DNA of 38,638 bases from Bacteroidales bacterium. GTDB lineage: Bacteria > Bacteroidota > Bacteroidia > Bacteroidales > VadinHA17. The DNA lies in NCBI GenBank assembly GCA_016936435.1, contig JAFGXX010000133.1, positions 1 through 38,638 of the forward strand, given 5' to 3'. Below the pieces are notes generated by a model. The model saw only the letters and a program-made list of their open reading frames with translations, made no database searches and was not told the origin of the DNA. Below, piece by piece: positions 1 through 38,638 of the stretch; the stretch's first letter is position 1; the number at the start of each line of letters is the position of its first letter. The position numbers and the translations under genes are program-made.

Positions 1-87
1 CCTCCTGCAGGGATTGGAAGTGGGTTTCCTCTCAGACTCCCCTCCTGCAGGGATTGGAAGTGGGTTTCCTCTCAGACTCCCCTCCTG
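1..87. repeat. 40-bp direct tandem duplication, partial third copy
   Basis: Bases 1-40 and 41-80 are identical, each beginning cctcctgcag and ending ctcagactcc. A third copy starts at 81 and keeps only cctcctg before it diverges into a G-rich stretch (to about 118). The array runs off the left edge, so its full size is unknown. There are no spacers between units. I see no coding sense in it. From 119 to 211 I see only AT-rich sequence that must hold the promoter of the downstream dehydrogenase gene. Confidence 0.9.
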
Positions 88-211
88 GGAGGGGTTGGGG
101 GTGGGTTGGAAGAAGGCGGATTTGGGATCTGCAGATCTGAATAACGACACCAAATGATATGTAACCCGGAATAAACAATCTGAGACATTTAAAATTTAAT
201 ATTGTAATACA

Positions 212-1009
212 TTGAAAACAGGAAAGACAGCATTAATTACAGGTGCTTCAGGCGGTATCGGGCTGGAGCTTGCAAGAATACACGCTTCCTCAGGCGATAA
301 CCTGGTGCTTGTCGCCAGAAGCGGCGATAAACTTTCAGCAATAAAGTCGGAACTTGAATCGGATTTTCACGTCGACGTTCACTTCATGGTGAAGGACCTT
401 ACCCTTCCTCATTCGGCAAAAAAAGTCTTCGATGAGGTAACAGGTCATGGCATAGGTGTCGACTACCTGATCAATAATGCAGGTTTCGGAGATTACGGAT
501 TATTTGCCAATTCCGACTGGGAAAAGCAGGAGAGGATGATAAATCTTAATATTACCGTCCTCACGCATCTTATACACCTTTTTATACCACACATGATAAG
601 CAGGGGAGGGGGCAAGATCATGAATGTAGCCTCTCTTGCTGCTTTCACCCCCGGCCCCACCATGTCGGTTTACTTTGCAACGAAAGCTTATGTCCTGAGC
701 CTTTCGGAGGCTCTGAACAACGAACTGAAGGGAAAGGGGATAACAGTGACGGCCCTGTGTCCGGGTTCGGTAGATACGAAATTCCATGAAGTCGCACTTG
801 GCGATCCTGCGCTCGTGAAGGAAAGGAAGATGATGTCGGCAGAAGAGGTAGCCGAGAGCGGATATGCAGCTATGATGAAAGGCAAACCGGTGATCATACC
901 AGGATTTAAAAACGCTATGCTCGCCTTTGCCTCAAGGTTTGCACCCAGGGAAACGGTTGTCAGCACGGCAAGGAAGATCCAGGAGAAGAAGAATTACCAT
1001 AAGACCTGA
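212..1009 (+). CDS. SDR-family short-chain dehydrogenase/reductase
   Basis: A 265-residue classical short-chain dehydrogenase that would reduce or oxidise a carbonyl/hydroxyl with NAD(P)H. The Rossmann glycine motif TGASGGIG is at residues 10-17, the NNAG structural motif at 88-91, and the catalytic Ser141, Tyr154 and Lys158 (YFATK) are all present, followed by the PG motif near 184. Length fits the family. The start is a TTG at 212: a stop lies five codons upstream in frame, and the next internal ATG would delete the nucleotide-binding motif. The substrate cannot be told from sequence. It is alone on this strand and convergent with the membrane/STAND unit, so the context gives no pathway. 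The AT-rich sequence TAATATTG just before the start is a near match to the Bacteroidota -7 box but lies very close to the start codon. Confidence 0.9.
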   Translation: MKTGKTALITGASGGIGLELARIHASSGDNLVLVARSGDKLSAIKSELESDFHVDVHFMVKDLTLPHSAKKVFDEVTGHGIGVDYLINNAGFGDYGLFANSDWEKQERMINLNITVLTHLIHLFIPHMISRGGGKIMNVASLAAFTPGPTMSVYFATKAYVLSLSEALNNELKGKGITVTALCPGSVDTKFHEVALGDPALVKERKMMSAEEVAESGYAAMMKGKPVIIPGFKNAMLAFASRFAPRETVVSTARKIQEKKNYHKT

Positions 1010-1039
1010 ATAGATTGAGATACAGGTCATTCAGTTGTC

Positions 1040-1056
1040 TCCCGATACTATCGGGA
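1040..1056. terminator. Palindrome between convergent genes, possible bidirectional terminator
   Basis: The sequence tcccgata-c-tatcggga is a near-perfect 17-bp palindrome in the 56-bp gap between the convergent dehydrogenase and TPR/barrel genes. It could fold in both transcripts. There is no strong T-tract on the + side, so it may instead be a dispersed hairpin repeat: very similar cores (cccgata...tatcggg type) recur at 9152-9166 and 12094-12113. Confidence 0.45.
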
Positions 1057-1065
1057 CAATAGTCA

Positions 1066-2157
1066 TTAAGGTTTTTTCCTCTTTACTGAATTGAAGAGGG
1101 TGTAGGAAATGGTTGCACCCACTTCGAACTGATTTATCTTCATCTCCTGGTCTATGTAAAAGAAATCTTCTTTCAGGACAGGCAGGAGATCGCTTTTTTC
1201 AGGTGCTGACAGGCTTCCCACACCGCCAAGATATCTCGCATCAAGGAAGAACCTTAGATTTTTTACCGAATAGCCTATCCCGGCTCCGGCATTCCATTGC
1301 CATGTGAGCTTGTTTTTTATCGGACGGACATTGTAATCATCCAGCGAACCATCATAATCCGAATTTGTCCCTGAAATAACATCTTCTTCTGTATATGTCA
1401 GTTTCACGTAGGCTTTTGCATAATCGGTCCATAATGGACCGTATCCTCCTGAAACATACAGCAGGAAATTTTTCCCTGGATAAAAATACTTTTTCAGGTA
1501 AACCGGAAACTCCCAGAATATATCTATTTCCTGGTAGTCAAGAGAGAAACCGGGTGGTTCATATAAATATCTCATATACCCGGAGTAGTAAAATGTAGCA
1601 TCGATATTTATCGATATTCCTTTCCGGAATTCATATTCTGCGGACCCGTAATAATTGAACCAGTAATCGTTTCCGGAATCGTCGAATGGTTCGGAATAAT
1701 CCAGTCCCGGAAGTACAGAATAAGCCTTTATAGTCTTATGTCTCAGCCAGTTTCCTGTATTCTTCACACCTATTGTCAGTTTGGGATGAATGACATATCG
1801 TTTCACCATCCTGTTGAACATCTCCGGATTACGCTCTTCTCTCAGATCATAGTGGGGGAATTTTTTAAGGAGAATTTTTACTGTAGTCTCTGCCTTTCCG
1901 TTTTCCCCTGCTTCTATGTATGATAAGGCAAGAAGTTCCAGCGCCTGCTCCTTTTCTTTCCTCGAAAAATCACATGAATCAAGCGCCTTTTCGAGTAGCT
2001 CAATCGCGGTGAGAAACTGTCCTGACTGATATGCATTTTCCGCCGACATCAGCCTCGCGGTACAATCCCTTAAAGTAATGGTAAGCTGATTGTTCTGCTG
2101 TCCGGTCATGGTGGTAGCAGCGGCAATAAGCAATAATATTATTAATGGTCGTTTCAT
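1066..2157 (-). CDS. Exported TPR / outer-membrane beta-barrel protein
   Basis: A 363-residue protein of unknown function. Residues 1-20 form a Sec-type signal peptide (MKRPLIILLL start, cleavage near TGQ/QN). Residues 36-105 form about two TPR-like helical pairs. From about residue 125 the pattern is alternating hydrophobic/aromatic strands (starting KLTIGVKNTGNW) typical of a small outer-membrane beta barrel, ending in VGATISYTLF. The ATG at 2157 is chosen over an upstream in-frame ATG at 2190 because it places the signal peptide at the N-terminus. It overlaps the stop of the STAND gene as TAATG, so translation is probably coupled. The pairing suggests the two work together, with this protein in the outer membrane and the partner in the inner membrane. 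This is inference; I do not recognise a named family. Confidence 0.8.
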   Translation of the reverse strand: MKRPLIILLLIAAATTMTGQQNNQLTITLRDCTARLMSAENAYQSGQFLTAIELLEKALDSCDFSRKEKEQALELLALSYIEAGENGKAETTVKILLKKFPHYDLREERNPEMFNRMVKRYVIHPKLTIGVKNTGNWLRHKTIKAYSVLPGLDYSEPFDDSGNDYWFNYYGSAEYEFRKGISINIDATFYYSGYMRYLYEPPGFSLDYQEIDIFWEFPVYLKKYFYPGKNFLLYVSGGYGPLWTDYAKAYVKLTYTEEDVISGTNSDYDGSLDDYNVRPIKNKLTWQWNAGAGIGYSVKNLRFFLDARYLGGVGSLSAPEKSDLLPVLKEDFFYIDQEMKINQFEVGATISYTLFNSVKRKKP

Positions 2158-5045
2158 TATAAATTTTCCTGTGAGGGAATGTTTCCGCATGTTTTTTCAT
2201 AAGGGATATCCGAACCTACATAATTTGACCATTCTACAGTACTCATATCTCTTTTTAATATCGAACATATCAATGATGAAAGCTTTGACGGAGAGGTGAT
2301 CCATAGCCTGATGGTCTTGTCTGACATACCTGCAAACAGCCTGTTATCCCGGGTGAAAAGAAGTGTACGGGCCCGTGAGCCGGGGTTGGCAATATTAATC
2401 ACTCCTTTTACATAGCTATGATTATCAAAGAATTCCTCATAATTATGGATCCGGATAACCTTATCCCATGCCGATGTCGCAAGCAGCGAAAAATCATCGT
2501 TGAAAGTAATATTGTCAATACCGGAAGTATGAGATGCAAACCTTCCTGCAAGGAGTTTACTTTCAAGGTTATAGATAATTACCATTCCGTTCGCTGCTCC
2601 TGCCAGCAGATTAGCTCTCGAAGGGTCATGGGCAATACACAGGATTTTGTCTTCTGTTGTTGGCAGCGCTTCGCCTGATGAATCAAGAAGGTTCCATATC
2701 ATTACAGATCCGTCATCCTGAACCGATGCCAGCCTTTCGTTATCGCAGAAAGCAAGGGCCCTGACAGCAGAGTTTGCCTTATGAACCTGAAGAGCTTCGC
2801 CATTTTTTGTTTCCGTTCTCCAGATCACAATCAGGCTGTCGGTAGTGCCTGCGGCCACCATACCTCCTTCAATGTTCCATGATACTGTTCTCACGGTGCC
2901 TGAACTGCCTGTCAGTTCAACAGGCTGGTTATTACCCGTGATATCTTCGATTACTATTTTCCTGTTTTCGAATGCGGTCAGTATTTTGTTTCTGCCTAAG
3001 CTTACAAAATCTATATAATGCCCTTCTGCCATCCGGACAAGTCTCGGATTACCCTCATTGTCCCAGAACCAGATATTTCCTTCCAGGTCAGCGCCGTTTA
3101 TTCCCCCGTCATTTTCAGAGAGACTTCTGATCTCATTAACGGCACCCGGAAAGACCGAATGCTTTGAGTTGTCAAGAACAGACCAGGCTTTATCGAGAGC
3201 ATTGTAAATAACGGGGTCATCAGCTTGTCCTCCGTTACTGATGTTGAAGTTAAAAGCCTGGACTGCAAGTAATCCCATTATCTCCGGGTTCATGTCCAGT
3301 GATGTCGATATCAGTGCAAGGTTCTGGGCTTTTGACAGCATGTTGAGCCGTCTGGCTCTTTCTTCTGCTTCCTGAGCGATGTTTTTCTGTTCTTCAGCGA
3401 ATTTTCTTTCTTCCTCTGCTTTCCTTGCTTCTTCTATTGCCCTGGCCGACATCTCTTCAGCCCTGTTCTTTTCCCAGAGGGCATCTTCCCTGGAAGCCTC
3501 TGCACTTTTCCGGTCAATTTCAGACTGATCCCTGGCCTCTTTGGCTTCCTTTTCCCTTTCTTCTGCTATCATCTGGGATAGAAGAGCCGCCTGTTTTGCA
3601 GAATCGGATTCTTCCCTGGCTCTGATAGCTGCATCTTTCTGTTCTTCAGCTATCTGTCTCTGCTCTTCAGCCTGTCGCTTTTCATTCTGGGCCCAGATCG
3701 TGAAGAATGTCAATAAGGCAAATATTATGGCAACAGTAGAAACGGCCCAGTTCAGTCTGCGGCGCCGGGCCCTCTGAAGAGCCTGCCTGCTATCTTCAAT
3801 GAACCTGTTGATCTTCTCGCTCAGAAAGAGCTTGTCCTCATAAGGAGCAATGTAATTAAGGTCCTCTTCATTCAGAAGCTGTCTTCTCTTTTCATACGAT
3901 GAAAATGCATTTTCGACGAAGCTCCTTACCTCCATCAGCTCCTTCTCCAGAAGGGTGATGTCTTCATATATCTTCGATGCAAGAGAATCATGCCGCAGTT
4001 CATATTTCCCGTTCTCATCCTTGTCCCTGAGTATACGGAGTTTAATGAATTTCTGTAAATAGTCTTTGACCTCATCTTTGCCTATATCCGTACCAAATGT
4101 TCCGGAGTTCTCCGTAAGCTCATCTTCGGTCAGCTGGTTTTTGGTTCCCTTTACTGAAACGAACGATTTCAGAATGGCCATTCCTTTATCGGGGTCGTCG
4201 AGGCATGCGATCTGTTCCTCCAGGAAGGTGCCTAGTATATCTTTTACATTACCTGCCTTTTCAAGAAGGTCTTTTGTAAGTCCGTGGTCCTGGCGCTCGA
4301 GCTTCATGATCCTGTCGAGGTATATCTGAAGCCATGTCAGTTCCACATCGGGAGAATCGGGGTTCAGTTTCGTCAGGAGAGCTTCTGCAAAACCCGGCTC
4401 CACTTCAATTCCGCAAACTTTGCAGGGTCCTTCAATTGTTTGTACGGCATTCTGCCGTGTCATTTTTTCTATCCTTATCCTGTTTGAAAGAAAAGATGGT
4501 ATCTCTTTTTCGAATTCGGTTACACCGGCAAGGTATTCTTCCCTCATGGAAAATATGAAACGGCACTGCAGATCGGAGTTTATCACACTGGCGACATTCC
4601 TCATCAGTTCTGCTCTTTCTTCGCGGCTTCCGAAAATGAACAGCTCTTCAAACTGGTCGAAGATCAGAAATAAAGGTTTAAAATGGTCGAGCCATAGCGA
4701 TCTCAGGAGTTTTTCAAGGTTATATCCCTTGTCGGCCGACGCAGATGCCTTTTCGAAGGGAGCTTTGGTAACCGAGAACTTCTCAAGTGTTTCAAACAGG
4801 CTCCTGTTGATGTCGTTTCTACGCCTGACATTCACGGGCAGCCAGTCGGAGTCGTCGAACCTGTTAGCCAGGCCGCAGTTTATGAGCGACGATTTTCCTG
4901 TGCCCGAAGTACCATAAACGACCATTATCCTGCTTTCAAAAACCCTGGCATGAAGCTCTTCGATTTCACGATCCCTTCCAAAGAAAATATCGCTGTCTTC
5001 TCTGGTGTAACTGTCGAGGAATTTGAAGGGGCTTTCTTTTTTCAT
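2157..5045 (-). CDS. Membrane-anchored STAND (nSTAND1-like) NTPase with coiled coil and WD40 repeats
   Basis: A 962-residue multidomain protein. Residues 10-60 have the entry motif FFGRDREI and Walker A GTSGTGKSS (45-53). The Walker B region is PLFLIFDQFEELF (124-136). A winged-helix/sensor segment ends in LRHDSLA near 350-356, as is usual in STAND ATPases. One transmembrane helix spans 432-452 (preceded by RARRRR). Residues 453-570 are a Glu/Lys/Ala-rich coiled coil. The C-terminal 330 residues are beta-rich with WD40-type repeats (such as VRTVSWN, VRALAFCD, IDNITFND, ARTLLFTR). STAND proteins are usually signal-triggered oligomerising switches in conflict, signalling or cell-death pathways. 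The charge pattern suggests a cytoplasmic NTPase, with the coiled coil and propeller in the periplasm. It starts 16 bp after the HEPN-like gene and is coupled to the TPR/barrel gene. The trigger and output are unknown. Confidence 0.85.
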   Translation of the reverse strand: MKKESPFKFLDSYTREDSDIFFGRDREIEELHARVFESRIMVVYGTSGTGKSSLINCGLANRFDDSDWLPVNVRRRNDINRSLFETLEKFSVTKAPFEKASASADKGYNLEKLLRSLWLDHFKPLFLIFDQFEELFIFGSREERAELMRNVASVINSDLQCRFIFSMREEYLAGVTEFEKEIPSFLSNRIRIEKMTRQNAVQTIEGPCKVCGIEVEPGFAEALLTKLNPDSPDVELTWLQIYLDRIMKLERQDHGLTKDLLEKAGNVKDILGTFLEEQIACLDDPDKGMAILKSFVSVKGTKNQLTEDELTENSGTFGTDIGKDEVKDYLQKFIKLRILRDKDENGKYELRHDSLASKIYEDITLLEKELMEVRSFVENAFSSYEKRRQLLNEEDLNYIAPYEDKLFLSEKINRFIEDSRQALQRARRRRLNWAVSTVAIIFALLTFFTIWAQNEKRQAEEQRQIAEEQKDAAIRAREESDSAKQAALLSQMIAEEREKEAKEARDQSEIDRKSAEASREDALWEKNRAEEMSARAIEEARKAEEERKFAEEQKNIAQEAEERARRLNMLSKAQNLALISTSLDMNPEIMGLLAVQAFNFNISNGGQADDPVIYNALDKAWSVLDNSKHSVFPGAVNEIRSLSENDGGINGADLEGNIWFWDNEGNPRLVRMAEGHYIDFVSLGRNKILTAFENRKIVIEDITGNNQPVELTGSSGTVRTVSWNIEGGMVAAGTTDSLIVIWRTETKNGEALQVHKANSAVRALAFCDNERLASVQDDGSVMIWNLLDSSGEALPTTEDKILCIAHDPSRANLLAGAANGMVIIYNLESKLLAGRFASHTSGIDNITFNDDFSLLATSAWDKVIRIHNYEEFFDNHSYVKGVINIANPGSRARTLLFTRDNRLFAGMSDKTIRLWITSPSKLSSLICSILKRDMSTVEWSNYVGSDIPYEKTCGNIPSQENL

Positions 5046-5061
5046 GAAGGTATCCGGGATT

Positions 5062-6108
5062 TTATCCTGCAGGTTCTTCTCCCGTCACTGTTTTTATTAT
5101 ATGCCTGAACTCATTATGCAGAATTTCATAGTTCTTCAGCGACCTCAGGTCACATTTCTCCGTGACCTCGGTTCCTGAATACATAATATGGCCGTTGCGG
5201 TATTTTGTGTACATGAAGATGTCTTTTTTGATATCAAATTTCTCCTTTGCATCGAGGATTTCGGTGCTGGTGTCAATTATCAGAGGGGAGAGGTTAAGGT
5301 GCTGTTCGAGCGATTTCATCGATTTCATCAGAAGCACCGAATTGCTTTCCGTAAATGCCCTTTCATCAATCTCTTTTGCCCTGAAATCGGAGTCGGAGCT
5401 GTTCAGCAGATCTATCACATGATGAAAAGAAGGCTCCATCAGTCTCGACTTATTGACTTTTATCTCCTTCACGGATACCAGCCTGTACTTCGCCAGAAAG
5501 GCTATCTTTTGTAGAATGAGCGACAGCTTCTCTTCATATTCCACACATCTTTTTTCGATCTCTTCCTGTGTGAGGTTGATCTGGTAATGTCCTATTTCAT
5601 TCCGTTCAGGTATCCAGAAGTCGAGGGCGTTATAGAATCTGTCGTTGAAATTTTCAGCTATTTCAGGCATGAACCATTCCGTTTTCTGGTCTTCAAAGAG
5701 CCGGCCTATGGTCCTTATCAGCCATGAGAAGCTACCCATGCTGAGGACGTAGAACCTTCCGGAGAACTCTTTGCTCAGCTTTTCCGGAATTGTAATTGTT
5801 CCTTCGCTATTTTCTTTTACCAGTTGCGACAGCATCACAAACGACAGAAACTGCATTGTTCTCTCGATAGTCTTGAATATCTGGTCGAGACGCATCCTGT
5901 CGAGCTGGCGCATCGATCCTGAAAACAGCCGGCGTAGTTCAACACCTATGGGCCAGGGGAAGTTTTTTATCACAAGATCAGCCAGCACCCGGTAATCTGA
6001 TATCTCCTCGTCCTCTTCGTCGTCGTCTACTATCCTCTCAAGAGAAGGCTTGTATTTAAGCATTGAGGCAAAAACCGATCTTATGAGATCCTCATTTATC
6101 TGTGGCAT
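5062..6108 (-). CDS. Uncharacterised helical protein with HEPN-like R-x4-H motif
   Basis: A 348-residue, probably cytoplasmic protein with no signal peptide. It is mostly helical from 35 to 210. An acidic stretch (DDDEEDEE) sits at 28-35. Residues 169-174 read RNEIGH, matching the R-(polar)-x3-H signature of HEPN RNase-type domains, and the motif lies at the start of a helix-rich segment as it does in HEPN folds. The C-terminal part (275-340) has a beta-rich block, SPLIIDTSTEIL...DIFMYTKYRNGHIMY, and reads like a separate small domain. I do not recognise a named family. It is the first gene of the three-gene unit with the STAND NTPase and TPR/barrel protein. If the HEPN reading is right it could be the RNA-cleaving effector or a partner of the STAND switch, but a fortuitous R-x4-H is possible. 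Confidence 0.7.
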   Translation of the reverse strand: MPQINEDLIRSVFASMLKYKPSLERIVDDDEEDEEISDYRVLADLVIKNFPWPIGVELRRLFSGSMRQLDRMRLDQIFKTIERTMQFLSFVMLSQLVKENSEGTITIPEKLSKEFSGRFYVLSMGSFSWLIRTIGRLFEDQKTEWFMPEIAENFNDRFYNALDFWIPERNEIGHYQINLTQEEIEKRCVEYEEKLSLILQKIAFLAKYRLVSVKEIKVNKSRLMEPSFHHVIDLLNSSDSDFRAKEIDERAFTESNSVLLMKSMKSLEQHLNLSPLIIDTSTEILDAKEKFDIKKDIFMYTKYRNGHIMYSGTEVTEKCDLRSLKNYEILHNEFRHIIKTVTGEEPAG

Positions 6109-6159
6109 TCTACCGGAGATGTAAGTTCAGATAAATGTATGAGTTATTATTAAAACCTG

Positions 6160-6167
6160 CAAATCTA
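6160..6167 (-). promoter_or_regulatory. Candidate promoter -7 box for the HEPN-like/STAND unit
   Basis: On the minus strand this reads TAGATTTG, an exact match to the Bacteroidota -7 consensus TAnnTTTG, 51 bp upstream of the ATG at 6108. No convincing -33 TTTG is seen at the right spacing, so confidence is modest. Confidence 0.45.
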
Positions 6168-6202
6168 TGATAAAGTCTTGCCGCCCTGCGGTCCTGAACT
6201 AC

Positions 6203-6278
6203 TTAAACCTTAAACTTTAAACCCTAAACCCTAAACCTTAAACCTTAAACCTTTAAACCTTAAACCTTTAAACCTTTT
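6203..6278. repeat. Degenerate AAACCTT microsatellite
   Basis: About ten head-to-tail copies of a 7- or 8-bp unit (AAACCTT, AAACCCT, AAACCTTT) fill the spacer between the HEPN-like/STAND unit and the GH106 stop codon. Two adjacent AAACCCT units look like plant telomere repeats, but the array is degenerate and internal. It probably arose by replication slippage. Confidence 0.9.
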
Positions 6279-6289
6279 CAGCCCTTAAC

Positions 6290-9118
6290 CTATTTCACAA
6301 CCTTCATCGGAGTAATGGTAACAGGCCCGATCAGCCCCGACTCCAGGGGCTGCCATGCCGAAGCGTCGAAGATCCCGTTCTTTGTGTTCTGCCTGAGCCG
6401 TGCAGCCATGTTTATATTATAGAACTTCTTCCACTCAATGTTGTTGCGGTCCATATATGATATCCTGTTGGCCATCAGGTTTGAAACCTTTATCACGAGG
6501 GTGTTCTTCTTCTTCAGCTGTTTCTTTGTCAGGGTTATTTTATACTCAGGTCCGATGAGGATCCCGACCTCGCTGCCGTTCAGGATCACCCTGGCACTCT
6601 CGCATACTTTTCCCAGATTCAGCGACCAGGCATCGGCTTTTCCTGAGGGTCTCATGAAGCTTATCGAATATTCGGCCGTCCCTGAAAAGTCCTTTACTGC
6701 ATCGCCGCCGAAGTCAGTCCAGGATTTCAGTCCGGAAATTTCCACCGACGGTGGCATGGCCGGACCACCTTCAACGAATTCTACTTTCCATTTTCCAGGT
6801 ATTTCCTGGGCTGTTGACGTTGCATCGTAGAAAGGATACCCGGCGGCCTTTTTTGTTTCATCATAAGTTCTCACGATAAATGATTCACCGGGGAAGATAC
6901 GGAGGTATATCTCGTATTTCCCATCCCCGCCTTTCCTTCCCTTTGCCAGTCCGCTGACTTCTGTCGATGGATTGAAAAGAGCTGCTGAAGCTGCGTCCGC
7001 TTCAAGAGGGAGCCAGCCGTCGAAGGCCTTTTCTCCTTTGTTGAGGATGAAATAGGTACTGCCGTCATCGTTAGCCCGGCGCACAAAACTGATTCCGTTA
7101 TCAGTCATTCTTTCGCGTCTGATCCCTGCAAAGGGGAGGAGCTGATCGAGGTTACTGCTTTTGCATATCATCCCCTTGCCGTAGGTGGCCTTCTCAACTT
7201 CAGGATTATTGGTGGTACCGAAAGAAACACCTGCCTTGAAACGCTCAAAAGCAGCATTTTTGGCATCGAGAGAAGCCAGACCTGCAACATTTTCGGGCCA
7301 TTCTCCGTATAATAATATAGTAGCCCCTTCGTTAGCCATCTTCAGTATCTGGGCGAATGTCTCAAGGGGTATGTATTTCGACCCCGGAAGTATCAGGGTC
7401 CTGTATGCGTTTCCCTCTGTCATTATCAGTCCGTCCCCGGTAACAGAATTTTTAATCTGCAGATCGGAGATGAAATCGTATGCATAACCTTTCTCTATCA
7501 TTTCTTCGGCAGCCGTCATGAAAGGAGTGCCCTTAAATGCCGGGCTTATTCCGTCGAAATGCTGAAGCAGGCTTCTGCCATAATCGGCATACCTGTCGAA
7601 GACCGGGAAATATAGAAGTATATTGTTATCGGGCATTCCCTGCTGGAGGAAGGACTGAACCCTTGCAACATACCTGTTCAGCGCTTCCGAATCATTCCAA
7701 AGACTGTTTGATGGATTAAGTTCCACGGCTGCATAGAAATGAAATCCGGGCCAGGGGGCATCTTTTGGTGAAAAACAGGTACCATGGTAAAAGACATGAT
7801 TTATGCCTCCCAGGAAGAAGAGGTCGACAGCCTCGCGTATGTCAAAGAGGTCGGAAAGGAAATGTTCATCGAGCCATGTGGCTGCCTCGCATGCTATATA
7901 GGGTTTGCCGGTTACGTTTGCTGCAGAGGAGGCGAACTTGAACCTGGTGATCTCCCTGCCTTCGGTTTCGGGGATGTCGGAAGCGGCATACAGATCGAGG
8001 ATATTTGCAGGCGAACCATGAGCCTGGTTTCTTATTGTCTTTCCCTGCCTGTTTGCCCAGGTTCTCCACCCGGTAGTGAATTTATCCAGTATAAGATCTG
8101 ATATGGTCTGCCTGTAATCGGAAAGAACCCTGGCATTCAGCTCGGGCGTATCTTTCTGAAAGAGAGCCGGAAGATAGGCTGCAAGGTCGTAAGCTCTCCG
8201 GTTATAGAATTCGTAGAAGAGGTCACCGGTCCAGTTCGATTCCCCCGAGGCATCGTCAACTTCGTAGGAATCGTTGAAGTAGCCGCGCAGGCTTTCTATG
8301 TTGTAATCTTTAAAAACAGTATCGAAATGAGCAAGGAAATTACTGATCGCTTTTCCCGAGAAATGATCGATTACATCTCCTTCACCTCCCGGGCCTGCTC
8401 TCTCTGCAAGTTTTCCGTGCCATCCCTGGAAAAGTGCATATAATGTCCAGTTACCCTCCGGAGCTGTCCATTCAAGTACACGGTCGGATGTCACATTATC
8501 TGTCAGGTCGATAATTTCACCTGCGTCGGAATATGCTACAAGGATATACAGTGGCAGAGGTTTTTCAAATCTTATCTGGTCGAGGGCATAGAGCTGAAGG
8601 TCCTTGTTTTTGCCAATGGGATCGATCAGTTTGCTGATATCGGGTCTTACCCCTACAGGTCTGAGCAGAGGCTGCTGTACGAATTCTACTTTCTCAGTTA
8701 GTTTTTCACCTCCTTTGAGAGTGTAGGTTTTATAATTGATGTTCTTGCATGCATCGTCAGGACTTACCCAGGGGCCACCGAAAGGCCATCCTGAGGCATT
8801 GGCAAGGTCGATGCCCATGTCGCGCCTTTCAGCCTCGCCGAGGGTGTAGGTGAACATCTTCATCCATTCCGGTGAAAGGTAGTTAATGAACCTGTCTTCA
8901 TACCCCTTAACACCATAGATGCAGGTTATCTCCATCCCTCCCAGACCAGCTTTCAGGTTCTTCTCCATGTTGTAGCTTATATCCTGTTCGGTGACGATGC
9001 TGCCGGGCCACCACCAGCGGGTCCAGGGCTTGTTCATACGGGTGATCTCCGGCCAGCTGATATCCTGGGCTGCCAATAGCTGCGAGGAAAGGATAAATAA
9101 TACAATCAAACGTTTCAT
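6290..9118 (-). CDS. GH106-type alpha-L-rhamnosidase
   Basis: A 942-residue exported glycoside hydrolase. A signal peptide (MKRLIVLFILSSQLLAAQ) is followed by the family hallmark PWTRWWWPGS (31-40) and the GGMEI segment near 60, then a large catalytic region and a C-terminal jelly-roll-like domain containing LNLGKVCESARVILNG, as seen in GH106 proteins that release alpha-L-rhamnose from rhamnogalacturonan. Length fits the family. The ATG at 9118 is chosen because the 38 residues before it in frame (to 9232) have no signal-peptide character and fall in the repeat-bearing spacer. It is the last gene of the minus-strand pectin block, after GH105, CE12 and GH2 genes. The exact linkage cut is inferred from the family and neighbours. 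Confidence 0.88.
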   Translation of the reverse strand: MKRLIVLFILSSQLLAAQDISWPEITRMNKPWTRWWWPGSIVTEQDISYNMEKNLKAGLGGMEITCIYGVKGYEDRFINYLSPEWMKMFTYTLGEAERRDMGIDLANASGWPFGGPWVSPDDACKNINYKTYTLKGGEKLTEKVEFVQQPLLRPVGVRPDISKLIDPIGKNKDLQLYALDQIRFEKPLPLYILVAYSDAGEIIDLTDNVTSDRVLEWTAPEGNWTLYALFQGWHGKLAERAGPGGEGDVIDHFSGKAISNFLAHFDTVFKDYNIESLRGYFNDSYEVDDASGESNWTGDLFYEFYNRRAYDLAAYLPALFQKDTPELNARVLSDYRQTISDLILDKFTTGWRTWANRQGKTIRNQAHGSPANILDLYAASDIPETEGREITRFKFASSAANVTGKPYIACEAATWLDEHFLSDLFDIREAVDLFFLGGINHVFYHGTCFSPKDAPWPGFHFYAAVELNPSNSLWNDSEALNRYVARVQSFLQQGMPDNNILLYFPVFDRYADYGRSLLQHFDGISPAFKGTPFMTAAEEMIEKGYAYDFISDLQIKNSVTGDGLIMTEGNAYRTLILPGSKYIPLETFAQILKMANEGATILLYGEWPENVAGLASLDAKNAAFERFKAGVSFGTTNNPEVEKATYGKGMICKSSNLDQLLPFAGIRRERMTDNGISFVRRANDDGSTYFILNKGEKAFDGWLPLEADAASAALFNPSTEVSGLAKGRKGGDGKYEIYLRIFPGESFIVRTYDETKKAAGYPFYDATSTAQEIPGKWKVEFVEGGPAMPPSVEISGLKSWTDFGGDAVKDFSGTAEYSISFMRPSGKADAWSLNLGKVCESARVILNGSEVGILIGPEYKITLTKKQLKKKNTLVIKVSNLMANRISYMDRNNIEWKKFYNINMAARLRQNTKNGIFDASAWQPLESGLIGPVTITPMKVVK

Positions 9119-9131
9119 CTTAATTAGTTTT

Positions 9132-9213
9132 CCTCTGTGGAGCTCTGTGACCCGACATAATCGGGGCTCCGGATCTGCTCTGTGAAAGTTCCTGTTCATT
9201 ACAGTTACACAGA
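9132..9213. repeat. Intergenic composite repeat, copy A (ctctgtg units plus hairpin)
   Basis: The GH106/GH2 spacer holds two ctctgtg units, a cccga-cataa-tcggg hairpin, another ctctgtgaa, and a ttacacagagga end. The same order of elements occurs at 12077-12163 in the next upstream spacer. A repeated 3' flank (ccacagagatggg) continues to about 9250. It is non-coding. Confidence 0.75.
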
Positions 9214-9255
9214 GGAGATCGGGAGTTGTCACAGTGAGCCACAGAGATGGGTTAG

Positions 9256-12063
9256 TTAATCATATATTCCAAAATAAAACCACAATTTATGTTTTTTCAC
9301 TCCGCTCATGGAAGTCTTTCTTCCGGCCGGTCCATATACCGATGCATCCGTTGTCAGTCCCATCGCAAGCTTCGAACCCAGAGCCGGTATGCAGTCGAGG
9401 AATGATATGTCGCCAGCAGGCAGCTCGGGGTATGATTTCGGACCTGTTATCCCGTAGAAATCATAGAGCCTGAGGTACAGGTCGCGGTCTTCGGTAGCCA
9501 TCAGCATCTTACCCTGGGCGGTGCTGAGCTCTATCCAGGTAAAATTGGAGAAATAACCTTTGAATTCGGGATAATAAAACGGATAGGCGCCTGTTTGCGA
9601 ATTGTTATATACTTTCTCCCAGACGTTGTAGCTTACTCCCTGCAGCCTGTTCTTCCATACCCTCGAGGGGCCGTCGCCGAGCCATTTTGCACGTGCGACA
9701 TAATTTTCGGGATATGAGAAACTTATTCCTGCAAACTGATAATCACCCGTAAGCTCGTACTCATATTCAAGGCTCACCCATCCTGATGGATGCATTTCCC
9801 ACCTGGCTGTTTTCATGTTGCCGTCATATTTAAACTCAGCCACGGCTGCTCCATCTTCTTTATTAGATTTCACCCCGGTGACTTTCTGTTTCCCGTCGGT
9901 GAGGACAGGGCCGTTGCCGAAGAACATCATCGACCTGTTATTGTAGGTAACTCTGATGATCTTTCCCGTTTTCCGGCTCAGGGTAAGCGATGTTCCATTG
10001 GCCCTGAGTGTTATGGTAGTATCGGCTTCACTGACTTCGGCAGCTGTGTTGCCTGTCAGTGACGCGAAACCTTTTATGATCTTATCATTTCCCTTTATCT
10101 GCCATGTTTTCGAAATGATCTCCTTGCCATAGGGATCATATGCTGAAAGCATGAGCGCATCGAAATTTTTCCAGTCAGTGGGAAGACTGATACGGATCTC
10201 ACCTTTCGCCCCGGGTTTGATATCGGGCGATGCAAGCTTTATGTCGATTACTTTGTTGAAACCGGGCTGCCGGTCTGATGGTTTGTTGAAATTAAGAAGC
10301 TTATACTTAAAACTGCAGTCTTTGAGGTTGGTGAAATGGAATCTGTTTTCGAGAGGTATTGAACCGTTAAAATTGTCAGTCATTGCTCCGGGATTGATAT
10401 ATACAGGTGAGAATATCTCACGTGCGGCGAAAAAACTTCCCTCTTTCTGCCTGAAGGGTCCCAGGATGCCGTCGGGAGCATTCACCCCGTCGGTATCGAT
10501 AAGTCCGTTCATATCTGTACGTGCAAGTCCCTCGTCGACCATTGCCCAGAGAAAGCCTCCACCCGAACGTTCTGCCGACCACATAAGTTCCCAGATATCA
10601 TAAAGTCCAGCTCCTCCTCCTCCGTCATCCTGACAATGAAGGAACTCGGTGGTCATGTATATCAGTGTGTCTTTCAGCAGGTTCTGAATGCTTGCATAAT
10701 TTTCGTAATGGTTGCAGTCGATGCCGTTGAAATGATTGCCGGGTCGGTGATGGGGATGAATAACGTCTCTTTTCGAAGGGTCATAGATGAGGAATTCGCT
10801 GTCGAGTTCCTTGTTTGTGCCACCTTCGTTTCCGTTGGCCCAGAATATCACTGAAGGATGGTTCACGTCGCGTATCACCGTCTCTTTTACTAATTTTTTT
10901 CCGGCGGGAGTGCTGTACCACCGCTGCCATCCGGCAATCTCGTCGAGAACGTATATGCCAAGGGAGTCGCAGATATCAAGGAATTCCACGTCGGGAGGGT
11001 AATGGGAGCATCTTACTGCGTTCATGTTCATCTCTTTTATCAGGAGTGCATCCTGAAGGCATATCGCATAATTGAGAGTGCGTCCGCTTTCGGGCCAGAA
11101 GCTGTGCCTGTTGACGCCTTTCATTTTGATCTTCGTGCCGTTGAGGTAGATCCCGTCGCCATGCCTTACCTCTATCGTTCTGAATCCGAATTTCTGCGTT
11201 GCCTCATAATATGTTTTCCATAGTGTCTTTAATGAATAAGAGACCTTATAGAGATGCGGGGTCTCGCTGCTCCAGAGGGCAGGGTTTTCAATTTTACATT
11301 TCACTGTAACAATAGAATCGGAAGTGTTAACCGGAATTGTTGCCGAAGTGACGATACTGCCGCTTCCGTCAGTTATTTCTGCCACTAAGGTTCTTTTTCC
11401 CTGGATGTTTTTCGGAAATACATCCATGCTGAATGATCCGTCGGCCCTGGCATCGATTGCCACTCTTTCAATATGTTCTGCCGGGAAGGCTTCGAGGTAA
11501 ACAGGTCTGATGATACCTCCGAAGTTCCAGTAGTCGCCATAGCGCTCAGCCCGGTTTACAGACTCTTCGGAAGACAGCTTGCTAACATTTACTTCGAGAA
11601 GGTTGGTACCGTCGAATTTCAGTTTATCCGTAATATTATACCTGAACCTGTAGAACCCTCCCTGGTGTATCTCACCGGCACTTTTGCCGTTGATTTTAAC
11701 CTCGGTGTCAGTCATTGAGCCTTCGAATACTATATCGATGCTTTTTCCTTCCCACGATGCGGGCAGACTGAAGTTATACCTGTACATACCTTTTTCGTCG
11801 GCATACTTATATTTGGGTCCGAAAGAATAGCTGTTACGGCCATATTCGTAGTTACCGAAGCCCTGCTGTTCCCAGCATGAAGGAACTTCTATAGTGGTCC
11901 ATACACTACTGTTCCTTCCTGCGCTGCAGAAAAATTCCCATGTTTTTGTGTCGCGGAATCCTTTTCCCGACAGGTAGAGAACCTCTTTGGTGATTTGCGG
12001 CGCCGCATGAATTATCTGAAAAGCAAATAAAAACAATACGAGATTAAGGACTTTTTTCTTCAT
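9256..12063 (-). CDS. GH2-family glycoside hydrolase (beta-galactosidase-like), copy 1
   Basis: A 935-residue exported enzyme: signal peptide (MKKKVLNLVLFLFAFQIIHA), N-terminal sugar-binding jelly roll (about 25-200, ending VNRAERYGDYWNFGGIIRPVYLE), immunoglobulin-like domain (200-300), and a TIM barrel opening at GIYLNGTKIKMKGVNRH. The acid/base is Glu413 (WANGNEGG) and the probable nucleophile is Glu473 (MTTEFLH). The C-terminal beta domains look complete. The real start is the ATG at 12063; an in-frame start at 12141 adds a non-signal, spacer-encoded extension. GH2 members act on beta-galactosides, glucuronides or mannosides; the pectin neighbours favour beta-galactosidase or beta-glucuronidase activity on RG-I side chains, but the specificity is not settled. 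The plus-strand GH2 at 16398 is a close paralogue. Confidence 0.88.
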   Translation of the reverse strand: MKKKVLNLVLFLFAFQIIHAAPQITKEVLYLSGKGFRDTKTWEFFCSAGRNSSVWTTIEVPSCWEQQGFGNYEYGRNSYSFGPKYKYADEKGMYRYNFSLPASWEGKSIDIVFEGSMTDTEVKINGKSAGEIHQGGFYRFRYNITDKLKFDGTNLLEVNVSKLSSEESVNRAERYGDYWNFGGIIRPVYLEAFPAEHIERVAIDARADGSFSMDVFPKNIQGKRTLVAEITDGSGSIVTSATIPVNTSDSIVTVKCKIENPALWSSETPHLYKVSYSLKTLWKTYYEATQKFGFRTIEVRHGDGIYLNGTKIKMKGVNRHSFWPESGRTLNYAICLQDALLIKEMNMNAVRCSHYPPDVEFLDICDSLGIYVLDEIAGWQRWYSTPAGKKLVKETVIRDVNHPSVIFWANGNEGGTNKELDSEFLIYDPSKRDVIHPHHRPGNHFNGIDCNHYENYASIQNLLKDTLIYMTTEFLHCQDDGGGGAGLYDIWELMWSAERSGGGFLWAMVDEGLARTDMNGLIDTDGVNAPDGILGPFRQKEGSFFAAREIFSPVYINPGAMTDNFNGSIPLENRFHFTNLKDCSFKYKLLNFNKPSDRQPGFNKVIDIKLASPDIKPGAKGEIRISLPTDWKNFDALMLSAYDPYGKEIISKTWQIKGNDKIIKGFASLTGNTAAEVSEADTTITLRANGTSLTLSRKTGKIIRVTYNNRSMMFFGNGPVLTDGKQKVTGVKSNKEDGAAVAEFKYDGNMKTARWEMHPSGWVSLEYEYELTGDYQFAGISFSYPENYVARAKWLGDGPSRVWKNRLQGVSYNVWEKVYNNSQTGAYPFYYPEFKGYFSNFTWIELSTAQGKMLMATEDRDLYLRLYDFYGITGPKSYPELPAGDISFLDCIPALGSKLAMGLTTDASVYGPAGRKTSMSGVKKHKLWFYFGIYD

Positions 12064-12076
12064 AATATTTTGTTTT

Positions 12077-12163
12077 TCTCTGTGGTTCTCTGTGTCCCGA
12101 TACCCATCGGGACTCTGTGAACCTCTGTGTAACTTTTTCATTCAGGAACTTACACGGAGGATA
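12077..12163. repeat. Intergenic composite repeat, copy B (ctctgtg units plus hairpin)
   Basis: The spacer between the GH2 and CE12 genes carries ctctgtgg, ctctgtg, a perfect 8-bp stem gtcccgat/atcgggac (12094-12113, loop accc), ctctgtgaa, ctctgtgtaac and a ttacacggagga end. It is the same module order as 9132-9213. The hairpin could act as an intra-operon attenuator or RNA-stability element, but similar elements are generally dispersed repeats. Confidence 0.75.
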
Positions 12164-12207
12164 ACATGATCCCCTGTATTGCCGGAGCACGGAGTGCCAC
12201 AAAGGTT

Positions 12208-13524
12208 TCAATTTGTAACTGTCACCGGTGACCGCGGACTCAGGGGCAGACTGAAATCCCCGAAACTGTCGGGCAGGGCCGGATCATAGGCAGGGAGGCC
12301 ATTGATCAGATGCTTCCTGAGTTCCAGTTTGTTTTCCTTTATCCCCTCAATTATACACTTTGTCAGCTCGTAGGCGCCAAATGAGTTGAAGTGTGTGTTG
12401 TCGTTAAGTGCCTGTTCCTGACCGGGAAATGTATTTGCGGGATAGATGACGAAAAGTTTTTTTGATCCTTCCGGTCCCATAGCTTCGTACAGTGTTTTTG
12501 TCATTGCGTTCAGGTCAATAAACGGAACATTCATCTCCTGAGCTATTTTCCGCGCTGCTTCAGGGTAATCGCCCAGCGAGTTTGTTATGGTTCCGTCTTC
12601 AGCGAATGATCTTCTGTTTGCCGGTGACACTATTACCGGTATGCCGCCTTTGCTCCTGAATTCGTTTACGAACAAACGCATTCTCCCGGAATAGGATTTG
12701 AAAGCTCCGTCATCAGGTCCTTTTTCCTTCTGGTCGTTATGGCCGAATTCTATGAACAGGTAATCACCGGGTTTCATCATGCTCATCACTTTATCCAGCC
12801 TTTTGGAGGAGAGAAAACTGCCAAGCGACAGTCCCGATTCGGCATGATTGGATACCACGGCGGTTTTTTTCAGAAAGGCCGGGAGCATCTGTCCCCACGA
12901 TGCCCACGGGTCATCATCCTGGTCGACGACGGTTGAGTTACCGGCAAGGAAAACCGTTACCGGATCATAAACCCTGGTTATTTCCAGGGCGCAGATACAA
13001 GGTCTTCGTCCGTTGAATTCGAAGGTGAGTTTGTTATCCCAGTTGAGCTTTTTCATTTCCCTGGGTTTTCTGCCAACCGTTTGTCCTGTTTCACCTATCT
13101 CAGGCACCCTGATATTTACTGTGGCTTCAAGTTTCCGGAATTTGCCGGGAGCCGTGACGACTTTGTCGAACAACAATCTTCTTGACTCGGCTCTCACTGT
13201 AGTTTCAGCCTCGTCTTTCATGTCGCCTGCAATTATCTTAACAGCATAATTTCCTTCAGGAAGCTTCACGGAAAAATAAAAGGGTTTATCGCCGGTGATG
13301 AATCCGCTTGTAAGAGGCTTTTTAGTGCCACGGTCGATCGCAAAAGGAATGGTTCCGAAATCAAATCCGTAACCTGTTTCATCGGAATAATTCAGCGACG
13401 GTTTAACCTGAACGTAACCTGTCACTTCACGGGCAGGCCCGAAAGAAAATTTCCAGCTTGTTATCTGCTGGGCAGAGATATTCTGGGCGAAGAGCAGAAG
13501 TATAATTATTGTTTCCTTTATCAT
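12208..13524 (-). CDS. Rhamnogalacturonan acetylesterase-like SGNH hydrolase (CE12 type)
   Basis: A 438-residue exported esterase predicted to remove O-acetyl groups from the rhamnogalacturonan backbone. The signal peptide is residues 1-18 (to NISAQQ). A beta-sandwich, carbohydrate-binding-like domain fills about 20-185. The SGNH hydrolase follows: block I FLAGNSTV with nucleophile Ser197, block II HAESGLS (Gly231), block III EFGHND (Asn263), and block V DNTHF with Asp375/His378. All four catalytic blocks are intact. The ATG at 13524 is used; an in-frame GTG 21 bp upstream would add only seven residues before the signal peptide. It sits between the GH105 and GH2 genes, as expected for acetylated pectin breakdown. 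Confidence 0.87.
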   Translation of the reverse strand: MIKETIIILLLFAQNISAQQITSWKFSFGPAREVTGYVQVKPSLNYSDETGYGFDFGTIPFAIDRGTKKPLTSGFITGDKPFYFSVKLPEGNYAVKIIAGDMKDEAETTVRAESRRLLFDKVVTAPGKFRKLEATVNIRVPEIGETGQTVGRKPREMKKLNWDNKLTFEFNGRRPCICALEITRVYDPVTVFLAGNSTVVDQDDDPWASWGQMLPAFLKKTAVVSNHAESGLSLGSFLSSKRLDKVMSMMKPGDYLFIEFGHNDQKEKGPDDGAFKSYSGRMRLFVNEFRSKGGIPVIVSPANRRSFAEDGTITNSLGDYPEAARKIAQEMNVPFIDLNAMTKTLYEAMGPEGSKKLFVIYPANTFPGQEQALNDNTHFNSFGAYELTKCIIEGIKENKLELRKHLINGLPAYDPALPDSFGDFSLPLSPRSPVTVTN

Positions 13525-13544
13525 TTTTTCTATCTTTTTTGACA

Positions 13545-13617
13545 CCCCCTTGCAAGGGGGTAAAAACCCGTTACAAACCCGAAATAAGTGATTGGTTTTA
13601 TGGCCCCCTTTAGGGGG
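13545..13617. repeat. Paired GC hairpins in the GH105/CE12 spacer
   Basis: Two palindromes, cccccttgcaaggggg (13545-13560) and ccccct-tt-aggggg (13604-13617), flank a 43-bp AT-richer core. No T-tract follows on the transcribed (minus) strand, so it is more likely a dispersed hairpin repeat than a terminator. It separates GH105 from CE12 and may affect mRNA decay. Confidence 0.7.
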
Positions 13618-13624
13618 TGGGGGG

Positions 13625-15010
13625 TTATCTGTTTGAACGCCAATCAGTCCCCGGCTTATAAAACATAACTGCCGAGTCGTTAATAACTACCTGCCAGTTA
13701 TCCAGGAGCTTCATCATTTCAGCGCCCGCCATTATTACTGGTCCGTAGCCGTGAGCTGCTGCAACATTTACCGGGCGGTGATAGTAGAAGGCCGGGTCGA
13801 AGGCCATTCCCGTTCCCACGCAGGTGCCTTCAACTTCACCCTTCTGATTTACCTTTGTGCTGACAGCATTCCACCCGAGGACTGCTGCAGGTCCGTAAGC
13901 CTGTGCATCGAGCCATCCGTTGTTTATACCGTGAGCTATACAATATGTGAATATGGCTGTAACTGAGGTTTCGAGGTATGAGTCGTTCCTGTCGAGAAGC
14001 TGATGCCAGAAGCCAGTCCCGTCCTGATATGATACCAGTCCTTTCACGTGGGCGCGGTATTGCTCAAGGATGGCATTTTTTGAAGGATGGGTGGCAGGGA
14101 GAACGTCGAGCATCTCACACATGGTAAGTATCGCCCAGCCGTTACAGCGACCCCAGTAGAATTCCGGGTGCGGGTTCATATCCTGTATCCATCCGTGCAT
14201 GTAAAGTCCCTTCTCCTTATTGAACATCCTGCCGGAAAACTGCAGAACCTGTTTGCAGGCATCATCGAAATATTTTACTTCGCCGCTTAGTTTTCCCATC
14301 TGGGCCAGGGCCGGCACACTCATGTAGAGGTCGTCGAGCCACAGAGCGTTGGGCAGCGGCCTGTTGCGTGACAGGGTTCCGTCGGAAAGTCTCTGTTGCT
14401 TAGTCGAGATATAGTTTATATAGTTATCGATCAGGGGACGAAGATCCGGGTTCCTGCTGACGTTGTATGTTTTTATCATAGCCGCACACATCGACCCGGC
14501 ATCGTCGAGAGCGCGAGGATCGAGAACCGACCTTACCGGGTTCCCTCCACGGCCTTGCTGCTGAGTGCCTTGCTGCGAGCTGAAAGACTTTGCAACAGAT
14601 CCTATAAGCCCTATCCTTTTTGTCGTGTATTCGGTAAATTTCTTATCGCCGGTAACTTCTCCTGCCAGAAGCATGGCTCCGTAGGCTACACCCCATTCAT
14701 AGCTCACCAGCCTGAATACTCCGGGGGCAAAAACAGCATTCGGATTGAGTTTTGTCAGATCAGTGATTTCAGCTTTTGTCTGACGGTCGATCATTTTCGG
14801 TGGTGTCGATTCATCGAGGAAGTTGAAAATACGTGTCAGCACGGCGGAAATATCCTCGTTCTTCATCGGACCGTAAGGAGTTTTATAATCCGGCTGCATG
14901 GCATGCAAAGCCGTATTCTGGTCTGTAACTCTTTGTTGCTGAGGCTGCTGGGCAGAAGTAATTCCTGTGATAAGGAAGATCAGTGAAATTAATAAGGTTT
15001 TGTTTTTCAT
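13625..15010 (-). CDS. GH105-type unsaturated rhamnogalacturonyl hydrolase
   Basis: A 461-residue exported enzyme related to YteR/YesR-type hydrolases, which remove the unsaturated galacturonyl residue left at the non-reducing end by rhamnogalacturonan lyases. Signal peptide 1-20 ends in TSAQQ. The (alpha/alpha)6 barrel carries the expected Asp pairs ALDDAGSM (167-174) and WLDDLYMS (224-231), and the substrate-cleft segment YWGRCNGW (285-292). Two Gln-rich patches (21-26 and 144-152 with GRGG) are unusual insertions, the second between barrel helices. Length is a little longer than usual because of these. It lies 15 bp downstream of the CBM9/PKD gene and is clearly co-transcribed with it. Confidence 0.88.
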   Translation of the reverse strand: MKNKTLLISLIFLITGITSAQQPQQQRVTDQNTALHAMQPDYKTPYGPMKNEDISAVLTRIFNFLDESTPPKMIDRQTKAEITDLTKLNPNAVFAPGVFRLVSYEWGVAYGAMLLAGEVTGDKKFTEYTTKRIGLIGSVAKSFSSQQGTQQQGRGGNPVRSVLDPRALDDAGSMCAAMIKTYNVSRNPDLRPLIDNYINYISTKQQRLSDGTLSRNRPLPNALWLDDLYMSVPALAQMGKLSGEVKYFDDACKQVLQFSGRMFNKEKGLYMHGWIQDMNPHPEFYWGRCNGWAILTMCEMLDVLPATHPSKNAILEQYRAHVKGLVSYQDGTGFWHQLLDRNDSYLETSVTAIFTYCIAHGINNGWLDAQAYGPAAVLGWNAVSTKVNQKGEVEGTCVGTGMAFDPAFYYHRPVNVAAAHGYGPVIMAGAEMMKLLDNWQVVINDSAVMFYKPGTDWRSNR

Positions 15011-15025
15011 ATTGTTATTCGTTAT

Positions 15026-16135
15026 TCAATTTGATTTCACTTTATCAAGCGATGATTTTATTGCTACATCCCAAACTTTGGCCCGCCTGGATTTTCCTTC
15101 AGGGCCTTCGATGTGAAGGGTAACTATATAGCGTCCTGACCGCTGATAGGTGTGTAGCGGATGCTGTTCATCCGACGTTGTACCGTCGCCGAATTCCCAT
15201 TTCCAGGAAGAAATTTCTCCCACTGATTCATCTTTAAAGGCTACCAGCCTTCTGTCCATGTCGATAACAGTAAATGACCACCTGGCATCGATCTTTTTCT
15301 GCAGGTCCTTTTCAAGGGGCATCAGCCTGAAATCTTTCAGGTATGAAGCATTGCCGTACATTGTATGTTCATCTGACATGTTCCAGAAACCGTTATTGCC
15401 CCTGGCTTTGACATCGTCGAAGTCTATTATAGCCCAGCAAAGTCCGATGTCCCGTCCTTCTTTCAGTACCGATTCCACAGCTCTTTCGGGGCCTTCCGGT
15501 CCGGCATAGTCGAATGGCGTGATCCAGAATTCAAGGGTGAGCTTCCCTGCTTCGCCCGGCCTGAAATCGTATGAATACGCTGCATTTGCCCATGGGAGCT
15601 CCTTTATCCAGGGTTGGCTTCCCCAGGCAAGACACCAGTCCTGCCCTTCGGCGGGAGTATAGATATGGTAATTCTGGGCATGAACGCCATGGAAATTAAA
15701 ATATGCTTCCCACGAATTTTTCAGAAGAGGATGAGGGTGAAACTGTTCAATCAGCGGGCCTCCCGACTGGTCGCCGTCCACAACAATCTCAAAGATGTCG
15801 TGATGAAGGTCTGTACGTGAAAAATCCCAGTAGTCGTCGTAAGCTTCATACAGAAACCATAGTCTGTTCATTCCTTTAACCCAGCCTACACGGACTTTCA
15901 CCTCGAGGTTGCCGGGATCAGCGGAAGCATGTCTTTTGTTATCATCTTTCAGAACCTCATTCCCTGTGATGTAACTTTCGGGGACAATGTCCCAGTCGCC
16001 GGGATCGCCGTCCACCCTGGGTATCTTGTCAGCAGGGAACTGGAAAATTTTAAACTGGTTATCTTCCTGCGCACTGAGTAATCCGCTGAAGATGACCATT
16101 GCAGATGCAAGGAACAGAGATATTTTCAGTTTCAT
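15026..16135 (-). CDS. CBM9-like and PKD domain protein, first gene of the pectin block
   Basis: A 369-residue exported protein. The signal peptide (1-22) ends LLSAQ. Residues 30-270 resemble the CBM9-like sugar-binding fold: opening IPRVDGDPGDWDIV, an aromatic-rich strand LWFLYEAYDDYWDF, then DIFEIVVDGDQSGG, ending near YGNASYLKDFRL. Residues 290-350 form a PKD domain (WKWEFGDGTTSDEQHPLHTY). No catalytic residues are recognised, so it is probably a glycan-binding or scaffold protein, in the periplasm or on the surface. It is the promoter-proximal gene of the GH105-CE12-GH2-GH106 run. The exact ligand is unknown; rhamnogalacturonan is inferred from neighbours. Confidence 0.78.
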   Translation of the reverse strand: MKLKISLFLASAMVIFSGLLSAQEDNQFKIFQFPADKIPRVDGDPGDWDIVPESYITGNEVLKDDNKRHASADPGNLEVKVRVGWVKGMNRLWFLYEAYDDYWDFSRTDLHHDIFEIVVDGDQSGGPLIEQFHPHPLLKNSWEAYFNFHGVHAQNYHIYTPAEGQDWCLAWGSQPWIKELPWANAAYSYDFRPGEAGKLTLEFWITPFDYAGPEGPERAVESVLKEGRDIGLCWAIIDFDDVKARGNNGFWNMSDEHTMYGNASYLKDFRLMPLEKDLQKKIDARWSFTVIDMDRRLVAFKDESVGEISSWKWEFGDGTTSDEQHPLHTYQRSGRYIVTLHIEGPEGKSRRAKVWDVAIKSSLDKVKSN

Positions 16136-16158
16136 GTCGGTTATTAAGGAGTACTGAA

Positions 16159-16166
16159 CAAATATA
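16159..16166 (-). promoter_or_regulatory. Candidate -7 box of the minus-strand pectin operon
   Basis: On the minus strand this reads TATATTTG, an exact TAnnTTTG match, 23 bp upstream of the ATG at 16135. That implies a short 5' UTR of about 15 nt. The -33 element is weak. The rest of the 262-bp divergent spacer (to 16397) is AT-rich; I see no exact box for the plus-strand GH2 gene. Confidence 0.5.
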
Positions 16167-16397
16167 TCATTTTAATGGAAACTCTCCTACATTGCGATAA
16201 TGGTATAAAGACCGGGAAGAAAGGCGGCGGAACTCAAAAATTCAGGTTTAAAACAGATGATATACAGTATAATATCAGTATTGTCACTACTGAATGTGAT
16301 ACAGGACTGAGAAGAAAAATTATAAATATTTAACATCAGTATTATGGTAAATGAGAACTTTATTGCAAAATTGCACGATCATCAATTAACCCTGGTT

Positions 16398-19178
16398 ATG
16401 AAAAGAATAATTTTAGTGCTTTCAACTGTCTTCTGTATTCTCAGTCTGGGAGCTCAGAATACGGAAGTGCTCTATCTTAGCGGTTGCGACAAGGACAACA
16501 CCGTTGAATGGGATTTTTTCTGCACTCACGGCATGAACAGCGGAAAATGGAGCAAAATAGCTGTTCCGTCATGCTGGGAGCTTCAGGGATTCGGCTCATA
16601 CCTGTACGGGAATGTAAATAAGAATGCTGATGAAAAGGGGCTCTATAAATACGAATTTAAAGTTCCTTCCGGTTGGAAGTCAAAGCAGGTCTGCATCGTT
16701 TTTGAGGGTTCTATGACAGACACTGAAGTGAAGATAAACGGAAAAGCGGCAGGCCCTGTCCACCAGGGAGCTTTCTACCGTTTTCGCTACGACATCTCCG
16801 GACTTCTCGATTATGAAGGCATTAACCTTCTCGAAGTTGCAGTAAGCAAGGAGTCAGCCAACGAGAGTGTAAACAGGGCAGAAAGGGTTTCAGATTACTG
16901 GGTTTTCGGAGGAATATTCAGACCTGTTTACCTCGAGGCTTTTCCTGTTCAGCATATCGACCGTGTTGCCATAGATGCAAAGGCTGATGGTTCTTTCTAT
17001 ATGGATGTTTTTACTGAAGGCAGCGGAAAGGCAAAAACTGTGAGCGCACAAATTGAAACAGTTGAAGGAAAGCCAGTGGGAGAACCTCTTTCAGTGAAAT
17101 ACGATCCTGCCGGAAAGATGACCTTCAGGGGAAATTTCCCCGGCGTGGCAAAGTGGGATCCTGAGTTCCCCAATATGCACAGGGTGGTAGTATCACTGAA
17201 AAAAGGAAAGAAAACCCTTCATCAGATAACACAGAAATTCGGATTCCGTACTGTGGAAGTAAGGGAAGAAGATGGTATTTACGTAAACGGCACTAAAATA
17301 ATTTTTAAAGGAGTCTGCCGTCATACCTTCTGGCCCTCTTCAGGCAGGACCAGCAGTAAAGAGCTGGCTGTTAATGACGTCCTCCTGATGAAGGAGATGA
17401 ACATGAATGCCGTGAGAATGAGCCATTATCCTCCCGACCAGTATTTTCTCGATGTATGCGATTCACTGGGATTGTTTGTCCTCGATGAACTTGCAGGGTG
17501 GCAGGCCTTTTACGATACTCCAACGGCAAAACGCCTTGTAAAACAGTTGGTTGAAAGAGATGTGAACCATCCTTCAATAGTACTGTGGGATAATGGTAAC
17601 GAGGGAGGTTTCAACAAAGAGGTGAGAGGTGATTTTGCTCTCTATGATCCGCAAAAGAGAACTGTTATTGAACCATGGGCCATTGTTAACGGAACAAACA
17701 CCAAGCATTACCCCCGGTTTGAGTATGTGAAAAATGCCCTGAATAACGGGAAGGAGATATTTTTCCCAACGGAGTTCCTTCATGGTCTTTATGACGGTGG
17801 CCACGGTGCCGGACTTGATGACCAGTGGGATTTCATGATGTCAAAGCCACTCTCGGCAGGAGCCTTCCTGTGGGTGTTTGCCGACGAGGGTGTGGAACGC
17901 AGGGACCTTAATGATTCTATCGATGCCAACGGTAACAGGGGTCCCGACGGAATTCTCGGTCCCTATCACGAAAAAGAAGGCAGCTTTTACACAGTTAAAG
18001 ATATCTGGTCACCGCTTCAGTTCAGCCTTAAAAGCATTAGCCATGATTTTGACGGCAGGATGGAAGTCACCAACGGGTATCTGTATACACCTCTCAATCA
18101 GTGTAGTTATACTTTCGACCTCGTAAAATATGAAAATGCATTTCCTGATCTGAAGGAGGTGACTGTTTCATCCGGAAAGATTTCCTTTCCTGAAGTGGCT
18201 CCGGGAAAAACGGCATCACTAAAACTTGACCTGCCTTCAGGGTGGAGAGATTATGATGTTCTGTATCTCAGGGCTTACGACAGGCACGGTATGATCATCA
18301 ATACCTGGTCGTGGAACATTAGCAGTGCCTCCGCTCTTGCTGAGCGGACAGTAAAGCCTGAAGAAGGCAGGCTGAGTATGATGGAGAGGGGAGATCTCGT
18401 TGCGATCTCCTCTGGTGGCAGCGAGATAAGCTTCAGCAGGACGACAGGTTTGATAGTGTCGGTAAGGAAAAACGGAAATATAGTTCCTTTTTCCGGGGGC
18501 GCAAAATTCACCGTATTAAAAGCCGTATTAAAAGCCGTATTAAAAACCGGTGATCCCGAATTTAAACATTATACTGAGGGAAGGTCTTATGTTGTTGAGG
18601 TGTTGTACAGTGAAGGTGCCCGGGCAAAATGGACTTTCGACGGAAGTGACTGGATAAAACTTGATTATGAGTATTCTGCCTCAGGAGAGTTTGATTATGC
18701 AGGTATAACATTTTCTTTTCCTGAAGAGAGTGTAAGGGGAGCCAGGCTGATGGCAAACGGACCCTATCATGTGTGGAAGAACAGGCTCAGGGGTGTAAAT
18801 TTTGGTGTTCACGACAAAAAATACAATAACACCATAACCGGGGAGTCATGGGACTATCCCGAATTCAAAGGTTATTATTCGAATTTCTACTGTGTGAGGC
18901 TGGATGCCGGATCAACTCCTGTCACTGTTGTGGCTGCGACTCCCGGGCTGTATCTTCATCTTTTCACTCCTGCTAACGCAAAATTTTCGGGTCGTAACAG
19001 GGGAGTAAGGGGAGAGGTAACTCCTCCTTTTCCTGAAGGCGATATATCATTTCTGCATGGTATCAGCGCCATAGGCACCAAGTTTTCAACAGCCGCCGCT
19101 GAGGGACCGCAGGGAGAGAAGAACCGTTATAACGGTGAGAAGCTTGGCGGTACACTTTATTTCAGGTTTGGGGAGTAG
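16398..19178 (+). CDS. GH2-family glycoside hydrolase (beta-galactosidase-like), copy 2
   Basis: A 926-residue exported paralogue of the GH2 at 9256-12063, with long stretches nearly identical (GSMTDTEVKING, FGGI.RPVYLEAFP, KEMNMNAVR.SHYPPD). Signal peptide 1-20. Acid/base is Glu402 (WDNGNEGG) and probable nucleophile Glu459 (PTEFLHG). All N-terminal, Ig-like, barrel and C-terminal domains are present. The start at 16398 is preferred over 16344 because it begins at the signal peptide. It is transcribed alone, divergent from the pectin operon. A 12-bp in-frame triplication inserts VLKA repeats in the C-terminal beta domain. Relative to copy 1 it lacks a short loop (SYSFGPKYK) in the N-terminal domain, which may change specificity. 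Confidence 0.88.
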   Translation: MKRIILVLSTVFCILSLGAQNTEVLYLSGCDKDNTVEWDFFCTHGMNSGKWSKIAVPSCWELQGFGSYLYGNVNKNADEKGLYKYEFKVPSGWKSKQVCIVFEGSMTDTEVKINGKAAGPVHQGAFYRFRYDISGLLDYEGINLLEVAVSKESANESVNRAERVSDYWVFGGIFRPVYLEAFPVQHIDRVAIDAKADGSFYMDVFTEGSGKAKTVSAQIETVEGKPVGEPLSVKYDPAGKMTFRGNFPGVAKWDPEFPNMHRVVVSLKKGKKTLHQITQKFGFRTVEVREEDGIYVNGTKIIFKGVCRHTFWPSSGRTSSKELAVNDVLLMKEMNMNAVRMSHYPPDQYFLDVCDSLGLFVLDELAGWQAFYDTPTAKRLVKQLVERDVNHPSIVLWDNGNEGGFNKEVRGDFALYDPQKRTVIEPWAIVNGTNTKHYPRFEYVKNALNNGKEIFFPTEFLHGLYDGGHGAGLDDQWDFMMSKPLSAGAFLWVFADEGVERRDLNDSIDANGNRGPDGILGPYHEKEGSFYTVKDIWSPLQFSLKSISHDFDGRMEVTNGYLYTPLNQCSYTFDLVKYENAFPDLKEVTVSSGKISFPEVAPGKTASLKLDLPSGWRDYDVLYLRAYDRHGMIINTWSWNISSASALAERTVKPEEGRLSMMERGDLVAISSGGSEISFSRTTGLIVSVRKNGNIVPFSGGAKFTVLKAVLKAVLKTGDPEFKHYTEGRSYVVEVLYSEGARAKWTFDGSDWIKLDYEYSASGEFDYAGITFSFPEESVRGARLMANGPYHVWKNRLRGVNFGVHDKKYNNTITGESWDYPEFKGYYSNFYCVRLDAGSTPVTVVAATPGLYLHLFTPANAKFSGRNRGVRGEVTPPFPEGDISFLHGISAIGTKFSTAAAEGPQGEKNRYNGEKLGGTLYFRFGE
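18511..18546 (+). repeat. In-frame 12-bp tandem triplication inside GH2 copy 2
   Basis: Three copies of ccgtattaaaag (the third ending in a) lie in a row and encode VLKAVLKAVLK. The reading frame is preserved. The paralogous GH2 has no such run at the matching place, so this is a recent slippage expansion. Confidence 0.9.
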
Positions 19179-19250
19179 CCACATATTCCTGGTAGAATAG
19201 GACAGGAGTGCGTGAGTGGGAGAATGGGAGAGGGGAGGAATGGGTGAAAG

Positions 19251-20366
19251 TCAAACTTTTAAGAAGATCTTTTTTCTGTATAAGAAATAAAGAAATAACC
19301 ATGCAATAATGGTTACTCCGGTTGCCATTACCAGGGGCACCAAGCTTTCCGGGAAAAGATCTGCCAGTCCCTTGAAGAAGAAAGTGTTTGCCTTGCTGAA
19401 GCCGACTATCCTTTCGGTGAGGTAGATTGTGATCGGGTTCAACCCTATCACCACGAAGAAAAAGGCCCATCTTCTGAAATTCCAGACATCGATAATGAGG
19501 TAGAACAAAGTGAAAAGGAGGAGGCTTATTCCCCCTGCCCAGCATACAAATGAGCTGGTCCACAGATTTTTGTTGATAGGGAAGACCATATCCCATAACT
19601 TCCCTGTGCCAATGAGGACAATGGCTGCTCCGGCCATCACGAGGACCCGGCTTAAGGGTCTGTTTCTGAGGTAATCCGACCTGATGAACTCGCCGGTGAA
19701 CATGCCGAGAAGCGCTGTACATATTGCAGGCATGGTGCTCATTATTCCCTCAGGATCGTGGTTGCCCAGGTATAGTTTTCCCGGCATTATTGCCCTGTCG
19801 ACACGGCTTGCAAAGTTGGCTTCCCTGGAAAATATATCAACAGTACCGGACTCGCCATCAGGAAAGAGAAGCATCAGCACCCAGTACCCGGCAAGAAGCC
19901 CTGCAAACCATAATATTCTGGTATTAAGCCGTGTATTCATGAAAATCAGCGCCGCGAACATCCATGCGAGACCTATTCTTCCGAGAACGCTTCCGTAGCG
20001 CAGTTCACCGAATTCAAAGCGCAGACCGTTATTGTAAAGTATCCCCAGCAGGACAAGGATAAATCCTCTGAAGAATACGTGTTTGTAGATTGAAATCCGG
20101 CTGTTGCCTGATGCTGTCCTTTTAGCCAGAGAGAAAGGGAAAGATATTCCGGCGATGAAGAGGAATAATGGAAAGATCATGTCGTAGAATACAAATCCGT
20201 GCCATTCCACGTGATGTAGCTGTCGGGCACACCATTCGAAAACAGGCCATCCGGTAAGAGAAGCCAGGGCGATGAATATTCCTTCACCACCCATTATCCA
20301 GAACATGTCGAAACCTCTCAGGGCGTCGAGCGAGTACAGACGTTCAGATGTTTTTATGTTTTTCAT
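19251..20366 (-). CDS. DUF5009 / HGSNAT-like multi-pass membrane acyltransferase family protein
   Basis: A 371-residue polytopic inner-membrane protein with about ten hydrophobic segments. The N-terminus SLDALRGFDMFWIMGGEG is the hallmark of the COG4299/DUF5009 family, related to heparan-alpha-glucosaminide N-acetyltransferase and YeiB-like acyltransferases. A conserved His near HHVEWHGF and the FPLFLFIAGISFPFSL segment are present. These proteins are often found in carbohydrate-degradation loci, where transmembrane sugar acetylation is suspected but rarely shown. It is convergent with GH2 copy 2 (72-bp purine-rich gap, no clear hairpin) and divergent from the oxidoreductase group. It may be co-regulated with the pectin genes; substrate unknown. 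Confidence 0.85.
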   Translation of the reverse strand: MKNIKTSERLYSLDALRGFDMFWIMGGEGIFIALASLTGWPVFEWCARQLHHVEWHGFVFYDMIFPLFLFIAGISFPFSLAKRTASGNSRISIYKHVFFRGFILVLLGILYNNGLRFEFGELRYGSVLGRIGLAWMFAALIFMNTRLNTRILWFAGLLAGYWVLMLLFPDGESGTVDIFSREANFASRVDRAIMPGKLYLGNHDPEGIMSTMPAICTALLGMFTGEFIRSDYLRNRPLSRVLVMAGAAIVLIGTGKLWDMVFPINKNLWTSSFVCWAGGISLLLFTLFYLIIDVWNFRRWAFFFVVIGLNPITIYLTERIVGFSKANTFFFKGLADLFPESLVPLVMATGVTIIAWLFLYFLYRKKIFLKV

Positions 20367-20385
20367 GCAGGTCAGGTTAGATCAA

Positions 20386-20393
20386 CAAATTTA
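20386..20393 (-). promoter_or_regulatory. Candidate -7 box for the DUF5009 gene
   Basis: Minus strand TAAATTTG, an exact TAnnTTTG match, 19 bp upstream of the ATG at 20366. No good -33 partner is visible. Confidence 0.45.
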
Positions 20394-20463
20394 CATTAAT
20401 GCCCGTTAAGGGATGTTAAAAATATCAAAAGACTTCAAACTCAGAAAAAAAGCACGGTTTTTG

Positions 20464-20496
20464 TTTGTGTACGTTAACGGAAATATACTATTTTTA
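20464..20496 (+). promoter_or_regulatory. Candidate promoter of the oxidoreductase operon
   Basis: TTTG at 20464-20467, then 21 bp, then TATTTTTA at 20489-20496, which matches the Bacteroidota -33/-7 pattern (TAnnTTTG) in all but the last base. It predicts a transcript start near 20502 and a 5' UTR of about 110 nt. Confidence 0.5.
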
Positions 20497-20502
20497 CAAC
20501 TG

Positions 20503-20615
20503 TACCCCTGCTGCCCTGTTACGGGATTTTCATAACCGGTATGCAGAAACAATGCATCCCAGGGGCAGGAGGAGTGGTAACAGTCAGATATGTAACATTT
20601 TAACTGATAAAAATT
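20503..20615 (+). other. Structured 5' UTR of unknown role
   Basis: Within the predicted UTR, ctgttac (20516-20522) can pair with gtaacag (20577-20583), enclosing a smaller hairpin atgca/tgcat (loop gaaacaa) and a ctgcc/ggggcagg-type complement. This is more structure than an ordinary spacer, but no known riboswitch is recognised. Confidence 0.35.
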
Positions 20616-21947
20616 ATGACAACCAGAAGAGAATTTGTTAAGAAATCAGCTTTGGGTGCAGCAGGAGTAACCTTTGGCGCGAAAAGCTATGCCCGTATTC
20701 TTGGAGCAAACGACAGGGTAAGGGTAGGAATAGTAGGCTATTCAGATCGTTTCAGGGGATCACTGTATCCTTCATTTATGAGCCTGGCAAAAGAGATGAA
20801 TTTTGAATTCACGGCACTCTCCGACCTGTGGAGCAGAAGGAGGGAAGATGCCGATAAATTCTTCAAATCGAAGGGCATGACAATAAGGCTTGCCAGGAAC
20901 AACGAGGAGCTTTACAGTGGCAACGACACTGATGCCGTAATTGTGAGCACAGCTGACTTCCAGCATGCTTTGCACTGTGCAGAAGCTGTTAACGCTGGAC
21001 GTGATGCTTATGTCGAGAAACCTTTTGCTGAGTCAATGGCAGATGCAAGGGTAGCCCGTGCTGCAGTTGAAAAAACCGGTAAAATAGTCCAGATAGGTTC
21101 TCAGCGCCGCAGCGCTCCGAACTATATCGCAGCCAACGAATATATCAAATCAGGTAAATTCGGGAAGATAGTTATGGTTGAGATGACATGGAACGTCAAT
21201 CAGCCGGGAAGATGGAGAAGACCTAATGTGGTTCCTCTTCTTAAGGAAGCCGATACCGACTGGAAAAGATACCAGATGAACAGGCCCACGGCTTCATTCG
21301 ATCCGAGAAAATACCTCGAATTCAGGTTGTTCTGGCCATATTCATCGGGGATACCCGGACAGTGGATGGCACACCAGATCGACACCGTACACTGGTTTAC
21401 AGGCCTTGCACACCCCAGGAGCGTGGCCGCCAACGGAGGCATCTATCTATGGAAAGACGGAAGGTCAAATTTCGATACGATGACTGCCGTAATGGATTAC
21501 GGTGATCCCAACAACCTTTCGGAAGGATTCCAGGTAGTATATTCATCGAGGTTTACAAACTCGGCAGGAGGTACAAAGGAATATTACTATTCAAACGGCG
21601 GTATGCTGAACCTCGACACCAACAAGATCACTCCCGACGGAGGACTTCAGGCCAGGGAAGCCAAAGCCATGAACATGCAGCCTAACCTTCTTGAGCCATT
21701 TGATCTTCCGGGTATGAGGATCGAAACAGCTGCCGATACCGGTGGTGACCCGATGACGACAGCTCACATGAGAAACTGGATGGAATGCGTCAGAAGCAGA
21801 CAGAAGCCTCATGCCGACGTAGTTGCAGGTTACAACCATTCGATAGCATGTATTATGTGTACTGCAGCCCTCAGGACTGGTGAAAAAGCAAGCTTCGACG
21901 AGAAAAACCAGGAGGTGCTTGCCGGTGGTAAAGTATTTCAGTATTAA
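20616..21947 (+). CDS. Gfo/Idh/MocA family oxidoreductase with Tat signal
   Basis: A 443-residue NAD(P)-dependent oxidoreductase. The N-terminus TTRREFVKKSALGAAGV is a twin-arginine export signal (RR at 4-5), so the folded, cofactor-loaded enzyme is probably periplasmic. A Rossmann domain begins at VRVGIVGYSDRFRG (35-48), and the catalytic-lysine motif is EKPFAE (134-139). A long C-terminal alpha/beta domain has the IDTVHW motif. It is the first gene of a plus-strand group with DUF6807 and NIPSNAP proteins, all exported. Exported members of this family recur in carbohydrate-utilisation loci of Bacteroidota; the sugar substrate here is unknown. Confidence 0.88.
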   Translation: MTTRREFVKKSALGAAGVTFGAKSYARILGANDRVRVGIVGYSDRFRGSLYPSFMSLAKEMNFEFTALSDLWSRRREDADKFFKSKGMTIRLARNNEELYSGNDTDAVIVSTADFQHALHCAEAVNAGRDAYVEKPFAESMADARVARAAVEKTGKIVQIGSQRRSAPNYIAANEYIKSGKFGKIVMVEMTWNVNQPGRWRRPNVVPLLKEADTDWKRYQMNRPTASFDPRKYLEFRLFWPYSSGIPGQWMAHQIDTVHWFTGLAHPRSVAANGGIYLWKDGRSNFDTMTAVMDYGDPNNLSEGFQVVYSSRFTNSAGGTKEYYYSNGGMLNLDTNKITPDGGLQAREAKAMNMQPNLLEPFDLPGMRIETAADTGGDPMTTAHMRNWMECVRSRQKPHADVVAGYNHSIACIMCTAALRTGEKASFDEKNQEVLAGGKVFQY

Positions 21948-21966
21948 TAAGATAATATATCAATAA

Positions 21967-23013
21967 ATGTTTATGATGAAAAAATTTTCAGCAATCCTTC
22001 TTGCTATCTTAATCGGGGTTACAACCCTCAGCGCACAGGCTGTTAAAGTTAAACTCGTCAGGGATGACAGCCAGCGTAAAGTTGACGTTATGGTTGATGG
22101 AAAACTCTTCACATCATACCAGTATCCTCAAAACATGGAAAAACCTTACCTGTATCCGGTTGTAGCACCCAGCGGCTCGGTTGTGACAAGGGGCTTCCCC
22201 CTCGACCCCCGCAAAGGCGAAAGAGTCGACCATCCGCATCACGTTGGAATATGGTTTAACCATGGAAATGTGAACGGCCTCGATTTCTGGAACAACTCAT
22301 CTGCAATACCGGCAGAACGGAAAAGCAGATACGGTCATATTGTTGTAAAAGAGGTTGTGAAGGCAAAAAGCGGTAAGAAAGCAGCTCTTAGCGTTATTTC
22401 CGAATGGAAAGACAACAGTGAAAACACACTCCTTGTCGAGAACACTCTATACATCTTCTCTGCCGACAAGAATTCCAGGACGATAGATCATATCTCGACA
22501 CTTACTGCAGCCAATGGTACTGTTACGATAACCGATAACAAGGAAGGTATGTTCGCCATCAGGGTCGACAGGGCTTTCGAGATGCCTACAAATCAGCCTG
22601 CCATTTACACTGATGCAATGGGAAATCCCGAAAAGGTAAGGGCTACCGACAACACAGGAGTTACCGGAATGTACGTTTCCAGCTCAGGAAAGAAAGGAGA
22701 TGACGTATGGAGTTCCAGAAATGACTGGGTCCTTCTCTCAGGCACAAAAGACAACGTGCTTACTACAATGGGCGTTTTTGATCATCCGAAGAATACCGGA
22801 TACCCTGCCCATTCACATGCCAGGGGCTATGGCCTCTTCTCAACCAATAACCTGGGAGCACAGTCGTATGTTAAGGATCATGCCCCTGTAGTTGTGACAC
22901 TCGAAAAAGGACAGTCAATCACCCTGCGTCACAGGTTCTATCTCACTTCAGGCGCTGAACTGACAGCTGACAAGGCCAATCAGATCTTCAGCGACTTCTC
23001 AAAACTTTATTAA
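21967..23013 (+). CDS. DUF6807 (PmoA-like) exported protein
   Basis: A 348-residue protein with a signal peptide (cleavage near LSAQA) and the family's His-rich motif DHPHHVGIWFNHG around residues 80-92. A second conserved patch is HSHARGYGLFSTNNLG in the C-terminal third. Despite the PmoA label some databases use, nothing here resembles the membrane methane monooxygenase subunit. These proteins usually occur beside Gfo/Idh/MocA oxidoreductases, as here (19-bp gap), and are suspected to act on sugar-derived substrates. Two further in-frame ATGs lie within the first four codons, so the start could shift by up to nine bases. Confidence 0.83.
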   Translation: MFMMKKFSAILLAILIGVTTLSAQAVKVKLVRDDSQRKVDVMVDGKLFTSYQYPQNMEKPYLYPVVAPSGSVVTRGFPLDPRKGERVDHPHHVGIWFNHGNVNGLDFWNNSSAIPAERKSRYGHIVVKEVVKAKSGKKAALSVISEWKDNSENTLLVENTLYIFSADKNSRTIDHISTLTAANGTVTITDNKEGMFAIRVDRAFEMPTNQPAIYTDAMGNPEKVRATDNTGVTGMYVSSSGKKGDDVWSSRNDWVLLSGTKDNVLTTMGVFDHPKNTGYPAHSHARGYGLFSTNNLGAQSYVKDHAPVVVTLEKGQSITLRHRFYLTSGAELTADKANQIFSDFSKLY

Positions 23014-23037
23014 TATACTCTTGATTTTTACAAATCA

Positions 23038-23077
23038 CCCCCTCTCTCAGCTGTCCGGCAGAAAGAGGGGGTTTTAA
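23038..23077 (+). terminator. Rho-independent terminator after the DUF6807 gene
   Basis: The stem ccccctct/agaggggg encloses an 18-nt loop and is followed by TTTT, 25 bp after the DUF6807 stop and 19 bp before the NIPSNAP start. It suggests that the NIPSNAP gene is expressed partly by read-through or from its own start. Confidence 0.7.
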
Positions 23078-23095
23078 CTGATAATCCGCACCGAT

Positions 23096-23887
23096 ATGAA
23101 AAAAACACTCTTTCTCGCCCTTATCCTGTTCCCCTTAACATTGTTTTTCAGTTGTGATAGTACAACTGCAACTTCGGAACAGATGTATTACGAGATCAGA
23201 ATCTACGGTATCAGCCAGCCTTCGCAGGCCGAAGCGACAGACAGCTACCTGGCCGACGCTTTCATCCCGGCTATGCACAGAGCCGGAATAAGCAAAGTGG
23301 GCGTTTTCAAACCTATAGAGGCCGATTCGGCTGCATTCGGGAAGCTGATATATGTCTTCATTCCCTATACAAAGGCAGAAGACTATTTCAAAATCAGCGA
23401 ACTTCTTGAAAATGATGCTGTTTACCAGGAAGCAGCTAAGGCATTCCTTGATGCCCCTGTTAAAACTCCTCCATTCAACAGGTATGAGAGCATATTCATG
23501 AAAGCATTTTCACATATGCCGGCCTTTAAAACCTTCACATATTCTACTCCTCCTTCGGAAAGGATATATGAGCTGCGCAGTTACGAGAGTGCCACTGAGG
23601 CAAAAGCCCTTAAGAAGATTCACATGTTCAATGAAGGCGGCGAGATAGCCATCTTTGAAAAAGTGGGATCCAACGCCGTATTCTACGGGCAGGTTCTCTT
23701 CGGAAGCCTGAAGCCGAGGCTTATGTACATGACGACCTATGCCGACATGAAGTCGCATGATGAACACTGGAATGCTTTCAGGGCTCACCCCGACTGGCTT
23801 GAACTCAAAGCCCGCGGGGAATATGCATCTACCACATCAAAAACGGCAGCTTTCCTGTGCCATCCGACTGATTATTCCGACTTTTAG
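23096..23887 (+). CDS. NIPSNAP-family lipoprotein
   Basis: A 263-residue lipoprotein. Residues 1-20 form a signal peptide ending in the lipobox LFFSC, with Cys20 as the lipidation site. Two ferredoxin-like NIPSNAP halves follow, opening YYEIRIYGIS (31-40) and RIYELRSYES (156-165). The second half retains the family segment ending HDEHWNAFRAHPDW. Function in bacteria is not established. It follows the oxidoreductase and DUF6807 genes on the same strand, but a terminator separates it from them. Such exported NIPSNAP proteins recur near oxidoreductases in Bacteroidota. Confidence 0.85.
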   Translation: MKKTLFLALILFPLTLFFSCDSTTATSEQMYYEIRIYGISQPSQAEATDSYLADAFIPAMHRAGISKVGVFKPIEADSAAFGKLIYVFIPYTKAEDYFKISELLENDAVYQEAAKAFLDAPVKTPPFNRYESIFMKAFSHMPAFKTFTYSTPPSERIYELRSYESATEAKALKKIHMFNEGGEIAIFEKVGSNAVFYGQVLFGSLKPRLMYMTTYADMKSHDEHWNAFRAHPDWLELKARGEYASTTSKTAAFLCHPTDYSDF

Positions 23888-23904
23888 AAAAACGGACTCA
23901 CCCC

Positions 23905-23955
23905 AGCCTGTCCCGCCTCCGGCGGAGCAGGCTCTCTCTACTGACGCAGAGAGGG
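23905..23955. terminator. Two hairpins between convergent NIPSNAP and trpB genes
   Basis: A nested hairpin agcctg..ccgcc-tcc-ggcgg..caggct (23905-23933) is followed by ctctct/agagag (about 23933-23953). They lie between convergent stop codons, so a bidirectional terminator role is likely. No long T-tract is present; they could also be dispersed repeats. Confidence 0.5.
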
Positions 23956-23974
23956 GGATGGGTACATATATTGT

Positions 23975-25333
23975 CTAATTCGGCAATTCGATAGCTTCAA
24001 TCGCTGCCTCAACTTCTTCCGTAGTCATCTCATGGTCTGGCAGATAGCCTTCGAAATATTTTTCGTATGCCGATATGTCCATATGCCCGTGTCCGCTCAG
24101 GTTGAAAAGTATAACCCTTGATTCGCCGGCGAGATCCGATTTTCTCGCTTCATCAAGAGCGGCAGCAATGGCATAGTTGGATTCAGGAGCCGGAAGTATA
24201 CCTTCTGTCCTTGCGAAAAGAACACCGGCTTCGAAACATTCTCTCTGAAGTTTTGCCTTTGCTTCAATAAAACCGTCTTTAAGAAGCTGACTTACAAGTA
24301 CTCCTGCGCCATGATAGCGGAGTCCGCCGGCGTGTATCTTTTCGGGTATGAAATTATGGCCGAGAGTGTACATCGGAAGGAGAGGGGTCATGCCTGCAGA
24401 GTCGCCAAAATCATACATAAATTTGCCCTTCGTAAGCTTAGGGCACGATGCCGGTTCTACTGTTACCAGCCTGATGTCTTTGCCGTTAAGCAGTTTCTCA
24501 CGCAGGAATGGGAAAGCTATCCCGGAAAAGTTAGAGCCTCCTCCGAAACAACCGATGACCACATCGGGGTAGTCGCCTGCCTTCTCCATCTGCAGAAGGG
24601 CTTCCTGTCCAATAACAGTCTGATGAAGGATCACATGGTTAAGCACACTTCCAAGCGAGTATTTGGTATATGGGTCCTGCATGGCTATTTCCATGGCTTC
24701 GGAGATGGCTATACCGAGGCTTCCCGGGGAGTCGGGATCCTGTTCCAGGATTTTCCTTCCCGATTCGGTCATCGTACTGGGAGAGGGGACCACCTTTGCA
24801 TTATAGGCATTCATCATTACCTTTCTGCCGGGTTTATGGTCGTAACTTACCCTGACCATGAATACCAGAAGATCAAGTCCGAAGTGGTTACATGCAAAGC
24901 TCATCGCACTTCCCCACTGACCGGCTCCGGTCTCGGTAGTGATCCTCTTGATACCTTCCATCTTATTATAATAGGCCTGTGCAATGGCAGTATTGGCCTT
25001 GTGAGAACCCGAGTAATTTCCTCCTTCATATTTATAATATATCCTGCTTTTTGTTCCCAGCGCCTTTTCGAGATTGTGAGCTCTGTACATTGGTGAAGGA
25101 CGGTACATCTTATAGAGGTCGACAACTTCATCGGGTATATCGATGTACCTTTCCTGTGATACCTCCTGCTTTATCAGCTCCATCGGAAAAACAGCTGACA
25201 GGGCATCGGGACCAATGGGTTCGCGTGTCACCGGATGAAGTGGGGGCAGAGGTTTGTTGGGCATATCGGCCTGGATATTATACCATTGCCTCGGAAGTTC
25301 TTTCTCGCTTAATAAAATCTTTGTCTTTTTCAT
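23975..25333 (-). CDS. trpB: TrpB2-type tryptophan synthase beta subunit
   Basis: A 452-residue PLP enzyme that joins indole and serine to make tryptophan. It is the longer TrpB2 type (COG1350-like) rather than canonical TrpB: it has the extended N-terminus with LPPLHP, the PLP lysine K112 in SGSHKANTA, the catalytic Glu134 in ETGAGQWG (canonical enzymes have GQHG), and the phosphate-binding FGGGSN motif. No trpA lies next to it, as is common for TrpB2, which may act on free indole or with an unlinked alpha subunit. It is preceded by a leader ORF with two Trp codons and a terminator, so expression should rise when charged tRNA-Trp is low. The ATG at 25333 matches the family's start. Confidence 0.92.
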   Translation of the reverse strand: MKKTKILLSEKELPRQWYNIQADMPNKPLPPLHPVTREPIGPDALSAVFPMELIKQEVSQERYIDIPDEVVDLYKMYRPSPMYRAHNLEKALGTKSRIYYKYEGGNYSGSHKANTAIAQAYYNKMEGIKRITTETGAGQWGSAMSFACNHFGLDLLVFMVRVSYDHKPGRKVMMNAYNAKVVPSPSTMTESGRKILEQDPDSPGSLGIAISEAMEIAMQDPYTKYSLGSVLNHVILHQTVIGQEALLQMEKAGDYPDVVIGCFGGGSNFSGIAFPFLREKLLNGKDIRLVTVEPASCPKLTKGKFMYDFGDSAGMTPLLPMYTLGHNFIPEKIHAGGLRYHGAGVLVSQLLKDGFIEAKAKLQRECFEAGVLFARTEGILPAPESNYAIAAALDEARKSDLAGESRVILFNLSGHGHMDISAYEKYFEGYLPDHEMTTEEVEAAIEAIELPN

Positions 25334-25373
25334 AGTTTCTAATATTAGTTATTGGTTAATGAAATTTTTCAAT

Positions 25374-25402
25374 AAAAAAAGGCACGCTGTGTACAGCGTG
25401 CC
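25374..25402 (-). terminator. trp attenuator terminator
   Basis: On the minus strand, GGCACGCTGT pairs with ACAGCGTGCC (25393-25402 with 25381-25390; about nine stable pairs) and a run of seven T follows (25380-25374). It ends 40 bp before trpB and 36 bp after the leader stop codon, the classic attenuator position. Confidence 0.93.
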
Positions 25403-25464
25403 CTTATCTTATATCTTGCAGGATAATATATGGTCTGTTACACAGCTACAATTTTTGTGCTGCG
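25386..25464 (-). promoter_or_regulatory. trp attenuator: pause hairpin and antiterminator
   Basis: Immediately after the second Trp codon, CGCAGCACAA (25464-25455) can pair with TTGT-a-GCTGTG (25451-25441), forming the 1:2 hairpin inside the leader ORF. The 3' half, GCTGTGTA (25446-25439), is exactly complementary to TACACAGC (25393-25386) in the loop and 3' arm of the terminator. A ribosome stalled at the TGG codons would cover the 5' arm, release GCTGTGTA and break the terminator. The arrangement follows the E. coli trp logic; the pairings were drawn by hand. Confidence 0.8.
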
Positions 25465-25497
25465 CCACAACCAGATATTTATCCTCATCATTTTCAT
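25438..25497 (-). CDS. trp leader peptide (WLW)
   Basis: A 19-codon ORF, MKMMRINIWLWRSTKIVAV, with Trp at 9 and 11 and a TAA stop. It precedes the trpB attenuator. Two Trp codons in 19 is far above expectation and matches the product of the downstream gene. The first ATG is only 6 bp from the predicted -7 box, so the transcript may be nearly leaderless, or initiation may use the ATGs at 25491 or 25488; both keep the Trp codons. The peptide itself probably has no function beyond ribosome positioning. Confidence 0.88.
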   Translation of the reverse strand: MKMMRINIWLWRSTKIVAV

Positions 25498-25502
25498 GTT
25501 TG

Positions 25503-25531
25503 CAAAACTAAATAAAAAATTCATTTCCAAA
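25503..25531 (-). promoter_or_regulatory. Promoter of the trp leader-trpB unit
   Basis: Minus strand TTTG (25531-25528), 17 bp, then TAGTTTTG (25510-25503), an exact TAnnTTTG -7 box. It gives trpB its own start despite aroA ending only 60 bp upstream. Confidence 0.65.
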
Positions 25532-25589
25532 GAAAAAATTGAAAATATTTTAAGAAATTCCTTATTCTGCTTTACCAGATATCTAAAAA

Positions 25590-26855
25590 TTACTGAATGT
25601 CAGATGATTCATCAATACGGGCTCCGGCCATCCTCATGTCATCGTAGAATCCGGGGTATGATTTTTTTATACATTCAGCTTCTCTGATGACGATTCTCTC
25701 CGAAGCTCCAAGTGCCGCCGTGGCTAGCGCCATTGCAATACGGTGGTCGTTGTGCGAGTCTGTCACCCCTCCTCCGGGACGGCCGCCGGTCACAAGCAGG
25801 TGATCGGCACTCACTTCAATTTTGATATTCAGTTTTGAGAACTCTGTCACCAGCGCTTCAGCCCGGTTGCTCTCCTTGTATATCAGCCTGTTTACTCCTT
25901 TTATCCGGCTTGTGCCCCTGCAGTAGGATGCAAGTGCGACAAGAGGAGGGAAAAGGTCAGGCGACTCGGTGGAGTCAAATTCAAATGAATTAAGATCAGA
26001 ACTGACGATTTTCACCGATCTTTCGTTGATGGTCATCTTTGCCCCGGCCCTTTCGAGTGCTGTCAGAATGGCCCTGTCGCTCTGCCTGCTGCCGGCCCTG
26101 AGCTCCTCCACCGTGATCTCTCCGGCTATGGCTCCGGCAACGAGCAAAAAAGCTCCGCCGCTCCAGTCGCTTTCCACCGCGAACTTTGTCGCCCTGTATG
26201 TCTGCCCCCCCGGAATCGTAAACACAGAGTAGCGGTCATTTGTTACGCTTATCCCGAAATGTTCGAGTACCTCAAGAGTCATGTCTATATATGGCCTGCT
26301 CCTGAGGTCATTGACTTTTATTATTGAATCTCCCTGCGCAACAGGAAGTGCCATTAACAATCCTGTAAGAAGCTGGGAGCTGACGGATCCGTCTGTTTCG
26401 CACTCTCCTCCGGTGAGAGGACCTTTGATGGTTAGGGGAAGGAAGCCCATATTGCTTTTACAGACAACTCCGAACTGGGTAAGGGCATCCGATATCATCG
26501 ACATTGGCCTTTTTACAAGTGATCCCCTTCCTGTCATTGTTATTTCATCGGGCCAGAGGGCAGCCACAGGTGAGAACATCCGGATGGCCAGGCCTGATTC
26601 ACCACAGTCGAGGGTGTTGAAAACAGGCTTTCCACTTCCTGTGATTTTCAGTTCTCCACGTGTTTCTGAGATAACTGCACCCAGGTTTTCAGCGATGCTG
26701 AGGGCTGCCAGGGAGTCGTTGCAGAAAGAAGGATTGATAATGGTGCTTCCGCCATCCGCCAGGAGTGCTGCAGCAATGGCTCTTTGTGTCATGCTTTTTG
26801 ATGACGGGGCCTTAATGTTGCCACTTACTGATGAGGGACTGACTGAGATAACCAT
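25590..26855 (-). CDS. aroA: 3-phosphoshikimate 1-carboxyvinyltransferase (EPSP synthase)
   Basis: A 421-residue cytoplasmic enzyme that makes EPSP from shikimate-3-phosphate and PEP, the step before chorismate synthase. Substrate-binding KAPSSKSMTQRA is at 15-26 (the usual form is PGSKS), and the C-terminal NDHRIAMALATAALG motif is complete. The central CGESGLAIRMF replaces the usual GNAGTAMR-type segment; I regard this as a Bacteroidota-type variant and not a defect. The gene starts 3 bp after the DAHP synthase/chorismate mutase stop, so the two are translationally linked. It is the last gene of the aromatic operon. Confidence 0.93.
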   Translation of the reverse strand: MVISVSPSSVSGNIKAPSSKSMTQRAIAAALLADGGSTIINPSFCNDSLAALSIAENLGAVISETRGELKITGSGKPVFNTLDCGESGLAIRMFSPVAALWPDEITMTGRGSLVKRPMSMISDALTQFGVVCKSNMGFLPLTIKGPLTGGECETDGSVSSQLLTGLLMALPVAQGDSIIKVNDLRSRPYIDMTLEVLEHFGISVTNDRYSVFTIPGGQTYRATKFAVESDWSGGAFLLVAGAIAGEITVEELRAGSRQSDRAILTALERAGAKMTINERSVKIVSSDLNSFEFDSTESPDLFPPLVALASYCRGTSRIKGVNRLIYKESNRAEALVTEFSKLNIKIEVSADHLLVTGGRPGGGVTDSHNDHRIAMALATAALGASERIVIREAECIKKSYPGFYDDMRMAGARIDESSDIQ

Positions 26856-26858
26856 AAT

Positions 26859-27989
26859 CTATTTCGAATTTTGCTTGTCTGTTCCGTTATGCTCCGTCAG
26901 ACCTTCGTTCATGATCTTCATCTGCCTGTTTATTGACTCCTGGTGAACAGCCTTGAAGACGTTGTCGATAAGCTCCCCGCTCAGACCTTTTGACTTTCCT
27001 TTTGTCATGGCTCTATTCACTATTTCATCCCACCGGGCGCTCTGAAGGATAGTTATGTTATTGTCTTTCTTGTATTTTCCTATCGTTTCCGAGACTTTCA
27101 TTCTCTGTTCGAGAAGATCGAGAAGATAATCATCGTAAATGTCTATCTGTTGTCTCAGCTCCCCGAGGACATCGAGCAATTTCGGGTCGGTTGTTGACGG
27201 ACTACGGAGTATTAGTCTGAGCAACAATTCTTTAAGTTCATCAGGCGTTATCTGCTGTGCTGCGTCGCTCAGAGCCTTCGACGGATTGATATGAGATTCA
27301 ATCATTAGACCATCGAAGTTGAGGTCGAGAGCTTTCTGGGATATTTCATGGATGTATTCCCTGTGACCCGAAATGTGACTTGGATCACATATCAATGGCA
27401 GGTCTGGTATGCGCCTTCTGAGTTCTATAGGGATCTGCCAGTTGGGCTGATTCCGGTAGGTGGTTTTTTCGTAGGATGAAAATCCACGATGTACTGCGGC
27501 TATTTTTGTTATCCCTGCCCTGGCTATCCTCTCTATGGCACCCATCCATAGTTCGACGTCGGGATTGATGGGGTTTTTTATGAACACCATAATCTCAACG
27601 CCTTTGAGAGCATCGGCTATTTCCTGCACCGTGAAAGGATTGACAGATGTCCGGGCGCCGATCCATACCATGTCCATCCCGTATTTAAGGGCTTCGTAGA
27701 CATGCTTTTCATTAGCCACTTCTGTTCCTACCATCAAGCCGGTTTCCTGTTTTACTTTCCGGAGCCATTTGAGTCCTGACACCCCGACTCCTTCAAAAGA
27801 GTTGGGCCTTGTACGGGGTTTCCATACTCCTGCCCTGAAGATGCTTACCTGTTCTGTCTTTGCCAGCTGAACAGCAGTCTCCATTACCTGCTCCTCAGTC
27901 TCTGCGCTGCAGGGTCCGGTCACCAGAAACGGCCTGCCCTTATATCCGTTCCATTCCTTTATTGCCGATGTTTCAAGTTTCAGTACCAT
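26859..27989 (-). CDS. Bifunctional DAHP synthase / chorismate mutase (type II)
   Basis: A 376-residue fusion. The N-terminal domain (about 10-265) is a type I-beta (AroG/AroF-like) 3-deoxy-7-phosphoheptulonate synthase, with GPCSAET at 25-31, RAGVWKPRTRP, and DPSHISGHREY; it condenses PEP and erythrose-4-phosphate. From about residue 275 an AroQ-type chorismate mutase helical domain follows (LRQQIDIYDDYLLDLLEQRM). The fusion is typical of Bacteroidota and puts the first and a branch-point step of aromatic synthesis in one protein, where prephenate can act on the enzyme. The mutase supplies the prephenate used by the TyrA and PheA made from the same operon. Start ATG at 27989. Confidence 0.93.
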   Translation of the reverse strand: MVLKLETSAIKEWNGYKGRPFLVTGPCSAETEEQVMETAVQLAKTEQVSIFRAGVWKPRTRPNSFEGVGVSGLKWLRKVKQETGLMVGTEVANEKHVYEALKYGMDMVWIGARTSVNPFTVQEIADALKGVEIMVFIKNPINPDVELWMGAIERIARAGITKIAAVHRGFSSYEKTTYRNQPNWQIPIELRRRIPDLPLICDPSHISGHREYIHEISQKALDLNFDGLMIESHINPSKALSDAAQQITPDELKELLLRLILRSPSTTDPKLLDVLGELRQQIDIYDDYLLDLLEQRMKVSETIGKYKKDNNITILQSARWDEIVNRAMTKGKSKGLSGELIDNVFKAVHQESINRQMKIMNEGLTEHNGTDKQNSK

Positions 27990-28001
27990 AGTTTTAAGTT
28001 T

Positions 28002-28055
28002 AAGTGCCTAAAGTGCCTAAAGTGCCTAAAGTGCCTGGAGTGCCTGGAGTGCCTG
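28002..28055. repeat. Six 9-bp tandem repeats in the tyrA/DAHP synthase spacer
   Basis: Six consecutive units of aagtgcct(a/g), with the last two reading gagtgcctg, then a partial seventh. They are non-coding and lie inside the aromatic operon, so they are transcribed into the 5' region of the DAHP synthase message. The array has no obvious hairpin. Confidence 0.9.
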
Positions 28056-28089
28056 AAGTGTTTTGAGTTGTCATAGTTCACGACAGGTT

Positions 28090-28935
28090 TCAGTTCAGTA
28101 TTTTCCTTATTTTATTTGCTTCATCCATAAGTGCTTTAAGTCCGTCCAGGTTCTTTTCAGCTATATATTTCCTGAAGAGATTCATTTTGTCAATATATGT
28201 ATCTATTGCCTCAAGCAGGAAGAATGCATTTTCAGTGAAGATAGGTGCCCATGTTTCGGCGTTACTTTTTGCCAGGCGGACTGTGCTGTCGAAGCCACCG
28301 CCTGCAAGAGTAAGGATATTTTCCTCGAAGTGTTCCTTTTCAAGTACGCTCAGGGCAAGTGAAAATGAGGTAATATGCGAGATATGCGACACATAAGCTA
28401 CATGAACATCATGAACTGCCGAGTTCATGTAGGTTATCCTCATATTGAGCACTTTGAATAGGTTTTCAGTTACTTCGAGGGCATCTTTGTCGCTCATCTC
28501 CGGATCGCAGATGATCACAGGCTTGTAATCGAAAAGCTTTCCAATAGCTGCCAGAGGGCCTGAGAATTCGGTTCCTGCCATCGGGTGGGCAGCAACGAAC
28601 CTTCCTCTCGCCGGATGATATTCAGCTGCCTCGGCAATGCTCCTTTTTGTTGATCCCATGTCTGATACCACCTTCGTTGTTCCGGAAATCATGTCGAGTA
28701 TTTCAGGAATAAGTTTACAGTTTGTGTCTACCGGAGTGCAGAGCAGGATTATTTCAGAACGGCTGACAGCTTCTTCAAGAGAGCAGGTGTCATCGACGAT
28801 GCCGCAAAGTTTGGCGATATTCTGATGCTGAACATTCAGGTCCACACCTATTATGGTGTCGGCGAAGCTGCGTTTTTTCAGATCCAGGGCAAGAGAACCT
28901 CCGATAAGTCCGATCCCTACAATTGATATTGTCAT
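28090..28935 (-). CDS. tyrA: Prephenate dehydrogenase
   Basis: A 281-residue cytoplasmic dehydrogenase that oxidatively decarboxylates prephenate to 4-hydroxyphenylpyruvate, the Tyr branch. The Rossmann motif GIGLIGGS is at residues 7-14, with Asp32 at the end of the second strand suggesting NAD+. The catalytic His117 is in AHPMAGTEFSG, and the helical dimerisation domain carries HDVHVAYVSHISH. There is no fused chorismate mutase or ACT domain. It follows the aminotransferase gene by 66 bp and precedes the DAHP synthase fusion; the spacer to the latter carries 9-bp repeats. Confidence 0.92.
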   Translation of the reverse strand: MTISIVGIGLIGGSLALDLKKRSFADTIIGVDLNVQHQNIAKLCGIVDDTCSLEEAVSRSEIILLCTPVDTNCKLIPEILDMISGTTKVVSDMGSTKRSIAEAAEYHPARGRFVAAHPMAGTEFSGPLAAIGKLFDYKPVIICDPEMSDKDALEVTENLFKVLNMRITYMNSAVHDVHVAYVSHISHITSFSLALSVLEKEHFEENILTLAGGGFDSTVRLAKSNAETWAPIFTENAFFLLEAIDTYIDKMNLFRKYIAEKNLDGLKALMDEANKIRKILN

Positions 28936-29001
28936 ATTATGTTGATGATTTTAAAATCGTTGTTCATTCTTGTTCCGTTATTCAGATATTCTGATGTTCA
29001 G

Positions 29002-30171
29002 TCAGTTTTCGTTCAGGAAACTCTTTATCCGCGACTTTGCCTTTTCAAGTGCCGGTTCGCCGGCGCACAGTGATATCCGGATATATCTTTCTCCCCTGCT
29101 TCCGAAGATGGATCCCGGAGTCAGAAATACATGAGCTCCCGTCAGGATATCATCAACTAGTTTTTCACCGCTTGCTGTCGTTGAAGGTATTTTTCCCCAC
29201 ACGAACAGGCCGGTCTGGGAGCTGTCGAAACTGCAACCAAGAATAGTCATTATTTCTTCAACTATCCTGCGGCGCCGTGTGTATATCTGGTTGACTTCTT
29301 CGTACCATCCCGCAGGGCTTTCAAGTGCCTCGACAGCCGCTTCCTGCAAAGCCCTGAACATCCCGGAGTCCATATTGCTTTTCACTTTCAGGATGGCATT
29401 TATGTATTCACTGTGGCCTGCCACCATGCCTATCCGCCATCCTGCCATGTTGTGCGATTTGCTCAGAGAGTTGAGTTCCAGTGCTGTTTCCTTTGCACCG
29501 TCGGCAGACAGGATACTGAGATATTCATCGTTCAGGATGAAGCTGTATGGGTTGTCGTTGCATAAAAGAATACTGTTATCGGCGGCGAACCTTACCAGGT
29601 TGTCGAATACTTTTCTTCTGGCTCTGGCGCCTGTGGGCATGTGAGGATAATTTATCCACATCATCTTTACCCTCTCAATGCCGCTATCCTTTATTTTATC
29701 TATGTGGGGAAGCCATCCGTTACCTTCATCAAGCTCATAGTATCTGATATTTCCTCCGGTAAGACGGGTTACCGAGGAATATGTGGGGTAGCCGGGGTTG
29801 GGCACCAGGACCTCATCGCCCGGGTTGACGAAGGCCATACTGATATGCATTATACCTTCCTTGCTACCCATTAGAGGCAATATTTCTTTGTCCGGATCAA
29901 GCTTTACATCGAAGTATCTGGCATACCATGCGGCAAAAGCGCTGCGAAGAGCCGGTATTCCGGTATAACTCTGATATCCGTGATTACCGGGATCATGTGC
30001 TGCCACCGTAAGTTTTTCTATTGCTTTTGCCGGTGGGGCCTGATCAGGGCTTCCGATACCCAGATTGATGATATCAGCCCCTTCTTTACGCATTTGATCT
30101 ATCTGCCTGAGCTTCTGAGAGAAGTAATATTCTCTCACGCTTTCGGTTCTGTCTGCCGGTTTAACTTTCAT
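29002..30171 (-). CDS. PLP-dependent class I/II aminotransferase (aromatic or LL-DAP type)
   Basis: A 389-residue fold-type I aminotransferase. It has NLGIGSPD (36-43), PNPGYPTY (124-131), an altered NYPHMPTGA in place of the usual NPNNPTGA, Asp206 in CNDNPYS, and the PLP lysine K238 in SLSKSHNMAGWRIGM. It resembles the LL-diaminopimelate/aspartate aminotransferase branch. Its place between pheA and tyrA suggests it transaminates phenylpyruvate and 4-hydroxyphenylpyruvate, completing Phe and Tyr synthesis; this is inference from context. The ATG at 30171 overlaps the end of pheA by 11 bp. An upstream in-frame ATG at 30201 would lie deeper in pheA and is less likely. Confidence 0.88.
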   Translation of the reverse strand: MKVKPADRTESVREYYFSQKLRQIDQMRKEGADIINLGIGSPDQAPPAKAIEKLTVAAHDPGNHGYQSYTGIPALRSAFAAWYARYFDVKLDPDKEILPLMGSKEGIMHISMAFVNPGDEVLVPNPGYPTYSSVTRLTGGNIRYYELDEGNGWLPHIDKIKDSGIERVKMMWINYPHMPTGARARRKVFDNLVRFAADNSILLCNDNPYSFILNDEYLSILSADGAKETALELNSLSKSHNMAGWRIGMVAGHSEYINAILKVKSNMDSGMFRALQEAAVEALESPAGWYEEVNQIYTRRRRIVEEIMTILGCSFDSSQTGLFVWGKIPSTTASGEKLVDDILTGAHVFLTPGSIFGSRGERYIRISLCAGEPALEKAKSRIKSFLNEN

Positions 30172-30991
30172 AGAGCTGTTCACATTTTGTATAAATACCA
30201 AGTAGCTCGAGGTTTGTTGTATAGTTCTCCAGGGTGTTTCGTATAAAGCCTATGTCGTGATCTGGTTTAAGCTCAAGGTCGGTATAGAACATATATTCCC
30301 ATTCACCGTTGAGCCGGGGAACCGACTGGATCTTTGACAGGTTTATATCGAGCTCTGCCAGCCTGACAAGTACGGCTGCAAGGGATCCTGGTTTGTGGCC
30401 GGTAGCAAAACAGATTGATACCTTGTTGCCGTCTCCGGGAGCTGATTTTTCATTACCCATAATTGCGAAGCGGGTGTAATTTTTCTGATATGTTTCAATA
30501 CCAGCTGCAATGATTTCAAGTCCGTAAAGGCCGGCTGTGGCAGCTGATGCTATTGCAGCCACACCTGTGAGGTGGTTTTCACTTATATACCTTGCGCTGC
30601 CTGCAGTGTCTTCGCTTTCGATAAGTGTAACACCCCTCAGGTGGCTAAGCCAGGTCATACACTGCGACAGGGCAATGGGATGCGACCTTATCTCCCGGAT
30701 TGCGGCAACAGTCTGCCCGGGAAGAGCCATAAGGTTTTGCCTTATTCTAAGGTTTATTTCACCGTATATCTTCATCCCCGATTCCCTTATGAGGGTATAA
30801 TTCGAAAGGATACTCCCCGACCTGGCATTCTCCACCGCCATCACTGCAAAATCAGCTCTGCCTTCCGTGACAGCCATCAGAGTGTGTTCAAAAGTTGTGC
30901 AGGCAACAATGTCGATGTCATCGGTTTTAAAATACAGCTTTGCAGCCACTTCATGAAAACTTCCCTTCTCTCCCTGTATTGATATTTTCAT
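30161..30991 (-). CDS. pheA: Prephenate dehydratase
   Basis: A 276-residue enzyme that converts prephenate to phenylpyruvate. The catalytic region has IQGEKGSFHE (5-14), VENARSG (53-59) and the TRF motif at 173-175 (NYTRFAI). A C-terminal ACT domain (about 190-270), with PGSLA and the ESRP-like QSVPR, should bind Phe for feedback control. There is no fused chorismate mutase, which is supplied by the AroQ domain of the DAHP synthase gene downstream. The start is the ATG at 30991; the in-frame ATG at 31054 would read through the attenuator terminator and is rejected. It is the first structural gene behind the Phe/Tyr leader, so it is under both attenuation and allostery. Confidence 0.92.
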   Translation of the reverse strand: MKISIQGEKGSFHEVAAKLYFKTDDIDIVACTTFEHTLMAVTEGRADFAVMAVENARSGSILSNYTLIRESGMKIYGEINLRIRQNLMALPGQTVAAIREIRSHPIALSQCMTWLSHLRGVTLIESEDTAGSARYISENHLTGVAAIASAATAGLYGLEIIAAGIETYQKNYTRFAIMGNEKSAPGDGNKVSICFATGHKPGSLAAVLVRLAELDINLSKIQSVPRLNGEWEYMFYTDLELKPDHDIGFIRNTLENYTTNLELLGIYTKCEQLYES

Positions 30992-31007
30992 CCGGTTATC
31001 ATTGTTT

Positions 31008-31035
31008 AAAAAAAAAGTCCCCGTATTCCGGGGAC
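31008..31035 (-). terminator. Phe/Tyr operon attenuator terminator
   Basis: On the minus strand GTCCCCG (31035-31029) pairs with CGGGGAC (31023-31017), loop GAATA, followed by a run of nine T. It ends 17 bp before the pheA ATG. Confidence 0.93.
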
Positions 31036-31134
31036 CCTGTGTCATATTTTTCATATCTGTATATACAACAATCCCCTTATTGCTTCCTGTTAAAATAATA
31101 GAAGTAAAAATAAGCGGCCGAAAAATTGTATATA
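31030..31134 (-). promoter_or_regulatory. Phe/Tyr attenuator: alternative pairings
   Basis: Two hand-drawn helices compete with the terminator. TATATACAA in early leader codons (31134-31126) is complementary over 9 bp to TTGTATATA (31068-31060) after the leader stop. GGGGATT just after the stop (31076-31070) can pair with GGTCCCC (31036-31030), which overlaps the 5' arm of the terminator and would act as antiterminator (two of seven pairs are G-T). The register needs a folding program to confirm. Confidence 0.55.
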
Positions 31135-31145
31135 AGATGTGTCAT
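31077..31145 (-). CDS. Phe/Tyr leader peptide (YFYFYYF)
   Basis: A 22-residue ORF with seven aromatic residues in a row at 12-18 (YFYFYYF), plus Tyr6 and Phe8; nine of 22 residues are Phe or Tyr. It is followed by a terminator and by pheA, whose operon makes exactly these amino acids. The ATG at 31145 has an AAGGA just upstream and lies 18 bp after the promoter's -7 box. Shortage of either charged tRNA-Phe or tRNA-Tyr should stall ribosomes here and relieve termination. The peptide itself is unlikely to have a separate job. Confidence 0.93.
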   Translation of the reverse strand: MTHLIYNFSAAYFYFYYFNRKQ

Positions 31146-31162
31146 TTCCTTAATTTGGCTTA

Positions 31163-31192
31163 CAAATGTAATTTAATATTTAAAATTTCAAA
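31163..31192 (-). promoter_or_regulatory. Promoter of the aromatic operon
   Basis: Minus strand TTTG (31192-31189), 18 bp, then TACATTTG (31170-31163), an exact TAnnTTTG -7 box with a fitting -33 box. The predicted start is near 31157, about 12 nt before the leader ATG. Confidence 0.75.
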
Positions 31193-31201
31193 AATAAGTA
31201 A

Positions 31202-31229
31202 GAAAAAATATTCATCCTGTTAAATATTT
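31202..31229 (-). terminator. Weak AT-rich hairpin at the end of the his operon
   Basis: Minus strand AAATATT (31229-31223) can pair with AATATTT (31212-31206), followed by a few T. It begins at the hisIE stop codon. The stem is A-T only, so some read-through into the aromatic operon is possible. Confidence 0.35.
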
Positions 31230-31840
31230 CAATTTTTATGTCGCTTTTTCAATACCTCTTCAATATCGTTAAGAGTAACTCCTTTTGTCCTGAGGAGAAT
31301 AAGAAGGTGGTAAAGAAGATCAGCCGTTTCGGAAGCGAAAAGTTCCCTGTTGTTGCCCAAAGCTTCAATTACCACTTCGACTGCTTCTTCTCCCACTTTC
31401 TGGGCTGCCCTGTTGATCCCTTCACTGAAGATGCGGTAAGTGTATGATCCTTCTGCCTCTTCGCTGATCCTGCTGTCTATAATTTTTTCGAGTTTGTACA
31501 AAAATCCCTGTGCCCTCTCTTCCCCGAAACAGGAATAAGTTCCCAGGTGGCATACCGGTCCTTTGGGTTCTGCCTTTATCAGGATGGTGTCATTATCGCA
31601 GTCGCTTGTTATTTCCTTAACGATCAAATAATTACCTGATGTTTCACCTTTGGTCCACAGCTTGTTCCTGCTCCTGCTGAAAAAGGTAACCCTGCCTTCC
31701 TGCAGTGTTTTTTCGTAGGCCTCCTTATTCATGAAGCCCACCATAAGTACCTGCAGGGTGGTGTTATCCTGGATTACCGCAGGTACAAGGCCGTTGAATT
31801 TTTCGAAATTGATATCGTTCATGGCGTTATTATTTTTCAT
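31229..31840 (-). CDS. hisI: Bifunctional PR-AMP cyclohydrolase / PR-ATP pyrophosphatase
   Basis: A 203-residue HisI-HisE fusion catalysing histidine steps 2 and 3. The HisI part (1-110) has the metal-binding SDCDNDT and the Cys/His set of VCHLGTYSCF. The HisE part (from about 112) is a helical MazG-like pyrophosphatase with GEEAVEVVIEA and ETADLLYHLLILL. The start at 31840 is 2 bp after the hisF stop; a second ATG seven codons in is a possible alternative. It is the last his gene, and a weak AT hairpin follows. HisIE fusions are usual in this phylum. Confidence 0.93.
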   Translation of the reverse strand: MKNNNAMNDINFEKFNGLVPAVIQDNTTLQVLMVGFMNKEAYEKTLQEGRVTFFSRSRNKLWTKGETSGNYLIVKEITSDCDNDTILIKAEPKGPVCHLGTYSCFGEERAQGFLYKLEKIIDSRISEEAEGSYTYRIFSEGINRAAQKVGEEAVEVVIEALGNNRELFASETADLLYHLLILLRTKGVTLNDIEEVLKKRHKN

Positions 31841-31842
31841 TT

Positions 31843-32598
31843 TTAAATTCTGACAGGGACACCCTCATTGTAAAGATATTCTTTCAGTTGGCTTATCTTA
31901 ATATCACCGTAATGGAAGATGCTTGCTGCCAGAGCTGCACTGCATCCGGTGCCGGAAAAGAGTTCGCTGAAGTGTTCCATCTTACCTGCGCCTCCCGAGG
32001 CTATCACGGGAATGTTAAGTTTTGATGCTGTTTCTCTGGTAATGCTGAGAGCAAAGCCTTCCCTGGTACCGTCGTTGTTCATCGAGGTAAGCAGTATCTC
32101 TCCTGCACCCAGTTCTTCAGCTCTTTTCGCCCAGACGAGAGTATCGAGTTCTGTCGGGGTTCTTCCCCCGTCGATATGTACAAACCAGCCGTTGCCGCGG
32201 AATTTTGTGTCGATGGCTGTTACCACACACTGGCTGCCGAATTCACGGGCTATATCGGTGATAAGATGCGGATTTCTTACCGCTGCCGAGTTAATGGTTA
32301 TTTTGTCGGCTCCGGCCTTAAGCATTACCGACACGTCGTCGATCGTATTTATACCACCGCCGACTGTAAAAGGTATATTTATTTTTGCGGCTATCCTTTC
32401 CACAAGGTTGGCCAGGGTTTTGCGGTTCTCTATTGTCGCTGTTATATCAAGGAAGACGAGTTCATCGGCACCCTGTTCTGCGTATGCTGCTGCCAGTTCA
32501 ACCGGATCGCCGGCGTCCCTGATATTGACAAAATTGACTCCCTTGACAGTCCGTCCGTCCCTGATATCGAGACAGGGGATTATTCGTTTCTTCAGCAT
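31843..32598 (-). CDS. hisF: Imidazole glycerol phosphate synthase, cyclase subunit
   Basis: A 251-residue TIM barrel that uses ammonia from HisH to make imidazole glycerol phosphate and AICAR. The two catalytic aspartates fall at the canonical positions, Asp11 (PCLDIRDGR) and Asp130 (VTAIDTKF), and phosphate-binding VGGGI and ASGGAGK segments are present. It overlaps hisA by 7 bp and is tightly followed by hisIE. Confidence 0.96.
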
Positions 32599-33305
32599 AT
32601 ATCTTTCAGTTCTTTAAGCTTTATCTTTCCTTCGTACAGCGCCTTGCCGATAATGACACCTTCGCAACCTGCGTCTTTTACGTTTTCGATGTCGCGGAGC
32701 GACGATACTCCGCCACTGGCTATCAGATTTATGTCGACTTCATTTATTATCTCCCTGTAAAGTTCCGTCGCCGGTCCCTGTAACATACCGTCCTTCGACA
32801 CATCGGTACATATCACATACCTGAAACCTCTCATCCTGTAACCTTTAATAAATGATATAACATCTTCCTCCGATCTGCTCTGCCAGCCGTCAGTCATTAT
32901 CATTCTGCCGGTGGCGTCGGCTCCGAGGATGATCCTGTCGCTGCCATATTTCTCGAGCCATCTCATTGCTGTTTCGGGTGAATGAACTGCAATGCTTCCC
33001 GCAGTTATCTGCCGGGCTCCTGCATCAAAAGCAGTTCTGACGTCATCTTCGCTGCGGATCCCGCCCCCGAAATCAATAAGGAGCGAAGTGGAAGAGGCTG
33101 TTTTCCGGAGTATGTCTGCGTTCACTATTTTTTTTCTGCCGGCACCGTCGAGATCCACCATATGAAGATATCTTATTCCGTTATTCTCAAGTTCTTTAGC
33201 TACTTCAACAGGGTCTTCGTTATAGACCTTGCTCGTCGAAAAATCGCCACGTGTAAGACGCACGCACTTACCTCCCAGTATGTCGATCGCAGCTATTATT
33301 CTCAC
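32592..33305 (-). CDS. hisA: ProFAR isomerase
   Basis: A 237-residue TIM barrel, homologous to HisF, that isomerises ProFAR to PRFAR. Asp8 ([13 protein letters not shown]) and Asp130 (LGADATGR) are the catalytic pair, and FGGGIR and ASGGV are the phosphate-binding segments. The start codon is GTG at 33305 and overlaps the hisH stop as GTGA, a typical coupled arrangement. No in-frame ATG lies close enough to be better. Confidence 0.95.
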
Positions 33306-33880
33306 AGTTCTATAAAGTTTTTAAGTATTTTTTCTCCCGGTCCGGCGGATTTTTCAGGGTGAAACTGCGTAGCATAGAAATTGTCCTTTTGCATTGCAGC
33401 GCTGAATGGTACTATATATTCGCATACAGCTGTTGTACAGGGGCCTGTCTCCGCGTAGTAAGAATGTACAAAATAGAGATTCTCATCGGGCGAAATGCCG
33501 TTCAGCAGTGGTCCCTTAACAGTGATAAGGTTGTTCCATCCCATGTGAGGAACTTTGTCAGCGGGAGGGAAGAGCCTTACATCGGAGGGGAAGATGCCCA
33601 GGCAGGTGGTGTCGCCTTCTTCCGAATGTCGGCACATAAGCTGAAGGCCGAGACAGATACCTAGTACCGGCTGCTTTAGTGATATGATCAGTGTGTCGAG
33701 GTTTTTCTCCCTGAGGTATTTCATTGCAGAGGCGGCTTCTCCGACTCCCGGGAAGATCACCTTTCCGGCATTGAGGATCTCTTCGTGGTCGTCGGTGATG
33801 ACCGCCGTGCATCCGAGACGCTGAAGGGCATTCTGTACCGACCGTATGTTACCGGCATTATATTTTATTATTGCGATCAT
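33302..33880 (-). CDS. hisH: Imidazole glycerol phosphate synthase, glutaminase subunit
   Basis: A 192-residue class I glutamine amidotransferase that feeds ammonia to HisF. The nucleophile is Cys76 (GICLGLQLM), and His173 and Glu175 (QFHPEKS) complete the triad. The oxyanion-side PGVG motif is at 44-47. It overlaps both hisB and hisA by 4 bp. Confidence 0.95.
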
Positions 33881-34965
33881 AGTTGTCCTTTTGTTGAAGG
33901 GATCTTCCCTCCGGCAGTCTTTTCGGCTGCTTTCTTAAGGGCTTTTGCGAATGCCTTGAAGAGAGCTTCGATCTTATGGTGCTCATTGTCTCCTTCGGCT
34001 TTCATATTCAGGTTGCATTTTGCATTGTCGGAGAAGGATTTGAAAAAATGGTAGAACATTTCGGTGGGCATTTCTCCGATCTTACCTTGTGAAAAAGCAA
34101 CATCCCATACCAGCCAGGCTCTTCCTCCAAGGTCGATTGCAACCTGGGCCAGGCAATCATCCATAGGCAGAACAAAACTGTACCTTTCAATGCCTTTTTT
34201 TGAGCCCAGGGCTTTGCCGAAAGCATCTCCCAGACATATTGCTGTATCCTCTATCAGGTGATGACCGTCGTCGCCCCTGTCGCCTGAGGCCCTGACGCTG
34301 AGGTCGAAATTACCGTGCCGCGCTATCTGGTCGAGCATATGGTCGAAGAAAGCTATCCCGGTATTGATATTGCTTTTGCCGCTACCGTCAAGGTTGAGTT
34401 CAACCGTTATATCCGTTTCACCCGTTTTCCTCTTAACTTCTGCTTTTCTTGGCAGGGACAGGAGGAAACGTCTTATCTCATTCCAGTCGGTGGTTGAAAG
34501 AACTGCTTCCTCAGTCCTCTTGTCGCTGAAGAATATAACCCTGCATCCGAGATTCCTGGCAAATTCAATGTCGGTATATCTGTCGCCTATCACATATGAA
34601 TTTTCCATGTCGACACCCGAAGCCAGGTATTTTACAAGCATCGCAGTTCCAGGCTTACGTGTGGGGGCATTTTCGGCAGGAAGGCTTTTGTCGATGAAGA
34701 CTTCCCTGAACCTGACACCTTCACCCTCAAGTATGCCCGTCATTTTGTTGTGTGCAGGCCAGAAAGTCTCCTCAGGGAATAATGTCGTGCCAAGTCCGTC
34801 CTGGTTGGTGACCATAACCATTTCAAAGTCTGTCTCAGCTGCAATGCCAGACAGAGCAGTTATTGCACCGGGAATGAACATCAGTTTTTCGAGAGAGTCG
34901 ATCTGCTTATCTTCAGGTTCCCTCAGGACTGTTCCGTCACGGTCGATGAAAAGCACTTTCTTCAT
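33877..34965 (-). CDS. hisB: Bifunctional histidinol-phosphatase / IGP dehydratase
   Basis: A 362-residue fusion. The N-terminal HAD phosphatase (1-160) has the DxD nucleophile/acid pair Asp8 and Asp10 (FIDRDGTVL) and a GDRYTD motif. The C-terminal IGP dehydratase (from about 172) has [21 protein letters not shown] and [14 protein letters not shown] metal-binding histidines. The phosphatase lacks the Cys-His-Cys-Cys zinc loop of the E. coli enzyme; the matching stretch reads [18 protein letters not shown] believe this loop type is usual in Bacteroidota. It overlaps hisC and hisH by 4 bp each. Confidence 0.94.
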
Positions 34966-36002
34966 ATATCCATTGATTTTAAAAATTTTAAAAGTGTGTC
35001 GTTTTCCTTTCGGGTGCCTATTGTTATTCTCAGCGAATTACCTGCCACACTGCTTCTGTTTCTCACTATTATGCCATTGTCAACCAGGTATTTATATGTC
35101 TTTCCGGCATCTTTCACCTTTACAAGCAGGAAATTTGCATCGGAGGGCCACACTTTTTCTGTCATGTTGAGTTTCTCAAGTTCCAGTCTCATCCTTTCCC
35201 GTTCCGATTTTATCTTTCTGACCTGTCCGGTGAAATAGCTTCTGTTGGTTATTCTTCTCAGAACAGTTTTCTGATTGATGGTGCTTATGTTATAGGGAGG
35301 TTTGACCCTGTTTAAATAGTTAATTATTTCTGATGAAGCGAAAGCAATCCCTATTCTTGCCGATGCAAGGCCGTAAGCTTTGCTGAAGGTCTGCATCACT
35401 ATCAGATTGGGGTGACTGTCGATGGAATCTGTCAGCGAAGCTTGTCCGGAGAAGTCAATATATGCTTCATCGACGAGTACTATGCCCCGGAATGCTGAAG
35501 CTATCTTCAGTATGGTCTTCCTGTCGATACAGTTACCGGTTGGATTATTTGGGGAACATATAATGATCAGTTTTAATTTTTTGTCCTTAAGATGAGGAGC
35601 TGTTGCCGGGAAATCGATCTGGAAATTTTTGTCGAGCGGAACTGTAATGAAGTCAACATCATTTACCGAAGCTGAAACACCGTACATGCCGTATGTGGGC
35701 GAAAAAGCAAGGGCCCTGTCGGATGATGGGCTGCAGAAGATCCTGAAGCACAGGTCGATGATCTCGTCGCTTCCGTTTCCCAGGAAGATATTTTCGACAG
35801 GTATTCCTTTTATTTCCGAGACGGCTTTCTTAAGTTCGGCCTGTCTGGGGTCGGGGTACCTGTTAAGGGTACCGAAAGGATTCTCATTGGCATCAAGGAA
35901 AATGCCTGTCTTTCCCGTATATTCATCTCGTGCCGAGGAGTACGGAACAAGGTTCCTTATATTTGGTCGTACCAGTGAAGCCGGGTCAAACATTGCCTGC
36001 AT
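34962..36002 (-). CDS. hisC: Histidinol-phosphate aminotransferase
   Basis: A 346-residue fold-type I PLP enzyme. It has LDANENPFG (36-44), the PNNPTG motif (151-156), Asp178 in LVDEAYIDF, and the PLP lysine K208 in [15 protein letters not shown]. The first ATG at 36002 overlaps the end of hisD by 17 bp; the second ATG, at 35993, is equally possible and differs by three residues. It makes histidinol phosphate from imidazole acetol phosphate, upstream of the HisB phosphatase encoded next. Confidence 0.94.
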
Positions 36003-37275
36003 ATTTTAATCTAATGGTTACCGCATTTTTATGTCCTTCGAGCTTTTCTGCTTCAGCCATAATCCCGACAGCGGGACCCAGGTTAAGGATTCCCTGCCTG
36101 CTTATCTCCTGGAAGGTGATCTTTTTCACAAAGCTGTCGACGGACAGGCCGCTGAAGGTTCTGGCAAAGCCGTTGGTGGGAAGAGTATGGTTGGTCCCCG
36201 ATGCATAGTCACCTGCACTTTCGCAACTATAGTTACCGATGAATACCGATCCTGCATTAACGACCCTTTCTGCCAGTCTGCCTGCGTCTTCTGCATTGAT
36301 TATCAGGTGTTCGGGGGCATAGAGGTTGCTGAAGTCGATGCAACTGACGATATCGTTCATCAGTATTGCCAGGCTGTTCATCAGCGAGTAGCCTGCGATG
36401 CTTTTTCTTGGAAGAAGCTGAAGCTGTTTTTCAACCTCTGTTTTTACGTTGGTCAGGAGCTCTTCATCATCGGTGAGGAAGAGGACCTGGCTGTCGGGTC
36501 CGTGCTCAGCCTGCGACAGAAGGTCAGCAGCAACAAAGGCAGGGTCGGCTGTCCTGTCTGCGATGACAAGTACTTCGCTTGGTCCTGCCGGCATGTCGAT
36601 GGCTATACCTTCCGACTGAACAATTTCCTTTGCTCTGGTAACGTACTGGTTGCCGGGTCCGAAAATTTTGTCTGCGGCAGGTATGGTTTCGGTGCCGTAA
36701 GCCATTGCGGCAATGGCCTGTGCTCCTCCTGCCCTGAATATTTCTGTTACTCCGGAAATTTTTGCACAGTATAGTATCAGCGGATCCGCCTCACCGTCAG
36801 AGTTCGGAGGCGTACACATTATTATCTTTTTACACCCGGCTATTGATGCCGGGATGGCGAGCATCAGTACTGTTGAGAAAAGAGGGGCAGAGCCGCCAGG
36901 GATGTAAAGCCCGGCTGTTTCGACAGGAACATTTTTTCTCCAGCATCTTACCCCCGGCATGGTTTCAACGACTTCTTCTGAAAGGAACTGAGCCCTGTGA
37001 AACTTTTCAATGTTGCTGCGTGCAATGTCAATAGCTTCCTTAAGTCCGGCTGACACCTTCTTTTCTGAATCATTGATCTCTGTCTGTGATATTTTAAGGC
37101 CTGTCAGCTCTGCCCTGTCGAACTGACGGGCATAATCCAGAAGAGCGGCATCACCCCTTCGCCTGACGTTTTCCATGATCTCTCTTACCGGTTTTTCGAT
37201 GTTGCCGGTTTCCATGAGTGGTCTTTTGCACAGGCTGTCCCAAATCTCTTTCGGAGGGTTGAATATAGTTTCCAT
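35986..37275 (-). CDS. hisD: Histidinol dehydrogenase
   Basis: A 429-residue zinc/NAD enzyme doing the last two oxidations to histidine. Landmarks are PGGSAPLFSTVLM, the GPSEVLVIAD signature, SQAEHGPDSQV with its zinc/catalytic His, and the C-terminal CESAGDYASGTNHTLPTNGFART with its ligands. The ATG at 37275 overlaps the hisG stop as TGATG. A longer in-frame start at 37392 would lie inside hisG and adds an arginine-rich tail absent from the family, so it is rejected. Confidence 0.95.
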   Translation of the reverse strand: METIFNPPKEIWDSLCKRPLMETGNIEKPVREIMENVRRRGDAALLDYARQFDRAELTGLKISQTEINDSEKKVSAGLKEAIDIARSNIEKFHRAQFLSEEVVETMPGVRCWRKNVPVETAGLYIPGGSAPLFSTVLMLAIPASIAGCKKIIMCTPPNSDGEADPLILYCAKISGVTEIFRAGGAQAIAAMAYGTETIPAADKIFGPGNQYVTRAKEIVQSEGIAIDMPAGPSEVLVIADRTADPAFVAADLLSQAEHGPDSQVLFLTDDEELLTNVKTEVEKQLQLLPRKSIAGYSLMNSLAILMNDIVSCIDFSNLYAPEHLIINAEDAGRLAERVVNAGSVFIGNYSCESAGDYASGTNHTLPTNGFARTFSGLSVDSFVKKITFQEISRQGILNLGPAVGIMAEAEKLEGHKNAVTIRLKYAGNV

Positions 37276-38132
37276 CAGAGTATCATTTTTTCTATTGGTA
37301 TCACGAGAATCCCTTCTGCTCCGGCATTTCTGAGCTGTTTTATCCTTTCCCAGAACTCGTCTTCGCGTACAACCGAATGAAGGCTGAACCATCCTTTCTC
37401 TGCTAGCGGCAGTATGGTAGGGCTTTTCATCCCCGGGAGTATTTTACATATTTCAGGTACAGCATGTTCAGGAGCATTGAGCAGTATGTATTTGTTCTCC
37501 CTTGCGCTTTTTACAGCTCTGATCCTGAAAAGGAGCTTATTAAGGATCTTTTTCTTTGCTGCCGACAGATTGTTGCTGCCGATGATCACAGCCTGACTTT
37601 TGAGGATAGTGATGACCTCACGTAAGCCATTGGTCATGAGGGTGCTTCCCGAGCTGACGATGTCGCAGACTGCATCGGCAAGTCCTATTCCCGGAGCTAT
37701 CTCAACGCTACCGCTGATCTCCTCTATCTCGGCTTTGATACCGTTGGCTGTGAAATATTCCGACAGCAGTGCAGGGTAACTTGTTGCAACTTTCTTGTTG
37801 TTGAAATATTCAGGACCGTCATATTGATCTTCCCTGGGTATGGCAAGGCTCAGACGGCATTGTGCAAAGCCCAGTTTTTCGAGTATGGTAACTTCTTTTT
37901 TCTTTTCAAATACCATATTTTCGCCCAGGATGCCAATGTCGGCCACCTGTTGTTCGACATACTGCGGGATGTCGTCATCTCTGAGAAAGAGTATTTCAAC
38001 GGGGAAGTTGACAGCTTTGGTTTTAAGCACCCCGCTTCCGTTGGAGAATTTTATTCCGCATTCTTCAAGCAGCTTTTTGGAGTTTTCGCTCAGACGTCCG
38101 CTTTTCTGGATCGCAATCTTCAGTTCGCTCAT
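37275..38132 (-). CDS. hisG: ATP phosphoribosyltransferase, long form
   Basis: A 285-residue enzyme joining ATP and PRPP, the committed step. Residues 1-210 form the two periplasmic-binding-protein-like catalytic lobes, with LKIAIQKSGRLSE at the start and the PRPP loop near DIVSSGSTLMTNGL. The remaining C-terminal 75 residues, beginning about ILLNAPEHAVPEICKILPGMKSP, are the ACT-like regulatory domain of the long (HisZ-independent) form, which binds histidine for feedback inhibition. It is the first his gene, 32 bp past the attenuator terminator, so it is under two layers of histidine control. Confidence 0.95.
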   Translation of the reverse strand: MSELKIAIQKSGRLSENSKKLLEECGIKFSNGSGVLKTKAVNFPVEILFLRDDDIPQYVEQQVADIGILGENMVFEKKKEVTILEKLGFAQCRLSLAIPREDQYDGPEYFNNKKVATSYPALLSEYFTANGIKAEIEEISGSVEIAPGIGLADAVCDIVSSGSTLMTNGLREVITILKSQAVIIGSNNLSAAKKKILNKLLFRIRAVKSARENKYILLNAPEHAVPEICKILPGMKSPTILPLAEKGWFSLHSVVREDEFWERIKQLRNAGAEGILVIPIEKMIL

Positions 38133-38164
38133 ATTTTATTTTTTTATGTCTTTGCTTCCGGCAG

Positions 38165-38203
38165 TAAATAAAAAACCCGTCGGAACTGCTCAGACGGGTT
38201 TTT
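38165..38203 (-). terminator. his attenuator terminator
   Basis: Minus strand AAAAACCCGTC pairs with GACGGGTTTTT (38203-38193 with 38181-38171; 11-nt loop), followed by further T. It ends 32 bp before hisG. The stem is symmetric and could also fold on the plus strand. Confidence 0.93.
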
Positions 38204-38225
38204 GATATTTTAAAGGTATATACTT

Positions 38226-38270
38226 ATCATCAGCACCACGCCCGGCAAAAGGTGAGTGAATGATGATGAT
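38226..38270 (-). promoter_or_regulatory. his attenuator: pause hairpin across the His codons
   Basis: The His-codon run contains ATCATCA (registers 38270-38264 or 38267-38261), complementary over 7 bp to TGATGAT (38232-38226) at the leader stop codon. This would be the 1:2 hairpin. I did not find a convincing antiterminator pairing with the terminator by eye; only four-base matches were seen. Confidence 0.55.
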
Positions 38271-38289
38271 ATGATATAACGCTATACAT
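38230..38289 (-). CDS. his leader peptide (HHH)
   Basis: A 19-residue ORF, MYSVISYHHHSLTFCRAWC, with three consecutive His codons at 8-10 and a TGA stop. It lies between a TAnnTTTG promoter and a terminator ahead of hisG. Three His in a row in a short ORF before the his operon is the classic sign of ribosome-mediated attenuation. The His run is shorter than the seven of enteric hisL. The Cys/Arg/Trp C-terminus after the His codons has no evident role. Confidence 0.9.
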   Translation of the reverse strand: MYSVISYHHHSLTFCRAWC

Positions 38290-38307
38290 TTCTTTATTAA
38301 ACCGATG

Positions 38308-38336
38308 CAAATATAAGATATTTTTAACAAATGCAA
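38308..38336 (-). promoter_or_regulatory. Promoter of the his operon
   Basis: Minus strand TTG (38336-38334), 18 bp, then TATATTTG (38315-38308), an exact TAnnTTTG -7 box. The predicted start is near 38302, about 12 nt before the leader ATG, the same spacing as for the Phe/Tyr leader. Confidence 0.7.
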
Positions 38337-38368
38337 TAAAGTGGTATGAAAAAGTAATTGGATTAGAA

Positions 38369-38591
38369 ATGTAAATGGAAAGATTGTGGTAGGGTTTGGG
38401 GTTCCTCGACCCGCCTTGCGGCGGGACTCGGAATGACAGTGGAGGTGTAAATGGAAGAAATGGGGTGGGTTTTGTGGTTCCTCGCCCCGCCTTGCGGCGG
38501 GACTCGGAATGACAGCGGAGGTGTAAATGGAAGAAATGGGGTGGGTTTTGTGGTTCCTCGCCCCGCCTTGCGGCGGGACTCGGAATGACAG
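38369..38591. repeat. 76-bp tandem repeat array with GC palindrome
   Basis: The units begin gttcctcg at 38401, 38477 and 38553, a constant 76-bp period. Each has ccgcc-ttgc-ggcgg as an internal palindrome, then ctcggaatgacag, then an A/G-rich tail of about 37 bp (gtaaatggaa...). A diverged tail (38369-38400) precedes the first unit. There are no unique spacers, so it is not a CRISPR. Similar 'cctcg ... ctcggaatgaca' elements are, from memory, common dispersed repeats in Bacteroidota. The 349 bp upstream of the his leader hold this array and no gene. Confidence 0.9.
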
Positions 38592-38620
38592 TGCCTTTTA
38601 TAGGTGGGGGAAGGGGTAGA

Positions 38621-38638
38621 GGGGCGGCTCGCCGCCCC
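38621..38638. repeat. GC palindrome at the right edge
   Basis: ggggcggc-tc-gccgcccc is a perfect 8-bp inverted repeat that ends exactly at the window boundary. It resembles the palindromic core of the neighbouring array and may begin another repeat unit or a terminator. Confidence 0.6.

Follow-up and report, generated by a model that had tools for sequence, protein, structure and literature searches.

A conserved leader with mixed Phe and Tyr codons upstream of pheA in Bacteroidales, a probable dual-sensing transcription attenuator

The window analyzed here, a whole stretch of 38,638 nucleotides from a Bacteroidales bacterium (contig JAFGXX010000133.1), carries upstream of pheA an element that is very probably a ribosome-mediated transcription attenuator sensing both Phe and Tyr as an OR gate and controlling the pheA-AT-tyrA-DAHPS/CM-aroA operon. 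The parts of the element, their conservation, the co-variation of the RNA arms, the switch geometry and the way in which Tyr codons go with operon content were all computed in this work, and an element of this kind would act through ribosome stalling and read-through, with a response to each of the two amino acids.

The operon and its leader region

All the operon genes lie on the minus strand, and the gene order given in the preliminary description, an operon for both amino acids and their common precursor, was borne out by the Pfam matches:

30161–30991, minus strand: pheA, prephenate dehydratase (PDT; PF00800, 6.4e-53)
29002–30201, minus strand: class I/II aminotransferase (AT; PF00155, 1.2e-56), whose true start possibly lies downstream of the listed TTG
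28090–28935, minus strand: tyrA, prephenate dehydrogenase (PF02153 and PF20463)
26859–27989, minus strand: DAHP synthase-chorismate mutase (type II) fusion, DAHPS/CM (PF00793 and PF01817)
25590–26855, minus strand: aroA, EPSP synthase (PF00275, 6.3e-90)

Six relatives of the pheA product were obtained from named contigs, with five belonging to Bacteroidales bacterium records (66–67% identity) and the sixth being a distant Desulfospira protein. The leader and terminator unit sits on the minus strand between hisIE, which ends at 31229, and pheA, which starts at 30991, and is composed of the following parts:

31189–31192, minus strand: candidate -33 element TTTG, read from the sequence
31163–31170, minus strand: candidate -7 element TACATTTG (TAnnTTTG), from the sequence and the enrichment of TANNTTTG upstream of leaders
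31077–31145, minus strand: leader peptide ORF of 22 codons, MTHLIYNFSAAYFYFYYFNRKQ, from the sequence and the presence of a leader with terminator at 175 of the 254 PDT loci read
31125–31141, minus strand: region 1 (codons 2–7), predicted by folding to pair with the post-stop region when the ribosome is absent
31092–31112, minus strand: regulatory codons 12–18 (Tyr Phe Tyr Phe Tyr Tyr Phe), from the sequence and aligned relatives
31063–31076, minus strand: region 2, predicted 5′ arm of the antiterminator, GGGGAU... immediately after the stop codon, from the fold and relatives
31030–31047, minus strand: region 3, predicted 3′ arm of the antiterminator, containing the GUCCCC of the terminator 5′ arm
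31008–31038, minus strand: intrinsic terminator with the stem at 31038–31014 and a run of nine T at 31016–31008, from the sequence and a terminator scan

The ORF at 31145–31077 agrees with the earlier account of a 22-codon frame having YFYFYYF at codons 12–18 and nine Phe/Tyr residues in all (five Y and four F). The terminator that had been placed 17 bp before pheA was also found, being the sole terminator-like site within the 401 bp scanned (shuffle mean 0.1), but its T run lies 16 nt and not 17 from pheA when ATG at 30991, the most likely start, is taken. As in classical attenuators, the leader ORF thus carries a run of codons for the very amino acids that its operon produces, and an intrinsic terminator stands between the leader ORF and the first gene, both in the window and in its relatives.

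The TTTG at 31192–31189 is separated by 18 nt from TACATTTG at 31170–31163, and TTTG with TAnnTTTG is what we take to be the Bacteroidota promoter consensus. Within 45 nt 5′ of the leader, TANNTTTG was detected in 123 of 175 attenuators, the corresponding counts being 12 of 1096 for other upstream windows and 108 of 3500 for shuffles. A scan for sigma-70 promoters returned three 9-of-12 matches with 1.7 expected, and the Bacteroidota -7 motif was preferred.

Three other features of the window were noticed by eye. A possible second attenuator lies 5′ of hisG on the minus strand (38289–38230), with a leader MYSVISYHHHSLTFCRAWC containing three consecutive His and followed, immediately 5′ of hisG, by the terminator-like AACCCGTCTGAGCAGTTCCGACGGGTTTTTT. 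A possible third, also on the minus strand (25497–25438), lies between aroA and a PALP-family, trpB-like gene at 25333–23975, with a leader ORF MKMMRINIWLWRSTKIVAV having two Trp codons, a -7 motif TAGTTTTG 5′ of that ORF, and a terminator-like hairpin between the ORF and the trpB-like gene. Tandem repeats of about 60 bp with the core TCATTCCGAGTCCCGCCGCAAGGCGGG occupy the contig end at 38400–38638.

Predicted folding and the ribosome-dependent switch

Judging from the promoter motif, transcription would start about 12 nt 5′ of the leader ORF. When Phe-tRNA and Tyr-tRNA are both plentiful, the ribosome would reach the stop codon at 31079–31077 and cover region 2, so that the terminator at 31038–31014 could form. 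A shortage of either charged tRNA would stall the ribosome within codons 12–18 and leave region 2 (31076–31063) free to pair with region 3 (31047–31030) ahead of the synthesis of the terminator 3′ arm, giving read-through into pheA. On RNA that carries no ribosome, region 2 would be held by region 1 (codons 2–7), and termination would also be the outcome.

The RNA from 31150 to 31000 folds at −38.1 kcal/mol, whereas its shuffles average −21.5 (z −5.2). In a sweep over ribosome positions, the RNA was masked to 12 nt past the A-site codon, this footprint of 12 nt being an assumption, and only the RNA made before the terminator 3′ arm was folded. Stalls at codons 10–19 of the window leader allow the antiterminator to form, at −13.9 to −14.2 kcal/mol; from codon 20 onward the GGGGAU pairing is gone, and in the absence of a ribosome region 1 holds region 2 and no antiterminator appears. 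Folding with the ribosome footprint masked, which had been suggested as a check, therefore places the modelled switch immediately after the last aromatic codon.

A total of 121 of the 175 attenuators were included in the switch and arm-swap analyses, the 54 from the further order set standing outside, and 95 entered the shuffle test. Between the last clustered aromatic codon and the stop codon, the modelled switch (from >0.5 to <0.5) was observed in 106 of 121 attenuators and was absent in the other 15 put through this folding; on average, the terminator 5′ arm is held by upstream RNA with a probability of 0.75 at the first of these positions and 0.11 at the second (n = 121). In the model, then, the position of the ribosome at the regulatory codons sets the switch while the 3′ arm of the terminator is still to be transcribed, as in classical attenuation.

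The predicted antiterminator would exclude the terminator, and the arms carry co-variation support. At p < 0.05, antiterminator pairing surpassed that of shuffles in 77 of the 95 attenuators and did not in 18. Across 65 non-redundant loci with distinct arms, antiterminator arms folded on average at −15.4 kcal/mol with their own partners and at −10.8 with swapped partners, with the best of 2000 arm permutations reaching −11.9; because own partners pair better on average than swapped ones, the two arms have changed together. Altogether 54 distinct 5′ arm hexamers were present among the 121 attenuators. Column-wise co-variation on the genus alignment was not counted, the terminator arms shifting by one base between rows.

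The gap that separates the antiterminator from the last clustered aromatic codon has a median of 12 nt (quartiles 11–15, SD 4.4) and is never negative, since the antiterminator was sought from that codon onward. The position of the stop codon is more variable (SD 10.3), and it is the sensing codons, more than the ORF end, to which the switch geometry is tied. In the full-length window RNA at equilibrium, the terminator dominates at every ribosome position, with mean stem probabilities ranging from 0.91 to 0.96, so the switching must be kinetic and co-transcriptional. The helix holding the terminator arm in the window has only 6 bp.

Distribution of the leader among relatives

Whole genomes were searched for PF00800, with matches in 77 of 98 genomes of the family sample, 57 of 197 of the class, 68 of 148 of the order and 128 of 148 of the phylum, these samples overlapping. 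The upstream regions read came from 254 distinct loci, which are part of all the places found. A locus was counted when an ORF with at least five F/Y/W in eight codons was followed by a terminator under a relaxed search; a strict perfect-stem search missed imperfect terminators and was abandoned for the census. In loci with leaders in series, the denser cluster was scored.

By this census, a leader and terminator lie 5′ of the prephenate dehydratase gene at 175 of 254 loci, with 67 of 77 in the family set and 106 of 129 in the order and class sets (52 of 66 class/order loci and 54 of 63 in the further order set, mostly from other families), while only 2 of 48 loci from the same phylum outside the class had them. 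A qualifying leader and terminator was absent from 79 of the 254 loci, 46 of these belonging to the phylum but not to the class. Each of the 67 family-level loci with an attenuator was dinucleotide-shuffled 10 times, and a leader (at least six F/Y/W in eight codons) plus terminator arose in 0 of 670 cases, while 63 of the 77 actual loci at family level had the pair, which excludes chance.

The comparison with relatives proposed in the preliminary description thus shows the ORF to be kept and the mix of F and Y to persist, Phe and Tyr being both present in 170 of 175 leaders. Among 36 aligned genus-level peptides (of 40 genus rows, four being omitted for different spacing or lack of a detected terminator), positions 12–19 are 89–100% F or Y, with each of the two residues seen at seven of the eight positions. 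The peptide outside the F/Y run varies widely between families. Synonymous codon choice was uninformative as a signal, the leader use of TTT/TTC and TAT/TAC being close to that of PDT genes with somewhat more TTT.

The family loci scored as misses are L008, L009, L018, L012, L051, L054, L056, L065, L072 and L081, of which L008, L009 and L018 have the leader ORF but failed the terminator test. In the class/order set the misses are L126, L131, L135, L166, L186, L187, L195, L197, L201, L212, L216, L218, L224 and L225, and in the further order set L236, L241, L246, L255, L258, L265, L281, L289 and L292, where L258 and L292 have scarcely any upstream sequence and were still scored as misses. L138 was scored as a hit with a leader that starts with GTG. 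In family f47, a qualifying upstream leader and terminator is lacking at all seven of the pheA-AT loci read (L186, L187, L195, L197, L201, L212 and L218). Part of genus g10 (L051, L054, L056, L065 and L072) carries a pheA closer to that of the window, with 62–66% identity, and no F/Y leader; there, pheA adjoins an upstream gene with a leuB-like tail (by eye), and in three of the five it is followed by a trpB-like gene. Other g10 genomes have kept the operon together with its attenuator, and their pheA is more distant from that of the window. A Leu/Phe leader 5′ of the leuB-like gene and pheA was considered for the g10 loci L171 and L173, which gave only scattered small ORFs and no convincing leader.

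Tandem F/Y leader-terminator units before one gene were observed at 20 of 175 loci, a number that falls to 18 when L071 and L206, which look like chance, are removed: L030, L060, L068, L119, L125, L217, L226, L233, L245, L249, L253, L256, L261, L263, L271, L275, L280 and L285. Such units also precede a split-off half of the operon at L304 and perhaps at L208. An arrangement in tandem could broaden the range over which the switch responds.

Tyr codons, operon content and known attenuators

A locus was classed as joined when tblastn matched the AT, DAHPS/CM or TyrA of the window 500–2000 nt past the PDT start, and L082, whose downstream genes lie outside the sequence seen, was set aside from the count. 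In joined operons the densest eight-codon cluster contains Tyr at 166 of 167 loci, the exception being L034, in which Tyr-Tyr follows immediately after the cluster. Where pheA stands alone, the cluster lacks Tyr at six of seven loci, with L028 and L080 classed as alone on about 0.55 kb beyond pheA: L028 MNLSRFFGFFFFGTG, L080 MNLSRFFGFSFFGTG, L070 MIDNSCIFTGFFFFIKAG, L231 MTRFFTHFFFFFTQQ, L268 MRRNSFRFFFFFAFFFCNGRNGVSYLY and L290 MITINNSFFFFFFRSDPEKGL. The seventh, L235 (MYFDFVFGFLFCFPKS), has a single Tyr at codon 2. These seven loci represent five families, and the six without cluster Tyr four families. The difference between alone and joined loci gives a Fisher p of 1.4e-9, a value that ignores the relatedness of the genomes.

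All three pheA-alone leaders of the first set, examined before the second set was fetched, had no Tyr at all; in the second set, three of four had no cluster Tyr and two of four no Tyr anywhere. The eight-codon measure was chosen after sight of the second set, and the simpler one, Tyr nowhere in the peptide, gives five of seven alone loci and 0 of 167 joined loci over both sets. Tyr codons are hence kept almost everywhere that the operon serves Tyr and mostly lost where it serves Phe alone, as a dual sensor would have it, and this natural comparison of alone and joined loci supports the earlier claim that the attenuator senses both Phe and Tyr.

In genomes where the operon is split, the other half was found with a Phe and Tyr leader of its own in five of six examined, these leaders and terminators being read by eye: MIALQNIFYGFYYYFRKS 5′ of AT in G006; MQSLNIFTCYYFVPQKRTG 5′ of AT in G005, with four F/Y in eight codons and so below the census threshold; MNNTFGYYAFYYYFFYNN 5′ of tyrA-DAHPS in G429; MMTTYTFSYFYYWFRTP and then MVNFEFYYGFYYYLD 5′ of AT-tyrA-DAHPS in G502; and MIKNISVFAYFYYYFYFSKK 5′ of AT-DAHPS in G438. 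No leader was found for the other half in G448, and in G017 the tyrA match was not found. The second DAHPS-like gene of G502 and G006 has no such leader and terminator in the stretches seen. Trp was present in 44 of 175 leaders, e.g., L114, L122, L136 and L230; the operons of these four include DAHP synthase, so a third input is possible.

Taken over Bacteroidia, the codon make-up of the leader seems to track the gene content of the operon, a rule that we hold to be reasonably probable: Phe only if pheA is alone, Phe and Tyr if the shared aromatic enzymes are attached, and sometimes Trp as a third input or two serial attenuators. On that view the leader would be an OR gate that evolves, being rewired as genes join or leave. 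Escherichia coli, with pheA and tyrA on opposite strands and a Phe-only pheL, agrees with this rule.

It might be supposed that the element senses Phe alone, like the enteric pheL, with Tyr codons tolerated as neutral variants, TAT/TAC being one base from TTT/TTC. Phe is indeed somewhat more frequent than Tyr (means of 4.8 and 4.0 per leader, n = 112) and is present in all 175 leaders, and the pheL of E. coli is Phe-only. Against this, cluster Tyr is missing at six of the seven pheA-alone loci, in four families, and present at 166 of 167 joined ones, and the AT/tyrA/DAHPS half has a Tyr-containing leader in five of six split genomes; since the presence of Tyr follows gene content, neutral drift does not fit as the explanation, and we regard Phe-only sensing as improbable.

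Dual sensing by a translated leader was likewise weighed against two readings that need no such sensor. That the terminator merely ends the upstream his operon and the ORF is an AT-rich accident might be suggested by hisIE lying just 5′ in most of the genus-level loci listed, but a leader and terminator also occur where the upstream stretch examined has no hisIE match (in other genera and other families), none of the 670 shuffles yields the pair, and a -7 motif stands between hisIE and the ORF, which leaves this reading very unlikely. About as little credence is given to stalling by a nascent aromatic-rich peptide, or to free Phe/Tyr binding the RNA, in place of uncharged tRNA: while aromatic-rich peptides might, on general knowledge, contact the exit tunnel, the peptide beyond the F/Y run differs widely between families, F and Y substitute for each other at aligned sites, and the 121 attenuators have 54 different 5′ arm hexamers, a pattern that suits neither an RNA that binds a ligand nor a peptide that stalls the ribosome.

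The nearest known system is pheL-pheA of enterobacteria (RF01859, Phe_leader), which shares a short aromatic-rich leader and pheA as the first structural gene. However, Phe is the only aromatic residue of E. coli pheL, in accord with the preliminary statement that enteric pheL carries mostly Phe, whereas the window leader mixes Phe and Tyr; and tyrA of E. coli is on the opposite strand from pheA, whereas the window operon makes Phe, Tyr and the common precursor. At the Rfam gathering threshold the window has no match. Below that threshold, RF01859 scores best across the element, with 29.1 bits (E 0.0036, model positions 1–125), and as 29.1 bits is below the cut-off of 55, the element is not filed in that family. 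In E. coli thrL, which was seen to precede thrA, and in ilvL/ivbL, a single leader responds to more than one end product of the operon that it serves; these concern other amino acids, enzymes and sequences, the pair of the window being Phe and Tyr.

The mechanism itself is classical attenuation, which is already known. A survey by Vitreschak et al. (2004) is said to have placed classical attenuators before amino-acid operons, including phe operons and some Bacteroidetes/Chlorobi, and Lopatovskaya et al. (2010) reportedly also predicted classical attenuators before amino-acid operons. The available part of a Flavobacterium psychrophilum transcriptome study reports hints that leader peptides attenuate amino-acid operons, together with a structured and conserved 5′ element of pheA, without an Rfam match, in F. 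psychrophilum and other Flavobacteriaceae (PMC9723704). That element concerns the same phylum and gene as the attenuator of the window, but the available part of the account gives no peptide, Phe/Tyr mix, switch or link to operon content (PMC9723704). Short ORFs reminiscent of leader peptides are mentioned in the available text of a B. thetaiotaomicron map (PMC7366714), and the available portions of PMC4833913 and PMC1262725 describe no such leader. Searches of an open-access library brought up no description of a joint Phe/Tyr leader, and the Phe and Tyr version is a conserved and so far little-described form of the classic switch.

If this reading is true, the element would be one rich in co-variation that falls below the Rfam cut-off in the window. 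The operon-content rule is the most interesting part of the finding, and the natural joinings and splittings, with their changed sensing codons, would be ready-made variants for studying the logic of multi-product attenuation. In E. coli, tyrosine control is exerted by a repressor. In contrast to E. coli and its Phe-only attenuator for pheA, the Bacteroidia with pheA would mostly run the synthesis of both Phe and Tyr by one RNA switch that reads two tRNAs.
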